Positions 1-64,000 of a DNA stretch of 64,000 nucleotides are shown here, one piece after another. How positions within the stretch are numbered: position 1 is the first letter of the stretch; every line of letters begins with the position of its first letter. Origin of the DNA: Methanococcoides sp. (GTDB lineage: Archaea > Halobacteriota > Methanosarcinia > Methanosarcinales > Methanosarcinaceae). Both the position numbers and the translations under genes were made by a program. Location: contig JAIORD010000027.1 of the NCBI GenBank assembly GCA_021108275.1, positions 62,001-126,000 of the forward strand, read 5' to 3'. Below the pieces are notes generated by a model. The model did not search any database. It saw only the letters and a program-made list of their open reading frames with translations, and was not told the DNA's origin.

Positions 1-2
1 AA

Positions 3-101
3 ATGTCGATAGGCATGACTGAAAAAGAGGTTCTTGAACTTGAATTTGAGAATTTCAAAGAACTTGTCGAACACATCAATGCGATTGGTATGCCTGTATA
101 A
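3..101 (+). CDS. 3' end of an unidentified gene (partial)
   Basis: An open frame runs in from the left edge and stops with TAA. The 32 visible residues are acidic and helix-prone, ending NAIGMPV. There is an ATG at position 3, but it has no visible ribosome binding site, so this is more likely the C-terminus of a longer gene than a small protein. I do not recognise the family. It converges on the polymerase gene that ends at 254. Confidence 0.4.
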
Positions 102-147
102 ATGAAAATTTCACAGTAATATATGGGACACTTTACGATATGGTGTC

Positions 148-196
148 TTGCAACATATTGAAGTTACAATATAGTGCAATTCACAATATATTGCAA
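148..196. repeat. Three copies of a CAATAT-TGCAA motif in a convergent intergenic region
   Basis: ACAATATAGTGCAA (166-179) and ACAATATATTGCAA (183-196) are direct repeats with one mismatch. TTGCAACATATTG (148-160) is the same motif inverted. Together they fill the short gap between two convergent genes. They could form an RNA hairpin acting in termination, or be protein-binding sites. Confidence 0.5.
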
Positions 197-253
197 CATG
201 CTACACGGGGCTTGCATCGCCCCATATCTTTTAGTATCCCGGATCTTCCTGCC

Positions 254-3200
254 TCACATGAAGTCGGAAAGTCCCATCTGTTTTGACTTATCATTTTCGA
301 AAAGGGATTTCATATCATACCCTATCAGTTCGATACGTTGTTTTGTATAGCTGGAAACATTATACTCTTCCGCTACTTTTATGGAAACCTGCAGGTATTT
401 CTTAACAGATCCTTCGTGTACTGTCAGTATCACACGCCCGCCGCATTTCGGACAACTTCCGGTAAGAGGTGGCCTGCGGAACTTGGCAGCACATTTGACA
501 CATCTGGTCCCCTGTCTTGAAAATGCCCTCAGGTTGCCGAACATATCCGGCAGAAAATGTGATGTCAATACCCTTTCCGCAACATCGGGTGCATCCACTG
601 CGCGTATCTTCTTAGCAAGCTCAAGTTGAGCGTCCATTTTCTCCACCATGGTCCCCAGGGTCTTGTATGCACTTTTGAGCGGTCCGGCAGCAATATTGGA
701 TGTGTCGTGGGTGAACATGAACTCCTCATATTGCAGTGTCGTACCCAATCTGCCACTTACAAGGTCCATGGTATCTTCAAAGTCCTTTGGATTTGCGATT
801 GTTTGGGTCGCTTCATAGAATTCCAGCGGGTAGGATGCACACATATCTATATTGTGTGCTTCCTTGTCGACCTCACTTGGATCGAGGCGGGTGGTCAGAA
901 CAAGCGGTGCATCCATCTGTCCTCCCCTCTTGTCGGGAAGATAATCACGGGAAAAATTAAGAAGGCCATCCATAAGAAGCATAACGCAGTCTTCATCCCC
1001 GTCACAGTTCCTCCTTTTTGCTGCATGGAAGTACGGATGTGCATAACCCACTGAAGCAGTGGTGAATCCGAGAAGTCTTCCAAGAACTCCTGCGGATGTG
1101 TGGGGTGCAAGTCCCATAAGAAGCACGCCAACAATATCGTCGATGTGTTTTGTATTGTAGTATGGGGCGACCTTATAATATTTCACTAGCAGATCATCTA
1201 TATACTGTGTGATCCTCAAAATATAGTCGGCGGCATCATATGAGATCACCAGGTCCTGTACCTTGAGGCAAAGTACCTGCTCACTATCGGTTAGGGGTTT
1301 GCCATAGATGTCTTTCAAATAGCCCAGTTCTATCATCCTTTCACAACTGACGCCTATCTCTGATGGTCGTATGTGGGTAAGGGGGATGTCCGACATATCA
1401 TATCGTACAGTACCATCTTTGAATGTGAACAGATCATGTTTAGCTCGGAGAATACCTTTCTCAAGAGGCTCCGGTGTCATGTGCTTTGACATCATCTTCT
1501 TGACACCTTTGAAAGAATCGAGGTGATCCCTTTCTCCTATATTCGCATAAGCTTTCTGATAAATGCTTTTGAAATCGATCTTACGCATGCTGGTACAGGT
1601 GGTCTTGGAATCGCACTTCGGACATTTTGCCTTGTTAACCGAAATCCCACATCTTGGGCAGAACAATTTCGGTAATGTGTATTCTCCACAGTCACATCTG
1701 AATTCAAAGCCTTCCACTCCACACGCAGGGCAGATCCGATTTCCTATCTCTACCGGGATAGTGCCTGCCTTTGAATTCGTGCTGACCTTAAAATTTGCTG
1801 CCTTCTCTAGATTTCGGGTGTTCCCGCCTGCCTCTGCAATGGGGAAAAGCGCATGTGGTGCCGGTGTCATTTTTCGTTTGTCTGATTTTTCCGGTCGCCC
1901 CATTCTGGCACCAATTCTGGTTGGGGCGCGAGGTCTGACTACAAACCAAGCTATCTCATTGATGTTCTCGAGCAGCTCTTCATGTCCGAGTGCCCCCCAT
2001 CCTTTCGATAGCTCCTCATCGAGTCCTAGTGAATGGATAAGCGGAAGTGGCTCTTCTATAATTATTGTTTGATCCTCTACTTTGTGTTGTACAAGGAGGT
2101 CTTCGAGTACCTTCTTCATTCCTGTATCAATTGTTCTTTGCAGTGGCAACTTGAGAAATGAACCGTCCGCTTCAAGCAGACCATCTTCCGAAATAAGGTC
2201 CGCAAGTGCTGTGTATTGGGAATTGTCAATGTCATGCCACAAGTATGTGAATTTTGGGTGCAGTGGTATGTTCAGTTCCTTGCACAGGTCCAATGCGACC
2301 TCTTGAGTCGGCTCATTCAGTTCCGCCTCATCGGTTTCTGCATCTGGGGCAGCTTTCCTGTATTCTTGTATCCACCACTCAAAGCAATATGGGGAAGGTG
2401 CAAGGGGATGGTTATTCTCAAGGAAATCCCCGTAGTTGATTAGTATCTCACCGATATCAATTATTTCTTCTACTTCGGAACGAAGGGCGTATGCCTCATC
2501 GATGGTGTCTATTCTGAGAACATCGCCGTTGTTAAGACGTACTGTGGGCCCTTCGATCGAATCAACCGGGGCCATGCCTGCGGCCTTTCCAGGGCGTTCC
2601 ACCTTAAGCTGTGTCCCGGGTGCGATGAAATCATCCATCACTATCATTCCGGCAGGACTTATGCCCGCAGCTGCGAATGAGGTATTGCGTGATCGTCCGT
2701 ATCGAAGTCTGAACCCGCCGGGTCTTGATGGATGGGAAAAAACAGGTCTTCCTGCAATGAGGTCCCGCATATACTTGTCCTTTGGTTTTATCTTCGGTTT
2801 CCCATCTGTTTCTTCATCTTCACCACTCTCGGATGAACTTTTTACACCGGAGATAAGTTGTTCGAGCCATTCCCAACCATCGATCTTCAGATTTTTCACA
2901 TGCTTTTGTATCTTCGGGGCTTTCAATGCCAGACCTTCGGCAAGTACCAATGCCATTCCGCCACGTACTCGGTTAGTGTCAATTCTCTCAAGGTTGCGGT
3001 GTCCTTCTACCTCTTCCGCTTCGGTGGGTTCTCCATCGATACAGATGGGACAGTTCTCTACAATAAGTCGAATCTCTTCCTCGGAAGGGGTATACTGGAG
3101 ACTTGCAACCCGTTTGTAGAGCATGATCTCTTCGATATAACGCTCAACTTCTTCTTTTCGAGGCTTGTACCTGTCTATACCAACGCCTCTGCGTACATAA

Positions 3201-3691
3201 TCTCCAACAAGGACGGATAATGCCTGTGCTGTACCTCCGGCACTGCGTATTGGGCCTGCATAGAAGATACTTACATATTCAGAACCATCATCGTTCTTTC
3301 CTATACTGGCACGGTCGATCCCTTCAATAGGGGCTGCTACAACACCTTCTGTGAGCATTGCAACAGATACGCGTATGGCAGCTTCGATAGCTTCTGATTT
3401 GGAATCGAACTCTCCTACCTTTCCCTGAGCGACCTCTCTCCCAAGTGCCAGTGCAGCTTCTTCCCTTGACATCGTTTCTTCAAGCTTGCGTATAAGTTCG
3501 GCAACCCCTTTGACCCCGATGAGGTTTTCCACACGATCTGCAAGATCCTTTGCAAGAGGTATCTCTACATGTGGTTTTGGGTCTTTGCCTCTTGATCGGG
3601 CATCGTTTACAATGTTTATCTCTTTTTCTAGTGTGCCTTCAAGGGTGTTGAAGTACTCATTCATTTCATCGCTTGCAACTATTTCTGCCAT
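254..3691 (-). CDS. polC: DNA polymerase D (PolD) large subunit DP2
   Basis: This is the catalytic subunit of the euryarchaeal replicative polymerase PolD, 1145 residues from the chosen start. A cysteine-rich zinc region of CxxC pairs lies in the middle third (CPACG, CPRCG, CPKC). The catalytic double-psi barrel segment NCDGDEDC carries the acidic residues. A second zinc motif (CVKC...CPKC) is near the C-terminus, and the last residues, QMGLSDFM, resemble a PCNA-binding PIP box. No intein interrupts it. An in-frame ATG 22 codons further upstream exists, but the ATG at 3691 is preceded by AAGGGAGAA at good spacing. The small subunit DP1 is not in the window. Confidence 0.96.
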
Positions 3692-3834
3692 ATTGGGTTG
3701 TTCTCCCTTCTTGTCAGTGATTATAGGGTGTGAAATTAAAAAGATGTTGATGTCCATTGAAATTAAACCACATGTTTTTATATTTGTTAAATATATTATA
3801 AGTTTGAACTATTTGGTTTAATGAGGTGTATAAA

Positions 3835-4302
3835 ATGAAATTGGGTATACTAACAATTCTGTTGATTATTTCAATGCTTTCAATTCCTGCATCTGCAGAT
3901 CTTTTTGATGATCTGGACATTGCTGTGAACGATTTTAATCTGAACGTTGATCAGGTTCCTTCAAGTGTTAAATATGTTATAGGAAATGAGGAAATGCTCT
4001 TGCTCATCGATATGAACGATGCAAGCGAACTTGCTATAAAAGCAGTGACTAATGTAGATATGGAGGTTACGACGTTTGAAGAAGTGAATGCTTCCAATCC
4101 TGATTTTGAACCAGCCCTTATTATAACTACCAATGAAGATGTAGTGAGGAAGCTCCTGGATTCCGAGGATGCTGTTGCAGATTTCAATGATGCATATGAT
4201 AATGAAGAGATCAAGATAGAGGCAGCAAGCACCATGGATAAGATCATTATCTCTGTAGGTGGAGCGTTCTTGAAAATTTTAGGTTCTGTTGGAATTGTAT
4301 GA
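3835..4302 (+). CDS. Exported protein of unknown function
   Basis: The 155-residue product has a clear N-terminal signal peptide (hydrophobic LGILTILLIISMLSIPASA, with likely cleavage after ASA). An acidic, mostly soluble domain follows. The last 20 residues are mildly hydrophobic but not a clear membrane anchor. GAGGTG sits 6 nt before the ATG at 3835; an in-frame GTG at 3826 lies inside that ribosome site and is rejected. A TATA-like AAATATATTATA lies at about 3789-3800. It is divergent from polC. I recognise no domain. Confidence 0.75.
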   Translation: MKLGILTILLIISMLSIPASADLFDDLDIAVNDFNLNVDQVPSSVKYVIGNEEMLLLIDMNDASELAIKAVTNVDMEVTTFEEVNASNPDFEPALIITTNEDVVRKLLDSEDAVADFNDAYDNEEIKIEAASTMDKIIISVGGAFLKILGSVGIV

Positions 4303-4556
4303 ATATCGCATTAAAATATATATTTTAATTCTTCTCCTTTTTTTACATTTTTCTCTTTTTTAAGGGTTATGGGATGTTGAAGATCATAGTTAACTCTCAT
4401 ATTATATTATTATTATAATAGTATTTATTACGTTTTGTTTATAAATGCTTACCAGAAACTACATAAAAGTATATGTTCAATTAAGTTCAATTTCGGCTTA
4501 TGAAAAACTTATTGATCCAAAGCTGGGTCTGAATTGATAATTATGAGGTACAAATA

Positions 4557-6272
4557 ATGACAGTAAAAATAACGGAAACTATTCTGAGGGATGCTCACCA
4601 ATCCCTTCTCGCAACACGTATGCGAACCCGTAACATGCTGCCTATCATCGACAAACTTGATGAGGTTGGCTACTATTCCCTTGAAATGTGGGGTGGTGCA
4701 ACATTCGATACCTGTATCCGTTATCTGAACGAAGACCCATGGGAGCGGCTCCGGGAGCTTAAGAGTCGCATGGAGAAAACTCCTGCACAGATGCTACTTA
4801 GGGGTCAGAACCTTGTGGGCTATCGTCATTATTCTGATGACGTTGTGGAAAAATTCGTTACCAAAGCCCATGAGAACGGCATTGATATCTTCAGGATATT
4901 CGATGCTGTTAATGATATACGCAACATGGAGAAAGCTATCTCAGTTGCAAAGAATGTCGGTGCTCATGTACAGGGCACTATCAGTTATACAATAAGTCCG
5001 GTACATACAGTGGAAAAATATGTCGAGTTTGCAAATGAGCTTGCTGAACTTGATTGTGATTCTATCTGTATCAAGGACATGGCAGGGCTTCTCGCACCAC
5101 ACGAGGCATATGAGCTTATAACTTCACTCAAGAAAGAGGTAGGACTTCCTGTGGCACTCCACTGCCATTGTACATCAGGGATGGCATCCATGAGCTACAT
5201 GGCTGCATGTAAAGCAGGTGTCGATATTCTCGATACTGCACTTTCTCCCCTGGCAGGGGGAACTTCCCAACCACCTACAGAATCTGTTGTTGCTGCTCTC
5301 CAGAGGACTAAATATGACACAGGACTTGATCTTGGGAAATTCACAGCAGCTTCAAAATATTTCAAGGACCTTAAAGAAGAGTTCCGGGGTATCCTTGATC
5401 CTATTTCAGAGCAGGTCGATACTAACGTATTGTTGTATCAGATCCCTGGCGGTATGCTTTCCAATCTTGTTTCACAGCTTAAGGAGCAGAATGCCCTTGA
5501 TAAATATGAGGCAGTTCTGGAGGAAATGCCAAAAGTACGTGAGGAGCTTGGTTATCCTCCACTTGTCACCCCTACCAGCCAGATCGTAGGTACACAGGCT
5601 GTGTTGAATGTGCTTATGGGTGAGCGTTACAAGGTAGTTCCAAATGAGGTCAAGGATTATGTGCGTGGTTTCTATGGAAGGTCACCTGCACCTATCAGTT
5701 CTGAAATGATCGCGAAGATAATTGGCGATGAGGTCCCTATCACAGTTCGTCCTGCCGACCTTCTCAAACCTGAGTACGAGTCCCTTAAAAAAGAGGCTGA
5801 GGAGATGGGTCTTGTGAAGAAGGAGGAGGATGTCCTTACATATATCCTGTATCCTGCGATCGCACCTAAGTTCCTGCTTGGTGAATCTGAGGAGGAGGAG
5901 CTTGTTGCAGTAAAGGCAGCTACTGGTGTTGCACCGGTGAATGTGGCCATACCAACAGATTATAGGGTTGAGATCGAAGGCGAGGTATTCGAGGTCAAAG
6001 TAGAGCCTGCCGGAGGTTCTGTAACTGTTGCTGAGAAGTCTTCAAAGGCTGTTGAATGTGAGGGTGCGGTTACAAGCCACATGCAGGGAATGGTCCTTTC
6101 CATGAACGTCAGTGTCGGGGATACTGTTGAAGAAGGGGACAAGGTCTGTGTGATAGAAGCCATGAAGATGGAGAATGCTATCCATGCTTCCCATAGCGGT
6201 GTGGTAAAGGAGATCTTCGTTTCCGAAGGGGATCTGGTCGGTACGGGCGAAGTACTGATGGCTATTAACTAA
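4557..6272 (+). CDS. pycB: Pyruvate carboxylase subunit B (carboxyltransferase plus biotin carrier)
   Basis: This subunit transfers CO2 from carboxybiotin to pyruvate, forming oxaloacetate for biosynthesis through the partial TCA pathway. The 571-residue protein has an HMGL-like TIM-barrel carboxyltransferase at the N-terminus ([25 protein letters not shown] metal region), a conserved carboxylase middle domain, and a C-terminal biotinyl domain with EAMKMEN near residue 536, whose lysine is biotinylated. It is OadA-like. GAGGTAC precedes the ATG. The ATP-dependent biotin carboxylase subunit and the biotin ligase follow directly, so one operon makes and modifies the enzyme. Confidence 0.95.
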
Positions 6273-6286
6273 CAGGAGTTCTTATC

Positions 6287-7783
6287 ATGTTCAAGAAAGT
6301 CCTTATAGCAAACAGGGGTGAGATCGCTATCCGTATAATGCGTGCATGCAGGGAACTTGATGTTTCCACAGTTGCTGTATATTCGGATGCTGACAAGAAT
6401 GCCCTTTTTCCAAAATATGCAGATGAAGCATATCATATCGGTCCTTCACCTTCAAGCCAGAGTTATCTGAACATGGACAAGATAATCGAAGTGGCAAAAG
6501 AGTCGGGTGCGGAAGGGATCCACCCTGGATATGGTTTCCTTTCAGAGAACCCGGTTTTCGCAAAGAAGTGTAAGGCTGCTGGAATCGTGTTCATCGGTCC
6601 TTCCAGTGAGGTCATTGAGAAGATGGGCAGCAAGATCGCTGCAAGAAAACTTATGGTCGAAGCTGGTGTTCCTGTGGTCCCGGGATATGACAAGGCCATT
6701 GAAGATGTGGATGAAGCCCTCGAGATGGCTGATTCTATTGGTTATCCTGTGATGATAAAAGCATCTGCAGGTGGCGGTGGTATCGGTATGAAAGTCGTCT
6801 ATTCAAAGGACGATTTCAAGTCTTCTCTGGTGTCTATCCAATCGGTAGCACAATCTGCCTTTGGTGATCCTACTGTATTCATTGAGAAATATGTGGAAGA
6901 ACCTCGTCATATCGAGTTCCAGATACTTGCAGATAGTCATGGTAACACCGTTTATGTGTCGGATAGGGAATGCTCTATACAACGCAGGCATCAAAAGCTC
7001 ATGGAAGAAGCGCCATCCCCGGTGCTGAGCCCGGAACTGCGTAAGAAAATGGGTGAGACTGCTGTCAAGGCGGCAAAGTCCATCGGTTATGAGAATGCAG
7101 GTACTGTCGAGTTCCTTTATTCCAAGGGTGATTTCTATTTCCTCGAGGTCAATACACGTCTTCAGGTGGAACATTGTATCACAGAGCTTGTTACCGGTAT
7201 CGATCTTGCGAAACAGCAGTTGCTTATTGCATGTGGTAAGGAACTTCCTTTCAAGCAGGAAGATATTAAGATAACAGGTCATGCATTCGAGTGCCGTATC
7301 AATGCCGAAGACCCTCTCAATGATTTTGCACCTTCTCCGGGTAAGATCACCAGGTACCGCTCACCAGGTGGTCCGGGTGTACGTATAGACAGTGGTGTTT
7401 ATATGGGCTATGTCATACCTCCTTTCTATGATTCGATGGTTGCAAAGCTTTGTACCTGGGGTGAAACTCGCGAAGAGGCTATTAGCAGGATGAAGCGGGC
7501 ACTTTATGAGTTTGTCATCATTGGTGTAACTACCAATATTCCATTCCATAAGGCTGTCCTTTCCAATGAGGCGTTCGTACGTGGGGACCTGACCACTCAT
7601 TTCATCGATGACCATAATATCCTTGAGGCAGTAAAGGAAGTCGTGGAGCATGAAAAGGAAAAAGGTTTCACTCTTGCATCTGTCCTTGGTAATAATTCAC
7701 GTAAGACAGCAGTTGCTACCGCGGCAGTCAGTGCTTATGTAAATGCTGCAAAACAGCAGTCAAACTGTCAACAGACTAAATAA
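6287..7783 (+). CDS. pycA: Pyruvate carboxylase subunit A (biotin carboxylase)
   Basis: This is the ATP-grasp subunit that carboxylates the biotin on PycB using ATP and bicarbonate. The 498-residue protein has the N-terminal fold starting [14 protein letters not shown], the ATP-binding loop GGGGIGMK, the catalytic region [10 protein letters not shown] and the C-terminal biotin carboxylase domain, as in AccC. It starts 14 nt after pycB with AGGAG before the ATG. The length matches the archaeal two-subunit type. Confidence 0.96.
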
Positions 7784-7831
7784 GGTCTGTTGATATATTG
7801 TTCTATTATCATTTGAATTTGGGGGGATTAC

Positions 7832-8797
7832 TTGACTGACAAGAAAATGGATATAATCAGAGCTTTGAAAAATGCAGGAACTGATCCAATTTCCGGTGAA
7901 GAACTTGGGCAAAGACTTGGTATTTCCAGAACGATGGTCTGGAAATATATTAAAGCACTTGGTGAGGAAGGCTATGTCATAAAATCCTCGCCTGGTTCCG
8001 GTCATGTTCTGGTCTCAGCGCCCGACAAACTTTATCCGTCGGAGATAATGGATGGTCTTGACACGAGTATCATCGGGGGGGATATTCGGTATTTCGATGA
8101 GGTTGATTCAACCAATGATGTCGCAAAGAAGATGGGACCACTGTCAGATGAAGGTTCTGTTGTAATTGCTGAAATGCAGGACAGTGGTCGTGGTCGTAAA
8201 GGTGGACATTGGGTATCTCCAAGGGGTGGTGTCTGGATGTCCGTTATCCTTAAACCGAATGTGGTTCCAGCATATGCGCCACGTTTTACTCTCATGGCCG
8301 GGGTTGCCGTTGCAAGGGCAATTCGTGAATTTGGTATTGAGGCATCTCTTAAATGGCCAAATGATGTTTTGGTCGGGGATAAGAAGGTCTGTGGAATTCT
8401 GACAGAACTGGATGCGGAAACCGATCAGATCAATTTTGTTGTCATTGGTATGGGTATCAATGTCAATGTTTCCATCGAAGACCTTTCGGAAGATATCAGG
8501 TCGAGTTCAACAAGTCTTAGTGAGATAAAAGGCGAAGAGCTGGATAGGATCGCTTTTGTTCAGGCATTGTTGAGGGCACTTGAAGATGAGTATGTCCGGT
8601 CTAAGACTTTAGGTTTCGATTCAATTCTTGAGGAGTGGAGATCCCTGTCTTCAACTATAGGTCGGGATGTGGATGTGGTGACGCCGCAAAGGATGATAAG
8701 CGGAAAAGCAGTAGGTATCACTGAAAATGGTACTCTTCTTGTGGAGACTGCAGAAGGTCTGGAAGAGATCGTTGCCGGAAGTTGCATTCATAGATAA
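7832..8797 (+). CDS. birA: Biotin-protein ligase with N-terminal HTH (BirA-type)
   Basis: The 321-residue protein attaches biotin to the carrier lysine of PycB. Residues about 1-60 form a winged HTH (GEELGQRLGISRTMVWKYI). The ligase domain has the biotinyl-AMP loop GRGRKGG near residue 118 and KWPNDV, and a C-terminal SH3-like domain ends it. The HTH suggests it may also repress transcription, as in E. coli BirA; that is inference. The start is TTG at 7832, because GGGGGGAT sits just upstream. The next in-frame ATG is at 7847. It follows pycA by 48 nt. Confidence 0.93.
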   Translation: MTDKKMDIIRALKNAGTDPISGEELGQRLGISRTMVWKYIKALGEEGYVIKSSPGSGHVLVSAPDKLYPSEIMDGLDTSIIGGDIRYFDEVDSTNDVAKKMGPLSDEGSVVIAEMQDSGRGRKGGHWVSPRGGVWMSVILKPNVVPAYAPRFTLMAGVAVARAIREFGIEASLKWPNDVLVGDKKVCGILTELDAETDQINFVVIGMGINVNVSIEDLSEDIRSSSTSLSEIKGEELDRIAFVQALLRALEDEYVRSKTLGFDSILEEWRSLSSTIGRDVDVVTPQRMISGKAVGITENGTLLVETAEGLEEIVAGSCIHR

Positions 8798-8800
8798 TGG

Positions 8801-9364
8801 GTGTGGCGCGTGGAACAAAGAGAGTTAAGACCTTTACTTTCCATCCTTTTGCTATTTTTAATATTTTTTATTTATGTCTTCCCTGTATCGGCTGCAAATG
8901 ATGATGTCCGCATCCGAATTATTGATGGTAAGGGTATTTTCATTGAGACCAAGGGTGAATGGCAGTTCAGTCAGGGATATCTCTTTGTGGTCAAGGATGT
9001 GAGTGATGATGGCGATGTTTGGGTGGAACTTTCGCTTGACAGTGTTGCTCTCAAGGATGGGATACTGAGCGAAGGTTCTGTTTTTACCTACTCGCATAAT
9101 TCAAAAGAGATATTTAACATTACTCTGGATGCCATTTACTATGGGCCTGACGGTGAATTGATCACATTCACTCCGGTATATCAGTATCTTGATCCGTCAC
9201 TACCTGCACCCGTGTTTGAGGAGCCGGACAGTTCCTCGAACGTTCCGAATATTCCTGTCGAAAATAACAGTACGGCAGAGAACGTTCCAGGATTCAGTTT
9301 TGTTATGGCTGTTTTGAGTATGGCTTGTTTTGTAATTTTCAAACGTTTCTCCTGGAATAAATAA
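8801..9364 (+). CDS. PGF-CTERM surface protein of unknown function
   Basis: The 187-residue product has an N-terminal signal peptide ending VFPVSAA, a beta-rich extracellular domain, a short Ser/Asn/Pro linker, and a C-terminal NVPGFSF plus hydrophobic stretch plus Lys/Arg tail. That layout is the PGF-CTERM sorting signal processed by archaeosortase A, so the protein is probably lipid-anchored at the S-layer. GTG starts at 8801 and 8810 are both possible; neither has a strong ribosome site. It begins 3 nt after birA but shows no link to biotin. Confidence 0.75.
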   Translation: MWRVEQRELRPLLSILLLFLIFFIYVFPVSAANDDVRIRIIDGKGIFIETKGEWQFSQGYLFVVKDVSDDGDVWVELSLDSVALKDGILSEGSVFTYSHNSKEIFNITLDAIYYGPDGELITFTPVYQYLDPSLPAPVFEEPDSSSNVPNIPVENNSTAENVPGFSFVMAVLSMACFVIFKRFSWNK

Positions 9365-9576
9365 TTGGAATTTAACAGGCATCATTCAAAAAAGTTGTCT
9401 GAGATATCGGAAAATCGTCATATGGATCGACTATGTCTATAGTTCTACTATTGATCTGAATATGGGTCCGACTGGATATATGCTGAAAATAAGTCCTTGT
9501 AATGATGAATGGACGTAAAAATGATAAATGATCAAATAACAATGTAAAATAAAAAATAATAAATGAGATAATAAGC

Positions 9577-10500
9577 TTAAAGCTTAAGATCTCCCTTCTC
9601 CATCAATAATCTAAGGTCTTCAAGACTCATCCTTCCTGTCTTTTCAAACTTCTCTTTTGCAACAATGTGTTTATCATCCAGTTTCTTCTCATCCTTTTCA
9701 ACCTGGATCTCATTGAGCTTGTCAAGATATACGCTGAGTTCATCTCTGAGCTCTGATACCTTTGTCTTCAGTGGGTCGATCTTTTCCCTTATGGGTGAGA
9801 CGACATCATAGGTCTCTTTGATCTGGGCATGATAGAGGTCTGCTTCCTTTCGAAGTTCATCGATCTTCTTGTAGGATGCAAGCATTGAAAGATGGTGTTT
9901 CTGTGACTCTTCTGCAAGTCCCTTTACATCCTTTCCAACAGTCCCATCGGCTTTGTAGATCGACTCTGATGATCTGTATGTTTCCACGATCTTGCTATGT
10001 AGCTCATCGGCCTGACTTGCAGCATCGATCCTCTCTCCAAGGTCGGAAAGTTTTTCGAAAATATCAATCTCATGTTTGAGGGGAATGTCTGCATTTAAGA
10101 ACTTATCAAGTTCGCCGGCATATGCTTTTGACAGAGATTCCACACTACCACGAGATTGCTTGTTGTATTCATCACGCTTTGTTTTAAGCTCGGTGATACT
10201 GCCGGTGACCTTGTCCTTTTCGCTGCGGATCTGATCTCTTGTGCCCTTTATCTCTGAGATCTTCTCATTAGCGATATCACGAAGTTTCTTCTCTTCGCGT
10301 GCCTTTGTTGCAAGTTCCTTTACTTGCGCGTTAAGCTTGTCCCTTTTCTCTTTCAGCTCATCGATATTTGTGCGATGGAGTTTCAGATCTCTAAAAACAC
10401 CTTTCAGGGTACGTTCGTTCTGTGTGATCTTCGTCCTGTAATCGTTAACGGTGGTCTTCAGGTCCTTTTCACTCATGGTTGATACATCTGTTGTGGTCAT
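9577..10500 (-). CDS. Archaeal coiled-coil protein (COG1340-like)
   Basis: The 307-residue protein is almost entirely charged heptad-rich coiled coil (K/E/D/R/L), interrupted near the middle by a less regular stretch. It ends with a conserved-looking EKFEKTGRMSLEDLRLLMEKG module, typical of archaeal COG1340 proteins of unknown function. It has no membrane segment or nucleotide-binding motif. Its start codon overlaps the stop of the upstream coiled-coil gene (ATGA), so translation is probably coupled. It is the last gene of the mcm cluster. Confidence 0.8.
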   Translation of the reverse strand: MTTTDVSTMSEKDLKTTVNDYRTKITQNERTLKGVFRDLKLHRTNIDELKEKRDKLNAQVKELATKAREEKKLRDIANEKISEIKGTRDQIRSEKDKVTGSITELKTKRDEYNKQSRGSVESLSKAYAGELDKFLNADIPLKHEIDIFEKLSDLGERIDAASQADELHSKIVETYRSSESIYKADGTVGKDVKGLAEESQKHHLSMLASYKKIDELRKEADLYHAQIKETYDVVSPIREKIDPLKTKVSELRDELSVYLDKLNEIQVEKDEKKLDDKHIVAKEKFEKTGRMSLEDLRLLMEKGDLKL

Positions 10501-11156
10501 GCGTCAGCCTCCGGCGTGTTCTCTTCAGTGACGGGATTCTTTTCCCAGTGCTCAAGGGCTTCATTATGGCTCTTTATTCTGTTTTCAAGCCATCCGTGGC
10601 GTGGTGAGATCGTCTTAAGTTCCTCAGTTGCTTTATGGAAGTTTTCGTCAAGGGCTTTAATACCAATGGTCCCTGCAAGCTCATTGCTGGCTTCGATAGC
10701 ACCATTGACCTTTGCTTTTATCTGTTGAACGGAGCTCTGGACGGTTTCATGTGTGCTCATACCATCCAGCTTGGTCAATAGTTCATCAACTACCTGCTTT
10801 TCTTCATTGATATTGATGAGGCGCCTGACTTTGGTAAATCCGTCATTTGCAGCATGCATCAGCTTGTTATCAAGCAGTTTGTCATCGATGTCAGTGAACA
10901 TGTTCCCAAGAACGTTCTCTGCCTGATGGTAGAGCTGTTGACGTTTCTCTTTCAGAACCTCAATGCGGGTCAGGGTATCTTCCTTTTCCTGCTTTGAGGA
11001 TCCTATCTGTTCTTTCAGTGCCTTTGATCTTCCATCGAGCTCTCTGAACTCTCTGTTGTATTCTTCCAGAAGACGCTTGTGCTTTGCTATAACGCTTTTG
11101 ATAAGCTCATCTTTGTCAAGAATGGAAGTTTCATTAATCATATTACTTTCACTCAT
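10497..11156 (-). CDS. Second coiled-coil protein, coupled to its downstream paralogue
   Basis: The 219-residue protein is mostly coiled coil (residues about 10-80 and 130-200) with an acidic tail. The ATG at 11156 is preceded by GGTG at suitable spacing. An in-frame start at 11210 would overlap the upstream DUF424 gene and is less likely. It overlaps the next coiled-coil gene by 4 nt, so the two products probably form a complex. Its function is unknown; it lies in the mcm-DUF424 gene string. Confidence 0.75.
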   Translation of the reverse strand: MSESNMINETSILDKDELIKSVIAKHKRLLEEYNREFRELDGRSKALKEQIGSSKQEKEDTLTRIEVLKEKRQQLYHQAENVLGNMFTDIDDKLLDNKLMHAANDGFTKVRRLININEEKQVVDELLTKLDGMSTHETVQSSVQQIKAKVNGAIEASNELAGTIGIKALDENFHKATEELKTISPRHGWLENRIKSHNEALEHWEKNPVTEENTPEADA

Positions 11157-11187
11157 ATTTACACCAATATTTTGATAAATGTAAAAT

Positions 11188-11478
11188 TCATAATCTGTAT
11201 ATCTGGGCATGTGGTATGCCGTCTATGTATATGACGCATTCCGGATCAATAGCACCAGAATCAATGGCGCATTGAACTGAATGTGTTCCAAATATGTTTG
11301 CACTCGGAGCGTTCCTTATAGCTTGTATGATGGTCTCTTCGGATGCTATCTCTCCTTTGTAGAAACCTTCCGAGATATCTATCACAATTTCACCTTTTAT
11401 CAGCTTCTTTCCGACCAGTTCTTTGTCACAAACAGCGACGAGGATCTGATTCGTGGATCTGTGTATTTTCAGGTACAT
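11188..11478 (-). CDS. DUF424 family protein
   Basis: The 96-residue protein begins MYLKIHR and contains AVCDKELVGK and the C-terminal NIFGTHSVQCAIDSG, the pattern of the archaeal DUF424 family. Its biochemical role is unknown. It starts 12 nt downstream of mcm, with GGCGAAG before the ATG, so it is co-transcribed with the helicase. The position suggests, but does not prove, a role near replication or translation. Confidence 0.88.
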   Translation of the reverse strand: MYLKIHRSTNQILVAVCDKELVGKKLIKGEIVIDISEGFYKGEIASEETIIQAIRNAPSANIFGTHSVQCAIDSGAIDPECVIYIDGIPHAQIYRL

Positions 11479-11490
11479 ATCTTCGCCTTA

Positions 11491-13581
11491 TTATACTAAT
11501 TTTATGTGCTTGCTATCGGGAGCTAACAGATCTCCCTGCTTTTTCATCTTAGATATAAGCTCTTCAGCTCTTTCCCTACTTATTTCTTCGGTCTCAGCTT
11601 CTGCATATACTTCTTCAAGGGGTGCTTTTCCACCTGCATGCCTGTCGCCGACAAGTTTGATTATGTCTTTGACATGATGTATCTTGTCACGCTGACTCTT
11701 GCTGGTTCCGGATGCAATTACGTCCACATCGAAAGCTCCGGTGTCGGGGTCTACTCCGACCTGGCGCATACAGGCCATGGATATTCGTGTGGTCCTTTTC
11801 GCATCATCAATAGTTACTATATTGCTTAAACGTATGCGTGCGCTTGCTTCAGCAAGTCTTACAAGGGCTTCCAGTTGTCTTGCAGTGACTGGTACTGGTG
11901 AATCTTTGCCTTCTCCCTGTTTGCGCAGGTCAAGATAGTAATTAATGATATGGTCTCTGGCATCATCTTCCATTATAGGGAAGATCCTTCTTCTTGCGTA
12001 CGCAACGTATTTTCTCAGCAAGTCGTTTTCAATGATGGGCATGATGACCGTCATATGAGAATCCACTTCTTCCTTTGTAATTGTTGAGTGTGGGACCCTC
12101 TGCCTTTGTTCGTTGAGCTCACCTGCATACTGGGATTTCAGTATGTGGTGTGCGATATTGCTGTCTTTGGTTCGGTCAGGCACATCAAGAAGTATAAAAA
12201 TAAGGTCGAATCTTGAGATAAGGGCCGGAGGCATATTGATCTGTTCTGCAAGGCCTTCGTATTTATCGAACCTTCCGTATTTCGGATTGGCTGCACCGAG
12301 TAATGCACATCTTGATTTCAATGTCGCAAGTATGCCTGCCTTTGCCACACTGATGGTCTGCTGTTCCATGGCTTCGTGCAGAGCACTTTTATCTTCCTTG
12401 CTCATCTTGTCCATTTCGTCAACTGCGGCAAGACCCATGTCTGCCATGACAAGTGCACCGGCTTCCAGTGTCCAGCGTCCGTCCCCAAGGTCATCCTTGA
12501 CAGCTGCAGCGGTAAGACCACTGGAAGATGCACTTTTACCTGATGCGAAAACACCACGTGGTGATATCTTCACCATGTATCTGAGCAACTGACTCTTTGC
12601 GATACCCGGGTCACCTACAAGTAATATATGTATATCGCCTCTGACCCTTGAACCATCAGGTAGCATCTTAGGTACTGCTGAGAACAACTGTAAGCTGAGT
12701 GCTTCCTTTATGTCTTCATATCCGTAGATGGAAGGTGCGATGGAACCTCTTATCATCTTATATATCTCAGGGTCATTTCCCATCTCAACGATGCGTTCTT
12801 CTTCTTCCGGTGAGATGTCGAGCTCATCGAATTCCTGATCTACATATTCGATAGAATTGGCATGGAGGACAAGGTCGTAGAATGTTGATTTTCCTTCTCT
12901 CAATGTTCTCTGGTGGGAACGGAGTACGCCATTGATAACAAGACGGTCACCTGGTTTAACAAGTCCTGCCAGGTCGTCCTCTGCATCGACATCCAGACTT
13001 TGGGGCTGGCTGCCACCTTTCAGGCTTTCCGGGGACTCCTGTACCTGGAGCTTTTGGGCATCCAGGAATGTTGATTGGTCGATCAGAAGCTTGAATGGTC
13101 CTTTCTTGCCACAGGATTCATTTTCACAATCTGTAGGTTCTACGAACTTAGGACCTCCCTGTGGCTCAAAACTGGTATTCTCACACCTCATGCACATAAA
13201 TGCTGCATTTGTTATCTTTGGCCTGACCTCGGTAGCTTTGCGTATCATGCCTTCGATGGATATGAATTTTAGAAGATGTTTACTTCGAAGTTCTCTGATA
13301 GCCACGCGATTGGGGACGTTTATGAACTGGACATGAGCCTCATCGAGGTCCTTCTCGATAGGTATGTCTATCTCCCTTAATGCCTGTTCAGCATAGGGTA
13401 TCACATCGTCCGGGTGTTCCAGTAGCTCGTATGCAAGGTCGGAATCGAATTGCTCGAGGTCGGGGAAATCAACAACAATACTTCTGAGCTCAGGGTACTC
13501 ATTTGCCAGCAGGAGTATTTCATCCCAGTAATAGCGCTTAAGAAAATCCCTGAACTTTTCATCCCATTTTATTTCACTCAT
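11491..13581 (-). CDS. mcm: MCM replicative DNA helicase
   Basis: The 696-residue protein is the hexameric 3'-5' helicase of the archaeal replisome. It has the N-terminal MCM domain with zinc motif CMRC...CENESC near residues 130-155, the AAA+ core with Walker A GDPGIAKSQLL, Walker B AAVDEMDKM, sensor AANPKYG and arginine finger SRFDL, and a C-terminal winged helix. No intein is present. ATG 13581 (MSEIKWDEKF) is chosen; an in-frame GTG at 13590 has no ribosome site. It leads the DUF424 and coiled-coil string. Confidence 0.97.
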   Translation of the reverse strand: MSEIKWDEKFRDFLKRYYWDEILLLANEYPELRSIVVDFPDLEQFDSDLAYELLEHPDDVIPYAEQALREIDIPIEKDLDEAHVQFINVPNRVAIRELRSKHLLKFISIEGMIRKATEVRPKITNAAFMCMRCENTSFEPQGGPKFVEPTDCENESCGKKGPFKLLIDQSTFLDAQKLQVQESPESLKGGSQPQSLDVDAEDDLAGLVKPGDRLVINGVLRSHQRTLREGKSTFYDLVLHANSIEYVDQEFDELDISPEEEERIVEMGNDPEIYKMIRGSIAPSIYGYEDIKEALSLQLFSAVPKMLPDGSRVRGDIHILLVGDPGIAKSQLLRYMVKISPRGVFASGKSASSSGLTAAAVKDDLGDGRWTLEAGALVMADMGLAAVDEMDKMSKEDKSALHEAMEQQTISVAKAGILATLKSRCALLGAANPKYGRFDKYEGLAEQINMPPALISRFDLIFILLDVPDRTKDSNIAHHILKSQYAGELNEQRQRVPHSTITKEEVDSHMTVIMPIIENDLLRKYVAYARRRIFPIMEDDARDHIINYYLDLRKQGEGKDSPVPVTARQLEALVRLAEASARIRLSNIVTIDDAKRTTRISMACMRQVGVDPDTGAFDVDVIASGTSKSQRDKIHHVKDIIKLVGDRHAGGKAPLEEVYAEAETEEISRERAEELISKMKKQGDLLAPDSKHIKLV

Positions 13582-13606
13582 GTAATCCACATTATTATAT
13601 TGAAAT

Positions 13607-13630
13607 GATACCTCAGGTATCGGAGATACC
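13607..13630. promoter_or_regulatory. Alternating GATACC/GGTATC repeats upstream of mcm
   Basis: GATACC-TCA-GGTATC-GGA-GATACC is read without interruption 26-49 nt upstream of the mcm start. Either adjacent pair forms a 6-bp stem with a 3-nt loop. The element lies in the 117-nt gap between mcm and the trmJ-like gene. It may be an operator or an RNA hairpin in the mcm leader. Confidence 0.45.
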
Positions 13631-13698
13631 AGAATACACTATGTACATATCAATATTTCGAGTCAATACTTTTAGAATGCTATCCTGCATGGTCCTGT

Positions 13699-14394
13699 TC
13701 ATTTGATATGGTTCTGGACCTTTCCAAGAAAACCCCTTAATGTCTGGACTTCCCTTGGCATGAGCTGTGCCCTTCCGAATATTCTTTTGAACATAAGGTG
13801 CGTCTTTTCCTTTTTGTGCGCAGGGTAATCGATACCATCGAGGACCTCGTCTATATGGTCATATAGCAATCTCAGGTCGAATCCCTCTGCAAGACTGTTC
13901 TCGCCTGCTGTTATCTGGCTCATTTCATAGAGCATGATGGTGACAGCATGTGAAAGGTTCATTATGGGATATATCTCGGATGTCGGTATGCTTACTATCA
14001 GATCGCTGAGTTTAAGTTCCTCGTTAGTGAATCCGTTGTCTTCCCTTCCAAAAAGGACTGCAACAGTTCCATTCGTTCCACTGAACTTTTCCTTTAGCTC
14101 CCTTGGGGTGTATGGTGGCATGCGTATGTGTTCATCGACTTTCAGTCCTGTGATGCCAGTGGTTGCAATGACTATATCACTGCCTTCAAGGGCCTTTTCG
14201 ATGGTATCAACTATCTTTGCTCCATCAAGGACATCGTATGCATGGGATGCAAGTGCTCTTGCTTCCATTTTCAGTTCGCAGGGGTTTACGAGTGTCAGGT
14301 CATAGAACCCGAAGTTCTTCATGGCTCTTGCGACCGATCCTACATTTCCCTGGTATAAAGGCTCTACAAGGATTATTTTCAGATCTAATGTCAT
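13699..14394 (-). CDS. TrmJ-like SPOUT RNA 2'-O-methyltransferase
   Basis: This is a 231-residue SpoU/TrmH-type enzyme. KIILVEPLYQGNVGSVARAM is motif 1, VAVLFGREDNGFTNEEL is motif 2, and PIMNLSHAVTIMLYE is motif 3 of the knotted SAM-binding fold. The closest described function is tRNA (Cm/Um32) 2'-O-methylation by TrmJ; the exact target is inferred. ATG 14394 is preferred over an in-frame TTG at 14415. It lies upstream of mcm on the same strand but 117 nt away, probably a separate unit. Confidence 0.88.
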   Translation of the reverse strand: MTLDLKIILVEPLYQGNVGSVARAMKNFGFYDLTLVNPCELKMEARALASHAYDVLDGAKIVDTIEKALEGSDIVIATTGITGLKVDEHIRMPPYTPRELKEKFSGTNGTVAVLFGREDNGFTNEELKLSDLIVSIPTSEIYPIMNLSHAVTIMLYEMSQITAGENSLAEGFDLRLLYDHIDEVLDGIDYPAHKKEKTHLMFKRIFGRAQLMPREVQTLRGFLGKVQNHIK

Positions 14395-14614
14395 CCAATC
14401 TCTGAATATCTCCAATACATGTATATTTTGCGCAACTACTAACAGGGGTCTCTAATATCGGTACCGGTCATTTTTTAATAAGAATGGAATTTTGATGGAA
14501 GGTATTTCTATGCATATACTGTCATTTAATTACAGTTCTGTTCAGTATTCCATAAACATTATTAGTAATCCTGATCATCTTATAATTGCAAATTTGATTT
14601 AGGAGGTACATTAA

Positions 14615-14989
14615 ATGAGTTTACAAGATATTCTGAAAGCTACTTTTAAAGGTGAGACTACTGAAGTTGGATGGTACTTTGCAATGTCCAGGCAGGCAGA
14701 GCGTGAAGGTCATTTTGAAGCTGCTCTTTATTTCCGCCAGATCGCAATGGATGAAGCATGGCATGCAGCAGAGGTCGCTGAGCTCTTGGGTCTTGTAAAG
14801 GATACAACGGTCGAGAACATCGAAATGATGCTCGAGGGTGAGACAATGGCAGAGAGTGAGAAGGCAGAGGCTGCAAAGATCGCTCATGAGGAAGGTAACG
14901 AAGCTACTGCATTGTTCTTTGCAAAGGCATCTCTTGATGAGGCGAGGCATAAATCAGGTCTTGCAGGGCTTCTCAAGAAAATCAAATGA
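14615..14989 (+). CDS. Rubrerythrin-type ferritin-like diiron protein without rubredoxin domain
   Basis: The 124-residue four-helix protein has the paired diiron motifs: an N-terminal glutamate helix, MDEAWHA near residue 47, and LDEARHK near residue 112. The C-terminal rubredoxin domain of classical rubrerythrin is missing, so electrons must come from a separate donor. A likely role is peroxide or oxygen defence. AGGAGGT precedes the ATG. It stands alone between an inverted neighbour and the siroheme reductase gene. Confidence 0.85.
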   Translation: MSLQDILKATFKGETTEVGWYFAMSRQAEREGHFEAALYFRQIAMDEAWHAAEVAELLGLVKDTTVENIEMMLEGETMAESEKAEAAKIAHEEGNEATALFFAKASLDEARHKSGLAGLLKKIK

Positions 14990-15030
14990 ATTCCATACTT
15001 GTGACATAACGTGCATATATCGGAAGTGGG

Positions 15031-15693
15031 ATGGTGGCATCGGACATACTTGATAAAAAAGCTATTCTGCAGCGGGATAGGGAATCCTATGCCATTGTCC
15101 CACAGACTCCGGCAGGTATTATTAGTGTTGATGGATTGCAGCGTGTTGTGAATGTTGCAAAAAAATACAATGCTACTCTTAAATTCACTTCTGCACAACG
15201 TATAGCTATTATCGGATTAATGGAAAGTGATCTTGATGATGCGTGGTCTGAACTTGGGATGGAACCTGCAGCTTCTATCGGTAAGTGTGTGCGAAGTATA
15301 AAGGTGTGTCCTGGGATAGATAACTGTAAAAGGGCACAACAGGATGCCGTCTCTTTAGGTTTGGCACTCGATAAACGTTATCATGGTATGCAATTGCCTT
15401 CCAAGTTCAAGATGGCGGTGAGCGGTTGTATGAATTCCTGTTCTGAACCTGCGGTGAGGGATATCGGTGTGATGGGGACTCCGAAGGGATTTACTTTGCT
15501 GGCAGGGGGTAATGCAGGAATAAGGCCACGCATTGGCGATGTGGTCGCTGAAGGGCTGGATGAGGCTGAAGTCCTTGAAATGATCGGAAGGATCATTGAA
15601 TTCTACATAAAGTCTGCTAAGAAATATCGTCTCGGTAGGCTTATCGATGACGTAGGGTTAGAGGTTTTTAAGAATGAAATCAGGCTTTTATGA
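15031..15693 (+). CDS. Small siroheme sulfite reductase-like protein (Dsr-LP / P590 type)
   Basis: The 220-residue protein is a minimal nitrite/sulfite reductase half. A ferredoxin-like half domain (residues about 1-60) is followed by the siroheme and 4Fe-4S domain with VCPGIDNCKR and SGCMNSCSEP, giving the C-x5-C and C-x3-C ligands near residues 92-140. Small enzymes of this kind in methanogens (Methanosarcina P590, Dsr-LP group I) can reduce sulfite; the substrate here is inferred. Its start (ATG 15031) has a weak GGAAGTGGG ribosome site. It follows the rubrerythrin-like gene by 41 nt. Confidence 0.85.
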   Translation: MVASDILDKKAILQRDRESYAIVPQTPAGIISVDGLQRVVNVAKKYNATLKFTSAQRIAIIGLMESDLDDAWSELGMEPAASIGKCVRSIKVCPGIDNCKRAQQDAVSLGLALDKRYHGMQLPSKFKMAVSGCMNSCSEPAVRDIGVMGTPKGFTLLAGGNAGIRPRIGDVVAEGLDEAEVLEMIGRIIEFYIKSAKKYRLGRLIDDVGLEVFKNEIRLL

Positions 15694-16042
15694 TATGTTT
15701 TCCTTACATATTAATGGCGAATTTAATATGGATCGAATAATTTGTCGATGAATACTCTCAGGTTTTCCTACATTCTGGGTCTGGCCACTTTCTCTGAAAT
15801 TATTTATTGATGTGGTCGGAATATTGCATTGTTTCTACATTCAATTTTAAATTGGACTGTGTTCTAAAATATTTGATAAAGTGTTTGCTTTGATGCGTTT
15901 TCTTACTTTTGATGTAAGTTCTGTTTATGAAAATCTTTAAATATAATTGGTTCTACCAATACACAAATCATATTTAATATTCACGATAATTTTTAGAAAG
16001 ATATAATAGTGTCACATCTTGGCAATATCAGGAGGATAATTT
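15694..16042 (+). promoter_or_regulatory. Intergenic region with the hdrED promoter and palindrome
   Basis: No gene is visible in this A/T-rich gap. A TATA-like TTTAAATATAA lies at 15937-15946. Directly after it is the palindrome ATTGGT-TCT-ACCAAT (15946-15960), between the TATA box and the expected transcription start near 15970. AGGAGGA precedes hdrE. The palindrome is well placed for a repressor that blocks polymerase recruitment. Confidence 0.55.
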
Positions 16043-16849
16043 ATGAGTATGGAATATTATAGTGGACTTTCTACTGAGGTCGCAAACAGTTTCGGAATGC
16101 TTACCGAATCTATGAGGATCACATTCGCAGCGGTCATGATCATGGCCACGATCGCTATAGCGATCTTCATGATCGGTATGTACATAAATCTTAAAAAATG
16201 GGGCTTAGGCGCTGAAGGATATGGTCTTAAACCTTCCAATGGAAGCATTTTCACCTTCCCTAAAACCTTGGCTTATCAGATGAGTGGAAAAGGGCACGGT
16301 CATGGTCAAAATATCTTTTCAACATTGATCTTTGATGCTCTTCTTCAGAGGCGTGCTCTAAGACGCAGTCCTGGTAGGTGGGTAATGCACCTTGCTATCT
16401 TCGGTGGCTGGATTGCACTCTGTATTATGTCAATTGCAATGTTCGTTGTTGAGATCATCCACATGGTTGGTATTCATGTTCTCGATCCTGCAGTTTTCAG
16501 GGAAATGCTCAGTTTTCCTAATGACGTATTTAGTTATATTCTGTTGATCGGTATCATTATTGCTATCGTCAGGAGACTCTTTGTTGCAAAGGCTCGTGAG
16601 AGTACCATTGCTTTCGATTCAGTCCTTCTTGTCGGACTTACTATCATTGTAGTTACAGGGTTTGTTGCTGATGGTATAAGGAATGGTACTCTCTGGGGTC
16701 TGGGGATGCAATCCGATCTTGCACCACCTGCATCACTGTTCCACGTTGTGATCTCATTGTTCTTCTGTATCGCATATATCCCATTCAGCAAATATATGCA
16801 TATGATCGCAGGACCACTTACCCTTATGGCTAACAAGGGAGGCGAATGA
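16043..16849 (+). CDS. hdrE: Heterodisulfide reductase subunit E (membrane cytochrome b)
   Basis: The 268-residue integral membrane protein takes electrons from methanophenazine through b hemes and passes them to HdrD for CoM-S-S-CoB reduction, contributing to the proton gradient. About five to six membrane segments are visible, with conserved histidines in [25 protein letters not shown] and [10 protein letters not shown] as candidate heme ligands. AGGAGGATAATTT precedes the ATG. It overlaps hdrD by 4 nt. The membrane HdrED type marks methanogens with cytochromes. Confidence 0.95.
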
Positions 16850-18099
16850 TCATGAAAGGTGAACCTTCAATTAATACAAATAACTTAACTGCTGTACAGC
16901 TCATGGAGCTTGATGCTTGTGTGCGCTGTGGCGAGTGTGTCAACTGGTGTCCAACATATGATGCTGCTGGCAAGCCTGCAGGACTTGCACCAAGGGACAA
17001 GATCCTTAGGTGGAGTCAGTTCATGAACAAGTCCTATGGTCTTCGTGCAAGACTTTTCGGCCCAAAAGCAATTCCTGAGGAAGAGATCGAAGCATTCAAG
17101 GACGATGTATATGGCTGTACTACCTGCGGAATGTGTGCAACAGTCTGTGAGGTTGGTATCAACACCATCGAGTTGTGGGAATCTATGCGTGCAAACCTTG
17201 TCAAACGTGGTAATGGTCCATACGGTAAGCAGGGAATGTTCGTAAAGCTCATTGGTGAGTACAAGAACCCATACATGGAAGATCCTAAGAACAGGCTTAA
17301 CTGGATCCCTGATGATGTTAAGATCGCTGATAAAGCTGATATCGTTTACTTCGGTGGCTGTACTGCAGAACTGAAGCAGACAAAACTTGCATTCGCAACA
17401 GCACGTGTACTCAACAAGCTTGGTATCGATTTCGCTATGCTCGGTGAGGATGAGGTATGTTGCTGTTCCGCACTTGTGAGGACCGGTCAGTACGAGATCG
17501 AGGACATTGCAAGGAAAGCTGCAAGACAGAACGTTGATGGGATGGTTGCAAAGGGTGCAAAGACAGTTGTCTACGCATGTGCAGGATGTTTCAGAGCGTC
17601 ACTTGTTGACTGGCCAAGATTACTCGGTGAAGAACTTCCTTTCAAGGTAATGCACATCACAGAGTTCCTTGAGGGACTTATCAAGGAAGGAAAGCTGGAG
17701 TGGGAAAAACCATTCGACAACCTTACTGTTACATACCACGACCCATGCCATCTTGGACGTCACGTAGGTGTGTTCGAACCGCCAAGGAGTGTCATTAATG
17801 CCATCCCTGGTCTTAATCTTAAGGAAATGGACAGGATCAAAGCAAATCAGCGTTGCTGTGGAGCTGGCGGTGGTGTAAAGGCTGGTCTTCCTGACCTTGC
17901 TCTTAAGGTCGCTGAGACTCGTGTGCAGGATGCTCTTGCAAAGAGCCCGGATATTCTTTCAAGCGCTTGCCCGTTCTGTAAGAGAAACCTTTCCGATGGT
18001 AGGGATTCCCTTGGTGCTAAAGAGCTTGTTGTTGAGGATGTAATTGTTCTTGTAGCAGAAGCACTTGGAATCAGACTTGATGATTGTGTAGAGGGCTGA
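16846..18099 (+). CDS. hdrD: Heterodisulfide reductase subunit D (catalytic iron-sulfur)
   Basis: The 417-residue catalytic subunit carries two N-terminal 4Fe-4S motifs, [12 protein letters not shown] and [12 protein letters not shown], then two CCG domains ([17 protein letters not shown] with downstream CPFCKRN). The CCG domains bind the unusual active-site clusters that cleave CoM-S-S-CoB. The ATG at 16846 overlaps the hdrE stop, and another at 16852 has better spacing to GGGAGGCGA; either is possible. The two genes form one unit. Confidence 0.96.
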
Positions 18100-18199
18100 T
18101 CTCTCTACCTTTCGTTAATTTTTTTTACGCCCTTCTTTATTTTTACTCAGTTCTCTTTTACAGTTACTTTTAAATATTGCTACCTACTCTCTCTGGCTC

Positions 18200-18835
18200 A
18201 TGGAAATTCCCTATGAACTTCTGGGTAAGCTATTCGTATATATGCTTCTCTTTGCTCTACTGGGGATTGTTGTGGCATTGCTTGTTGGATTTTACAGTTT
18301 TAAGAATAAAAAGGTCATTTTTCCTAATTTTGTTCTTTTCATGCTTTATCTGTTCTACTCACCTGCTAAATGGATGTGTGGTGTCTTCTCGATAAGGGAT
18401 ACCCTTGTGGATGAGATCCTCATTGAGATAAGGAATGCTGTAATGCTTGATGATTTTATCAATGCAAAAGGCCCAAGGGCTGTATTTTTGCCCCAGTGTA
18501 TGCGTCATGCCACTTGCAGGGCCCGATGTGATCCTATACTTGGCTATGAGTGTAAAAAGTGTGGTCTATGCGATATTGGTATAATCTGTAAAGCTGCCGA
18601 TGAACATGGTTTCACAGTTTATGTTATTCCTGGTGGCAGTTTTGTAAAGAAGATAATGAAAGCACACCGTCCTTCTTCCTGTATAGGTGTGGCCTGTTAT
18701 ACTGACCTTTCTGAGTCTATGGGGGAAATGTCCTTTATGCCAGTTCAGGGTGTTTGCCTTTTGAAAGATGGTTGCTTCAACACAAAAGTGGATGTTAACG
18801 AAGTAATCGAAAAAATGGAGCTCTGCAATGTATAA
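18200..18835 (+). CDS. DUF116 family membrane-anchored cysteine-rich protein
   Basis: The 211-residue protein has a hydrophobic N-terminus (residues about 10-35, with a second hydrophobic stretch near 45-60). The DUF116 core follows: LPQCMRHATCRARCD, CKKCGLCDIG, VIPGGSFVKKI and IGVACYTDL. The cysteines suggest a metal site or iron-sulfur cluster; the function is unknown. A TATA-like CTTTTAAATATTG at 18165-18177 lies about 27 nt before the ATG, so the transcript may be nearly leaderless. It overlaps its paralogue downstream and follows hdrD. Confidence 0.85.
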   Translation: MEIPYELLGKLFVYMLLFALLGIVVALLVGFYSFKNKKVIFPNFVLFMLYLFYSPAKWMCGVFSIRDTLVDEILIEIRNAVMLDDFINAKGPRAVFLPQCMRHATCRARCDPILGYECKKCGLCDIGIICKAADEHGFTVYVIPGGSFVKKIMKAHRPSSCIGVACYTDLSESMGEMSFMPVQGVCLLKDGCFNTKVDVNEVIEKMELCNV

Positions 18836-19460
18836 TTTTATAGGCAAATTGTTATTGGTTCTTTTAGTGCTGTCTGTGTTTGTTTCAGCATTATCTCTTT
18901 ATGCTAGTCGTGTAAGCCTTACTCGAAATGTCTGGTTATCCGGCCATTTTGCGAATGTATTGGATTTCTTCTTCCTTCCGCTGAAATATTTCTTTTGTAA
19001 GTTCTCTGACCCGCGAAAACTTGACAAGTGGATGGTCTCTTTGAAAAATTCCGCACACATGTCAGATTTTGCAAAAACAAAAAAGAGGCTGATGTTCGTC
19101 CCACATTGCATGCGTTCACTTGATTGTCCTGCATACGCAACGAAATATGGGATACAGTGCAGGTCATGTGGGAAATGTGTGTTCGACCAACTCAAAGAAG
19201 ATGCAGAAAAGTATGGTTATGAATTTTATATCGTGACAGGCTCATCTTTTGTGAAGAACATCCTTAAGGACCGACGTGCGGATGGTGTGCTTGTCATTGC
19301 TTGTGATTATGAAATAAACAAGGGCATGCGTTCACTGGCCGGTACGGGAATCGTTACATACGGGATCCCTATGCTCAACGATGGTTGCTACAATACGAAG
19401 GTAGATGAAGTGTTCGTGGCTGAAACATTGCAAAAGTTCTCTCAAAATGAATTAAAATAA
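18828..19460 (+). CDS. Second DUF116 family protein (tandem paralogue)
   Basis: This 210-residue paralogue of the preceding gene has the same layout: two N-terminal hydrophobic segments, then VPHCMRSLDCPAYATK, CRSCGKCVFD, VTGSSFVKNI and LVIACDYEINKG. It overlaps the upstream gene by 8 nt, so expression is coupled. The function is unknown. Two diverged copies side by side suggest a heteromer or separated functions. Confidence 0.85.
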   Translation: MYNFIGKLLLVLLVLSVFVSALSLYASRVSLTRNVWLSGHFANVLDFFFLPLKYFFCKFSDPRKLDKWMVSLKNSAHMSDFAKTKKRLMFVPHCMRSLDCPAYATKYGIQCRSCGKCVFDQLKEDAEKYGYEFYIVTGSSFVKNILKDRRADGVLVIACDYEINKGMRSLAGTGIVTYGIPMLNDGCYNTKVDEVFVAETLQKFSQNELK

Positions 19461-19491
19461 GTATATTGTTCGTTTAAAATAAGTTGGTTGT

Positions 19492-19843
19492 GAGTGAGGA
19501 GAGTAAGCTCCCTTCTGTTGATGCAAAATTCCTTATCCGCAGGACGGATAATGAAGGTCCTTACGGACACTTGCATTGACGATATTCGGCTACGCGTTAA
19601 TAAATTCGGGGCAGTCCAGAAACCTGCTTGATCCCTACTCCAACTTGCATCCACGAGGTTTCGCCGTTCCATCCACGTTCCATACGACCTCAACCTTTCG
19701 GTATCATAGCATTGGTATGGTGTGGTATCGTTTCTGTGCCAGAGCCCGGGTTCTCACCCGACACCCTTCACAGGTGTTCGTGTATCTGGATGATGGGGAG
19801 ACTTTCCTCAGGTCAAAGACCCGGCGATCGTCCTTCCTCTCTC
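19492..19843 (-). ncRNA. rnpB: RNase P RNA
   Basis: Read on the minus strand, the region begins with the P1 strand GAGAGAGGA. It then has the conserved GAGGAAAGTC element and GGGTGAGAACCCGGGCT, and closes with TCCTCACTC, which pairs with the 5' end (P1, one mismatch). These are hallmarks of archaeal RNase P RNA, the ribozyme that matures tRNA 5' ends. A TATA-like GATATATAATC lies about 30 nt upstream (near 19873), fixing the 5' end near 19843. Ends are estimated from the P1 helix. The protein subunit Rpp29 is encoded at 27994. Confidence 0.9.
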
Positions 19844-20169
19844 GGTCTATGTTAATGTTTTAGTCGATTATATATCTGGCGGAGCTTTTCTATATAATGG
19901 GATGAGCATCATTGCAAATTTATATGTTTTACGAAATTTTTAGTTGATATTAGTGTATAAAATATTCGGATTGGATGACTATATGTATTGATGATCCTTT
20001 ATCTTTCATCTTGGATATTATAAGTGCTAATGGTCCTTTTTGTCAAGCGGCAAGGTATAAATGGTATCAATGACATACTTTCCTTTGTAACAGTTTGTTT
20101 GAATATTGTAATTATTGTTTCTTTCTGTGTGGTGCAGGTTGATTCATGTAATATTCAGTTGGTGGAAAT
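19844..20169. promoter_or_regulatory. Intergenic region with divergent promoters
   Basis: The left part holds the rnpB promoter (TATA-like element near 19873, minus strand). A/T-rich TATA-like sequences on the plus strand (GTATAAAATATTC near 19953) could serve the small gene at 20170. I see no gene or clear repeat here. Confidence 0.4.
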
Positions 20170-20421
20170 ATGGCTGATAAGATTATTCTTGATCACTATA
20201 AGGAAATGATGGAAAAGACGAAGCAACTACATTTGGAATTGATTGAACTATCCTCAAAAATGGGTTGTATTGTTGATCGGTTCGATTCTGAGTTGCCGGA
20301 TAATACAGTTGATAATTCTCTAGTTTTAGTAGGTTCCGGGGATCTGTCTGATAGCCAGTCTTCCAAACCGGAGTCATCTATAGCTCATCTAAAGGACGTA
20401 TTGGATACTGATCACTTATAA
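20170..20421 (+). CDS. Small hypothetical protein
   Basis: The 83-residue product is acidic, with a helical N-terminal half (residues 5-32, MMEKTKQLHLELIELSSKM) and a Ser/Asp-rich, probably disordered C-terminal half. I recognise no domain. The ribosome site is weak (TTGGTGGAAAT before ATG). It precedes an Hsp20-like gene on the same strand by about 90 nt. It is plausible but unproven as a gene. Confidence 0.5.
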   Translation: MADKIILDHYKEMMEKTKQLHLELIELSSKMGCIVDRFDSELPDNTVDNSLVLVGSGDLSDSQSSKPESSIAHLKDVLDTDHL

Positions 20422-20511
20422 TTGCTTTAGTTTGCAATTTATGACCGGAAACGCGTATATTATTTGATTGGGACCTATGGTATCATTTATAATAATATGG
20501 AGATGGCCAAT

Positions 20512-21039
20512 ATGGATGAAAAGAAAAGACGTCGCTTTTTCGATGAATTCTTTGAAAATGAGTCATTTGAAGATGTTACTGACATGATAGAAAATATCCT
20601 GGATACTATCGAGGCCGATCTGGGGGATCTTTCGGGAAAGCCAAAGATCTATGGTTTTTCTATAACACATCACTCTGGCGAAGAGCCTGTTGTGCATGAG
20701 TTAGGCTCTGGTCCAAATGAAGGTCCGGATCATCTTCCTGAGGGCTCATGCATGGGTATCTCTGAATCGGAACCTCTGGTGGACATTATTGAAACTGATG
20801 ATAACGTCCATTTCATGGCAGAACTTCCCTGTGTGGAAAAAGAGGATATCAAACTGAGTGCAGAAGAAATGACCTTGCACATTTCTGCATCTCGTGGCGA
20901 TTGGTCATATATTAGGACGTTTGACTTGTTGATACCTGTATATCCAGAGTCTGCAAAAGCAACTTTCAATAATGGTGTACTTGAGGTTATCTTTAAACGC
21001 CGTCTTCTGGATGGTGCATATAAGATCGATATTGAATGA
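20512..21039 (+). CDS. Hsp20/alpha-crystallin family protein (GvpH-like)
   Basis: The 175-residue protein has an acidic, helical N-terminal arm (RRRFFDEFF, then DMIENILDTIEADL). A C-terminal alpha-crystallin domain follows from about residue 85 (VDIIETDDNVHFMAELP ... NNGVLEVIFKRR). The arm resembles the gas vesicle accessory chaperone GvpH, but no other gas vesicle gene is visible, so a general small heat-shock role is as likely. ATG 20512 is chosen because GGAGATGG lies 6 nt upstream; earlier in-frame ATGs overlap that site. Confidence 0.75.
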   Translation: MDEKKRRRFFDEFFENESFEDVTDMIENILDTIEADLGDLSGKPKIYGFSITHHSGEEPVVHELGSGPNEGPDHLPEGSCMGISESEPLVDIIETDDNVHFMAELPCVEKEDIKLSAEEMTLHISASRGDWSYIRTFDLLIPVYPESAKATFNNGVLEVIFKRRLLDGAYKIDIE

Positions 21040-21146
21040 TATGTCAATCATAGACTGTCTAAATATACATCACATTTATGTATTTTCTTAACTCAGTGTT
21101 AACTATAAATTGTCTTACCAGGATATATGGAAGGAGTTCTGACACT

Positions 21147-21515
21147 TTGAATAAGAAACTACTGGTCGTCGATGATGAGAAAGATACTATCTTTCTTGTG
21201 AGGTCTATTCTTGAACCGGAAGGTTTTGAGGTCTTCGGGGCAGGTGGGGGTGCAGAGTGTTTGAAAATGCTCGGATCTGTGAAACCGGATGCGATACTGC
21301 TGGATATTATGATGCCCGATATGGATGGTTGGGAAACGTTCCACAAGATCCGAGCGGATGATCTTGACGTTCCCATCTGTATCATCTCTGCTAGATCACA
21401 GAATTTTGACCGGATGCTTGGTCTGAATGTTCTGAATGCGACTGACTATGTCAATAAACCATTTGATGCCGAAGACCTTATCGGGCGTGTCAAAGCAATT
21501 TTTGGAATGAGTTGA
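21147..21515 (+). CDS. Stand-alone response regulator receiver domain
   Basis: The 122-residue protein is a single receiver domain: LLVVDDEKD acidic pocket, LLDIMMPDMDG with the phospho-acceptor aspartate, a Ser/Thr switch in ICIISARS, and the NKPFD lysine. There is no output domain, so it probably acts by protein contact or phosphotransfer. The start is TTG at 21147, with AAGGAG 11 nt upstream; the in-frame ATG at 21078 lacks a ribosome site. The cognate histidine kinase is not in the window. Confidence 0.88.
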   Translation: MNKKLLVVDDEKDTIFLVRSILEPEGFEVFGAGGGAECLKMLGSVKPDAILLDIMMPDMDGWETFHKIRADDLDVPICIISARSQNFDRMLGLNVLNATDYVNKPFDAEDLIGRVKAIFGMS

Positions 21516-21538
21516 TCATTTTCTTTTTTACTTCGTTG

Positions 21539-22612
21539 TTATTGGCTGCGATCGTTGCTTGATATTCTTGGTTTGCAGATAATCGCTTTCCCATCTTTGG
21601 CAAAAAGATGTACTGTTCTATTTCCGGTCAGTCCATTCTCAACTTCTTTTCGAATATCCCAATATTTCTGTGGATCAATTCCAGCTCTTAGAATCACGGT
21701 TCCGACACTATCTTTTTTCAAGAGGCTGTTGATAATTTTTGCATCCATTTCGGTTACATACTTTATTTCATAACTATTCTTGGCCAGCGGGTGATCTAAA
21801 GGTTCTTCAGATGTAAATAGACTTCTCTTCTGGTCGATCTCGAACAGTTGAACCTGCGTTGTATTATTTTTATTTATATCATTTGCCAACTCGGGAAGCA
21901 GTTCTGCTTTAATGACGGATGGTTCTGGTTCACATGCATATGCTTGTATCTTGTTCGTTATTGAAAGTTCGGATATTTTGTGTTCCGAGTCTATTCTTGC
22001 TTCTGCCGGGAGTGCAACTGCAGATCTGTCGCATGTCTTTATGTCTCCAAAGTACAGGTTCAGGCGGTTCAGCTGTCCATCCACTGATAGGTATTCTTTT
22101 TCACAATCGAACTGAATTCTTTCAGGTGTCAGCTGGGGTGGTGCTTCGAATGCGAAATTGTTTGTAATTTTGGAATATGCTTCCAATACTTTGGGTATTC
22201 CGGGTTGAAGGCTCGAGAGTCTTCTTTCATCTTCTGATGGTGGTCTTGCAGGGTCGGAAAAAAGTACGTCCAGTTTTGGGATCTGGTCGATGACGTCTTC
22301 TGAAAGTGCATCCCCGCAAATGAATTCTACATTATCGAGGCCATAACGTTCGCAATTCCTCTCTGCATATTCTATCTTTTTGGGGTCTATCTCTATTGCA
22401 TAGACCTTTTCACATTCCTTTGCAAAGAATATCGTCTGTCCACCTATTCCACAACTGATGTCTGCGATGGTCTTGCATTTGAGTCGTTTTGCCCTGTACT
22501 TTGCAACTACTTCCGGTGTGGCAAAACGGATACCATCATTGTCAGCTTTTATCCTTTTATCAAATATTTTTTTTCGTGACACAATTATCAGTCTGGAAAA
22601 TAGCTCAATCAA
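21539..22612 (-). CDS. Class I SAM-dependent methyltransferase with THUMP-like C-terminal domain
   Basis: The 357-residue protein has an N-terminal Rossmann methyltransferase domain (IADISCGIGGQTIFFA motif I, YAIEIDPKK, and FSDPARPP at the catalytic position). Its C-terminal half fits the THUMP-like domain of this family. A nucleic-acid substrate, probably RNA, is inferred. The alternative of a protein or small-molecule methylase cannot be excluded. It is transcribed alone, convergent with the response regulator. Confidence 0.8.
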   Translation of the reverse strand: MIELFSRLIIVSRKKIFDKRIKADNDGIRFATPEVVAKYRAKRLKCKTIADISCGIGGQTIFFAKECEKVYAIEIDPKKIEYAERNCERYGLDNVEFICGDALSEDVIDQIPKLDVLFSDPARPPSEDERRLSSLQPGIPKVLEAYSKITNNFAFEAPPQLTPERIQFDCEKEYLSVDGQLNRLNLYFGDIKTCDRSAVALPAEARIDSEHKISELSITNKIQAYACEPEPSVIKAELLPELANDINKNNTTQVQLFEIDQKRSLFTSEEPLDHPLAKNSYEIKYVTEMDAKIINSLLKKDSVGTVILRAGIDPQKYWDIRKEVENGLTGNRTVHLFAKDGKAIICKPRISSNDRSQ

Positions 22613-23226
22613 TTTAAAGTAATCTCATGTTATCCTGGAATAATCCGATATCTTTATTTAGATGTCTTTGTTCTATAGTGGATATTGGAGCTAGTGTTGA
22701 TGTACTGTATGGCAAATTGCACTTGTTTGTGAAATTCCCTGTTGAGTTGTGTTTAATATACTGTTTTTTGGGGGAATATGTGCAACACATTTATATACTG
22801 AATATTACATTTAGACGTTCTAAGTTAGGATTGATTGTGTAATTTGGCATTGCTACTATTACATCATTGAAGATCATAACGTAGGAATAAGCAAGTGTGA
22901 AAAGTCGGGTTTGACAGTAAGTGTTCATGGGCCTCTTCTCGGAATGCCCTTCTTTGTGTACAAATGTGCATTAAGGAATGCTAACTGGCTAAATCTTTTA
23001 GAGATGATTGAGGACGGACGGACCGGTGATCTATCAGGTCAGTCCAGTATGTTAGTTATCTTGCTTCCTGCGTGAATGTATGTGTTCGATCTGCCAGTGG
23101 TTCTATTTGAGCTGGGCAGGGGTATCAGTACATCACGTAAGATTATACTTTTCTAATTGTCTTGTCCTACATCATGAATAAATGAAACATTGTTTCAAAA
23201 ATAATTGAAATAGGAGGAGAATATAA
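22613..23226 (+). promoter_or_regulatory. Long structured leader or ncRNA region before the uL3 operon
   Basis: No convincing gene is seen in 614 nt. A strong TATA-like TTTATATA at about 22790-22797 predicts transcription from near 22822. Downstream are a GGGC...GCCC stem (22929-22949), a strong hairpin (23016-23045, GGACGGACC with GGTCAGTCC, one mismatch) and CTGCC...GGCAG (23091-23119). A second TATA-like TTATAC lies near 23146. AGGAGGAG precedes uL3. The region is either a roughly 400-nt r-protein leader or a separate small RNA gene. Confidence 0.5.
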
Positions 23227-24240
23227 ATGGCAAAAGGACACAGACCAAGGCGCGGTTCACTTGCATACAGTCCACGCAAGCGATCACAGAGTCACATACC
23301 AAGGTTTAGATCATGGCCAGAGTCAGATGCTGAACCAAAGCTTCAGGGCTTTGCAGGTTATAAAGTAGGCATGACCCATGTCATCATGGTCGACGACGTT
23401 AAGCACAGTCTTACAGAGGGTACTGAAATATCCGTTCCTGTTACTGTCATCGAGACCCCAGCTATCCGTGTTGCAGCAATTCGTGCATATGGCAAAGACA
23501 CCTATGGTGAAATCGCTATTGCAGAAGCATGGACAGACGTTCTTGACAAGGATCTTGGCCGCAGGGTCAAGACCGCAAAGAACCCTGACGTGAATGCATC
23601 ACTTGAGAAGGTCGAGGCTCTTGTTGAAAGCGGACGTGCAAATGATATCAGGCTCATCACATACACTTTACCATCCACTCTTACCGGTGTACCTAAAAAG
23701 GTACCTGATGTGATGGAAACTGGTGTAAGTGGTTCTGATGTGAAAGCAAAGTTCGAGTATGCTAAAACAGTTCTGGGTACAATGGTAGAGATCTCTGATG
23801 TATTTGACAACGGCAAGATCGTCGATGTCGCAGCGATCACTACTGGATATGGTACACAGGGTCCTGTAAAGAGATGGGGCATCAACCTAATGAAGAACAA
23901 ACACTCCCGTCAGGGAAGTTTGAGACAGGTAGGTACACTCGGTCCATGGACTCCTGCACACGTGAGCTGGAGAGTTCCACAGGCAGGTCAGATGGGCTAT
24001 CACCAGAGAACCGACTACAACAAGAGAATCTTGAAGATGTCTTCTGATGTTGATGAGGTCAATCCAGCTGGTGGTTTTGTTAACTACGGTCTTGTTCGTG
24101 GAAACTACATCCTTATCAAAGGAAGTGTTCCAGGTCCATCCAAAAGGTTGATCAGACTCAGGGAGCCAACAAGGTCAAAGGTATCCAGCATTGGCGAGCC
24201 TCAGATCATGCATGTTAGCACTCAAACACTGCAGGGGTGA
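23227..24240 (+). CDS. rpl3: Large-subunit ribosomal protein uL3
   Basis: The 337-residue archaeal/eukaryotic-type L3 ([19 protein letters not shown]-terminus; [32 protein letters not shown] tip loop) nucleates 50S assembly near the peptidyl transferase centre. AGGAGGAGAATATAA before the ATG is one of the strongest ribosome sites in the window. It is the first gene of the uL3-to-cbf5 cluster, behind a long leader. Confidence 0.97.
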
Positions 24241-24245
24241 TGTGA

Positions 24246-25007
24246 ATGACAACAGCAAATATTATTGATTTATCCGGAAATTCCAAAGGCGAGATTGCAT
24301 TGCCAGAAGTTTTCAGTGAGATTTTCAGACCTGACCTTATCAAGAAGGCGGTCCTCTCTGCTCAGGCAAACAGACTTCAGCCATACGGTACCTCGCTCTA
24401 TGCAGGTATGAAGACGTCAGCACACTCCTGGGGATCAGGAAGAGGTGTTGCACAGGTTCCAAGGATCATAAATGGTAGTCGTGTCGCAAGGGTCCCCCAG
24501 GCAGTGGGAGGTAGGCGCGCACATCCACCAAAGACCGAGACCGACCGTACAGAGAAGATCAACAAGAAGGAAAAGCGTCTTGCAGTCAGATCTGCAATTG
24601 CAGCAACTATCGATGCTGATCTTGTAAAGGCCCGTGGCCACAAGTTCACTGCAGAGGTTCCTTTCGTTGCAGATGATGCTATCGAAGGTCTTGTAAAGAT
24701 CAAAGAGGTCATCAGTTTCCTTCAAGCAGCAGGTCTTTATGATGATATTATCCGCGCTAAAGAGGGTAAACACATAAGGGCAGGTAAAGGTAAACGCAGG
24801 GGACGTAAGTACAAGAACCGAAAGAGCGTTCTGATCGTCACAGGCGAAGAAAGTCCACTCAGCAAGGCAGCAAACAACCTTCCAGGTGTTGATGTTGCAA
24901 CAGTAACTGCTATTAACGCAGAGCTTCTTGCACCAGGTACCCATGCAGGCAGACTCACAGTCTGGACCCAATCTGCAATAACCAACATGGAGGGTATGTT
25001 CTTATGA
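24246..25007 (+). CDS. rpl4: Large-subunit ribosomal protein uL4
   Basis: The 253-residue L4 contributes to the exit tunnel. [13 protein letters not shown] is the extended tunnel loop and [15 protein letters not shown] the basic rRNA-binding segment. It follows uL3 by 5 nt and overlaps uL23 by 4 nt. In bacteria L4 represses its own operon; nothing here shows whether that holds in this organism. Confidence 0.96.
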
Positions 25008-25252
25008 ATGCTATCAGATATCCATTCATCACTGAAAAAGCAATGATGCTCATGGACGAAAATAAGCTTCAGTTCGTTGTTGACACACGTGCTAACAAGA
25101 CTCAGGTGGAAAATGATGTGGTTAAGATGTATGGCTTTACTGTAAAGTCAGTCTGTACCATGACCACAATGAAAGGCTTGAAAAAGGCACTGGTTACATT
25201 CAATGAGCCGGATGCTGCACATGAGATCGCAACTAGGATCGGATTGGTGTGA
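25004..25252 (+). CDS. rpl23: Large-subunit ribosomal protein uL23
   Basis: The 82-residue L23 ([31 protein letters not shown]) binds 23S rRNA domain III beside the exit tunnel, where SRP docks. It overlaps the uL4 stop by 4 nt, so translation is coupled. Confidence 0.96.
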
Positions 25253-25263
25253 GGTGAAAGTCC

Positions 25264-25977
25264 ATGACTAAACGAATTATATCCCAGAACAGAGGTCGTG
25301 GAAGTCCAACATACAGGGCTCCATCCCATAAGTATAAAGCTGAACTCAAACACCCACGTGTGGATGAGGAAAGCACTCTCAATGGCACAGTTATCGGTAT
25401 AGAACATGACCCTGCAAGGTCAGCTCCGATCGCAATGGTCGCTTTTGAGAATGGAAAGAAACAGTTTATAGTTGTTCCTGAGGGAATCGCGGTTGGCGAG
25501 AAGCTTTCATGCGGTGTTTCCGCAGAGGTCAAGCCAGGTAACACGCTTCCTCTTGCAGAGATCCCTGAAGGTATCCCTATCTGTAACATTGAATCCAAAC
25601 CAAACGATGGTGGACAATATGCACGCTCCTCAGGTGTTTTTGCAACACTTGTATCCCGTGAGATAAGCAAAGTAGTTGTCAGGATGCCATCAGGTGTGTT
25701 GAAGTGGTTCCATCCAAGATGCAGAGCAACGATCGGTATTGTTGCTGGTGGCGGTAGGACTGACAGGCCATTCCTTAAAGCAGGAAAGAAATACCACAAG
25801 ATGAAAGCAAGGGCAGCTAAGTACCCTCGTGTATCAGGTGTTGCTATGAACTCTATCGATCACCCGTTCGGTGGAGGTAACAGAAAGCATCCAGGTAAGC
25901 CGACTACAGTCAGCAGGAATGCACCACCAGGTAGAAAGGTTGGTCATATCGCAGCACGCAGGACCGGAAAAAAGTAA
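25264..25977 (+). CDS. rpl2: Large-subunit ribosomal protein uL2
   Basis: The 237-residue L2 ([20 protein letters not shown] start; [18 protein letters not shown] with the conserved histidine near the peptidyl transferase centre) joins the subunits and supports peptide bond formation. GAGGTG precedes the ATG. It sits in canonical order between uL23 and uS19. Confidence 0.97.
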
Positions 25978-25989
25978 AGAGGTATTAAC

Positions 25990-26406
25990 ATGGCAAAAAA
26001 ATCAACTTCAAGGTTACCAAAGCGAAAAGGAGAATATACCTTCCGTGGTAAAACGGTAGCACAGCTCCAGGAAATGAGCTTTGAGGATTTTGCAGAACTC
26101 TTGCCTGCACAGGAACGCCGGTCTATACGCCGGGGTCTTTCTGATTCACAGATGGGAATTCTACAACAGTTCAGAGACGGAAAAGAAAGTGTACGTACTC
26201 ATTACAGGAACATGATCATCTTCCCTGAAATGATCGGCAAGGCTCTCGAGGTCTATAACGGCAAAGAGTTCGTGAAGATCGAGGAGATAATGCCTGAAAT
26301 GATCGGGCACAGGTTCGGTGAATATTCACCTACACGTAACAGGGTTTCCCACGGAAGCGCTGGTGTCGGTGCAACACGTTCCAGTAAGTTCGTACCATTG
26401 AAATAA
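25990..26406 (+). CDS. rps19: Small-subunit ribosomal protein uS19
   Basis: The 138-residue archaeal S19 has an N-terminal extension (residues about 1-45) and the core [24 protein letters not shown]...[12 protein letters not shown]. It sits in the head of the 30S subunit. GAGGT precedes the ATG. Confidence 0.96.
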
Positions 26407-26416
26407 GGTGATATGA

Positions 26417-26872
26417 ATGGCAAGGACCAAATATACTACAGAGCTTGATGCTGAGACCAGTGCGAAAGCAATGGGTTCAGAGCTTCACATTTCACCTAAG
26501 AAATCCCGTGAACTCTGCAAGGCTATCAAGGGTATGCGCACAAAAGCAGCAAGACAATATCTTGAAGATGTTGTTATCTTAAAGCAGGCAGTACCTTTCA
26601 AAAGGCACAATGACAGCTTAGGTCACAAAAAAGGACCAATGGCAGCAGGCCGCTATCCTGTAAAGGTGGCATCTGAGATGCTTAAGTTGCTCAAGAATGC
26701 AGAAAGTAACGCAGAATATAAAGGCTTAAACCCGGAACATATGTTCATTGCACATACATCAATGAACCGTGGCCGTGTGATCCATGGTATGAGACCAAGG
26801 GCTCGCGGAAGGGCAAGTCCAGAGAACACAGAAACTGTAAATCTTGAGATGATCATAAGCGAGGTGCTCTAA
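26417..26872 (+). CDS. rpl22: Large-subunit ribosomal protein uL22
   Basis: The 151-residue archaeal L22 ([37 protein letters not shown] tunnel loop) lines the exit tunnel. AGGTGAT precedes the ATG. Its stop overlaps the uS3 start by one nucleotide. Confidence 0.96.
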
Positions 26873-27786
26873 TGGCTGTAGAGAAAAAGTTTGTTCAGGA
26901 TGGATATGTAAAAGCATCCATGGATGAATATTTTGCAAAACAACTCAGCAGGGCTGGCTATGGTGGTATGGATATCAACCGTACTCCTATGGGAACCCAG
27001 ATCACAGTATATGCTGAAAAACCAGGTATGGTTATTGGAAAGGCTGGAAAGGTAATCAGGAAGCTCACTCGTGATGTAGACCGATTATACGATCTGGACA
27101 ATCCTCAGATCGATGCACAGGAAGTCAAGAGGCCGGAACTCAATGCACAGATGATGGCATCAAGACTTGCATCCTCCATCGAACGTGGATGGTACTTCAG
27201 AAAGGCTGGACACAACACCATGCGTGCTATCATGAATTCTGGTGCACTTGGTTGCGAGATCGTCATCTCTGGTAAATTGACCGGTGCAAGGTCAAGGGTA
27301 GAGAAGATGGTCAATGGTTACATCAAACATGCAGGAAAGCCTGTCGATGATATAGTCGATGATGGTTTTGCTGTCGCTGTCAAGAAACTTGGTACCCTTG
27401 GTTGTAAAGTACGTATCATTCACCCAGATGCAGTTCTTCCAGACTCATACAGGTTGAAGAATGCCGAAGAACTTGGTTCATTGGTTTCTACTCCTGTTGA
27501 AGAGGAGAAGAGCGCAGGTATCGAGGAACTCGTTGAGGTAGAAGCTAAAGGTGAAGTCGCAGAAGCTGAGGAAGCAGTAGTCGAAGAAGCAGCAAAGGCT
27601 GAAGCTGAGACCGTTGAAGAGACAGTTGAAGAAGTGGCAGCATCTGAAGTAGAAGCTGATGTGATCACCGGGGAATCTGTTACCGAAGAAGGCGAGGAGC
27701 GCCGCGAGGTCAACGGTGTCTGGCAACACAAACATGGTGCCCATGACTACTGGCATCCAACCGGACGTATGCACAGGGAGAGCTAA
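26872..27786 (+). CDS. rps3: Small-subunit ribosomal protein uS3 with long acidic extension
   Basis: The N-terminal ~200 of 304 residues are standard uS3 with a KH domain ([16 protein letters not shown]) at the mRNA entry site. After about residue 205 comes a roughly 70-residue Glu/Ala/Val-rich low-complexity stretch. The tail is rich in His and Trp ([19 protein letters not shown]). The extension is unlike the basic character of the rest. Its role is unknown; the His-rich tail could bind metal or rRNA. Confidence 0.95.
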
Positions 27787-27788
27787 TT

Positions 27789-27992
27789 ATGGCAATTCTT
27801 CGTACAAAAGAAATAAGGGACATGACCCCTCACGAACGTGAGGATGAGCTTATGAAGATCCGCGGTGAACTTATCCGTGAACGTGCACTTGCATCTGCAG
27901 GTGGCGCTCCTGATAATCCTGGCAGGGTCGGAGAGCTTAGAAGGACAGTCGCAAAGATAAAGACGATTCAGCACGAATTAAAGGAGATCTGA
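27789..27992 (+). CDS. rpl29: Large-subunit ribosomal protein uL29
   Basis: The 67-residue helical-hairpin L29 ([35 protein letters not shown]) binds near the exit tunnel. It starts 2 nt after uS3. No SUI1/eIF1 gene sits between it and Rpp29, unlike some euryarchaea. Confidence 0.95.
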
Positions 27993-27993
27993 A

Positions 27994-28299
27994 TTGGAAG
28001 CATCGCCTTCTAATTTGATCTTTCACGAGCTTATCGGGCTTTATGCGGAAGTATTTGAGTCAACAAATCCCAAATTAATCAATATTTGTGGCAGAGTAAT
28101 AAACGAGACGCGCAATATGCTTGTTATCGAAACGGAAGATATGCACGAAAAAATGGTTCCAAAGAATGGGACAACGTTTGTGTTCAATCTTCCATCATCA
28201 TCTGCCAATCACGATCAACGTGTTAAAATATACGGGACATTATTGCTCTCACAACCCGAGAATAGAGTCAAGAACATTAGGAAAATTCGCATGAGGTAA
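27994..28299 (+). CDS. rnp1: RNase P protein subunit Rpp29 (Pop4)
   Basis: The 101-residue Sm-like barrel protein ([56 protein letters not shown]) binds the specificity side of RNase P RNA with Rpp21. TTG is the start, with GGAGAT just upstream at the end of uL29. Its RNA partner is encoded at 19492-19843. Confidence 0.93.
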
Positions 28300-28304
28300 T
28301 AATC

Positions 28305-28634
28305 ATGGCAAAAGACATTGGATTGGATATACCCGAGCCAACAAAGGAATGTGATGATATTAATTGTCCATTCCATGGCGAACTCTCCGTAAGGGGGCAG
28401 ATCCTCGTCGGTACTGTTGTAAGCGACAAGATGGATCATACAGTGGTAATTCAACAGAGGCGTGAAAAGCTTATAAATAAATTCCAGAGATATGAGAAGA
28501 GGCAGTCAAAGATCCACGCTCACAATCCACCTTGCATTGATGCAAAGGTTGGAGATATTGTGACCATCGCGGAATGCCGCCCTCTCAGTAAAACAAAATC
28601 ATACGTTGTTGTCAAAGCGGAGGTGAAGGCATGA
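28305..28634 (+). CDS. rps17: Small-subunit ribosomal protein uS17
   Basis: The 109-residue archaeal S17 ([59 protein letters not shown]) binds the 5' domain of 16S rRNA. Two N-terminal cysteines (DINCPFHG) are typical of archaeal members. It overlaps uL14 by 4 nt. Confidence 0.96.
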
Positions 28635-29029
28635 GGGGTATTCGTTCAAAGATCCCACGTGCACTGAATGCTGGCGCTAAGATAGAATGTGTTGACAATA
28701 CTGGAGCACGTACTGTAGAGATAATCTCTGTAAAGAAGTACAGAGGTGTAAAGAACAGGATGCCTAAAGGAGGCATCGGCGACATGTGTGTTGTATCTGT
28801 AAAGAAGGGTACTCCGGAAATGCGTAAGCAGATCCTTTACGCAGTAATTGTACGCCAGAGGAAGGAATTCCGTCGTCCAGATGGCCTCAGGGTCGCATTC
28901 GAGGACAATGCTGTAGTTATCGTTGATGACAAAGGCATTCCAAAAGGAACTGATATCAAAGGTCCTGTTGCAAGAGAGGCAGCAGAAAGGTTCCCTAAGA
29001 TCGGTACAACTGCATCTATGATTGTGTGA
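28631..29029 (+). CDS. rpl14: Large-subunit ribosomal protein uL14
   Basis: The 132-residue L14 ([50 protein letters not shown]) forms an inter-subunit bridge and carries the aIF6 docking site. It overlaps uS17 by 4 nt. Confidence 0.97.
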
Positions 29030-29039
29030 GGTGTTAAAT

Positions 29040-29393
29040 ATGGTATCAAAACAGCCAAGGAAACAGAGGAAAGCACGTTACGAGGCTCCACTTCACATGA
29101 AGCAGAAGTACATGGCGGCACCTCTGTCAAAAGACCTTCGTGGTAAGTACGGTCGCAGTGCAAATGTCATTGTAGGTGACACTGTAATTGTGATGCGTGG
29201 CGACCATGCAGGTGTTAAAGGAAAGGTCGAGGCATTATCCTTGAAGAGCGGAACAATTGTTGTAGAAGGTGTTTCTGTCAGCAAGGTGGATGGAACCGAG
29301 GTTCCAAGGCCGATCTATCCTTCAAATGTGATGATCACATCACTAGAAATGAACGATAAACGTAGAGATTCAATATTATCAAGAGGTAGGTGA
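29040..29393 (+). CDS. rpl24: Large-subunit ribosomal protein uL24
   Basis: The 117-residue L24 has a KOW motif ([18 protein letters not shown]) after an archaeal basic N-terminus ([14 protein letters not shown]). ATG 29040 is chosen because GAGGTG lies 7 nt upstream; a frame-extending start at 29022 would overlap uL14. Confidence 0.95.
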
Positions 29394-29397
29394 ATTC

Positions 29398-30108
29398 GTG
29401 GCCACTCATCAAAAGAGGATATCTGTCCCAAAAAGCTGGCAGATCTCCAAGAAATCCAACAAATGGATAACATCCACAAGGCCTGGTCCTCACAACAGAC
29501 TCCAGAGCATCCCATTAGCAGTCATACTCAGGGATATGCTCGGTGTTGTCGATAACCGCGCAGAGGCAAAGAGAGTACTCTCTGAAGGCAATATACTTGT
29601 TGACGGAGTAGCAAGAAAGGACCTCAGGTTCCCTGTAGGTCTGATGGATATTATTACCATCCCATTGAACAACGTGGAATACCGCGTAATGCTCGATGGA
29701 AAGAACAGGCTTGTGCTGAACAAGCTCGATGGAATAGGTGCTGACAAATTATGCCGTATCGAAGGTAAGACCTCTATTAAAGAAGGTAATATCCAGATGC
29801 GTCTTAACGATGGTGTCAATATCAGTGGTTCCAACGTTTACAACACCAAGGATTCAATAATCCTGTCCGTTCCAGACAAAAAGATCGTCAAACATATCAA
29901 ATATGAAGTTGGCAATCTTGCAATAATTGTTGGTGGAACCCATGCAGGTGAAGTTGGGTCTATCAAAGAGATCAACACAGTGAAAAGTTCCAAGAACAAC
30001 ACAGTTACTATTTCCGGTGAGACCGAATTCGAGACCATCGAAGATTATGTGTTCGTGATCGGTGAATCCAAGCCAGAGATCTTCATAGGTGGTGAAATCG
30101 TTGAGTAA
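29398..30108 (+). CDS. rps4e: Small-subunit ribosomal protein eS4
   Basis: The 236-residue eS4 ([16 protein letters not shown]) combines an S4-like RNA-binding domain ([19 protein letters not shown]), a central beta domain and a C-terminal KOW ([19 protein letters not shown]). It has a GTG start after GGTG. It is archaeal/eukaryotic specific. It overlaps the uL5 start region by a few nucleotides. Confidence 0.95.
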
Positions 30109-30610
30109 TCCAATGAGAAATCCTAAGGTCGAGAAGGTAGTCGTCCACATGGGCGTTGGTGAAAGTGGTCAGCACCTTGTTGATGCAGAAGGTATCCTTG
30201 AGACAGTTACCGGACAGACAGTTGTCAGGAGCTATGCAAAGAGGACACTTCCAGCATTCACTATCAAGAAGGGAGAACCTATCGGATGTAAGGTCACACT
30301 TCGTGGCGAAGCAGCAGAAAGTTTCCTTGAGACTTCATTGGGAATCGTTGAAAGAAAGATCGACGAATCTCAGTTTGATATCTTTGGTAATGTTTCATTT
30401 GGTGTTGAAGAGCACACCGATTATCCAGGCATGAGATACGATCCAAACATCGGTATCTTTGGAATGGATATCGCTGTGGTCGTAAATCGTCCTGGTTACA
30501 GGGTGAGCAAAAGAAGGATCGCAAAACGAAAGATACCAACTTCCCACAAGATCACAAAAGAGGATACGATATCTTTCTTTAAGGATAAGTATGCTGTGGA
30601 GGTAGAATGA
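30101..30610 (+). CDS. rpl5: Large-subunit ribosomal protein uL5
   Basis: The L5 protein ([27 protein letters not shown]-like segment; [17 protein letters not shown]) anchors 5S rRNA. The start is uncertain: TTG 30101 has GGTGGTG at good spacing, GTG 30089 lies inside the eS4 frame, and ATG 30113 is also in frame. The TTG form has 169 residues. The end overlaps the uS14 start region. Confidence 0.94.
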
Positions 30611-30762
30611 TGACTCAGACAGTGAAGAATTTTGGAAGAGGCGCAAACGAGTGTAAAAGATGCGGCAGAAAGCAGGGTCTTGTGCGCAAGTATGGGATCT
30701 ATCTTTGCAGGCATTGTTTCAGGGAAATTGCCCATGACATGGGATTTGAAAAATATTCGTGA
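30610..30762 (+). CDS. rps14: Small-subunit ribosomal protein uS14 (zinc-binding)
   Basis: The gene encodes 50 residues: CKRCG and CRHC form a zinc ribbon, and [18 protein letters not shown] is the conserved core. Two adjacent ATGs (30607 and 30610) exist, the first overlapping the uL5 stop. GAGGTA precedes them. The zinc form C-x2-C...C-x2-C is complete. Confidence 0.95.
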
Positions 30763-30773
30763 GGTGAACAGAT

Positions 30774-31166
30774 ATGGTATTATTAGATCCTCTTGCTGAT
30801 GCGTTATCTATTATCAAGAACGCAGAAGCTGTTGGTAAAGATTCCTGTACGATCAGACCTGCATCAAAACTCATTGGAAATGTCCTTAAGGTCATGAATG
30901 ACCGTGGATATATCGGTGATTTTGAGTTCGTAGAAGATGGTAAGGCTGGAGTTTATACAGTTGAACTTATTGGACGTATTAACAAATGTGGAGCTATCAA
31001 GCCACGCTACTCCGTAGGAGTAACTGAGTTCGAGAGATGGGAGAAACAATTCCTTCCTGCTAAGAACTTTGGTGTATTGATCCTCACAACCCCTAATGGA
31101 GTAGTCTCCCAGTACGAGGCTCGTGAGAACAATGTCGGTGGTCAGTTATTATCATTTGTATACTAA
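30774..31166 (+). CDS. rps8: Small-subunit ribosomal protein uS8
   Basis: The 130-residue S8 ([45 protein letters not shown] in two parts) binds the central domain of 16S rRNA. GAGGTGA precedes the ATG. It lies between uS14 and uL6 in canonical order. Confidence 0.96.
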
Positions 31167-31184
31167 GATTAAGGGTGAGATGAT

Positions 31185-31718
31185 ATGGCAAAAGAAATCA
31201 AGAAAATAATCTCGATTCCTGAAGGTGTGACAGTGACGTTTGAAAAGCGCGTCCTGTCTGCTTCAGGGCCCAAAGGTACCAATACAAGATTCTTGTGGTA
31301 TCCAGGCGTGAATATTGAAGTGAACGGTTCAGAAATTATCGTTGACTCTGCTTCATCGAGGAAAAAACAGAAAGCAATGGTTGGAACATATACTTCCCAC
31401 ATCACCAATATGATGAAAGGTGTTGTAGATGGTTTTGAGTACCATATGAAAGTGGTCTACTCTCACTTTCCAATGCAGATCAAGGTCAATGGCAAGCAGT
31501 TCGTCATCAATAATTTCCTTGGTGAGAAGAAGCCTAGGGTATCAAATATCCTCGGTGAAACCTCTGTAAAGGCAAGTGGCGATGAGGTAATTGTTTCCGG
31601 TATCAACAAGGAAGATGTCGGCCAGACCGCTGCTAACATTGAGCAGAAGACCAAAATCAAGCGTTTCGATCCACGTGTATTCCAGGATGGTATATACATC
31701 GTAGACAAGCGGGTGTAA
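31185..31718 (+). CDS. rpl6: Large-subunit ribosomal protein uL6
   Basis: The 177-residue L6 ([59 protein letters not shown]) sits near the sarcin-ricin loop. GGTGAGATGAT precedes the ATG. Confidence 0.96.
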
Positions 31719-31741
31719 GAGAGATATTGTAGGTGATCTGA

Positions 31742-32188
31742 ATGGAAGATACAGTTAATGAAACTAACATGAAGGAAGCAGTGTCCACCAAACTTGCACT
31801 TGATGAAGAATCCAAGAGACTTTTCAATGTAAGAAAGGTCCAGAAGGGCAAGAAGCCTGATTTCAAAAGGGCCGATTCACACAAGTACAAGCGTCTGGAC
31901 TCTAACTGGAGACGTCCAAGAGGTCTTCAGGGTAAACTGCGCAAAGGCATTAAAGCAAAAGGTTCAGTTGTGCGGGCAGGATATGGAAGCCCTAAAGCAG
32001 TGAAAGGTCTTCATCCATCTGGATACTCAGAAGTTCTTGTGAACAATCTTGCAGGAATAGAAGGTGTTGATGCTTCACTTGAGGCTATCAGGATCGGAAG
32101 GACCGTTGGTGCAAAGAAGAAAGCTCTTATCGAAGCAAAAGCTGTAGAACTGGGCATCAAGATATTGAACCCGGCAAGGAGTGAGTGA
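31742..32188 (+). CDS. rpl32e: Large-subunit ribosomal protein eL32
   Basis: The 148-residue eL32 has a diverged acidic N-terminal extension (residues 1-25) before the conserved core ([40 protein letters not shown]). AGGTGAT precedes the ATG. It is archaeal/eukaryotic specific. Confidence 0.95.
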
Positions 32189-32189
32189 G

Positions 32190-32636
32190 ATGACTGATCT
32201 CACAAACCAAAAAAGACTTGCAGCTAAAGTGCTTGGATGTGGCGTTCACAGAGTTTGGCTGAACCCTGAAGCATCTAGCGATATCGCTGTTGCTATCACA
32301 AGGGAAGATATCCGTGGTCTTATCGCAAGTGGAAGCATTAAAGCAGAAGCTGTGAAAGGCGTTAGCCGTGGACGAGCAAGAGCAAGGGATGCAAAACGCA
32401 GGTATGGTCACCGTAAGGGACATGGTTCCCGTAAAGGTACAAAGGGTGCACGTAATCCTCGAAAAGAACAGTGGATGAAGAAGATCCGTGCTCTCAGAAG
32501 GAAGCTCAAAGAGCTTCGAGCAGATGGTACACTTGATAAATCCGCATTCTGCAAAGCTTACCGTAAGGCAAAGGGTGGCGAGTACAAGAACTTGGCTCAT
32601 ATGGAAACACACCTCAATATTGCAAAGAAAGAGTAA
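32190..32636 (+). CDS. rpl19e: Large-subunit ribosomal protein eL19
   Basis: The 148-residue eL19 ([37 protein letters not shown] basic arm) reaches across the inter-subunit face. ATG 32190 is chosen, with AAGGAG upstream inside the eL32 end; a GTG at 32181 would overlap the eL32 stop. Confidence 0.95.
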
Positions 32637-32695
32637 GCCTGAGGAATGAATAATGAAAACAAATTTAAATGTTAAACTGATGTGGAGGATCTAAT

Positions 32696-33217
32696 ATGGC
32701 TACAGGACCCCGTTATAAAGTTGCATTCAGGCGACGAAGGGAAGGGCGTACAGATTATCACCAGAGACTCAGGTTGCTTTTGTCAAGAGAGGACCGTGTT
32801 GTTGTGCGTAAGAGCGCAAGGCACATGCAGATACAGCTTGTTGCACCTGATGCAAATGGGGATGTAACACTGTCATCCGCGATCTCAAAAGAGCTTGCAA
32901 AATACGGCTATGAAGGATCTACCGGTAACACTACTGCAGCATACCTCACAGGGCTCTTGTTTGGTTACAAGGCACTTGCTGAAGGATATGAGAATGGTGT
33001 GTTGGATATCGGTATTCAGGCATCATCCGCAGGTTCCCGTGTCTATGCAGCACTTAAAGGTGTTGTTGATTCAGGACTGGATGTTCCTCACAACTCCTCA
33101 GTGTTCCCATCCGATGAGCGCATAAGGGGAGAACATGTTGCAGAATACATGGAAGGATCAAATCTGCCTGAAGTGTTCGATGCAGTAAAGGAAAAGATCC
33201 TTGCCGAGTTCAGTTAA
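32696..33217 (+). CDS. rpl18: Large-subunit ribosomal protein uL18
   Basis: The 173-residue archaeal L18 ([53 protein letters not shown]) binds 5S rRNA with uL5. GGAGGAT precedes the ATG. The 59-nt gap before it is longer than elsewhere in the cluster. Confidence 0.96.
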
Positions 33218-33229
33218 GGTGTGGTTAAT

Positions 33230-33865
33230 ATGGCATATGAATATAATGAAGAATGGGTTCCCCAGACAAGGCTCGGAAAGCTTGTCTTTGATGGACAGGT
33301 CACATCCATGGATGAAGCTATGGATTCCGGTCTGCCTATAAGGGAATCAAAAATAGTAGATCTATTATTACCTGAACTTGAGGACGAAGTTCTCGACATT
33401 AACATGGTTCAGAGAATGACTGACTCCGGAAGGCGTGTCAAGTTCAGGGCTACTGTTATCGTCGGAAACGGAGACGGTTTCGTAGGACTTGGTCAGGCAA
33501 AGGATGTCCAGGTAGGACCTGCTATCAGAAAAGCTATTGACAATGCAAAGATCAACATCACACGTATCAAACGTGGCTGTGGATCATGGGAATGTGGCTG
33601 TGGACTTCCACACACCGTTCCTTCAGAGGTCAATGGTAAAGCAGGTAGTGTAACTGTAGTTCTCAAGCCTGCTCCTCGTGGGCTTGGTCTTGCTGCAGGA
33701 GGCACTGCAAGAAAGGTGCTTGAAAAAGCAGGCGTCAAAGATGTCTGGACACGTACCGAAGGTCAGACCAGGACAACCCTCAACTTCGCAAAGGCAACAT
33801 ACAATGCTTTGATGAACACGGGCACTGTAAGGCGTCCAATCGTTTTCGATGAGACGGAGGCCTAA
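33230..33865 (+). CDS. rps5: Small-subunit ribosomal protein uS5
   Basis: The 211-residue S5 ([49 protein letters not shown]) lies at the mRNA entry channel and affects fidelity. ATG 33230 is preferred over GTG 33221, because GGTGTGG sits before it. Confidence 0.96.
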
Positions 33866-33867
33866 AA

Positions 33868-34329
33868 ATGTTCGCAGTAGTTAGAATAAGAGGCCCTGTA
33901 AATGTAAGCGGCAAGATCGAGGATACCCTCGGCATGCTCCGTTTACATAAGGTCAACCATTGCGTCTTCCTTCAGGATACCCCTAACAATAAGGGTATGA
34001 TCCAGAAGTCAAAGGACTACATCGCATACGGTACTGTCGATGTTGAATCACTGATTGAGGTACTCAGCAATCGTGGAAGGTTGGAAGGCGATGCTCGTCT
34101 TACCGATGAATATGTGAAGGAAAACTCCGAGTTTGCTTCCATTGCTTCCTTTGCAGAAGCTCTTGTCAATGATGATGCAAAGATCACCGATATCCCACTA
34201 TTGAAACCTGTTTTCAGGCTTCACCCTCCAAGGAAGGGACACGCAGGTATGAAAAGGACTGCTCAGCAGGGCGGTGTCCTTGGAAACCATGGCGATGATA
34301 TCAAGGCACTTTTGAACAAGATGAGGTAA
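33868..34329 (+). CDS. rpl30: Large-subunit ribosomal protein uL30
   Basis: The 153-residue archaeal/eukaryotic long-form L30 ([60 protein letters not shown]) is about twice the bacterial length. It starts 2 nt after uS5, with GGAGG overlapping the end of that gene. Confidence 0.96.
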
Positions 34330-34333
34330 TGTT

Positions 34334-34777
34334 ATGACTAGCAGAAAATGCAACACAAAGAAGTTCAGGGGTTCCCGTACCTGTGGTGGCGGAACTACCA
34401 AGAACCGGCGCGGTGCGGGTAACCGTGGTGGCCGTGGTAGATCTGGTGAAAACAAACACCACTTTACAAGGGCTCTTCAGCTCGGTTACATACGTGGAAG
34501 CGAACGTGGTTTTTCCCGCCCATTAAAGGCGATCCATGACGTTTCTGTAGTGAATGTAGGCGAACTTGATGAACTTGCAGATCAGCTCGTTGAAGATGGC
34601 TTTGCAAAGCTTGAAGCTGGAGCATATGTCATCGACCTTGCAGATCTGGAAATAGAAAAAGTTCTTGGTACCGGAAAAGTAACAAAGAATATGGTTGTTA
34701 CTGCAGGCAATTTCTCAGAAGTTGCAAGGGGCAAGATCGAAAATGCAGGTGGATCCTGCGTAGAAATTGAAGAGTAA
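34334..34777 (+). CDS. rpl15: Large-subunit ribosomal protein uL15
   Basis: The 147-residue L15 ([40 protein letters not shown]; basic Gly-rich N-terminus) organises 23S rRNA. Its stop codon lies inside a 10-bp hairpin, described separately. The next gene, secY, starts 107 nt later. Confidence 0.96.
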
Positions 34778-34795
34778 TGTCTTTTAAGACATTAC
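34774..34795 (+). terminator. 10-bp inverted repeat at the end of rpl15
   Basis: GTAATGTCTT-TT-AAGACATTAC is a near-perfect palindrome that includes the rpl15 stop codon; T-rich sequence follows. It lies in the only sizeable gap (107 nt) of the cluster, before secY. It may reduce or end r-protein transcription before the secretion and nucleotide-kinase genes, or protect the 3' end of the message. Confidence 0.55.
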
Positions 34796-34883
34796 TTTTA
34801 TATTTGTTGTTTATCTTATACTGTGCTACTTAATTTGTTTTCCAGTTATTCTGGATTTCAAACCTAATTAAAGGGTGTAGTTA

Positions 34884-36362
34884 ATGAGTCTCAGGGAGAG
34901 TTTGGAACCGATTTTTAATAGATTGCCCGCCGTAGCTAGTCCGGAAGGGCATGTGCATTTTAAAAACAAGTTAATGTGGACTCTTGGTATTCTAGTGCTT
35001 TATTTCGCTCTGGCGAATATTCCACTGTTTGGCCTTTCAAGTGAATCCATTGACCTGTTTGAACAATATCGCGCTTTCTTTGCAGGAGCATCTGGTTCTT
35101 TGATGCTGCTGGGTATAGGTCCTATCGTCACAGCATCTATCGTACTTCAGCTTCTTGTTGGTGCTGACGTCATCAAACTCAATATGTCCGATCCTGCAGA
35201 CCAGGCATTCTTCCAGGGTGCACAGAAATTCATGGTCTTTGTTATGATCGTTCTTGAAGCTTTGCCGCAGATCGTTGGTGGCTATATACAGCCTGATGTG
35301 GGTGTAGCATCTGCACTTGGTGTAACTCCAAGTATCGTTACAGGTATGATCTTCGTCCAGATCTGTATTGGTGGAGTTCTTATCCTCTTCATGGATGAGA
35401 TCGTATCAAAATGGGGAATTGGTTCTGGTGTAGGATTATTCATCGTGGCCGGTGTTTCCCAGCAGATCGTAACAGGTTTGTTCAATTGGGGTCTTGACAC
35501 TTCAGGTCTTCCAATTGGTATCCTTCCAAAGTGGATATACATCGTTCAGAACGTTGGTTTGGATTACATCGCAACTAGTGAAGGAGTAATGTTCCTGCTC
35601 ATCAGAGGTGGAATACTTGCACTGATCAGTACAGTAGCCATATTCCTGATAGTCGTGTTCGCGGAAAGTACTCGCATAGAGATCCCTCTTGCACACAGTG
35701 CAGTTAGAGGTGCCAGGGGCAGATTCCCTGTTAAACTGATATATGCTTCAGTTCTTCCGATGATCCTTGTCAGGGCACTTCAGGCAAACCTTCAGATGAT
35801 AGGTCTGCTGCTTTCAGGTCGTGGTATCACCATACTTGGTGAATATTCCGGTTCAAGGCCTATCAATGGTATCATGTATTATATTTCACCTATCAACAGT
35901 CCATATGACTGGATCCCATCACTTGTGAGGGAGACGTTCACTGGCTATGGTGTTCCCGTGCCATCAATGTGGCAGGTCGGTTTGCATGTGTTCCTTGATG
36001 CGGTCTTCCTGATCGGTGGCGGTATCATATTTGCTCTGTTCTGGATCGAAACGACCGGAATGGGTGCAAAACCAACTGCTCAGAAGGTATTCAATTCAGG
36101 TATGCAGATCCCTGGTTTCAGGCGTAATGTCGGAAGTATAGAGAAGGTAATGCTCAGATACATCCCGAAGGTCACTATCATTGGTGGTGCTTTCATCGGT
36201 GCACTGACACTGCTGGCAAGTATGCTCGGTACCATAGGTGGTGCCGGAGGTACTGGATTGTTGCTTACCGTGAGTATTGTGTATCGCCTGTATGAGGATA
36301 TTGCATCTGAACAGATGATGGAAATGCATCCAATGGTCAGATCGTTCTTCGGGCGGGAATAA
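34884..36362 (+). CDS. secY: Preprotein translocase subunit SecY (Sec61 alpha)
   Basis: The 492-residue channel protein of the Sec translocon has ten predicted membrane segments and conserved cytosolic loops (HSAVRGARGRFPVKLIYAS between TM6 and TM7; QIPGFRRN-like segment IPGFRRNVGS before TM9). It passes secreted and membrane proteins, including the signal-peptide proteins in this window. AAGGGTG precedes the ATG. Confidence 0.96.
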   Translation: MSLRESLEPIFNRLPAVASPEGHVHFKNKLMWTLGILVLYFALANIPLFGLSSESIDLFEQYRAFFAGASGSLMLLGIGPIVTASIVLQLLVGADVIKLNMSDPADQAFFQGAQKFMVFVMIVLEALPQIVGGYIQPDVGVASALGVTPSIVTGMIFVQICIGGVLILFMDEIVSKWGIGSGVGLFIVAGVSQQIVTGLFNWGLDTSGLPIGILPKWIYIVQNVGLDYIATSEGVMFLLIRGGILALISTVAIFLIVVFAESTRIEIPLAHSAVRGARGRFPVKLIYASVLPMILVRALQANLQMIGLLLSGRGITILGEYSGSRPINGIMYYISPINSPYDWIPSLVRETFTGYGVPVPSMWQVGLHVFLDAVFLIGGGIIFALFWIETTGMGAKPTAQKVFNSGMQIPGFRRNVGSIEKVMLRYIPKVTIIGGAFIGALTLLASMLGTIGGAGGTGLLLTVSIVYRLYEDIASEQMMEMHPMVRSFFGRE

Positions 36363-36380
36363 TAAAAAAATGGAGATATA

Positions 36381-37031
36381 TTGATGAATGTTGTATTGTT
36401 TGGTCCACCGGGTGCAGGAAAAGGCACCCAGGCCAAAGAACTCGCTAAGCACTATCAGATCCCTCACATATCTACCGGTGATATTCTGAGGGCCAATGTA
36501 CGTGATGGTACTGAACTTGGTAAAGAAGCAAAATGCTACATGGATAAAGGCAAACTGGTTCCTGATGAGGTACTTATTGGTATCATAAAGAACCGTCTGG
36601 CTGAATCCGATTGTAAGCCTGGCTATCTTCTCGATGGTTATCCAAGGACAACTCCTCAGGCAGATGCTTTATCTGCTATTCTTGAGGAGATCAACATGCC
36701 TTTAGAGGTCGTGCTGAACATCGATGTTGCCGATGAGGAACTTGTCACCCGCCTTTGTGGCAGGTATGTGTGTACATGCGGTGAAAGTTATCACATGAAG
36801 TTCAACCCTCCTGAAAAGGAGAATATCTGTAATGCATGTGGTGCAGAGCTTTACCAGCGTGATGATGATAAGGAAGATGTTATTCGTCAGAGACTTGATT
36901 CATACAAGGAAAAGACCCAACCTCTCATTAACTATTATAAGGAGAAAGGTCTTCTTGTGGATATCGACGGTACTGGTGCAATAGATCGGGTATTTTCGGA
37001 TATCTGTAAAATCCTTGATCAGTACAAATAA
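36381..37031 (+). CDS. adk: Adenylate kinase, bacterial type with zinc LID
   Basis: The 216-residue enzyme interconverts ATP plus AMP and 2 ADP. The P-loop is GPPGAGKGTQAKE. DGYPRT is the AMP-binding segment. The LID domain carries four cysteines (CTCGESYH, CNACG) that should bind zinc. This is the bacterial Adk family, not the short archaeal AdkA seen in Methanococcus, so the gene at this conserved locus appears to have been replaced long ago. Confidence 0.95.
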   Translation: MMNVVLFGPPGAGKGTQAKELAKHYQIPHISTGDILRANVRDGTELGKEAKCYMDKGKLVPDEVLIGIIKNRLAESDCKPGYLLDGYPRTTPQADALSAILEEINMPLEVVLNIDVADEELVTRLCGRYVCTCGESYHMKFNPPEKENICNACGAELYQRDDDKEDVIRQRLDSYKEKTQPLINYYKEKGLLVDIDGTGAIDRVFSDICKILDQYK

Positions 37032-37051
37032 ACGAAAAACAGGTGTGACGC

Positions 37052-37672
37052 ATGGCAGGTTCTAATTTCAAAAAGACCGCAGAAAAGTTTGTTCTGGCGG
37101 TCGGTATTTCTTTAATGATAGGTATTGTCGTACTTGGTGAGGAAGGAAGAGAGTCCATAGGTGCCATCATGGGTGTCTTTATGGACCCTATCAGTATGAT
37201 GGTAGGTGAAGGTAACTTTCACATTATGCTGTTCATAATGGCAGCTATCACTGCTCTTTATGCATCCCTCATACAGAAATATACAATTGACTGGGACCTG
37301 ATGCGCAACACACAGGAGCGCATGAAGTCATTCCAGAAGGAATTCCGGGAGGCACAGCTTTCCCAGAACACCTATATGGTGAAAAAACTGGAAGAGCAGC
37401 GTGCTGATATGATGGGCGACCAGATGGAGATGTCAAAACAGCAGTTCAAGCCAATGGCATACATCAGTATAATCTCTCTCCCACTCTTCATGTGGGCATA
37501 CCACTACATAAGTGGTCATCCGGGCGCATCCCTTGTATTTCCATTTTGGGGAACTCAGGTATTGGTCGAGACGGTAATTGGTCCTATCCAGTACTGGATC
37601 TTCTGGTATTTCATTACATCACTGGCTATTAGTCAGGTAGTACGTAAAGCACTTAATATCGGTGGCGTCTAA
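37052..37672 (+). CDS. DUF106 / YidC-like membrane insertase (TMCO1/EMC3 superfamily)
   Basis: The 206-residue membrane protein has an N-terminal segment, a second membrane segment near residue 65, a charged coiled-coil loop (residues about 85-130), and two C-terminal membrane segments. This is the topology of the archaeal DUF106 protein (Ylp1), related to YidC, EMC3 and TMCO1. It probably inserts membrane proteins beside SecY, whose gene is two upstream. The substrate range is unknown. Confidence 0.88.
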   Translation: MAGSNFKKTAEKFVLAVGISLMIGIVVLGEEGRESIGAIMGVFMDPISMMVGEGNFHIMLFIMAAITALYASLIQKYTIDWDLMRNTQERMKSFQKEFREAQLSQNTYMVKKLEEQRADMMGDQMEMSKQQFKPMAYISIISLPLFMWAYHYISGHPGASLVFPFWGTQVLVETVIGPIQYWIFWYFITSLAISQVVRKALNIGGV

Positions 37673-37674
37673 GT

Positions 37675-38202
37675 ATGCTACTGACTATTAGTGGTTTGCC
37701 TGGCAGTGGAACCACTACTGTGGGGAAGCTGCTGGCCGAACATTATTCTGTGGAGATGATCTCCGCAGGTGATGTTTTCAGGGGTCTTGCAAAAGAACGT
37801 GGCGTGACCCTTGCTGAATTCGGTCGTCTTGCCGAATCCAATCCAAGCATTGATGTCGAGATAGATAAGAGACAATCGGATATAGCTAATTCTTCAGATA
37901 ATCTTATACTCGAGGGCAGACTTGCCGGTCAAATGGCAAAAAAAGCGCTTAAAATATGGATAAAAGCCCCTCTTGAAGTGCGTGTTAAGAGAATAGTTGA
38001 CAGGGAAGGTTCTTCTTTTGAAGTGCGCATGCAAGAAACTGTAGAGCGCGAAGCTTCAGAAGCTCTTCGTTACAAAGAGATCCATTCCATTGATATCAAT
38101 GATCTCTCTGTCTATGACCTGGTGGTCGATTCCAGTCGCTGGGATCAGTTTGTGATCACAGACATGCTTAAGAAAGCAATTGATGCCTGTGGCAGTTTTT
38201 AA
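37675..38202 (+). CDS. cmk: Cytidylate kinase (archaeal type)
   Basis: The 175-residue enzyme phosphorylates CMP/dCMP. ISGLPGSGTTTVGK is the P-loop; DVFRGLAKERG and LEGRLAGQMA are the nucleotide-binding and lid regions. It starts 2 nt after the DUF106 gene. eL34, which lies near here in several other euryarchaeal clusters, is absent. Confidence 0.93.
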   Translation: MLLTISGLPGSGTTTVGKLLAEHYSVEMISAGDVFRGLAKERGVTLAEFGRLAESNPSIDVEIDKRQSDIANSSDNLILEGRLAGQMAKKALKIWIKAPLEVRVKRIVDREGSSFEVRMQETVEREASEALRYKEIHSIDINDLSVYDLVVDSSRWDQFVITDMLKKAIDACGSF

Positions 38203-38224
38203 TTATCAATGGAGTTTTTAGTTC

Positions 38225-39220
38225 ATGGTTTCATCTAAACGTTTTTCCAAAGATGTAGATATAATGGTGGAAAAGTTCCACGCAACTACCAATGCAGCAT
38301 ACGGATGTCTTCCCCGGGACCGGCCGATCCTCGAGTATATCGACATGGGTGTTGTGAACCTCGATAAGGCAACAGGTCCGACAAGTCACGAGGTCACAGC
38401 ATGGGTACGGGATATGCTCGGTGTAAAAAAAGCAGGACATTCCGGTTCGCTTGACCCACACGTAACAGGCCTGCTCCCCGTGATGCTTGGCAAGGCAACA
38501 AAAGCTATCTCAGCTCTGCGTCTTTCAGGCAAAGAGTACATCTGTGTTATGCATTTGCATGATGACATTCCTGAAAGGAAGATAAGAAAAGCATGCAAAG
38601 AATTCACAGGTCCTATTTACCAGACACCTCCAATTATCTCTGCTGTCAAAAGACAATTGAGGATCAGGAACATCTATTACCTCGATGTCCTTGAGATCGA
38701 AGGCAGAGAAGTGCTCATGAGAGTGGGTTGTGAAGCAGGTACATATCTTCGCAAGCTCTGTCATGACATAGGTCTGGTCCTTGGTTGTGGCGGACACATG
38801 AAGCAGCTTCGCAGAACCGGAACAGGTCCGTTCAGGGAAGATACTCTTGTATCATTATATGACCTCAAGGATGCATGCGTGTACTGGCAGGAAGATGGCG
38901 ATGAGTCTGAAATACGCAAATTGGTACGTCCAATGGAAGAAGGTCTGTCCCATTTGCCGAAGATCATCGTACGTGATACTGCGGTAGATGCTGTTTGCAG
39001 AGGTGCTTCCCTTGCAGTTCCAGGGATCGTTTCATTTAGTAAATGCATCAAAAAAGATGACATAATTGCCGTTTTCACTCTAAAAGGGGAAGCTGTGGCA
39101 CTTTGCAGGTCATCCATGGATGCAGATGAACTTGAAAATGAAAGTCACGGCATAGCTTGTGTTACCGAAAGGGTTATAATGGATGCCGCTATTTATCCAA
39201 GGTGCTGGAAGGCGAAATAA
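38225..39220 (+). CDS. cbf5: tRNA/rRNA pseudouridine synthase Cbf5 (TruB family)
   Basis: The 331-residue catalytic subunit of archaeal H/ACA RNPs also modifies tRNA U55. GSLDPHVTGLLPV contains the catalytic aspartate. YICVMHLHDD and RTGTGPF are conserved TruB elements, and a C-terminal PUA domain spans residues about 235-320. It is the last gene of the cluster before tRNA-Ser. eL14, found between cmk and cbf5 in several other archaea, is absent. Confidence 0.94.
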   Translation: MVSSKRFSKDVDIMVEKFHATTNAAYGCLPRDRPILEYIDMGVVNLDKATGPTSHEVTAWVRDMLGVKKAGHSGSLDPHVTGLLPVMLGKATKAISALRLSGKEYICVMHLHDDIPERKIRKACKEFTGPIYQTPPIISAVKRQLRIRNIYYLDVLEIEGREVLMRVGCEAGTYLRKLCHDIGLVLGCGGHMKQLRRTGTGPFREDTLVSLYDLKDACVYWQEDGDESEIRKLVRPMEEGLSHLPKIIVRDTAVDAVCRGASLAVPGIVSFSKCIKKDDIIAVFTLKGEAVALCRSSMDADELENESHGIACVTERVIMDAAIYPRCWKAK

Positions 39221-39249
39221 ACGCCGGTCAGCACGAATCTGACATTTTT

Positions 39250-39332
39250 GCCGAGGTAGTCTAGCGGTATGGCGCAAGCTTGGAAAGCTTGTGGGGCTTG
39301 ACCCCTCGGGAGTTCGAATCTCCCCCTCGGCG
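39250..39332 (+). tRNA. tRNA-Ser (anticodon GGA)
   Basis: The acceptor GCCGAGG pairs with CCTCGGC, with discriminator G. The anticodon stem CAAGC/GCTTG encloses loop TTGGAAA, giving anticodon GGA. A long variable arm (GGGG-CTTGA-CCCC) identifies serine. The T arm is GGGAG-TTCGAAT-CTCCC. No CCA is encoded. It marks the left edge of the accessory segment. Confidence 0.95.
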
Positions 39333-39520
39333 TATAATTCTTTTTGAGTGCTTTTTTTGATGTGATTTGTCTATTTACTTTGATTGTATTTGATTCCATC
39401 TGTTAAAGTAGATATTAGCAAATGTAGTATTTTCTCTCTTCCATGTGGGTTAGGATGGTGATGGGGTATATTCTTAAGTAGGGCAGGATAGAGGGAAATT
39501 GGTTAAATTAGATTAACATA

Positions 39521-40699
39521 TTATCCAAGTTTTCTCCCGTATATTTCTAATTTTGTATCATCAAGTAAAAATTCACCATTATTGTTGTCAATCCACGAAT
39601 TAATTTCTCTAAGCACATTAAGCATGAAGCCTTTATAAAACCTTAAAGACACGTCTGCTAACCTAAATTCTTGTGTTAAATTAGCAATATGATATTTTCT
39701 TTTTATATCTCCAAAATCAGTAACAACGCCTGTATCATCCTTGAGTTTTCTTATAAGTACAAATCGATTAGGTAAACTAGAATGTGGGTCAGGTGACATG
39801 AGCCCATAATTTTCATTATTTTGATGTAAATTATTTAATTTTTCCAAATCACCTCGACGACTTAATTCTTTATCATAAAGTTGTAATATCCCTATTAATC
39901 TTACAAGAGGAACATAATATTCATCGTCATAATTTTTTAATGGCACAATCTTTTCAAGTTGATCTGCCAATTTTTCACGACAGTCATAATATGATTTAAA
40001 CAACTGAAAACCAATAAATACAGACTCTTTTAAATGTGTTTCAACATCTGATTCATCCATATTTAAAACATTATTTATGGACGTCGTAGATGAATTATTA
40101 ATACTATATCCAAACAAAATTTTTGAAAAATCGACTGTTATACGAAGCAGTATCAAATATATTTCAAAATTATAATAATCAATCAGTTCATTAGAAAAGA
40201 TTGTTTTTTTATAATTTTCTGTTAGGGTATCGTATAACAAAGCTTCAATATTTTTTTTTACAACTTGTTTATTTTCAGAATTAATTGAATATTGGATAAC
40301 TCTTCTATTCCTAAGATCAAAAGGCAAATCAGAAGGTTTCCCATAATCAGTATTAAATAAGCAAATAATTCTATCCCAACCTAATTTTTTAGCAGCATAA
40401 CCCAATTCAATCAATACATTTGGATTGGGGGTCTTTCTAAATTTCCGACTAGTTCCATTGATTATACTAATATCAGCAACAAAAAAACTACACTTGTCAA
40501 TTTTTTTAAAAATAGATTCAGCGATGTCTGGAGTTCCAAGTTCTGATTTAGTATCTCTATCAAGGTTAAACTCCAAACTGTATTCTACTTCATTTTTTAT
40601 TTTTTTCATAGATTTTAATAAACATTTTTGAATGAAATTTCGATTAGTATTATTCGGCAAGTCTGATTGCCATGAAAAAAATATTGTATAGTTAGACAT
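39521..40699 (-). CDS. TIR/deoxyribosyltransferase-like domain protein, possible defence effector
   Basis: The 392-residue protein begins YTIFFSWQSDLP. It then has a PDIAESIFKKI...FFVADIS strand-helix pattern, and PNPNVLIELGYA with a conserved glutamate, followed by RRVIQY. This layout (residues 1-140) resembles TIR-like / nucleoside deoxyribosyltransferase-like folds, many of which cleave NAD or nucleotides in immunity. The C-terminal ~250 residues are helical with no recognised domain. The gene is visibly more A/T-rich than its neighbours and lies beside tRNA-Ser, suggesting transfer. It stands alone. Fold and function are inferred. Confidence 0.6.
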   Translation of the reverse strand: MSNYTIFFSWQSDLPNNTNRNFIQKCLLKSMKKIKNEVEYSLEFNLDRDTKSELGTPDIAESIFKKIDKCSFFVADISIINGTSRKFRKTPNPNVLIELGYAAKKLGWDRIICLFNTDYGKPSDLPFDLRNRRVIQYSINSENKQVVKKNIEALLYDTLTENYKKTIFSNELIDYYNFEIYLILLRITVDFSKILFGYSINNSSTTSINNVLNMDESDVETHLKESVFIGFQLFKSYYDCREKLADQLEKIVPLKNYDDEYYVPLVRLIGILQLYDKELSRRGDLEKLNNLHQNNENYGLMSPDPHSSLPNRFVLIRKLKDDTGVVTDFGDIKRKYHIANLTQEFRLADVSLRFYKGFMLNVLREINSWIDNNNGEFLLDDTKLEIYGRKLG

Positions 40700-40800
40700 A
40701 CTTCCAACTACTCATACTGTTTTAATAAAGTTTTCTACTACTCTAATTTACACAATCAGTTTTATTGTATTTGGACTGACTGCAAAAAGATCACCACGCT

Positions 40801-40838
40801 TCTTAAGTTTTGAATCAAGCTCCTTTGTGCTATCACAG
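40801..40838. repeat. 38-bp imperfect direct repeat, copy A
   Basis: This segment matches 41279-41316 at 34 of 38 positions in the same orientation; shared core CAAGCTCCTTTGT. On the minus strand copy A continues an open frame (DSTKELDSKLKKRG...) to a stop at 40748, suggesting the 3' remnant of a decayed gene. Confidence 0.55.
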
Positions 40839-40917
40839 GATGGAGGAGTCTGGGAATACAATACGATACAATACTATAAATGAGAAAAAAAATGTTTTTC
40901 AAACTTTAAAACTAAAA

Positions 40918-41061
40918 TTAACTTATCTTTCTATATTCTGTTTTATAACATTTTGGACATGGTGGCAATTTGTCAGTATCATTATCCAATGTCACATCCC
41001 TATTACAAGTTGTACATCTGTATGTACCTTTTCCAGGGTTTTCACCAGTGTGATATTTCAT
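40918..41061 (-). CDS. Small zinc-ribbon protein
   Basis: The 47-residue product begins MKYHTGENPGKGTYRC and has two CxxC pairs (CTTC, CPKC) separated by 15 residues, a compact zinc ribbon. AGGAGGAAATGT precedes the ATG. A 31-bp interrupted palindrome covers its promoter. Such proteins recur in prokaryotes without an assigned role; a single-protein regulatory or redox role is possible. It lies between two copies of a 38-bp repeat. Confidence 0.8.
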   Translation of the reverse strand: MKYHTGENPGKGTYRCTTCNRDVTLDNDTDKLPPCPKCYKTEYRKIS

Positions 41062-41433
41062 ACATTTCCTCCTAACGATTTTAGTTACATATGTATATGC
41101 ATATATGTTGTAACTTGCTTATTTTAAGCACCTTCTATATAACATTAAGATTCCTTCCATATAAATAAAACACAAATACTAATTACGCACACAATTTTAA
41201 TTTTGTACTTCTTTTAAACATTGTACTTTATAACCCCATTCTAAACAACTCAGCACTAACAACTAACAGATTATCCTGTCTTAATTTTTGAAACAAGCTC
41301 CTTTGTACTATCACACGAAAGGCTTTGCTTCCCACATTCTCTTTAATAAATCCTATTCGCTTTTACATCACATTCTCTCTAATCTGAAATCTGTGTCAGA
41401 AATCTTTATATGTCCTGAATGTCCAATATTAAA
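41062..41433. promoter_or_regulatory. Intergenic region with palindrome, repeat and two promoters
   Basis: GTTACA...TGTAAC arms (41084-41114) enclose the symmetrical ATATGCATAT core, directly upstream of the zinc-ribbon gene on the minus strand. Farther right is copy B of the 38-bp repeat. A TATA-like TTTATAT at 41405-41411 serves the cytochrome gene. No further gene is visible. Confidence 0.5.
41279..41316. repeat. 38-bp imperfect direct repeat, copy B
   Basis: This is the second copy of the element at 40801-40838, 478 bp away in the same orientation with four mismatches. The pair brackets the zinc-ribbon gene. On the minus strand a short open frame (DSTKELVSKIKTG) parallels that of copy A and then stops. 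Confidence 0.55.
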
Positions 41434-42627
41434 ATGATTCATATGATGGGGAAAATCTTAAGATCAATAGTAGTAGTTACAACAGTATTGCTATTTTTAA
41501 CAACTGTTGTGGGGGCGGTAGACTTTGAAGAATGCGGCGACTGTCATGGGGATACTTATGCGGTCTGGAGTTCATCACCTCACGGGTCTGCATCCTGTGA
41601 TATATGTCATACAGCATCACCAGGCGGTTTTGATGCTCATATCTCTGCGCCGTTCACGTCCTCGCCTGACGTAAACCTTTCTTCTGAAGTTTGTGGGGAC
41701 TGCCATTCAGGTGTTTATGATGAATGGAACGAATTCGGTGAAGCTGACTTCGATATGGAGGCCATTGCAAGCCATTCCGAACCAACGGACATTGCTGAGC
41801 CTTATGTCTTGGATCGCGAAGCATCATGTACTGCATGCAAGAGCACTGATGGGGGCATATTGAACATTGCAGATGCTGAACCTTATGCTCTGGATGAGGA
41901 AGGCGTTCATGAGCTTGAAGTGGTGAGCGAATGGGCAATCTCATGCGCTGCATGCCATGATCCTCACGATACTGGTCCCCGTATAGATGATTCGATCCTT
42001 CTGTGTGGGAACTGTCATAATACCGAAGGTGCGGTCATGGACGGTAATACTCCGGTAGTAAGACATGCACAGTGGGAAATGGTAAGCACTTCTGGATATG
42101 TGGATGGCCCACATCCTACATCGATCGGGTGTGTGGACTGTCATATGGTGCAGATCTCTACTGATGAAGTTGTTGAAGCCGGTCACACATTCGATTTTGA
42201 TGCGGAACTATTGTCTGATCCTGATTCCGAGAACAACTGCAGTCTCTGTCATCAGTCGTCATTAGCCTCATTGATAGAAGAAAAGCAGGCACCTATTGAG
42301 TCTCACATCTCTGCTCTGAACTTATTGGAAGAGAAAGCAGGCAATGCACTTGAGAGCATCAATGGTACTGATGCATACGAGGAGCAAAAGGCCAACTACA
42401 ACAACGGTCAATTTTACCTGACAAAAATAGAGAATGATGGAAGCCTTGGGATACACAACCTTGAGACCGCTACAAATGACCTCGTGGCCTCAGAAGAACT
42501 GTTCAACAAGGTCATAATTGCAGGCGATGGTTCCGATGAAGCTGAAAAACCGGTTCCTGGCTTCAGTGCTTTCATATCAATAGCACTTCTTGCTGCAGTG
42601 GCTTTTATTGTAAGGAAAGGGCGCTAA
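41434..42627 (+). CDS. Multiheme c-type cytochrome with one CXXCK motif and PGF-CTERM anchor
   Basis: The ~397-residue exported protein has a signal peptide (IVVVTTVLLFLTTVVGA). It carries seven CXXCH heme sites (CGDCH, CDICH, CGDCH, CAACH, CGNCH, CVDCH, CSLCH) and one CTACK, the lysine-ligated type used at the active site of NrfA-like enzymes. The C-terminus (PVPGFSAFISIALLAAVAFIVRKGR in two parts) is a PGF-CTERM signal, so it should be anchored on the outer face. It may move electrons across the cell surface like Methanosarcina MmcA, but no rnf genes are near. A TATA box at 41405 makes the upstream ATG at 41419 unlikely. Confidence 0.85.
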   Translation: MIHMMGKILRSIVVVTTVLLFLTTVVGAVDFEECGDCHGDTYAVWSSSPHGSASCDICHTASPGGFDAHISAPFTSSPDVNLSSEVCGDCHSGVYDEWNEFGEADFDMEAIASHSEPTDIAEPYVLDREASCTACKSTDGGILNIADAEPYALDEEGVHELEVVSEWAISCAACHDPHDTGPRIDDSILLCGNCHNTEGAVMDGNTPVVRHAQWEMVSTSGYVDGPHPTSIGCVDCHMVQISTDEVVEAGHTFDFDAELLSDPDSENNCSLCHQSSLASLIEEKQAPIESHISALNLLEEKAGNALESINGTDAYEEQKANYNNGQFYLTKIENDGSLGIHNLETATNDLVASEELFNKVIIAGDGSDEAEKPVPGFSAFISIALLAAVAFIVRKGR

Positions 42628-42677
42628 TATCTTATCCCTCTCCTTCTATCTTTTCTTAATTACTTTAACTGTATTAT

Positions 42678-43202
42678 TTACTTCAAAGCCTTTATCACAG
42701 CTTGTCCGTATTTGTTGGCAGCCTTTGGATCCCTGCCAGTTATGATATTCCCATCGACCATGACATCTTTATCCCTGTATTTCGCATCATTGTCCTTCAG
42801 GATCTTCACAGTTTCCTCGTTCTTGAAAACGGTGCTCATTTTACCTTCCAGCAATCCTGCATTAGCAAGGACCACAGGCGAGATGCAGATAGCACCAATG
42901 ATCTTCCCCTGTTCATTTGCCTTTCTGACGATTTCCTGAAGCTCCGTATTATCCCACAGATATTGCTTTGCTCCTCCACCTCCGGTAATTGAGATCGCAT
43001 CATAATCATCGATGTTCACATCAGAGATGCTGATGTCCGGACTGACCTTCTTTCCAAGCACACCCTTTGCTTTCTTTGTGGTGTTGCTCGCAACGGTCAC
43101 CTTTGCACCACTGTCCTCGAATACCTTCTTTGGTTCAAGGAATTCTTCATCCCTGAAATTTTCCTGTGCTATTACCATGAGTATTTTCTTCTGCTCTGTC
43201 AA
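42678..43202 (-). CDS. DJ-1/PfpI family protein
   Basis: The ~174-residue protein has the class I glutamine amidotransferase-like fold with the DJ-1 nucleophile elbow GAICISP (Cys about residue 106) and ITGGGGAKQYLWDN. Members act as chaperones, glyoxalases/deglycases or proteases; which applies is unknown. The start is uncertain: TTG 43202 follows GGTGATCAT, another TTG lies at 43217, and an ATG lies eight codons inside the frame. It stands alone, convergent with the cytochrome gene. Confidence 0.85.
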   Translation of the reverse strand: MTEQKKILMVIAQENFRDEEFLEPKKVFEDSGAKVTVASNTTKKAKGVLGKKVSPDISISDVNIDDYDAISITGGGGAKQYLWDNTELQEIVRKANEQGKIIGAICISPVVLANAGLLEGKMSTVFKNEETVKILKDNDAKYRDKDVMVDGNIITGRDPKAANKYGQAVIKALK

Positions 43203-43365
43203 AATGATCACCAACAAAAAGTTATCTCTTTTCTATAATTGTGTCCTTTTCTTTGAAAAAGTGTTGCTTTTACTCTGGAGATGCAGAATATTGAATGGCC
43301 GTTACCTATCACTATTTAGAAAAATGTTTAAGCTAACATGACTTTATGAAAATAGGTGTAATCAA

Positions 43366-46188
43366 ATGGAACATATATACAAATATTATCCTGAAGGTTT
43401 CGGGGAGCTTACTGTAAATGTCATTCACATGGACCTTTTATTCGATGTATATGATGACCATACATATGTTACATCCGACCTAAAGGTCAAGACCCTTGAC
43501 AAACCGATAGATCATCTTGACCTTAATTGTCGTGATCTGGAAATAAAGGACATTAGTTGCAAGGACTATGACATATCCTACGATCTCAGGTCGGATGAAT
43601 ATATACTTTCTATCAAATTCCCTGCAATGGTGCCGGAAAATACTGAAATTGTCATTCACACGGAAACCATTTGCAGACCAACCTCGAATGTACTCGAAGG
43701 TCTCTATTATGATGAAACGCCTGCTGGTGCACCTCCTCAGCAGATCACCCAGTGTCAGCAGTGGGGCTTCCAGCGTATAGTTCCCTGCATTGACGACATG
43801 ACTGCAAAATGCACTTACACTACAACAATAATTGCAGATGAACGTTACACCAATCTCATAACCAATGGTGATGTGATCGAAGAACGTCATTCCATCGGAA
43901 ATGGCAGGTCAAAGATCATCTATGACAATTCTATCACTCCCATGGCGACCTATCTCTTCTTTTTGGGAGTGGGTACCTACCGCACTTTCACAAGAGAATT
44001 CGAATACCTCTGTGGCGACACTTTCGATCTCGAGTTCCTGGTCCCTCCGGAATCTGATATATATCCTGCAGAAAAGGCACTTGATGTTCTCTATGATTCG
44101 GTTCTGTGGACATATCTTTTCACCGGACCTGAACAATACAATGAACTTGACACGAGGAAAGAGATATATGAGCTTGTCAGGACAAGGGATGGTCTGAAGA
44201 AGGGAGGAGACCCTGAAGACCTCCAGTTCGTTCGTGATGAACTGAAAAAGCTTGATAGCTCCCTTAAAATGGGCTATAAATATACCGGTACTGTCTATCG
44301 TGAGATCGGAATGCAGAACTCTGATTTTGGCGGGATGGAAAATGTCGGCAATACTACCATCACCACGAACCGCATCATGCCATATCCGGAAACCACTGAT
44401 CCTGCATTTGAATACATGATACGTGTCAAGGTTCATGAATATTATCACAATATCAATGGTTCTGAGGTCACTGGCTGGAGTCCTTTTGAGATCTGGCTTA
44501 ATGAAGCGGTGACCGTACACATTGAACATCAGTTCCATGCTTTCCTTTTCGGAGAGAACTACAGCCGTCTGGCGAACGTCTTGGACCTGCTATATCCTGG
44601 GGTGGGTACATTTGCCATTGATAGCGGAGCAGCTTCGATGTCTATTGTTCCGGAAGGCTTTAACGATCCCAATGACCTGATAACCGCTGTCACCTATGTG
44701 AAAGCACCGGAATTTGTCAGGATGCTTGAAACGTTAATGGGCAAGGAAACGTTTGCCCGTGCTCTTGATAGTTATCATACGAAGTTCAGTCATTCCAATG
44801 CAACAGGTGAGGATTGGCTCAGGACGATGGAAGAGTTCTCAGGAATGGACTTTTCAGAAATGTCCAAAAACTGGCTCAAACAGACCAAATTCCCTGTCGT
44901 GAACATCAATACTTCTTATGACGGCTCGAACCGTTCATTTAAGTTCGATCTGGCCCAGGTCGTTCCGGAAGGGAGCACCCATTGGGAATTCCCCTTTGTG
45001 GCTGCATTGGTTGATCGTGAAGGAAATGATATTGCAGAATTCACTGAATGGATAGCTTCCGAAAAAGCTGAGATCTCCGTGGAAAACGTTGACATGCCTG
45101 CCTTTATTTCTGTGAACCGTGGATATTCGTTCTACGGGAAGGTCGTCCGTGATGTTTCCGATGATGAATTGCTCCTGCAGGTGGAAAAAGATGGCGATAT
45201 GATCAACAGGTTCGTTGCGTATTACACTCTGGTCGACCGGGAAAAGATGAAGCTCATTGCAGACGAGGATGCCCGTGTCTCTGAAATGTTCATTGATCTC
45301 TTTAGTGAGCTCATCATCGATGATGAACTTATGGAAGATGTTGGCGGTCAGTTCCTCTCGATATTCGAATCAGTTGAGGATGTGTCTTTATCTCACCGCT
45401 ATCAGCTCCTTTATGATGTCAAGGATCGTATTCTCAATGAGATCGCAAAGAACCGGACCGTTTCCATGCTTAATGTATATCACAAATATGTTGCTCTTTC
45501 AGTTCCTGCGAACGATACTCTTGAAGAGCAGGCACGTTGCATTAAGGCCAGACAGGTAAAGAATCTGGTTCTGAGAATCCTTGCGACACTTGATACTCCT
45601 TTTGTACAACAGTTATGTAAGAAGCAGTTCTATGAGGCCTCTTGTGCGACTGACAAGCTTGCAGCTTTTGATCGTTACATCAACAGTTCTGCCGAGGACA
45701 AGATGGATCTGCTTGAAATGTTCATGGAAGGGTCGAAAAAAAACCTTGTCGCCTGGGAGGCTTTCTTGTCAATAGTCGCAGGGAACAGCAGTACGGAAGC
45801 TGTATCTCTTGTCAGGCAGATCGAAGTCTCCGAATCATTCCGTATCGAGCAGGCAAATGACCAGCGTGCTCTTTATGGTGGGTTTGCGAGGAACCGAAAA
45901 ATATCTCTGCAAACAGAAGCTGGACGTGAACTGCTTCGTGAGATCCTGTTCAAGCTCTCTAATGTCAATGAATATAGTACCACTAACATGCTGAACGTGT
46001 TTGCCAACATAGATCTGATGGAAGAGGAATACTATGTGCCTCTGGTGGATATCCTTGCACAGATGTTGAAGGAATTGGATGCTGAAAAGGTTCCGAGTGT
46101 CTATAATCGGGTAAGGAAGCTTCTGAAAGGTGCTCCAAAAGCGGTTGGAATATATCAGGAAGAAATAGGTGCTATCGAAGGGTTCTGA
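43366..46188 (+). CDS. M1 family zinc aminopeptidase
   Basis: The 940-residue gluzincin has the exopeptidase motif GGMEN near residue 322 and HEYYHN near residue 356, with the third zinc ligand in WLNEAVT. A beta-rich N-terminal domain and a long helical C-terminal domain complete the PepN-like layout. It trims N-terminal residues from cytosolic peptides. There is no signal peptide. AGGTGT precedes the ATG. Confidence 0.9.
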   Translation: MEHIYKYYPEGFGELTVNVIHMDLLFDVYDDHTYVTSDLKVKTLDKPIDHLDLNCRDLEIKDISCKDYDISYDLRSDEYILSIKFPAMVPENTEIVIHTETICRPTSNVLEGLYYDETPAGAPPQQITQCQQWGFQRIVPCIDDMTAKCTYTTTIIADERYTNLITNGDVIEERHSIGNGRSKIIYDNSITPMATYLFFLGVGTYRTFTREFEYLCGDTFDLEFLVPPESDIYPAEKALDVLYDSVLWTYLFTGPEQYNELDTRKEIYELVRTRDGLKKGGDPEDLQFVRDELKKLDSSLKMGYKYTGTVYREIGMQNSDFGGMENVGNTTITTNRIMPYPETTDPAFEYMIRVKVHEYYHNINGSEVTGWSPFEIWLNEAVTVHIEHQFHAFLFGENYSRLANVLDLLYPGVGTFAIDSGAASMSIVPEGFNDPNDLITAVTYVKAPEFVRMLETLMGKETFARALDSYHTKFSHSNATGEDWLRTMEEFSGMDFSEMSKNWLKQTKFPVVNINTSYDGSNRSFKFDLAQVVPEGSTHWEFPFVAALVDREGNDIAEFTEWIASEKAEISVENVDMPAFISVNRGYSFYGKVVRDVSDDELLLQVEKDGDMINRFVAYYTLVDREKMKLIADEDARVSEMFIDLFSELIIDDELMEDVGGQFLSIFESVEDVSLSHRYQLLYDVKDRILNEIAKNRTVSMLNVYHKYVALSVPANDTLEEQARCIKARQVKNLVLRILATLDTPFVQQLCKKQFYEASCATDKLAAFDRYINSSAEDKMDLLEMFMEGSKKNLVAWEAFLSIVAGNSSTEAVSLVRQIEVSESFRIEQANDQRALYGGFARNRKISLQTEAGRELLREILFKLSNVNEYSTTNMLNVFANIDLMEEEYYVPLVDILAQMLKELDAEKVPSVYNRVRKLLKGAPKAVGIYQEEIGAIEGF

Positions 46189-46193
46189 TCCCT

Positions 46194-46858
46194 TCACTTT
46201 TCAAATATGAAGTCGATTATCTCTGATATCTTTGAAAGGGTGATGTCGGCTTCTACTTTTTGTCCCTTCTCTCTTTTATCACCATAAGCTGCGTAGGCGG
46301 TTTGCATTCCTATCTTTCTGGCAGGTTCAATATCCCTTCTGGGACTGTCCCCTACGAAAAGAGCCTTTGATGGGGGGATGTTCAGGATGTCCAGTGCATA
46401 AAGGAACACCTTTAGGTCGGGTTTTTTCGCACCGGTCATGTCAGTTGTCACAATTGTATCGAAGTAATCGCCTATATGTGTTCTTTCGATACGTTTTATT
46501 GCATTGTATGATTGTGCATCTGTAACAAGTGCGATATCCAGTCTCTTTTCTTTGAGCTTTTGCAGTGTTTCTATGACGCCGGGATATAAGACGAGTGCTT
46601 CGACTTTCACCTTCTCATAAAGAGCGCAACTGATCGCATAGTTCTCATCAGAATATAGTTCGTTGTCCTGGAGGTAATCCTGTATGTTCTCAAGGTCTTC
46701 AAAACCGGCATTCTTCCTTAGAAAATATTGAAGTAGTGATTCTGCATCCCCTGCGCCCAGGTGCTCTACTATCCTTTGGCATGCTATCAGCTTTGCTTCC
46801 AGAAAATCGAAAGGGTGTTGTCCATATCAAAAAGGACAGCCTGTATATTTCTGGTCAT
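46194..46858 (-). pseudogene. HAD-superfamily hydrolase interrupted by a frameshift
   Basis: Two frames together give one HAD phosphatase of about 220 residues. From ATG 46858 the first frame reads the catalytic motif I VLFDMDNTL, then meets TGA-TAG. The second frame resumes directly after (FDFLEAKLIACQR...) and runs through ALVTDAQ (motif II), the lysine in GAKKPDLKVF (motif III) and VGDSPRRDI (motif IV). Restoring one T in the AAA/TTT run at 46810-46812 joins them. It is either a real recent disruption or a sequencing error. Confidence 0.85.
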
Positions 46859-46879
46859 ATATTTTTAAGATCTTCGCAT

Positions 46880-47230
46880 TCAGTTTGTAAATGCAAGGTA
46901 TCCCGGAAGGATCACATTGATCACAGGTACTAGTATGAGGATCCCATACCATCTTGATCTGTTGGTGGCAAAGGCTATTTCACCCCAGATGTATGCGAAT
47001 ACAAATAGGTTCACTAATGGAATGAGCAGTCCCAGAAGTACTAGGATCGATGTCTTTCCTATTCTGCACATCAATATAAGGTTCAATATCGGTATCCATG
47101 CCATCCACGTATTTGAAATTCGAGCCTTTGCGGCTATCATTTGCAAAGAGTAGGAAAAATATGCGTAGAGCAGTATAGCAAATATTAAGTGTTGTGTGCC
47201 AAATCCTGGGAAAAATGATATCATATCCAT
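46880..47230 (-). CDS. Small membrane protein, DUF5684-like
   Basis: The 116-residue protein has three to four membrane segments with WMAWIPILNLILMCRIGK and a repeated VPVINVILPGY element, the pattern of DUF5684 proteins. Its function is unknown. It ends just before the HAD gene on the same strand. Confidence 0.75.
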   Translation of the reverse strand: MDMISFFPGFGTQHLIFAILLYAYFSYSLQMIAAKARISNTWMAWIPILNLILMCRIGKTSILVLLGLLIPLVNLFVFAYIWGEIAFATNRSRWYGILILVPVINVILPGYLAFTN

Positions 47231-47327
47231 ATTATCTACCTTTTATTTGCAGATTGTTATACCCTATACTTATCCATGCCGGTGATGGATGCAATATTCT
47301 ATATATAGTGTGTCTCATTTGTCGTTC

Positions 47328-48230
47328 ATGGCATCAGCGTCTGTCAAGGGATATTTCGAGATCACTGCCGGCTGTATCATTTATGGTATGGTGGGTGTTT
47401 TTCTTATCCTCATCAATGATATGGGTACTCTGCCTATCATCTTTTACAAACTTCTCATCGGTGTGATATTTCTTGCAGGTTATGTGTATCTGACAGGCAA
47501 AATGGACCTTATACGGATAAAAGGAAAACGAAAGCAATTATTACTTCTTGGTATCTTTAAGCTGCTGACCATTTATTTTTATTTTACATGCATTCTATAT
47601 TCGGGGTTGTCAATTGCTATTTTGTTGCTCTATACAGCGCCTATGTATGTTACGGTATTCTCTCCTTTTGTCCTTAAGGAAATGCCTACAAGGCTTGGTA
47701 TCGTTGGATTGTTCCTGTCTATGGCAGGTATTGTTCTGATTGTGGACCCTTCAAACCTTGTTGGGTTCGGATTGGGTGATATGCATTTCGTCGGTTTGAT
47801 CTCGGGTATTCTTTCGGGTATATCGTTCAGTTTCCTTATTATGACTGCACGCTACTTACGGGATGAATATTCAGGATTTGCACAATTCTTCTGGGCAACA
47901 ATATTTTGTGTTATTGTGCTGCTTCCGTTTGCATCGGATGTTACTGTTCCGGTACTTAAGGGCAATTTTATGATACTGCTTCTTTTTGGAGTGGTGAATA
48001 CAAGTATAAGTGGAGTTCTCTATTTCAGCGGGCTTTCGAAGGTAAGGACTCAAACTGCCAGTATACTGGCTATGCTTGAGCCGGTAAGTGGCATATTTTT
48101 TGATTATGCTCTTTTGCATAATGCAATATTCGCTGAAACGTTGATAGGGTGTGTGTTCATTATTGCAGGTGCCCTTCTTGCTGTTATGGAGAATATGTCT
48201 TTTAGGAAGCACCCGGAATTCGAGACCTGA
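47328..48230 (+). CDS. EamA/DMT family transporter
   Basis: The 300-residue protein has ten membrane segments in two EamA repeats (first ending LIVDPSNLVG, second TASILAMLEPVSGIFF). The substrate is unknown; relatives move amino acids, nucleotides or other metabolites. ATG 47328 is chosen because TATATATA-like sequence at about 47299-47306 lies some 25 nt upstream, implying a leaderless message. An in-frame ATG at 47289 lies before that TATA box. Confidence 0.85.
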   Translation: MASASVKGYFEITAGCIIYGMVGVFLILINDMGTLPIIFYKLLIGVIFLAGYVYLTGKMDLIRIKGKRKQLLLLGIFKLLTIYFYFTCILYSGLSIAILLLYTAPMYVTVFSPFVLKEMPTRLGIVGLFLSMAGIVLIVDPSNLVGFGLGDMHFVGLISGILSGISFSFLIMTARYLRDEYSGFAQFFWATIFCVIVLLPFASDVTVPVLKGNFMILLLFGVVNTSISGVLYFSGLSKVRTQTASILAMLEPVSGIFFDYALLHNAIFAETLIGCVFIIAGALLAVMENMSFRKHPEFET

Positions 48231-48540
48231 TCGTAGGTCCTGGGATATTTCATTCTTTGTGAAGTATCTTTTTAGAAAGAGGTCTGAACAATTATATGTA
48301 AGGTCGATGCTGAGTACTGTTGATGGTGCGTATGGGCAATATAAGTCCAAATACATATTTTTATTTTGAAAGAAGTTTGTCATCATTACGTTCAGATGAA
48401 TACCTTTATATGCCAGAAAAGGCATATTCAGCGAAGTCGCTTTTAAATTTATAAAAATTTATAAAGCCACATGGCTGTGTCGGAACGGATAAGTTCCGAG
48501 GCTACGGGATGCGATATCGCATTCTTAAGGAGGACAATAT
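48231..48540 (+). promoter_or_regulatory. Leader of the rps13 operon with two stem-loops
   Basis: No gene is seen. A TATA-like TTTATAT at 48405-48411 and a symmetrical A/T-rich element (48440-48468) precede two stems. CGGAAC-GGATAA-GTTCCG spans 48481-48498. The perfect palindrome ATGCGATATCGCAT spans 48509-48522 and ends a few nucleotides before AAGGAGGA. Stems touching the ribosome site suggest translational feedback by an r-protein. Confidence 0.55.
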
Positions 48541-48987
48541 ATGGCAGATGAAGAAATAAGACATCTGGTTCGTATAATGAATACTGATCTGCAGGGCAAA
48601 AAGCCAGTGAAGTATGCATTAACCGGTATACGTGGTATCGGATTACGAACCTCTCGTGTTATCGTTGACAGTACAGGTATCGACCCAAACGCAGTGATCG
48701 GTTTCCTTTCTGATGAAGATATTCAAAAACTGGATTCAACTATCGATCAGTTCGAAGAGCAACTTCCTAAATGGATGCTCAACAGACAGTTCGACCCTAT
48801 ATCTGGGGAAAACAAACACCTTCTTGGTCAGGACATCATTCTGACACTTAAAGAAGATCTTAACGACCTCAAGAAATCACGTGCATACCGTGGTCTCAGA
48901 CATGAGAGAGGTCTTAAGGTCAGAGGACAGAGAACCAAATCCACCGGTAGGCGTGGAAGCACCATTGGTGTCAGGAAGAAGAAATGA
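48541..48987 (+). CDS. rps13: Small-subunit ribosomal protein uS13
   Basis: The 148-residue archaeal S13 ([33 protein letters not shown] helix-hairpin-helix; [20 protein letters not shown]) contacts the P-site tRNA and uL5. AAGGAGGACAATAT before the ATG is a very strong ribosome site. It is the first gene of the rps13-rps4-rps11-rpoD unit. Confidence 0.96.
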
Positions 48988-48999
48988 GGGTGATGAACT

Positions 49000-49554
49000 A
49001 TGGCATATCCAGGTAAAAGTACAAAGAGTTATGACACTCCAAAACATCCATGGCAAGCTGAAAGGTTGGCATCCGAGGTCGAACTCGTTAAGAAATATGG
49101 TCTCCGTAACAAAAGGGAACTCTGGAAATCACTCAGTGTTCTGAGAAGGGTCAGAGGAAATGCAAGACGTCTTCTTGCAGAGTCTGCAGAATCTGATCTT
49201 GTAGGTCACTCAAAGACCGAAGCTGATCAGCTCCTTGCAAAACTTATCAGGTTTTCAATTCTCAAATCTGATTCCAATATCGATGATGTTCTTGGTCTTC
49301 AGACCGAGGCTATTCTTGAGCGCAGACTTCAGACCCAGGTCCACAGACTTGGACTCGCCCGCACTTCACATCAGGCAAGGCAGTTCATCACACACGGACA
49401 TATCGCTATTGATGGCAAGAGGGTAACAATCCCCGGTATGATGGTAACAAGGGAGCAGGAGATGAATATCGAATATTACGGTACATCACCTATGACCAAG
49501 GAATCTCATCCTGAGAGACCTGCACAGATCGCAGCATCAGTGGTTGAGGAATAA
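49000..49554 (+). CDS. rps4: Small-subunit ribosomal protein uS4
   Basis: The 184-residue archaeal S4 has an S4 RNA-binding domain ([22 protein letters not shown]) after the helical N-terminal part. It nucleates 30S assembly. In bacteria S4 controls the equivalent alpha operon; the leader stems upstream raise the same possibility here. GGGTGAT precedes the ATG. Confidence 0.96.
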
Positions 49555-49567
49555 GGAGGAATAAAAC

Positions 49568-49948
49568 ATGGCTAACGGAATCTGGGGTGTTGCACACATC
49601 AAGTGCTCATTCAACAACACGATCATTACTGTGACTGATCTCACAGGTGCAGAGACCATCGCAAAATCCTCTGGTGGAATGGTTGTAAAGGCAGCAAGGG
49701 ATGAAAGTTCCCCATATACTGCTATGCAGATGGCTACTCAGCTTGCAGATCTCCTTAGGGACAAGGGTCTCGAAGGTGTCCACATCAAGGTAAGAGCACC
49801 TGGTGGAAACAAGCAGAGGAGTCCTGGACCAGGAGCACAGGCTGCTATCAGGGCATTCGCAAGAGCTGGCGTCAGGATCGGAAGGATCGAAGACGTAACT
49901 CCAGTACCACATGATGGAACTCGTCCAAAAGGCGGAAGGCGTGTATAA
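49568..49948 (+). CDS. rps11: Small-subunit ribosomal protein uS11
   Basis: The 126-residue S11 ([23 protein letters not shown] in two parts; [20 protein letters not shown]) lines the mRNA exit region. TAAGGAGGAATAAAAC precedes the ATG. Confidence 0.97.
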
Positions 49949-49971
49949 TCACTAAGAACAGAGGTTATTTT

Positions 49972-50775
49972 ATGGAAATCGATATACTTGAGTTATCGGA
50001 CAGATCAGCAAAGTTCATACTGTCAAATACAACTGCAGCTTTCGCAAACGGTGTTCGTCGTGCAATGCTTGCCGACGTACCTACGCTTGCGATCGATGAA
50101 GTGAATATCTATAACAATACTTCTGTTCTGTATGACGAACAGCTGGCATTGAGATTGGGCTTGATCCCACTCACTACCAGCCTCGACGACTTCGTTCCTC
50201 AGGATAAGTGTACATGCGGTGGGGAAGGTTGCCCCGCATGTACCGTTTCATTGACACTAAGTGCAGAAACGGATGAAAGTGGTCAGACCATAGTTCACTC
50301 CGGTGATATTGTGTCATCTGATCCGAATGTTCAACCGGCAGACAAGAACATCCCTATAATCGATCTTAGGGCTGGCCAGAAGGTTGTCCTTGAAGCAATT
50401 GCTCATATGGGCTATGGTAACAAGCATGCAAAGTGGCAGGCAGGCGTTGCCTGTGGCTATAAGATCATGCCGATCATCACCTTTGAGGGTTGTGACAGGT
50501 GCGGCGTCTGCGTCAATTCTTGTCCCCGGAACATCATTCAGCTCACAGATGAATCTGCAATGGTGGCTGATGAAGACCGTCTGAAGTGCTCACTTTGTAG
50601 ACTTTGTCAGGATTCATGTGACATTAATGCAATTACTGTAAGTGCAGATGAAAAATCATTCATTTTCAGTATGGAATCTGATGGTTCCTACACTGCTCAA
50701 CAGTTAATCTTAAATGCAGTGAATACTATTGAAGGCAAAGCTTCTGAGATGCAGAGCATCTTAAGCACATTGTAA
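49972..50775 (+). CDS. rpoD: RNA polymerase subunit D (Rpo3) with ferredoxin domain
   Basis: The 267-residue subunit starts the assembly platform of RNA polymerase with L, N and P. The alpha-like dimerisation domain (ANGVRRAMLADVPTLAIDEV) is split by an insertion carrying CDRCGVCVNSCP and CSLCRLCQDSC, two complete 4Fe-4S motifs. Methanosarcinal D subunits retain both clusters, which may link polymerase assembly to redox state. It closes the rps13 unit; the usual next gene, eL18, is not here. Confidence 0.96.
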   Translation: MEIDILELSDRSAKFILSNTTAAFANGVRRAMLADVPTLAIDEVNIYNNTSVLYDEQLALRLGLIPLTTSLDDFVPQDKCTCGGEGCPACTVSLTLSAETDESGQTIVHSGDIVSSDPNVQPADKNIPIIDLRAGQKVVLEAIAHMGYGNKHAKWQAGVACGYKIMPIITFEGCDRCGVCVNSCPRNIIQLTDESAMVADEDRLKCSLCRLCQDSCDINAITVSADEKSFIFSMESDGSYTAQQLILNAVNTIEGKASEMQSILSTL

Positions 50776-50826
50776 ATCGGAAATTCTGATTTCCCTTTTA
50801 CTTTATTTAATTCGCAGTATTCCCGT

Positions 50827-50914
50827 GCGGGGGTTGCCCAGCCAGGTCAAAGGCGCTAGGTTGAGGGCCTAGTCTCGTAGGAGTTCGTGTGTTCGAATCA
50901 CACCTCCCGCACCA
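50827..50914 (+). tRNA. tRNA-Leu (anticodon GAG), copy 1
   Basis: The acceptor GCGGGGG pairs with CTCCCGC (one G-U). The anticodon stem CTAGG/CCTAG encloses loop TTGAGGG, giving GAG. A long variable arm fits leucine, and the T arm is GTGTG-TTCGAAT-CACAC. Discriminator A at 50911 is followed by CCA, which may be encoded or chance. It follows rpoD by 51 nt. Confidence 0.95.
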
Positions 50915-50992
50915 AACATACTACAAATGTGAAAAAAAGCGATTCTGAGTTATTTCTGGATTGATGCTCTATTTACATTAATTTATCACCGT

Positions 50993-51080
50993 GCGGGGGT
51001 TGCCCAGCCAGGTCAAAGGCGCTAGGTTGAGGGCCTAGTCTCGTAGGAGTTCGTGTGTTCGAATCACACCTCCCGCACCA
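50993..51080 (+). tRNA. tRNA-Leu (anticodon GAG), copy 2
   Basis: The sequence is identical to the copy at 50827, including the CCA after the discriminator base. An 81-nt A/T-rich spacer separates it from each neighbour. Confidence 0.95.
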
Positions 51081-51158
51081 AACATACTACAAATGTGAAA
51101 AAAAGCGATTCTGAGTTATTTCTGGATTGATGCTCTATTTACATTAATTTATCACCGT

Positions 51159-51246
51159 GCGGGGGTTGCCCAGCCAGGTCAAAGGCGCTAGGTTGAGGGC
51201 CTAGTCTCGTAGGAGTTCGTGTGTTCGAATCACACCTCCCGCACCA
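51159..51246 (+). tRNA. tRNA-Leu (anticodon GAG), copy 3
   Basis: The sequence is identical to copies 1 and 2, again followed by CCA from the repeated spacer. Confidence 0.95.
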
Positions 51247-51324
51247 AACATACTACAAATGTGAAAAAAAGCGATTCTGAGTTATTTCTGGATTGATGCT
51301 CTATTTACATTAATTTATCACCGT

Positions 51325-51409
51325 GCGGGGGTTGCCCAGCCAGGTCAAAGGCGCTAGGTTGAGGGCCTAGTCTCGTAGGAGTTCGTGTGTTCGAATCACA
51401 CCTCCCGCA
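51325..51409 (+). tRNA. tRNA-Leu (anticodon GAG), copy 4
   Basis: The tRNA body is identical to the other copies, but the sequence after discriminator A is CTATTTT, so no CCA is encoded. This copy probably represents the original 3' flank, with the CCA-bearing spacers arising in the duplication. Confidence 0.95.
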
Positions 51410-51620
51410 CTATTTTAAATTAAGTTATTGAACATCCATGCATTTTTTATTATCTTTTGTTTTCAGATAGGTTATCTTTTGATATTTTAATTCAATAATC
51501 GCAAATCAATACTACAATTCCAATATCACAATCTCAACACTGCAAATGTGTTCTAAATGTCACTTTTGCGGTACAAAATAAAAAAAGAAAAGGACCACAT
51601 GTTGCACCCCTCTATCGATA

Positions 51621-53561
51621 TTACTCGTCCTTCTCAGTATGTTCGGCTACACCAAGAACAACTATCTTTGTTTCGATGAGCGTATTTGATTTTTCCATGA
51701 ACAGCTCGTCCTTTTTCACTTCTATCTTTACCGAATCATTGTCCATGTTAGCATCTTTCATGTACTTGTGTATGGTCTCATCACCAAGCCTGAGGGCATG
51801 CTCTACAGCTTCTTCATATTCATCAAAGCTTTCTCTTCCCTTTTCAGAGTACACGTAGAATTCCCAGTCCGGGGCAGCCATTGAAACAGGTCTGATAAGC
51901 ATTTCGACCCTTCGTACTCCCTTTGCGGCCAGCGCGCCTGCCGCATTACCCACACTGGCAAATTCCGGTAGGATCATCTCTGCATCGATGAGTTTTCTCA
52001 TACCCTCAAGATAAGCTACCACAGGTCCTCCAATAAGCACCACCGGGATCTCTACCTTGAACTTTATGGGTGAGTTCGTATCAAATGTCTTGCGTACTTC
52101 TTCCTTTGAATTATCTTCAAGGAAAAATGATACAAGATCTGCTGCCATGTTCTTTGTAAACTCATTCTTAACATGTTCTGCAAATTCCTTCCCGTCCATC
52201 TTGCACATTGAACCGAGGTGCTGCGCACCTGCCTTGGAAGCCTCTACACTATATTCAGTATAGTCTCCAAGCACATGTAGTGCATCTGTGGGTGTAAAAT
52301 TGATGGGTTGTATCAAACGTTTCTGCATAAGCATATCAAGGTGTTTATTAGTAGGAAGCTTATTCAGGCGGTTGCGTATTTCCCTTATTGATGTGGGTGT
52401 CTTGGAAATGGCTTCCAGTAATTCAGCCTCATAATTGCTCAGGTCGATAGGTTCGTAATCTGTTCTGATGAAGAATTTCGTAGGCTGGAAGTTCATACCA
52501 ATAATGCCTCTTGAAGGCATTGGATTATTGGTGAGCTGCTCCAGGAACTCTGGGTATTTCACTGCGGCCCTGCACAACGGAATGACCCTTCTGGGCCCGA
52601 TGGTCATCTTTGCCGCTCCTACCCATATGTCACTGTCACCGCCAAGGGCAGATGTTTCCATCTTTATCGCTTTGACCCTTGTCTTCCAACCACCTACAAC
52701 GGCGCCTGCATCGCTCATCTGCGGTACGCCATCATATATAACCGAAACATCGGTACTCGTACCACCTACATCGATCACTGCACAACTATCTCTCTTTGAA
52801 AGGAATGCAGCACCAACAAGACTTCCTGCAGGTCCTGAAAAGATGGATTCTATCGGCTTTTCGAGAGCGTTTTTGATACCTATGACCGACCCGTCACATT
52901 TGAGCATGAATATTTTTGCATCCATGCCCCTACTCCTTATCTCGGATTCCACGCTGGTCATGAACTTTTCAGTTATGGGTATCAATTGTGCATTGAAGAA
53001 TGCCGTCACTGCTCTTTCAAATGCACCAAGGTCCTGTGAAAGCTCGTGGGCGCAGACAACGGGCATTCCTGTGCTTTTCCTGACGATCTCCTTGACCTTC
53101 AGTTCATGTTCATGGTTTCGAATGCTAAAATATGAAGAAACTGCAAAAGCTGCCACTTTATCCTTAACACGGAGGGCAAATTTTCTCACTGCATCTTCAT
53201 CAAGGGGGTTTGCCTGAGCACCCCTGTGGTCATGTCCTCCGCTTACCTGAACATAATGCTCTGTGGGAAGATTGGTGCTAATATGATAATCTCCGACAAG
53301 GATAAGCCCAACAGGAAATCCTGTGCCCTCCAGGATCGTATTGGTGGAAAGGGTCGTTGAGACTGAAACGATCTCAACTTGTCCAAGTATGGATTGATCA
53401 AGGGAGTTCAATACATTCCTTATCCCTTCCAAAGGGTCCGGGTATGTCGTTAAAGCCTTGCTTGAGGCAAGTATCTCATTCTTTGAGTTCTCTACGATGA
53501 CAGCATCTGTGTAGGTGCCGCCGGCATCTATTCCAAGGCTCAATTTCATGCTAGTCTCCAT
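51621..53561 (-). CDS. HyuA-like hydantoinase/oxoprolinase ASKHA ATPase
   Basis: The 646-residue protein has the two ASKHA phosphate-binding motifs, LGIDAGGTYTDAVIVE at residue 8 and VIDVGGTSTDVSVI near residue 265, and an adenosine-motif-like SVGNAAGALAAKG near 560. It matches the N-methylhydantoinase A / oxoprolinase family. No HyuB partner is nearby. It begins directly after the Orc/Cdc6-like gene, in the operon headed by the MtmB-like gene. Since RamA, which reactivates methylamine corrinoid proteins, is also an ASKHA protein, an ATP-driven helper role is possible. It lacks RamA's iron-sulfur domain. Confidence 0.8.
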   Translation of the reverse strand: METSMKLSLGIDAGGTYTDAVIVENSKNEILASSKALTTYPDPLEGIRNVLNSLDQSILGQVEIVSVSTTLSTNTILEGTGFPVGLILVGDYHISTNLPTEHYVQVSGGHDHRGAQANPLDEDAVRKFALRVKDKVAAFAVSSYFSIRNHEHELKVKEIVRKSTGMPVVCAHELSQDLGAFERAVTAFFNAQLIPITEKFMTSVESEIRSRGMDAKIFMLKCDGSVIGIKNALEKPIESIFSGPAGSLVGAAFLSKRDSCAVIDVGGTSTDVSVIYDGVPQMSDAGAVVGGWKTRVKAIKMETSALGGDSDIWVGAAKMTIGPRRVIPLCRAAVKYPEFLEQLTNNPMPSRGIIGMNFQPTKFFIRTDYEPIDLSNYEAELLEAISKTPTSIREIRNRLNKLPTNKHLDMLMQKRLIQPINFTPTDALHVLGDYTEYSVEASKAGAQHLGSMCKMDGKEFAEHVKNEFTKNMAADLVSFFLEDNSKEEVRKTFDTNSPIKFKVEIPVVLIGGPVVAYLEGMRKLIDAEMILPEFASVGNAAGALAAKGVRRVEMLIRPVSMAAPDWEFYVYSEKGRESFDEYEEAVEHALRLGDETIHKYMKDANMDNDSVKIEVKKDELFMEKSNTLIETKIVVLGVAEHTEKDE

Positions 53562-54752
53562 TTAATTAATTCTCAGCTGCTTTAACCTGTAGTCTGAATG
53601 AAGGGCTGTCTCTATTTTGTGTGGACTTTTCTTCAATGCTACAAGACGGGTTTTCCCGTATCTCCCCCTGCTTCGCACAGGTGCGGAAATGAAACCTTCC
53701 ATGTCGAATTCTGAAACGATTCTGGATACACTGGTGCGGCCAAGCGGGTCAGTGTTCGTCTCCTCGCAAAACTTCCTGTAAATAGCTTCAATTTGTCCTG
53801 TAGTGACCTTGTCGTTCAACTCATTTGTCAGTTTGACAATACTTAAAAGAACCAGCTTCGAATTGAATGGCAGTTTTTCCATCGATCTTATCAGTTCTGA
53901 ATCACCCATTTCTTCGTTTGCAAGACGAATATGGTTTTCGGTGATCTCTCCTGATCCGGATGTGTCTGCAATATTCCCAGCTTTTTCCAGTAATGCGACC
54001 ACTTTTGAAGCATTGCCTTCTTCACCTGCCAGTTCTACACATAATTTAATTATCTCACTGTTTAAAGCTCTTTCTGCAAATGCAGAAGTGTTCCTTTTCT
54101 CAAGAATTTGTGTGATCTGATCACTATCATATGGTCTAAACACGAGGTTTTTCTGTTGAAGTGCTGAAACGATGCTTTGTTCAAGTTGTCCGTGGAATGT
54201 AAGATCATCTGTAATGCCTATAATGCCTATGAAAATATCATCCTCTATGCTCATATTTTCTCCTGCATGGCTAAGGTCGTACAGTATCGTGTGGTTCTTG
54301 AGTAATTCTATCTCATCGAATACAACTATTATTGTATAATGTGTCTCGTTCAGAGCTTTCCAGAGTGCTCTGTAATATTTACCCATGGAAAGTCCTGTTC
54401 TTGGGACCTCTGCCTCAGGAGATACTTTGTTGAGTATTTCCTGTATGATCCTGCTGGTAGTATTGATCTTCTGACAATTGATGAATACAGGAACAACATT
54501 GAGATCATCCTTCCCAATGTTCTCTATAAGCTGTTTCAGGACATATCTCACGACAGTTGTCTTTCCAGTACCTTTATTTCCTGAAATAATTGCATTTGCA
54601 GGCTCGCCATGATGCAGCACAGGTCTGATTATCTCAACAAGTTCCTTTATCTCCTTGTCCCTTCCGACAAGTTCTTCTGGCATGTATCTGGATGATAATA
54701 CAGACCTGTCCCTGAATATTTTGCTTGCACCCGTCCCGAATATATTAGTCAT
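53562..54752 (-). CDS. Orc1/Cdc6-like AAA+ ATPase with winged helix
   Basis: The 396-residue protein has Walker A GNKGTGKTTVVRY near residue 58, Walker B VVFDEIELL near 145, a sensor segment IIGITDDL near 180, and a C-terminal winged-helix domain (residues about 300-390, RTSVSRIVSEFDMEGFIS). This is the archaeal Orc1/Cdc6 layout. It lies 15 nt after the MtmB-like gene and abuts the HyuA-like gene, so it is not in a replication cluster. It may be an initiator paralogue used as a DNA-binding regulator; a true initiator role cannot be excluded. Confidence 0.85.
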   Translation of the reverse strand: MTNIFGTGASKIFRDRSVLSSRYMPEELVGRDKEIKELVEIIRPVLHHGEPANAIISGNKGTGKTTVVRYVLKQLIENIGKDDLNVVPVFINCQKINTTSRIIQEILNKVSPEAEVPRTGLSMGKYYRALWKALNETHYTIIVVFDEIELLKNHTILYDLSHAGENMSIEDDIFIGIIGITDDLTFHGQLEQSIVSALQQKNLVFRPYDSDQITQILEKRNTSAFAERALNSEIIKLCVELAGEEGNASKVVALLEKAGNIADTSGSGEITENHIRLANEEMGDSELIRSMEKLPFNSKLVLLSIVKLTNELNDKVTTGQIEAIYRKFCEETNTDPLGRTSVSRIVSEFDMEGFISAPVRSRGRYGKTRLVALKKSPHKIETALHSDYRLKQLRIN

Positions 54753-54767
54753 GTTCTTTCCACAGCC

Positions 54768-56138
54768 TCATTCAATGTTACAGTAGTTCTCTATCTCCGT
54801 GAAAATATCTCTGTAAAGCTTCAGGTATTCCTCTGTTGGTTTCATTTCATATTCTGATCTAACTTTATAACATTCATTGAATGGCTTTCCTTCAGGCGGA
54901 TACTGTAAAAGGTTTTCGTATTTTGCGTATATTTTGCTTACAGCTTCGTTTGCTTCTTCGAGTGTAAGTCCTGTTGCCAGGTGGGCGATCTCTCCCATAA
55001 ATCTTGATTCAAGGCCTGTTGAGTGGTCTGCACCTGCTCCTCTTGCACCCACAGGTCCAACCAACATATCTCTTCCTGACACGGTATCTCCAATGGCTTG
55101 TGCGGCAGTTTCATAGAACATCATATCTGTACAGCATCCAGCACGGTTCCAGTAATATCTTCCTGTGTAGTGGTGCATATTCCTTGAAATTGCCATGGAG
55201 GAAAGGTTGGATGCCCACATGATCTCTTCTGTGGAGGATGAATGAGTATTTACATGGACAGCACCCGACAGGTGAATACTTGCTCCTGTCACTATCTTTG
55301 ACTGGATGGTCTCTGCAACATCAACTATTGCTAAACCTTCGGGTGTGCCGATACCTGTGCCGCCGAATACAGGACATTGGCCACTAAGGAAATGATTGCC
55401 GTGTTCAAGATGGAATATGGATTTGTAAAATGTCTCATAGTCGGTCTTAAGTTCGTCAAGCTGGTAAACTTCCTGTACATCCGCAGTGGAATACAGTTCC
55501 TCGGATGATACTAGCATATATGCCGGTGAAATGGTGGGTGTGCCGGGACCCATCAATGCCAGTCCTTCACGACCTGCAAGTTTTGTTGCAAGTCTTTCTT
55601 GTCTTGCTTCCTTCAAAGCTGCAAGCATCTCAAAAGGAGTCTTCCCTCGTATTCCCTTCCCTCCCATTTTTTCCAGAGCTCCTGCATAAACACCTTGTAT
55701 AATAGGTTCCATTGCAGAACTTAAATGGACTTCAAGGAAATTTTCTTCTGATACAGTACCACCCATTGGCCCGCCAATAATGACAGGAGGTTCAGAGTCC
55801 ATTGTATACCTAAAAGGCACAATGACCTTTTCCTTAAATCTTCCTATTTCCAGTACTTTAGAACTATTGACTGATCTCCTGATATCCTCTTCATCGATCT
55901 TGATGCTTTTCTTTGTATCAATACAGTATATTCCAACTGATGTCAGGAGTTCAACAGCAGCTTCAAAAACTGAATCTGCCAGACTCATGTTTGTTGGGAC
56001 AAAACTACCGCTTTCACGAATGATGCCATATTTTTCTGCAAGTTCCTGTGATCTCATGAAAACTTCCATGTCATGCTTTTCTTCAGCTTTTTCATCACCA
56101 GTCGTTGCAGATTTCAGATGTTTGTAGATCTCGATCAT
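54768..56138 (-). CDS. MtmB-family methyltransferase homologue lacking pyrrolysine
   Basis: The 456-residue protein aligns along its length with monomethylamine methyltransferase MtmB: SFVPTNMSLADSVFEA, GGPMGGTVSEE, GRDMLVGPVGARGAG and KPFNECYKV match MtmB positions. In MtmB an in-frame UAG encodes pyrrolysine in a GVxGPET context; here the matching segment GLALMGPGT has Met196 (ATG at 55551-55553), and no in-frame TAG exists. The MtmB segment NQYY near residue 333 reads GRYY here, so the Gln is also changed. It probably acts on another methyl donor or has a different role. No corrinoid protein gene is adjacent. Confidence 0.85.
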   Translation of the reverse strand: MIEIYKHLKSATTGDEKAEEKHDMEVFMRSQELAEKYGIIRESGSFVPTNMSLADSVFEAAVELLTSVGIYCIDTKKSIKIDEEDIRRSVNSSKVLEIGRFKEKVIVPFRYTMDSEPPVIIGGPMGGTVSEENFLEVHLSSAMEPIIQGVYAGALEKMGGKGIRGKTPFEMLAALKEARQERLATKLAGREGLALMGPGTPTISPAYMLVSSEELYSTADVQEVYQLDELKTDYETFYKSIFHLEHGNHFLSGQCPVFGGTGIGTPEGLAIVDVAETIQSKIVTGASIHLSGAVHVNTHSSSTEEIMWASNLSSMAISRNMHHYTGRYYWNRAGCCTDMMFYETAAQAIGDTVSGRDMLVGPVGARGAGADHSTGLESRFMGEIAHLATGLTLEEANEAVSKIYAKYENLLQYPPEGKPFNECYKVRSEYEMKPTEEYLKLYRDIFTEIENYCNIE

Positions 56139-56179
56139 TTCAATTGCTCCTTTTTTGTTTTATGAGGGCTGTCAAATTT

Positions 56180-56267
56180 CCATGTAAATGTTACTTATAC
56201 CTATATTGACATGGAACGTTATTTATAGTTTTCCATGTGTGTCAAAAAGAACCTATGTTGACATGGA
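56180..56267 (-). promoter_or_regulatory. Promoter of the MtmB-like operon with four CCATGT/ACATGG half-sites
   Basis: Half-sites lie at 56180-56185 (CCATGT), 56209-56214 (ACATGG), 56233-56238 (CCATGT) and 56261-56266 (ACATGG). ACCTATRTTGACATGGA occurs at 56199 and 56251. On the minus strand CTATAAATAA (about 56219-56228) is a good TATA box, lying between TTGACATGGAA and TTCCATGT. The arrangement suggests cooperative binding of a dimeric regulator over the promoter, with a leader of about 60 nt to the ATG. Confidence 0.65.
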
Positions 56268-56356
56268 GATGCCATTGAAAAGAACCGAATACTTTCACCC
56301 CACTTGGCAGTCTTTAATATATGCGGAAGTAGTAGTATTGTCCGAGGTGAATTTAA

Positions 56357-56437
56357 ATGGATGATTTCTTTATAGAATTAGTTAACAGGGCAAGATACTA
56401 TGAACAATTTGAAGAATTCCTAAGAGCTCATAGGTGA
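56357..56437 (+). CDS. 26-residue small ORF divergent from the MtmB-like operon
   Basis: The frame encodes a helical, amphipathic peptide (FFIELVNRARYYEQFEEFLR) of 26 residues. GAGGTGA lies 7 nt before the ATG, and TTTAATATATG near 56312-56322 is a TATA-like element about 25 nt before the expected transcript start. A hairpin follows it. Promoter, ribosome site and terminator together support a real small gene. I recognise no family. Confidence 0.5.
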   Translation: MDDFFIELVNRARYYEQFEEFLRAHR

Positions 56438-56452
56438 GTTTCTACAACATTC

Positions 56453-56500
56453 GGCCGTAGCTTCCTCCATCCCGTCAAACCGTTTGCTTTCACTACGGCC
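56453..56500 (+). terminator. Inverted repeat downstream of the small ORF
   Basis: GGCCGTAG and CTACGGCC form an 8-bp stem around 32 nt that itself contains CAAAC-C-GTTTG. Pyrimidine-rich sequence follows. It lies between the small ORF and the 3' end of uppS and could terminate either or both transcripts. Confidence 0.45.
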
Positions 56501-56571
56501 CCTTTCTTCTCTTTATGATGGATGTTTGTAAAAGCTCAATTTCGGATACGTTCTTCTTCTTTGCATCGATT

Positions 56572-57393
56572 TTACATTTTGCTTAAGAAAAGTTCTTCTC
56601 GATGTCTTTCGTATCTTCTTTGTTCGGCAAGACGTGTCTGGTATATACGTATCGATCTCAAAAGATCTATCTTCCGAAACTCCGGCCAGAAAGGTGCGCA
56701 GAAATATGCAGCACATTCATTCCCATTGGTCTGCCACGGCAGGAAGTTCGAGATCCTTTCATTTCCACCTGTGCGAATGATAAGGTCTACATTTGAGACC
56801 GAAGGACCTTCCATGGGGTATAGGTGGTCTGCAACAGTGTTCTCATTGATATCTTCAGGCATCAGTTCATTGATCAGCACTTTATCTGCCATCTTTCTGA
56901 CAGCTTGCACTATATCCTGTCTGCCGCCATAAGCAATAGCAACGTTCAGTTTGAACTTCCTGTAACCTTTGGTAGCTTTCTCTATCCTTCGGGTAGCTTC
57001 CTGAAGCTCTTTGGGCAAAAGGCCAATGTCGCCGACAGCACGCACTCTTATCTCCCGCTCATGGGTGCGCTCGTTCTTGCGCATATAGTCAAATTTGTTG
57101 GTAATTAGTTCAAAAAGGCGTACTGTCTCATCGTCGGAGCGGTTAAAGTTCTCTGTAGAAAAAGCATATATGGTAAGCTCTTTAACTCCCACCTCATAAG
57201 ACCATTCGATGACCTTCTCCGTAATATCTGCACCGCGGGAATGGCCATAATCGACCATCTTCCCGAATTTGCCGGCAAATCTGCGGTTCCCATCCATAAT
57301 TATCGCAATATGGTCTGGAACCTTTTTCCCTTTCATGCCTGCAAGAAGGGATCTCTCATAGATATTGTAGAACAGATTCAATAGGGGTGGCAT
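56572..57393 (-). CDS. uppS: cis-prenyltransferase (polyprenyl diphosphate synthase)
   Basis: The 273-residue enzyme condenses isopentenyl diphosphate into the long cis-polyprenyl chain that becomes dolichyl carriers for glycosylation and surface sugars. HIAIIMDGNRRFA has the catalytic aspartate; YAFSTENFNRS and DLIIRTGGNERISNFLPWQ are the conserved UppS motifs. It is cytosolic or membrane-associated. It lies downstream of DUF2551 on the same strand. Confidence 0.93.
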   Translation of the reverse strand: MPPLLNLFYNIYERSLLAGMKGKKVPDHIAIIMDGNRRFAGKFGKMVDYGHSRGADITEKVIEWSYEVGVKELTIYAFSTENFNRSDDETVRLFELITNKFDYMRKNERTHEREIRVRAVGDIGLLPKELQEATRRIEKATKGYRKFKLNVAIAYGGRQDIVQAVRKMADKVLINELMPEDINENTVADHLYPMEGPSVSNVDLIIRTGGNERISNFLPWQTNGNECAAYFCAPFWPEFRKIDLLRSIRIYQTRLAEQRRYERHREELFLSKM

Positions 57394-57427
57394 AAAAGAT
57401 CAGATCTTCGATATTTTAAGAGCATAA

Positions 57428-57446
57428 GGCACCGATTCTCAGTGCC
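57428..57446 (-). terminator. Small inverted repeat between DUF2551 and uppS
   Basis: GGCAC and GTGCC form a 5-bp stem with a 9-nt loop in the 80-nt gap after the DUF2551 gene. A weak terminator or processing site is possible; no strong T run follows on the minus strand. Confidence 0.3.
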
Positions 57447-57473
57447 AATTAGTAATTTGAACTATAATGATGA

Positions 57474-57785
57474 TCAGTAATTATCAAGTACTGACTTAAC
57501 TACTGGTTTATAATCCTCTTTCAACAGGTATAGATTATGGTCGCCTGTAACATCGATACTGAGTATCCCAAGCCTTGTGTTCATAAGCCCTACCATGGCT
57601 GAAACTCCTCTGTAGCTTACATCGAACTCCTTTTCATGGAGATGTTTGTAGACATCACCTGTAGTGAAAGTGCCTCCGTCAAGGAACAGTTTCAGTACAA
57701 CTTCCCGTATTCCGGTATCATCTCGGCCCAAATATTTTATAAGTCTCGCCTTTACCCGGTCTTCTATAGTCTCCAGCACAAACAC
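57474..57785 (-). CDS. DUF2551 winged-helix protein
   Basis: The 103-residue protein looks like a single winged helix (TTGDVYKHLHEKEFDVSYRGVSAMVGLM) and matches the DUF2551 family found in Methanosarcinales. DNA binding is likely; the target is unknown. The start may be GTG 57785 or GTG 57779; GAGGTG overlaps the former. Confidence 0.8.
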   Translation of the reverse strand: MFVLETIEDRVKARLIKYLGRDDTGIREVVLKLFLDGGTFTTGDVYKHLHEKEFDVSYRGVSAMVGLMNTRLGILSIDVTGDHNLYLLKEDYKPVVKSVLDNY

Positions 57786-57891
57786 CTCAATTGTCTCTAT
57801 GTGATTTTAAGTTATAAATTTATGGTAATTTATTTGATTTCTGATGCAGAATGCGTTTTCTCTACAGCATTAATCCTTATAAATGTTAGTA

Positions 57892-58938
57892 TCAAAGTGG
57901 TATAACCTCAACTACCAGGCCATCTTTGAAAGGATATCTTTCGATAACTGATGGTATGAAGCCATATTCTTTTAGTTCCTGGGCATTTTCTTCGATAAAC
58001 CAGCTCGGCAATTCTATTTTCCTTTCTTTTATGTCGAACATATTTTCAGGGACGCCTATTTCATTCAAGAAGCTTATAATTTCCTCAATATCTTTTGCTT
58101 CTATGGATCCATATAACAGTGTCCCATCCTCAGTTATCTCATCAAATGGGCGGGCTGTCTGTTTAGCAGTTCTAATGAGTCGTTCCCTGAGTTGCCCTGC
58201 ATCTTTATATCTTGATGAACAGAAATGCATCTTTGGGAGATACTGCGCAATTTCCCGGGCAAATGTTTCAGAACCCTCCACTGCGTTGCTTATATCGTTC
58301 TTAAGCACGAATCCCCTTTCTGTGAGTTCCATGGCATTATTATCTGAAAATTCCAGTTCGTTAAGGTTCAGGAAACATCCCAGCTCGTTAATAATGTCCT
58401 TCAGCTCGAGAACTCCCTTTATCGAAGGCAGTTCGAACCCTACTTCGATATCCAGGTCCTTTGCATCCTTAACCGCTTTCTCGTAAGCGGACCCTTTCAG
58501 AACGTGCCACATATTTTGTGGCGGGTGGAATCTTATCTCATCCAGACCGGCAGAAGCAAGAGCTCCAAGTGTCTCTTTTGAAGGTGCTATGGATGTGTAG
58601 AGGTGAATATGATGTTCCTTCCCAAACTCCGCTTTGAGAAGTTCGATATAATGGATAACCTTCTCTTTTTTAAGTAAAGGTTCTCCTCCGGTGATGCCTG
58701 TGCCTAGCGCATCCATCGTATATGCTTCGCTCAAAACATCATCATCAGTTTCAACTGCCTTCTCGTTCGCATAAATAGTATCTCTTCTCCTGTCTTCGGA
58801 AAGAGGGCAGTAGAAACATCCTCTATCACATGTACCTGTGATGAAGAGTACCATCTTGGCACCTTGCTGACAGAGTCTGCAACCTTCAGTTAGAAAATTG
58901 TAGAAAGACCCTTTATCCGTCTGGATCATTTCTTTCAT
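57892..58938 (-). CDS. Radical SAM protein related to PFL-activating enzymes (COG2108-like)
   Basis: The 348-residue protein has CDRGCFYC (CxxxCxxC), the SAM-cluster motif, near residue 37, an extra pair CRLC near 20, and GITGGEPLL near 80. The pattern fits the uncharacterised archaeal COG2108 family. The substrate is unknown. AAGGGAT precedes the ATG. A two-cluster ferredoxin gene diverges from it 75 nt away and could supply electrons. Confidence 0.85.
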   Translation of the reverse strand: MKEMIQTDKGSFYNFLTEGCRLCQQGAKMVLFITGTCDRGCFYCPLSEDRRRDTIYANEKAVETDDDVLSEAYTMDALGTGITGGEPLLKKEKVIHYIELLKAEFGKEHHIHLYTSIAPSKETLGALASAGLDEIRFHPPQNMWHVLKGSAYEKAVKDAKDLDIEVGFELPSIKGVLELKDIINELGCFLNLNELEFSDNNAMELTERGFVLKNDISNAVEGSETFAREIAQYLPKMHFCSSRYKDAGQLRERLIRTAKQTARPFDEITEDGTLLYGSIEAKDIEEIISFLNEIGVPENMFDIKERKIELPSWFIEENAQELKEYGFIPSVIERYPFKDGLVVEVIPL

Positions 58939-59013
58939 AGTATCCCTTCATACGCCCTCTGATATATAAGGATGTTTTAAAGCAAAGTTCTTATCTGTTT
59001 TGTACCATAACCT

Positions 59014-59205
59014 GTGGCAATGGTGAGACCTCAAGGCCTTCTGGCCATCATAGGATGCAATAATTGCGGCAAATGTGCTCTGGTATGCTCACATGGTGCT
59101 TTACAGCGTCACAACGGCAGGGTGACCATTAATCATGATCTTTGTATTCTCTGCATGGATTGCGCAGAGGTATGTCCCATAAAGGCCATTGTCTATATCG
59201 AATGA
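59014..59205 (+). CDS. Small 2[4Fe-4S] ferredoxin-like protein
   Basis: The 63-residue protein has CNNCGKCALVC and CILCMDCAEVCP, two complete 4Fe-4S motifs in a bacterial-type ferredoxin fold. GTG 59014 and ATG 59020 are both possible starts. It is divergent from the radical SAM gene and is a plausible electron donor to it, by position only. Confidence 0.85.
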   Translation: MAMVRPQGLLAIIGCNNCGKCALVCSHGALQRHNGRVTINHDLCILCMDCAEVCPIKAIVYIE

Positions 59206-59242
59206 GCTGTAGTGAAATATTCTCATTATTTTTCTTAAAGGC

Positions 59243-61183
59243 TCATATAAGTCCTCTGAAGAAGGTCCTTGCCGTAATGGCAGTTACAGTGAAAACGATT
59301 ATAGAAATTGGTAATGCCTGTCCCAGGTCATACATGAATTGTGTTCTGTCCCCGCCGTTCTCAATGGTGCTTGAAAATCTTGTGAGGATGGCTGTGATCA
59401 GTATAAGGTAGATCCCAATAGCCAGCATGAAAAGCTCCGGGGCAATTGTCTGGTCCAGGTTCTCCGGTGAAATGTTCGCAGGCCCGGGCATGATCTCCTG
59501 TGGCAATCTGCTCATCCCCTTTGCGATATTCTGCAATATCTTTGAGATCACCTCCGAAAGGGCAATTGTGACTCCTGCGATAAGAGGTGCAAATATGATC
59601 GCTGTAGTTCGCATGGTGGATGTCATGTCATAGAGGGAATGTTTTATGTTCTGTTCCACTACCTGAAGTTCCTTTAAGTGGTCTGCAAGTTTAATAATGG
59701 CAATTCCTGCTGACTGATGACTTTTATGTATGCTTTCAGTGAACATCACCATGGTCGTTTGTATCCTGTCGGAATAGATATCCCTGAAAGCCCCGAACTC
59801 TTCATCGAATATTGCAGTTCTTATGTCCGTTCGCATCGTTATCAGGTTGGTGGATATCCTTTCAAATGCTTTTCCTATATGGGATCCCTGCACTGTTCTT
59901 GCAGTATGGGCAAACGCTTCTTCTGCTGCCCGACCCTCCGAGATACGCCGACCGAGGATGAACAATGCATCTGCAAATTCGTTTTCCATCATTTTTATCT
60001 CATCACGTATTTTTTTGTATGGGGAATAAGCAGCGTTCATGTAGATCGAGAAAGCGATCACTATCCCCCATATTATCAGAAGTGTGGGCGGCAGGATGCC
60101 ATTGAGGATTTCTGTGGATATGATGTTGAAGGGATTTCCTGCATAGTCGTATAGGTAGCCTGAAATTCCAATGAGCGTTCCGGTGACCATCGCTATGATG
60201 AAAGCATTGCGTTTTTTCTTACCAATGTTCTTAAGTCCCGGGTGGATATCCGGTATGTTTTGGGGTACAAAGGTCGCTGGTCGCTGCATTAGAATATATT
60301 CAGCATAAACGAAGGTTGCAAGAGGGAGAATAATGTCATATAGTATTACCAGTGTCACAATATCGAACTTAAATCCAACAACGGTCATTGCAGGAAGCAA
60401 TGCGACCAGTGCAAGTGGTATCAATATGAATATCGAATACAGGATGTATGTGGGTGTTTTCAATCTAGCTGCAAATTGCTCCATCAGTTCTTTCGTACCA
60501 TCAAGGACGATGTCAAGGGCACGATTAAGGGTTATTATGCGCTGAGCTTCGTCAGGTTCGCTAATGGAACTTTTGATCAGGTGAAGGGACCGCTTGAAAT
60601 GTTCGCTGTTCTTTCCCCACATATCAGCAAAATCAAGAAGTGCATCATCGATATTGGAATAAACTCTAACCTGTAGGTTCCATAGCATTTTCCGAAGGTC
60701 ATATGCAAGAGGCCTGTTCGAATGGCTGGCTGCAAAATGGACTGCCTTTTCCATGTTCGATACAAGTCTCATTGACATTACTACATAGCTTAAGACCTCT
60801 GGAATGTCACCTATTGATTGTATCTTCATGTATCTTGCATGGATCTTCACATATTCACTAAGGTACAAAAGAACACACAAGGGCAAGGCAATTGTCAGGG
60901 TCGCCACAAGGGTCAATATGGTACGATCGAATGTCGTTATCTGAAATAGCAGGGTATCAAAGATCAGTAACAAAACCAAAGTGGCGAATGTTCCGGCATA
61001 GGAGAACATAACGGTCTCAAAAGGCTCTATCACGAATCCGGTAAAAGTAATTGAATCACGATACTCCTGACTAACGGAACTTTCGGCCTTTGCAGAAAAA
61101 TCGTCAATGTTTCTTATGAACCGTGAAAAATGGCGGACTGTGAACTTACAGCCTTGAATATACCAGTTCTGGGACGCTTTCAT
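59243..61183 (-). CDS. Type IV pilus/archaellum-type membrane platform protein (TadC/FlaJ family)
   Basis: The 646-residue protein has two T2SF domains, each with a cytosolic helical bundle followed by membrane segments, about nine to ten in all. It forms the membrane base on which the secretion ATPase works to assemble type IV pilin-like filaments. GGGAGTGG precedes the ATG. It starts 21 nt after the ATPase gene and belongs to the same operon. No pilin gene is in the window. Confidence 0.88.
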   Translation of the reverse strand: MKASQNWYIQGCKFTVRHFSRFIRNIDDFSAKAESSVSQEYRDSITFTGFVIEPFETVMFSYAGTFATLVLLLIFDTLLFQITTFDRTILTLVATLTIALPLCVLLYLSEYVKIHARYMKIQSIGDIPEVLSYVVMSMRLVSNMEKAVHFAASHSNRPLAYDLRKMLWNLQVRVYSNIDDALLDFADMWGKNSEHFKRSLHLIKSSISEPDEAQRIITLNRALDIVLDGTKELMEQFAARLKTPTYILYSIFILIPLALVALLPAMTVVGFKFDIVTLVILYDIILPLATFVYAEYILMQRPATFVPQNIPDIHPGLKNIGKKKRNAFIIAMVTGTLIGISGYLYDYAGNPFNIISTEILNGILPPTLLIIWGIVIAFSIYMNAAYSPYKKIRDEIKMMENEFADALFILGRRISEGRAAEEAFAHTARTVQGSHIGKAFERISTNLITMRTDIRTAIFDEEFGAFRDIYSDRIQTTMVMFTESIHKSHQSAGIAIIKLADHLKELQVVEQNIKHSLYDMTSTMRTTAIIFAPLIAGVTIALSEVISKILQNIAKGMSRLPQEIMPGPANISPENLDQTIAPELFMLAIGIYLILITAILTRFSSTIENGGDRTQFMYDLGQALPISIIVFTVTAITARTFFRGLI

Positions 61184-61204
61184 TTGAATTCCACTCCCTT
61201 TATT

Positions 61205-63518
61205 TCAGATATGGGTCGAAGAATATCTGTCAAACCAATCTGACCATTTACGATAGACATTTTCATAATCCGGTCCATTTGGATCGTTCTTTTCCATGTC
61301 CATGTAGAGCCAGAACATATTGTTGGCTTTGCTGACAGCTTCTGCTTCCACAAGATCCGGATTGGTCTGTCCTGCAATTGCCATCTTCTCTTTTATCTTC
61401 CCTCTTATACGGATGTTAAGGGAAGCGGTATCTATCGATATACCCCATTTGTGAGCGATCTTCCCGAGAATTTCGGATTGTCCTCTGTCAAGAATATCTG
61501 TGGGCATGAGCGAATCTGTTGCAGCGTTATATTCCATGATGTCTGCAAAAATATCATTTGTATCTGAATTTTCATCCCAACCGCTTACCACTTCACATAT
61601 CTGTGTAACACGCCTCTTCTTGCTCATGCTCCCGCCTATCCTTGTGTTTGTGCAGACTACAACGGCATCTGTTGCTTTAAATGAGGCCGCAGGCACTCCA
61701 AGAGTATGGACTATTCTTTCGTAAACGGCACTTGCAGATGCCCCATGGATCGTGCCAAGCACAGAATTGCCTGCAGTTCCGACCTGCATTGCTTCATAGA
61801 GGACCTTCACTTCTTCTCCTCTGACCTCTCCTCTGACAAGCGATGAATTTCCAAGCCTCAGTGCTGCCCTTAGTGCAACTTCCGGTCTAATTTCGAGATT
61901 TGTGCTGAGTATGGAAGACCGTGAGCTCATTCCCTGCATCTTCCAGCCCAGTTCCTGAAGGTCTTCGATAGGTAGTTCTCTGGTATCTTCGATGGTGAGT
62001 ATCCTGTATTTCTGTGGTATTTCCATTATCATTGCAGACAAAAGGGAGGTCTTGCCTGCCCCCACTTCTCCGGCAACGAGGATGGATGTTTCTCCATCCA
62101 TAAGAAAGCTCAATAGGCCGGCAGTGAAGGGGGGATATGGACCCTGTGGCAATGAGTTTTGGTAGTGTCCATGGTCTTCTGGAATGTTTCCTGAATGCAT
62201 ACGCAAGCCCGTTCGCACTCAATGGGTCTCCTATGACAGAAACACGGACGCCGAATTTCTTAAGTTCCATCTCGAGTATCGGGGTAGCTTCTCCAAAAGG
62301 TCTGCCGCTTATGGCACGGAATCTTGATACCATGGAGTCCAGGTCATCTTGTGATAGGAATATGTTAGTGACACATTCATCTCCATCGATGACCACATGC
62401 ACCGGATTTTTGTCTGCCGGGGCATTGATATAAACATCCGTAACCCTTGTATCAGACAAAATATCTTCAAGTATTCCAAGTCCTGTAGTGTATTTTGCCA
62501 GAAGTTCAGAATAAGTGTTCACATCTGCGGGAGCAAGTGTTATATTATGTGATCTTGCATCTTCCTCAAGCATCTTCTTTCCGATCCTTCGGAAATACTC
62601 CCTTGAGTTAGCAGGGTTTGCAAAGTTCATATCATCTGGTCTGAAACGTATCAGTTTTTTCCGAACTCTCTCAACCATTTTAAGACTATTTGCATCGAGG
62701 TTATATTCCCTGGGAATTATCATGTACAATTTTTCAGGGCGGTCTGTCATTTCATAGATGGAGACTTGTAGGTCTCTTCCATTTTTATGTTTAATATCGT
62801 AACATTCAAGGAACTCTGATAGTTCAGGGGGTTCTATGTATATCCTTGATGTGGAGAATGCCGGTCTTACATTTGGTTTTATCAATTGGTCATAATCAAT
62901 GTCCAATGTACTGTTCTCATCAAGGTCAATGAATCGTCTCAATCCCTTTTCTGTTTCCCATATCTCGTTCACGACCGAATGGAAACGTTTTGTACATATG
63001 CCACACTCATCGCCTTCATGAACTGCATCTACAATATTCAGCCCATTCGATCCTTCTTTTCCTTCTTTCTCTTCCCTAAGTTCTCCGAGAAGCTGGATCG
63101 ATCTGAAAGGGTCATTCTTTGATGTTTCGATGATATTGTTGAGCTTTTTGTTTCTATCTGAACAATATTTTCCAGATGTTCCCTTTTGACAATTGAACGA
63201 AAGGTCCAGATCAATATGGTTCCCAAGTGTTTCCTGCAAGTGTGCAAGCTCATAAAGGATCTCCATCTCTTTGCTTTCGTAATCACGTTCATAAAGATGG
63301 GAAAGGACAATTCTCTCAGCAAGTGGTTCTCTAAGGAGTGCTGAAAGTATCTGTTCACGACAGGCCCGATCGTTCAATGTGGATGAATTTTCACATGTGG
63401 AGCACATGAATATGATGGATCTCTGAGTTTTTGTCTGCCGAACTTTATATGAGCATTTGCTATCGTTTTTTGTATTTTTTTTAAAGAACGATCTATATAA
63501 ATTGCCTGTATTGGTCAC
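61205..63518 (-). pseudogene. GspE/TadA-family secretion ATPase interrupted by a frameshift
   Basis: Two overlapping frames encode one type II/IV secretion ATPase of about 770 residues. The upstream frame has a cysteine-containing N-terminal region (CSTC, CGIC), the N-terminal ATPase domain and the segment up to PKLIATGSIS. The downstream frame has PFTAGLLSF, Walker A GEVGAGKTS, an Asp-box LTIEDTREL, VRGEVRGEE and an HGASA histidine box. One extra C in a run of six (62129-62134) breaks the frame. The start may be GTG 63518 or ATG 63407. Disruption would abolish the motor unless it is an error or recoded. Confidence 0.88.
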
Positions 63519-63741
63519 GATTTCCGATCCTGCATAGATTTGCAGGGAAATATTGGATATAATTATAAAAGTATAACTATATTGTTTATTCTGTATAAAA
63601 ATTTAATATTTGTTCTGGGTGGATGTGCTTAAAAATCAGTACAAAAATAGTAAAGGACAGTACGAGATCAATAATAATAAATCAATAAAGATGGCAGTTA
63701 TTTCAACTGCCTACCTTTTCAAAATAGGAAATTCACATATA

Positions 63742-64000
63742 TCAAATTATGGGATGTTCGTTCTTGTCGCCCCTGCCAATGCCCTTGTAAACGAATCCAT
63801 TATCGATAAATGCATCCGGGTCGAGAACATTCCTTCCATCCACGATCACAGTGTTCTCCTTTCCTGTCACTGATCTAAGCTCTGTTGGGTCGAGCTTGAA
63901 GTACTCCGAATGTCCTGTCAGGATTGCAATGACATCGGCATTTTCCATAACTTCATCGATGTCTTTCATTATCTCTACATCGGGATAGTTCAGGACGTGA
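63742..64000 (-). CDS. UDP-sugar dehydrogenase, C-terminal part (partial at edge)
   Basis: The reading frame enters from the right edge and encodes the C-terminal domain of a nucleotide-sugar dehydrogenase (ADVIAILTGHSEYFKLD; VIVDGRNVLDPDAF). The family includes WecC and UDP-glucose dehydrogenase, which oxidise UDP-sugars for surface glycans. The NAD-binding and catalytic domains lie outside the window, so the substrate cannot be assigned. Confidence 0.85.
   Translation of the reverse strand, partial: HVLNYPDVEIMKDIDEVMENADVIAILTGHSEYFKLDPTELRSVTGKENTVIVDGRNVLDPDAFIDNGFVYKGIGRGDKNEHPII

Follow-up and report, generated by a model that had tools for sequence, protein, structure and literature searches.

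What might a methanogen do at its cell surface with a heme site whose motif ends in lysine instead of histidine? This question is raised by a gene of Methanococcoides sp. in a 64,000-nucleotide window (the whole stretch of DNA that was analyzed) of a genome assembled as 2.67 Mb in 60 contigs. The CXXCH pattern occurs at 391 sites in that genome. A preliminary description of the locus attributed seven CXXCH motifs and one CXXCK motif to a single protein, and this count is correct, with CXXCK being the fourth of the eight (Table 1). The start given there, 41434, is an internal ATG of an ORF spanning 41419–42627 on the forward strand. Relatives align from ATGs at 41443 and 41446, and the cytochrome gene may therefore start at either of these. 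The 402-aa protein matches five Pfam cytochrome families above their cut-offs. The nearest named relatives, at 94% and 91%, are a Methanococcoides MAG and M. seepicolus, respectively.

Table 1. Coordinates within the window of the cytochrome gene and of features read or predicted from it.
Feature	Coordinates	Strand	Remarks
Octaheme cytochrome gene, 402 aa	41419..42627	+	Start may be 41443 or 41446
Likely signal peptide	41443..41517	+	Hydrophobic stretch ahead of heme motif 1, read from sequence
Heme motif 1, CGDCH (C39GDCH)	41533..41547	+	
Heme motif 2, CDICH (C60DICH)	41596..41610	+	Counterpart of OcwA heme 3
Heme motif 3, CGDCH (C92GDCH)	41692..41706	+	Counterpart of OcwA heme 4
Heme motif 4, CTACK (C137TACK), residues 137–141	41827..41841	+	Counterpart of NrfA heme 1 / OcwA heme 5
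Heme motif 5, CAACH (C176AACH)	41944..41958	+	
Heme motif 6, CGNCH (C196GNCH)	42004..42018	+	
Arg215-His216, putative counterpart of OcwA distal pair His380-His381	42061..42066	+	Printed alignments, column counts
Heme motif 7, CVDCH (C238VDCH)	42130..42144	+	
Heme motif 8, CSLCH (C274SLCH)	42238..42252	+	
Three long C-terminal helices, ~residues 273–369, as in NrfA/OcwA	42235..42525	+	pLDDT mostly >80; fold matches
PGF-CTERM-like anchor, with PVPGF, a hydrophobic stretch and a basic tail	42550..42624	+	PGF-CTERM model score under cut-off

Relatives of the protein were sought by profile and fold comparisons. When a profile of 27 orthologues was compared with solved structures, OcwA was the strongest match (3e-24), followed by a Carboxydothermus cytochrome (3e-17), NrfA (3e-12), MccA (2e-11), and ONR (2e-5). 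OcwA also ranks first (4.4e-5) in a Foldseek search with the predicted model. A second fold comparison yielded Z values of 12–14 for ONR/NrfA, 11.7 for OcwA, 10.4 for MccA, and ~8 for HAO, several rows being tied within the error of the method. The AlphaFold model (mean pLDDT 58) is good only in its C-terminal helices, and its heme core is modeled too poorly for the geometry of a pocket to be read from it; residues of MccA and OcwA were compared through printed alignments. By sequence, the protein is a member of the NrfA/octaheme superfamily, with the motif order of that superfamily, and is a family variant within it whose nearest kin is OcwA rather than NrfA.

OcwA of Thermincola potens (PDB 6i5b) shares with the window protein an NrfA-like core and three C-terminal helices, in addition to being the best profile and Foldseek match. 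It differs in having nine hemes, all of them CXXCH, as opposed to eight heme motifs with Lys in the fourth, and in an extra beta-sheet domain (described in the available part of PMC6703420); the window protein is ~120 residues shorter. The second-best profile match, over 353 profile positions, is the undecaheme S-layer cytochrome of Carboxydothermus ferrireducens (PDB 6qvm), likewise a surface protein but with eleven hemes by its title and CXXCH at the matching motif. MccA and HAO belong to the same fold superfamily. The window protein displays a HAO-like loss pattern, in that heme 2 is gone, but has Lys in place of His at the catalytic motif.

Kinship with NrfA and ONR is most apparent at the heme motifs. 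Motifs 4–8 align one to one with NrfA hemes 1–5, and CTACKSTD faces CWSCKSPD of E. coli NrfA, in agreement with the link drawn in the preliminary description between CXXCK and the catalytic heme of NrfA-type enzymes. The comparison with NrfA is modified by the closer match to OcwA and by the missing NrfA Arg and Tyr. None of the Arg positions is invariant across the 27 aligned rows, and the aligned Arg place differs between two alignments. Tyr is likewise missing three positions downstream of the third CXXCH of the NrfA type, where CGQCHVEYY of NrfA faces CGNCHNTEG. A genuine ammonia-forming nitrite reductase of the NrfA/ONR type, detoxifying or respiring nitrite at the cell surface, would account for a CXXCK that is fourth of eight, as is heme 4 of ONR in the available text of PMC12285233, for the match of CKSTD with CKSPD, and for the highest Z values falling to ONR/NrfA, albeit among rows tied within method error. 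Against this reading, the Arg and Tyr are missing, and the 16.5 and 11.6 bits obtained with curated NrfA models are far below the cut-offs (595 and 692.5, respectively). We reject a true NrfA on the basis of the triad residues and the family scores, and consider a surface nitrite reductase of this type highly improbable. According to the accessible part of PMC12498419, NrfA variants of the triad Arg and Tyr work at ~60% and 6% of the wild-type rate, and those of the His at almost none. The His or Tyr at position 216 of the window family may or may not stand for that His. Fast nitrite reduction by the window protein is unlikely because the NrfA Arg and Tyr are absent.

Matches were obtained in ten of the 11 genomes of the genus that were searched and in 34 of 111 genomes of the family (E <= 0.001), and a profile search at 1e-20 gave matches in 39 of 237 genomes of the class. 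Both Cys residues and the Lys are invariant in the aligned orthologues (27/27). These orthologues, together with six g10 paralogues, make up 33 Methanosarcinaceae rows in five genus groups (g1, g5, g8, g9, and g10), among which the residue is K in 28 and the whole segment is deleted in five. Excluded from both counts were broken copies in genomes G030 (L096/L149) and G050 (L098/L135), the duplicates L069, L079, L099, and L148, and L147 (G159), which is too different. The broken copies L149 and L135 contain internal stops, and the CXXCK of G030 reads VSFK. Beyond the genus, 65 non-Methanococcoides loci were found; out of these, 21 bacterial relatives were used in the trees and in one comparison, and 34 in another. 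All 21 aligned bacterial rows have CXXCH at this position, as do four of six archaeal rows outside Methanosarcinaceae. The other two rows, L144 and L145 (genomes G160 and G179), represent another family of the order and possess CXXCM and CXXCQ. Conservation of CXXCK among orthologues, raised as a check in the preliminary description, is thus mixed: close orthologues keep the motif, but five paralogues lack it and relatives outside the family mostly have CXXCH. The description had also called CXXCK rare among methanogen cytochromes; within Methanosarcinaceae it is the standard state (28/33 rows).

Maintenance of the motif bears on whether the site binds heme at all. The CXXCK site could be without heme and the protein effectively heptaheme, in line with the occurrence of CXXCM and CXXCQ in two relatives outside the family, from which it follows that the axial residue does drift, and with the makeup of the maturation genes. 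Genome-wide, one CcmF-like and one CcmC-like ORF match the Pfam CcmF/CcmC family, the former being followed by a second ORF that resembles its own C-terminal half; no second CcmF/NrfE-like lyase and no further NrfE- or CcsA-like match that might serve as a dedicated CXXCK heme lyase was found there. On the other hand, E. coli needs NrfEFG for CXXCK, whereas Shewanella NrfA is apparently matured without a dedicated lyase (PMC12285233, in its available text), and a missing lyase is therefore no bar to heme attachment. The Cys pair and Lys are invariant, their flanks are kept, and a distal residue pair, discussed below, vanishes only where the CXXCK motif vanishes. Relative to the window gene, dN/dS is 0.13–0.17 in five of nine comparisons, the other four being dS-saturated, and by this measure the gene is under purifying selection. 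A lost heme site, offered as an alternative in the preliminary description, is accordingly a poor fit to the orthologues; as the main reading it is rejected in view of the 27/27 Cys and Lys, the paired losses, and purifying selection, and a heptaheme protein is highly improbable. Because the CXXCK site is both unusual and kept through most relatives, it is probably a working reaction center, comparable to the centers of nitrite reductases in bacteria and of surface cytochromes that reduce metals.

The nature of such a center is suggested by OcwA. In the available text of PMC6703420, hemes 2 and 5 of OcwA are open and lie under the His-His pairs 281/282 and 380/381, respectively. In printed alignments, VHHPHKEM of OcwA falls on VVRHAQWEM of the window protein, i.e., on Arg215-His216, while SHHLQYPEW of OcwA and SHHPxxEEW of nonaheme relatives are matched by motif spacing only. 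Assignment to pairs 380/381 and 281/282 is our own count, and both need an offset of 29 between chain position and the numbering of the paper. On this basis, we infer that Arg215-His216 is homologous to the distal pair His380-His381. Position 216 is occupied by H in 20 of the 27 rows and by Y in seven; at position 215, R occurs in 15 rows, L in four, H in four, F in three, and S in one. OcwA and the window protein would therefore share an open heme at the counterpart of motif 4 with a residue pair at the same place, His-His in the former and Arg-His in the latter. They differ at the second open heme of OcwA, heme 2 under His281-His282, since the window protein is devoid of both heme 2 and its HH motif.

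Ligand counts point to the same arrangement. Seven non-motif His residues are invariant in the 27 rows (55, 74, 119, 183, 232, 256, and 346). Given that seven CXXCH hemes need seven distal ligands, no invariant His is left for the CXXCK heme, which would then be without a distal His ligand and hence open. As OcwA has one His-Met heme (PMC6703420, available part), the pairing of His residues to hemes in the window protein need not be exact. Heme occupancy of all eight motifs and Lys ligation at CXXCK are likewise predicted from the motifs.

The explanation we favor, and hold to be somewhat better than an even proposition, is that of an OcwA-like multiheme oxidoreductase anchored at the cell surface, in which seven CXXCH hemes would act as bis-His wires while the CXXCK heme, five-coordinate and with Lys as its ligand, would be the reaction site, facing Arg215 and His216 on its open side. 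Relative to OcwA, the other open heme (heme 2 with its His-His pair) would have been lost. Methanophenazine is generally regarded as the electron source in these methanogens, and electrons from its pool would reach the CXXCK protein, probably via another surface cytochrome. Two exits can be envisaged: the CXXCK heme could pass the electrons to a small soluble acceptor such as nitrite, hydroxylamine, or NO, or minerals, shuttles, or partner cells could take them up from exposed hemes. OcwA itself exchanges electrons with electrodes and shuttles, reacts with hydroxylamine, and reduces nitrite slowly, at 1 per minute (all in the available text of PMC6703420); an OcwA-like job is proposed for the window protein by homology. 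Weighing against this explanation are the variability of the distal pair, a PGF-CTERM score below its cut-off, a paired loss at the CXXCK heme that goes back to just one event, the poor model of the heme core, heme-2-bearing rows that lack HH, and the failure to find a dedicated CXXCK heme lyase or a neighboring redox operon.

Alternatively, the protein could be a pure electron conduit for extracellular or interspecies transfer, with a CXXCK heme that tunes redox properties and turns over no small substrate. This is a possible but doubtful reading. In its favor, the closest kin of the protein are surface electron-transfer cytochromes, the turnover of nitrite by OcwA is slow, and the NrfA Arg and Tyr are missing. 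A wire, however, needs neither a motif Lys nor a conserved H/Y next to a heme that appears free of ligand, and CXXCK is described as the mark of the NrfA/ONR active-site heme in the accessible text of PMC12285233. If the OcwA-like oxidoreductase is the right reading, several genera of methylotrophic methanogens would have a surface enzyme that could pass electrons to soluble or solid oxidants, with implications for metal-dependent metabolism in sediments of marine and saline environments. No published description of the Methanosarcinaceae CXXCK octaheme family was found in a search of the openly accessible literature. The data set of PMC8351635, as far as its text is available, includes methanogen proteins with CXXCK, and the window gene may therefore be in its CXXCK list.

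Losses of heme sites within the family were also compared. All five rows without the CXXCK segment have also lost the distal pair, while their heme 2 and HH are kept, and all 28 rows with the segment have H/Y at 216. At the other site, HH is absent from every row without heme 2 (13/13), and also from six of the 20 Methanosarcinaceae rows that bear heme 2. The ten Methanococcoides rows have kept the CXXCK site with heme 2 and HH gone, except that L078 carries an additional motif, peculiar to it, at the position of heme 2. Heme 2 and HH are both present in the relatives L084–L089, L092, L093, and L095. Since heme motif and distal residues vanish together, each OcwA-type site seems to have been lost as a unit. 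One event for the CXXCK heme and three or four independent pairs for heme 2 make this suggestive, not statistical, and sign tests on so few independent events cannot reach 0.05. In the view of the authors of the OcwA study, heme 2 has been lost from HAO and heme 5 from MccA, and they propose that octaheme enzymes arose from nonahemes by loss of one or the other (PMC6703420, available text). Because Methanosarcinaceae keep a nonaheme form and both one-site forms, their proposal is testable within one archaeal family.

With regard to the origin of the lysine, the 33 Methanosarcinaceae rows are set apart from all other rows by a branch with 100/100 support. The state of residue 141 requires the minimum possible number of changes on the tree, a quick tree made without the motif columns agrees, and the residue is H in 25 of 27 rows outside Methanosarcinaceae. 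E. coli NrfA, when added, joins between the K clade (SH-aLRT 88) and all others (74); NrfA and a HAO-like row are very long branches. Consequently, the Lys may equally be ancestral, as opposed to having arisen separately from that of NrfA.

A place at the cell surface is likely for the window protein. The C-terminus consists of VPGF, a hydrophobic stretch, and then RKGR. The PGF-CTERM model, the anchor type named in the preliminary description, scores 14.4 bits, below its cut-off of 24.5. Pfam PGF-CTERM matches ten of the 27 rows, and PGF occurs in 20 of 27 tails but in none of six in a second Methanococcoides clade. Archaeosortases A and C are both encoded in the genome. OcwA is at the cell surface, and the signal-like start, PGF tail, and archaeosortase A suggest the same of the window protein.

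The gene is an isolated one. Upstream is a variable slot that follows a secY/adk/cmk region (names assigned by eye), and downstream are a DJ-1/PfpI-like gene (by eye) and an M1 aminopeptidase (Pfam). M. seepicolus has the same surroundings. No redox operon was found around the window gene or at eight further loci read at 12–13.5 kb, and a scan for promoters and terminators yielded nothing beyond what chance would produce. Possible electron partners are three further multiheme ORFs located elsewhere in the genome, which also have tails of the PGF type. The same genome encodes a 465-aa octaheme protein (L160, G000:C11, ~13.7 kb) that ends in a PGF tail and is distantly related to the window protein; its best NCBIfam match is hydrazine dehydrogenase (7.6e-28, far below the cut-off). 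At 39521–40699 (-), the window encodes a TIR-type domain protein (Pfam CAP12-PCTIR_TIR, 6e-6; PADLOC TIR effector, 4e-5). Its slot holds an unrelated 483-aa ORF in M. seepicolus and another in G005, and is possibly a variable defense slot. In G042 (g10; L151:2895-7801), the orthologue is convergent with ORFs resembling small and large subunits of a [NiFe] hydrogenase and its protease (by eye), with no ORF of at least 150 aa between them that could encode a cytochrome b.

A separate observation concerns the relatives that have heme 2. Six of the 33 rows, namely L090, L091, and L094 (g5) and L097/L148, L134, and L136 (g10), contain an in-frame TAG between heme motifs 2 and 3, all at a single position of the alignment. 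The same place is ATG in L137–L140 and Glu or Asp in nine type-A nonaheme rows, and the segment containing it is absent from the window protein. Among 19 rows with a native heme 2, 14 have HH and the other five all have TAG; L136 has both, and the independent events are few. TAG is the pyrrolysine codon in Methanosarcinaceae, and read-through would be expected because the frame downstream is conserved. Tentatively, and with more doubt than confidence, methylotrophic methanogens might thus be pictured as having a family of OcwA-like surface enzymes whose two open hemes have been dropped or re-armed separately: the CXXCK heme ligated by Lys, and the other beside a pyrrolysine that replaces a distal His in some relatives, with an ordinary CcmF possibly carrying out maturation. 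No prior description of pyrrolysine at a cytochrome heme site was found in the openly accessible literature; pyrrolysine-rich archaeal proteomes are reportedly the subject of recent work. If true, the picture would amount to a c-type cytochrome that uses pyrrolysine at a heme site, and to a Lys-ligated reaction center on the outside of a methanogen.

Follow-up and report, generated by a model that had tools for sequence, protein, structure and literature searches.

A pyrrolysine-free MtmB homologue shares a conserved Methanococcoides operon with an Orc1/Cdc6 paralogue

Pyrrolysine-free enzymes of the MtmB family had no assigned function until a 2026 report on MtqB, a homologue from Methanococcoides methylutens Q3c that demethylates tetramethylammonium and choline (Kashyap et al. 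2026, PMC13044021). In Q3c, mtqB lies directly downstream of an MtbC-like gene (MtqC), and MtqB is the sole pyrrolysine-free methyltransferase reported to be produced on QMA and choline (PMC13044021); choline use is not universal in Methanococcoides (PMC7374477). Pyrrolysine-free relatives of a pyrrolysine (Pyl) methyltransferase also occur among the MttB homologues (COG5598), such as MtgB, which belong to a different family, PF06253. As for the regulatory side of the present locus, Orc1-2 of Sulfolobus/Saccharolobus, an Orc1 that does not act as an initiator, controls promoters, its own among them (PMC9738581).

Like MtqB, the protein described here is a Pyl-free member of the MtmB family in Methanococcoides, with aromatic residues and a cysteine in the pocket region; it belongs, however, to another clade, and its gene lies in an operon with genes for Cdc6-like and HyuA-type proteins instead of beside an MtqC-type gene. 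The initial annotation had drawn a parallel with the Pyl-free MttB homologues, which holds in that an MtmB-family protein without Pyl carries Met at the Pyl position. The likeness extends to a distant shared barrel (9yce, Z 24.7), and a genome-wide search found no Pyl-free MttB. The comparison with Orc1-2 concerns a putative non-initiator role at promoters: Orc1-2 is a global DNA-damage regulator with an ANTTTC motif, whereas the protein encoded here would be confined to its own operon, where ORB-like dyads surround a single TATA box. The replacement of Pyl by Met is real, yet Pyl-free MtmB homologues were already known; the new part is the operon with its Orc1/Cdc6 paralogue rather than the substitution, and the clade itself is uncharacterised.

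The gene occupies positions 54768-56138 on the minus strand of the window, i.e. the whole stretch of 64,000 nucleotides that was analysed, taken from a Methanococcoides-like assembly of 2.67 Mb. It encodes a 456-aa MtmB-family (PF05369) methyltransferase homologue, and its closest named relative is that of M. seepicolus LLY (98%). The PF05369 profile matches residues 2-452 with E=1.2e-161 and 539 bits against a cut-off of 25, covering profile positions 1-448 of 450. The AlphaFold model, built from a 23-sequence input, has a pLDDT of 93 and aligns with 1NTH at Z 59.0 and 1.5 Å over 450 residues. Membership in the MtmB family, as initially annotated, is thus borne out by both the profile and the predicted structure.

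The frame is open over all 456 residues, and the in-frame UAG that Pyl-dependent MtmB requires is absent, in agreement with the earlier statement that the gene has no in-frame TAG. In the phmmer comparison with 1L2Q/1NTH (E 8e-78 for 1L2Q), the segment gmgvXgpe of M. barkeri MtmB, where X is Pyl202, pairs with glalMgpg of the window protein, and the same column is given by MAFFT with ~90 MtmB sequences. The M. barkeri reference in this alignment was the PDB match sequence with its ends added; by blastp its identity to the L015 copy is 100% (rounded). Met196 therefore stands at the Pyl202 position, as had been proposed; its ATG codon lies at 55551-55553 (minus strand), within the stretch 55540-55565 originally singled out, and the model placed on 1NTH locates the residue in the barrel strand 194-197. 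Since the genome also contains two genuine TAG-containing mtmB genes besides two Pyl-free ones, Pyl-dependent MtmB has not been lost from it.

The active-site residues of MtmB, E229, E259, Q333 and Y335, are only partly retained. The window protein shares with M. barkeri MtmB1 (1L2Q/1NTH) the PF05369 assignment, the whole-length fold and the equivalent of E229 (E223), but it has Met, Gly253, Tyr328 and Trp330 in place of Pyl202, E259, Q333 and Y335, is ~33% identical to Pyl-MtmB, and has no mtmC gene adjoining. The segment N332-Q333-Y334-Y335 corresponds to R327-Y328-Y329-W330 (RYYW); the initial annotation was right that NQYY is replaced, but its reading as GRYY was one column off.

An IQ-TREE analysis of 55 rows of MtmB-family proteins places the window protein in a clade of 29 rows, here called clade A, with a support of 100/98 and apart from Pyl-MtmB. 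The MtqB-like proteins (L106-L108 and L197) join Pyl-MtmB with a support of 100/99. Some long branches meet in this tree, including that between the MtqB-like group and Pyl-MtmB, as an IQ-TREE warning indicates, so that we trust the unity of clade A more than the precise position of the MtqB-like group. The expectation that the protein would group with MtmB sequences stands as far as PF05369 is concerned, whereas within the family it falls into a third clade, outside both the Pyl-MtmB and the MtqB-like groups. Clade A is distributed across Methanosarcinaceae and comprises Methanococcoides, Methanohalophilus, Methanohalobium, Methanosalsum, Methanolobus and a few unclassified MAGs, the genera being partly inferred from named loci. 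The gene is present in most, nearly all, of the Methanococcoides genomes searched; none was found in the genome taken as M. burtonii (G017).

Throughout clade A the residue at the Pyl site is hydrophobic, being Met in most members and Phe, Leu, Val or Ile in the others. E229 is mostly kept, with Lys in three proteins; E259 is replaced by Gly or Ser, with Asp in one; Q333 is mostly Tyr, with Phe and His also seen; and Y335 is mostly Trp. The dN/dS ratio of the clade A mtmB genes is 0.03-0.06; dS approaches saturation in several comparisons, but the close pairs agree. The ratios are 0.06-0.09 for hyuA and 0.08-0.20 for cdc6L. Since such values reflect strong purifying selection, a loss of function in clade A is unlikely, and the sequence data argue for a protein that works. 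A further Pyl-free MtmB homologue, belonging to another clade, is encoded at 7866-9233 of locus L109 (G018:C3:39501-58000), where it clusters with MttB-, MtbB- and corrinoid-like genes.

Downstream of mtmB, after a gap of 15 bp, lies the gene for an Orc1/Cdc6-family AAA+ winged-helix protein (53562-54752, minus strand), which is followed with 0 bp spacing by that for a 646-aa HyuA-type (hydantoinase/oxoprolinase) ASKHA protein (51621-53561, minus strand). The HyuA assignment is based on PF05378 (119.7 bits) and PF01968 (105.4 bits, covering only 146 of 291 positions), and no HyuB-type ORF was found beside hyuA at this locus. The order mtmB, cdc6-like, hyuA is kept in most Methanococcoides genomes and in genome G032, and persists at MtmB identities down to 76%; genome G066 has mtmB and the cdc6-like gene without an adjacent hyuA. 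HyuA-like paralogues adjoin MttB and MtaBC genes. Hydantoinase genes have been reported from bacterial glycine-betaine methyltransferase clusters (PMC9768040) and from near mtaCB2 in M. acetivorans (PMC11619418).

No corrinoid gene adjoins the window mtmB, which has uppS and a small ORF on its upstream side. A dedicated corrinoid partner was also sought in the whole genome and rejected: all seven B12-binding_2 matches belong to MtmC, MttC, MtbC or MtaC genes, so there is no orphan corrinoid gene. In other subclades of clade A, genes for BCCT betaine/choline transporters adjoin two relatives (L103 and L120), an MtbA gene adjoins a third (L119), and some, judged by eye, lie beside a cobalamin-type ABC transporter; subclades with these neighbours are without cdc6. 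In Methanolobus bombayensis, a 48% identical cdc6-like gene and a corrinoid gene point away from each other, and the mtmB homologue follows the latter.

The second Pyl-free copy in the genome, at C7:144908, is 82% identical; with it come hyuA, a uppS fragment and a cdc6-like gene split into two frames, the copy of the operon covering 9081-14412 of locus L110 (G000:C7:135000-154185). Its partner in the tree is a copy from another Methanococcoides genome. Given this grouping, the identity and the uppS fragment, the segment seems to be present here a second time in an imported form. In genome G023, the native site (L166, G023:C1:29143) retains a deletion remnant, consisting of one promoter box, a cdc6 scrap and the 3' end of hyuA.

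The Cdc6-like protein matches TIGR02928 with E=3.3e-104 (348.7 bits against 181.3) and PF09079 with 82.5 against 25.1, and its assignment also draws on Cdc6_C, Cdc6_lid and alignments. A census identifies it as the third paralogue of the genome, the two other Orc1/Cdc6 genes being the presumed housekeeping ones. The Walker A and B motifs and the wing of the winged helix are retained, and the sensor-2 motif GDAR has become GNAS. Relatives of at least 46% identity are confined to genomes carrying a clade A gene. Outside the operon group, the nearest relative (41.5%) is the Orc1/Cdc6 initiator of plasmid pMETEV01 from Methanohalobium evestigatum, which differs in being plasmid-borne and in having no adjoining methyltransferase in the stretch read. 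A plasmid derivation of the Cdc6-like protein was considered on this ground and not retained, as the tree has no supported join. Judged by titles and abstracts, no link between Orc1/Cdc6 and methylamine operons was found in the literature.

Upstream of mtmB we found two ORB-like boxes (TCCATGTSAANNNNGGT). The proximal box, TCCATGTCAATATAGGT, lies at 56199-56215 (minus strand) and with the inverted half CATGGAA spans 56178-56214; the distal box, TCCATGTCAACATAGGT, lies 52 bp from it at 56251-56267 (minus strand) and spans 56231-56266 with its inverted half. Between them is a 10-bp TATA-box-like element, ACTATAAATA (56220-56229, minus strand), whose position is conserved across species in the footprint alignment. 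The boxes are direct repeats 49-53 bp apart flanking this element, with deviating numbers in genome G032, which has three, and genome G019, which keeps one. At up to 2 mismatches they occur at 13 of 13 loci of the cdc6 subclade, at 0 of 51 Pyl-mtmB loci and at no other Pyl-free locus; in a mononucleotide shuffle control, a single box appeared in 15 of 2000 cases. Apart from the two exact matches, no site in the window has fewer than 2 mismatches. Among 11 Methanococcoides genomes, the full dyad is found only at this promoter, at the C7 copy or at the G023 remnant, and the reversed control pattern gave 0.

As the loci are related, part of the conservation of the boxes within the genus reflects shared ancestry; more weight attaches to their persistence from one genus to another, where the flanking sequence does not align. 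Their likeness to the chromosomal ORBs (TTCCAGTCGAAACnATGGGGT), judged by eye, is partial. No recognisable box was found at the M. bombayensis locus despite its 48% cdc6-like gene. Boxes were also sought upstream of the cdc6 gene on pMETEV01, where two loose matches with 3 and 4 mismatches, 53 bp apart, were discarded because chance matches are too many at this level. On the same plasmid, L182 1381-1602 (= L205) contains four 73-nt direct repeats with a spacing of 49-50 bp and containing AGAGGGGT, which are likely plasmid origin repeats.

On balance, we slightly favour reading the locus as a dedicated catabolic operon, mtmB(non-Pyl)-cdc6L-hyuA, in which a Pyl-free corrinoid methyltransferase stands under a co-opted Orc1/Cdc6 protein; we infer its activity, substrate class, corrinoid partner and DNA binding. 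The MtmB homologue would most likely be a working corrinoid-protein methyltransferase without Pyl, in which Met196 would take up the room of the Pyl ring, an N-methylated cation would sit in a pocket that includes Tyr328 and Trp330 (for Q333 and Y335), and the methyl group would be passed directly to the Co(I) of a corrinoid protein whose gene lies elsewhere. In a genome without an orphan corrinoid gene, MtmC, MtbC or MttC are possible shared partners. HyuA may serve as an accessory ATPase, and the Orc1/Cdc6 paralogue would most likely regulate the transcription of its own operon by acting on the two ORB-like boxes astride the TATA box.

The presence of Met at the Pyl position of an MtmB-family protein implies a substrate or chemistry unlike Pyl-dependent monomethylamine demethylation. 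The initial annotation had concluded that either the substrate differs or the chemistry is lost; the difference is upheld, but lost chemistry is unlikely in view of the low dN/dS, the intact fold and the conserved operon. Judging by the aromatic replacements, the pocket may accommodate a methylated cation. A quaternary N-methyl compound, or one that is bulky in some other way, is the probable substrate; our preference is for an N-methylated cation that is not TMA. Should Q3c carry a clade A gene, QMA and choline would not be the inducing substrates of that gene, because MtqB is the only Pyl-free methyltransferase reported to be produced on them. Choline is, moreover, used by only part of the genus (PMC7374477), while clade A occurs in nearly all Methanococcoides. 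More speculatively, Orc1/Cdc6 may have been recruited as a local, dedicated regulator through the paired ORB-like boxes, with the Pyl-free MtmB of the operon acting on a substrate new for methanogens; we regard this extended proposal as possible rather than probable.

Is the window protein simply the orthologue of MtqB? The two share the genus and the Pyl-free MtmB family, and in both a Cys follows the E259/Q260 positions and the Q333 and Y335 positions are aromatic. But the MtqB-like proteins L106, L107 and L108, matched and named by gene context, are ~30% identical to the window protein, have Cys in place of E259 and Val, Gln or Ile where Pyl would stand, and group with Pyl-MtmB, while the MtbC-like upstream gene is missing at the window locus. 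On identity, gene context and tree, as judged with these context-named proteins, MtqB orthology is thus rejected, and we consider it very unlikely. Still less credit can be given to a decaying Pyl-MtmB paralogue, whether one whose TAG has recently become ATG or one that is now a pseudogene. Such an origin would fit the family membership and the two Pyl copies in the same genome, yet it is at odds with a deep separate clade, the low identity to Pyl-MtmB and an open frame under strong purifying selection; the recent codon change is refuted by the tree together with dN/dS, and a pseudogene or loss of function by dN/dS.

Two other explanations concern the partnership with the Cdc6-like protein. 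The MtmB homologue might have no catalysis and serve as a sensor of substrate or methyl status with the Cdc6-like regulator and HyuA, which would account for the lack of an adjoining corrinoid protein, the operon shared with a putative DNA-binding AAA+ protein and the loss of E259 and Q333. However, relatives of the same clade adjoin MtbA or BCCT genes without cdc6, or a corrinoid gene, the dN/dS is very low across the whole enzyme fold and E229 is kept; we know of no precedent for an MtmB homologue as a sensor, and this role appears improbable. The rival with most weight, though still unlikely, is that the Cdc6-like protein is a replication initiator and the boxes are an origin from a plasmid-derived segment, its link with mtmB being incidental. 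The pMETEV01 initiator as closest protein outside the operon group, the resemblance of the boxes to ORBs and the duplication or deletion of the segment between close relatives are consistent with this possibility. Against it, the boxes are direct repeats around a 10-bp TATA element with mtmB following immediately, unlike the ORBs of the chromosomal origin at C26, which are inverted and ~290 bp apart; moreover, the gene order is held to 76% MtmB identity, the sensor-2 motif is lost, and the tree gives no supported placement among plasmid initiators.

Clade A may mark an overlooked methane-yielding substrate, because it is widespread and yet no function for it was found in the literature searched. 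If the Cdc6-like protein is the switch of the operon, it would be a further member of the initiator family turned transcription factor, beside Sulfolobus Orc1-2, and a case tied to one metabolic operon.

The surroundings of the operon showed several further features. A conserved 26-aa ORF (MDDFFIELVNRARYYEQFEEFLRAHR, 56357-56437, plus strand) lies between uppS and mtmB, divergent from the latter, and is also present at other Methanococcoides loci and in the G023 remnant; in genome G019 it stays with uppS though mtmB is 6 kb away. Between uppS and this ORF is a G+C-rich hairpin (56450-56502, GGCCGTAG...CTACGGCC) without an Rfam match, and Rfam over 50-58 kb gave tRNAs only. Four tandem, nearly identical tRNA-Leu(GAG) genes with 166-bp spacing occupy 50827-51410 (plus strand), and an RNA polymerase subunit D with an inserted 4Fe-4S ferredoxin-like domain is encoded at 49972-50775 (plus strand).
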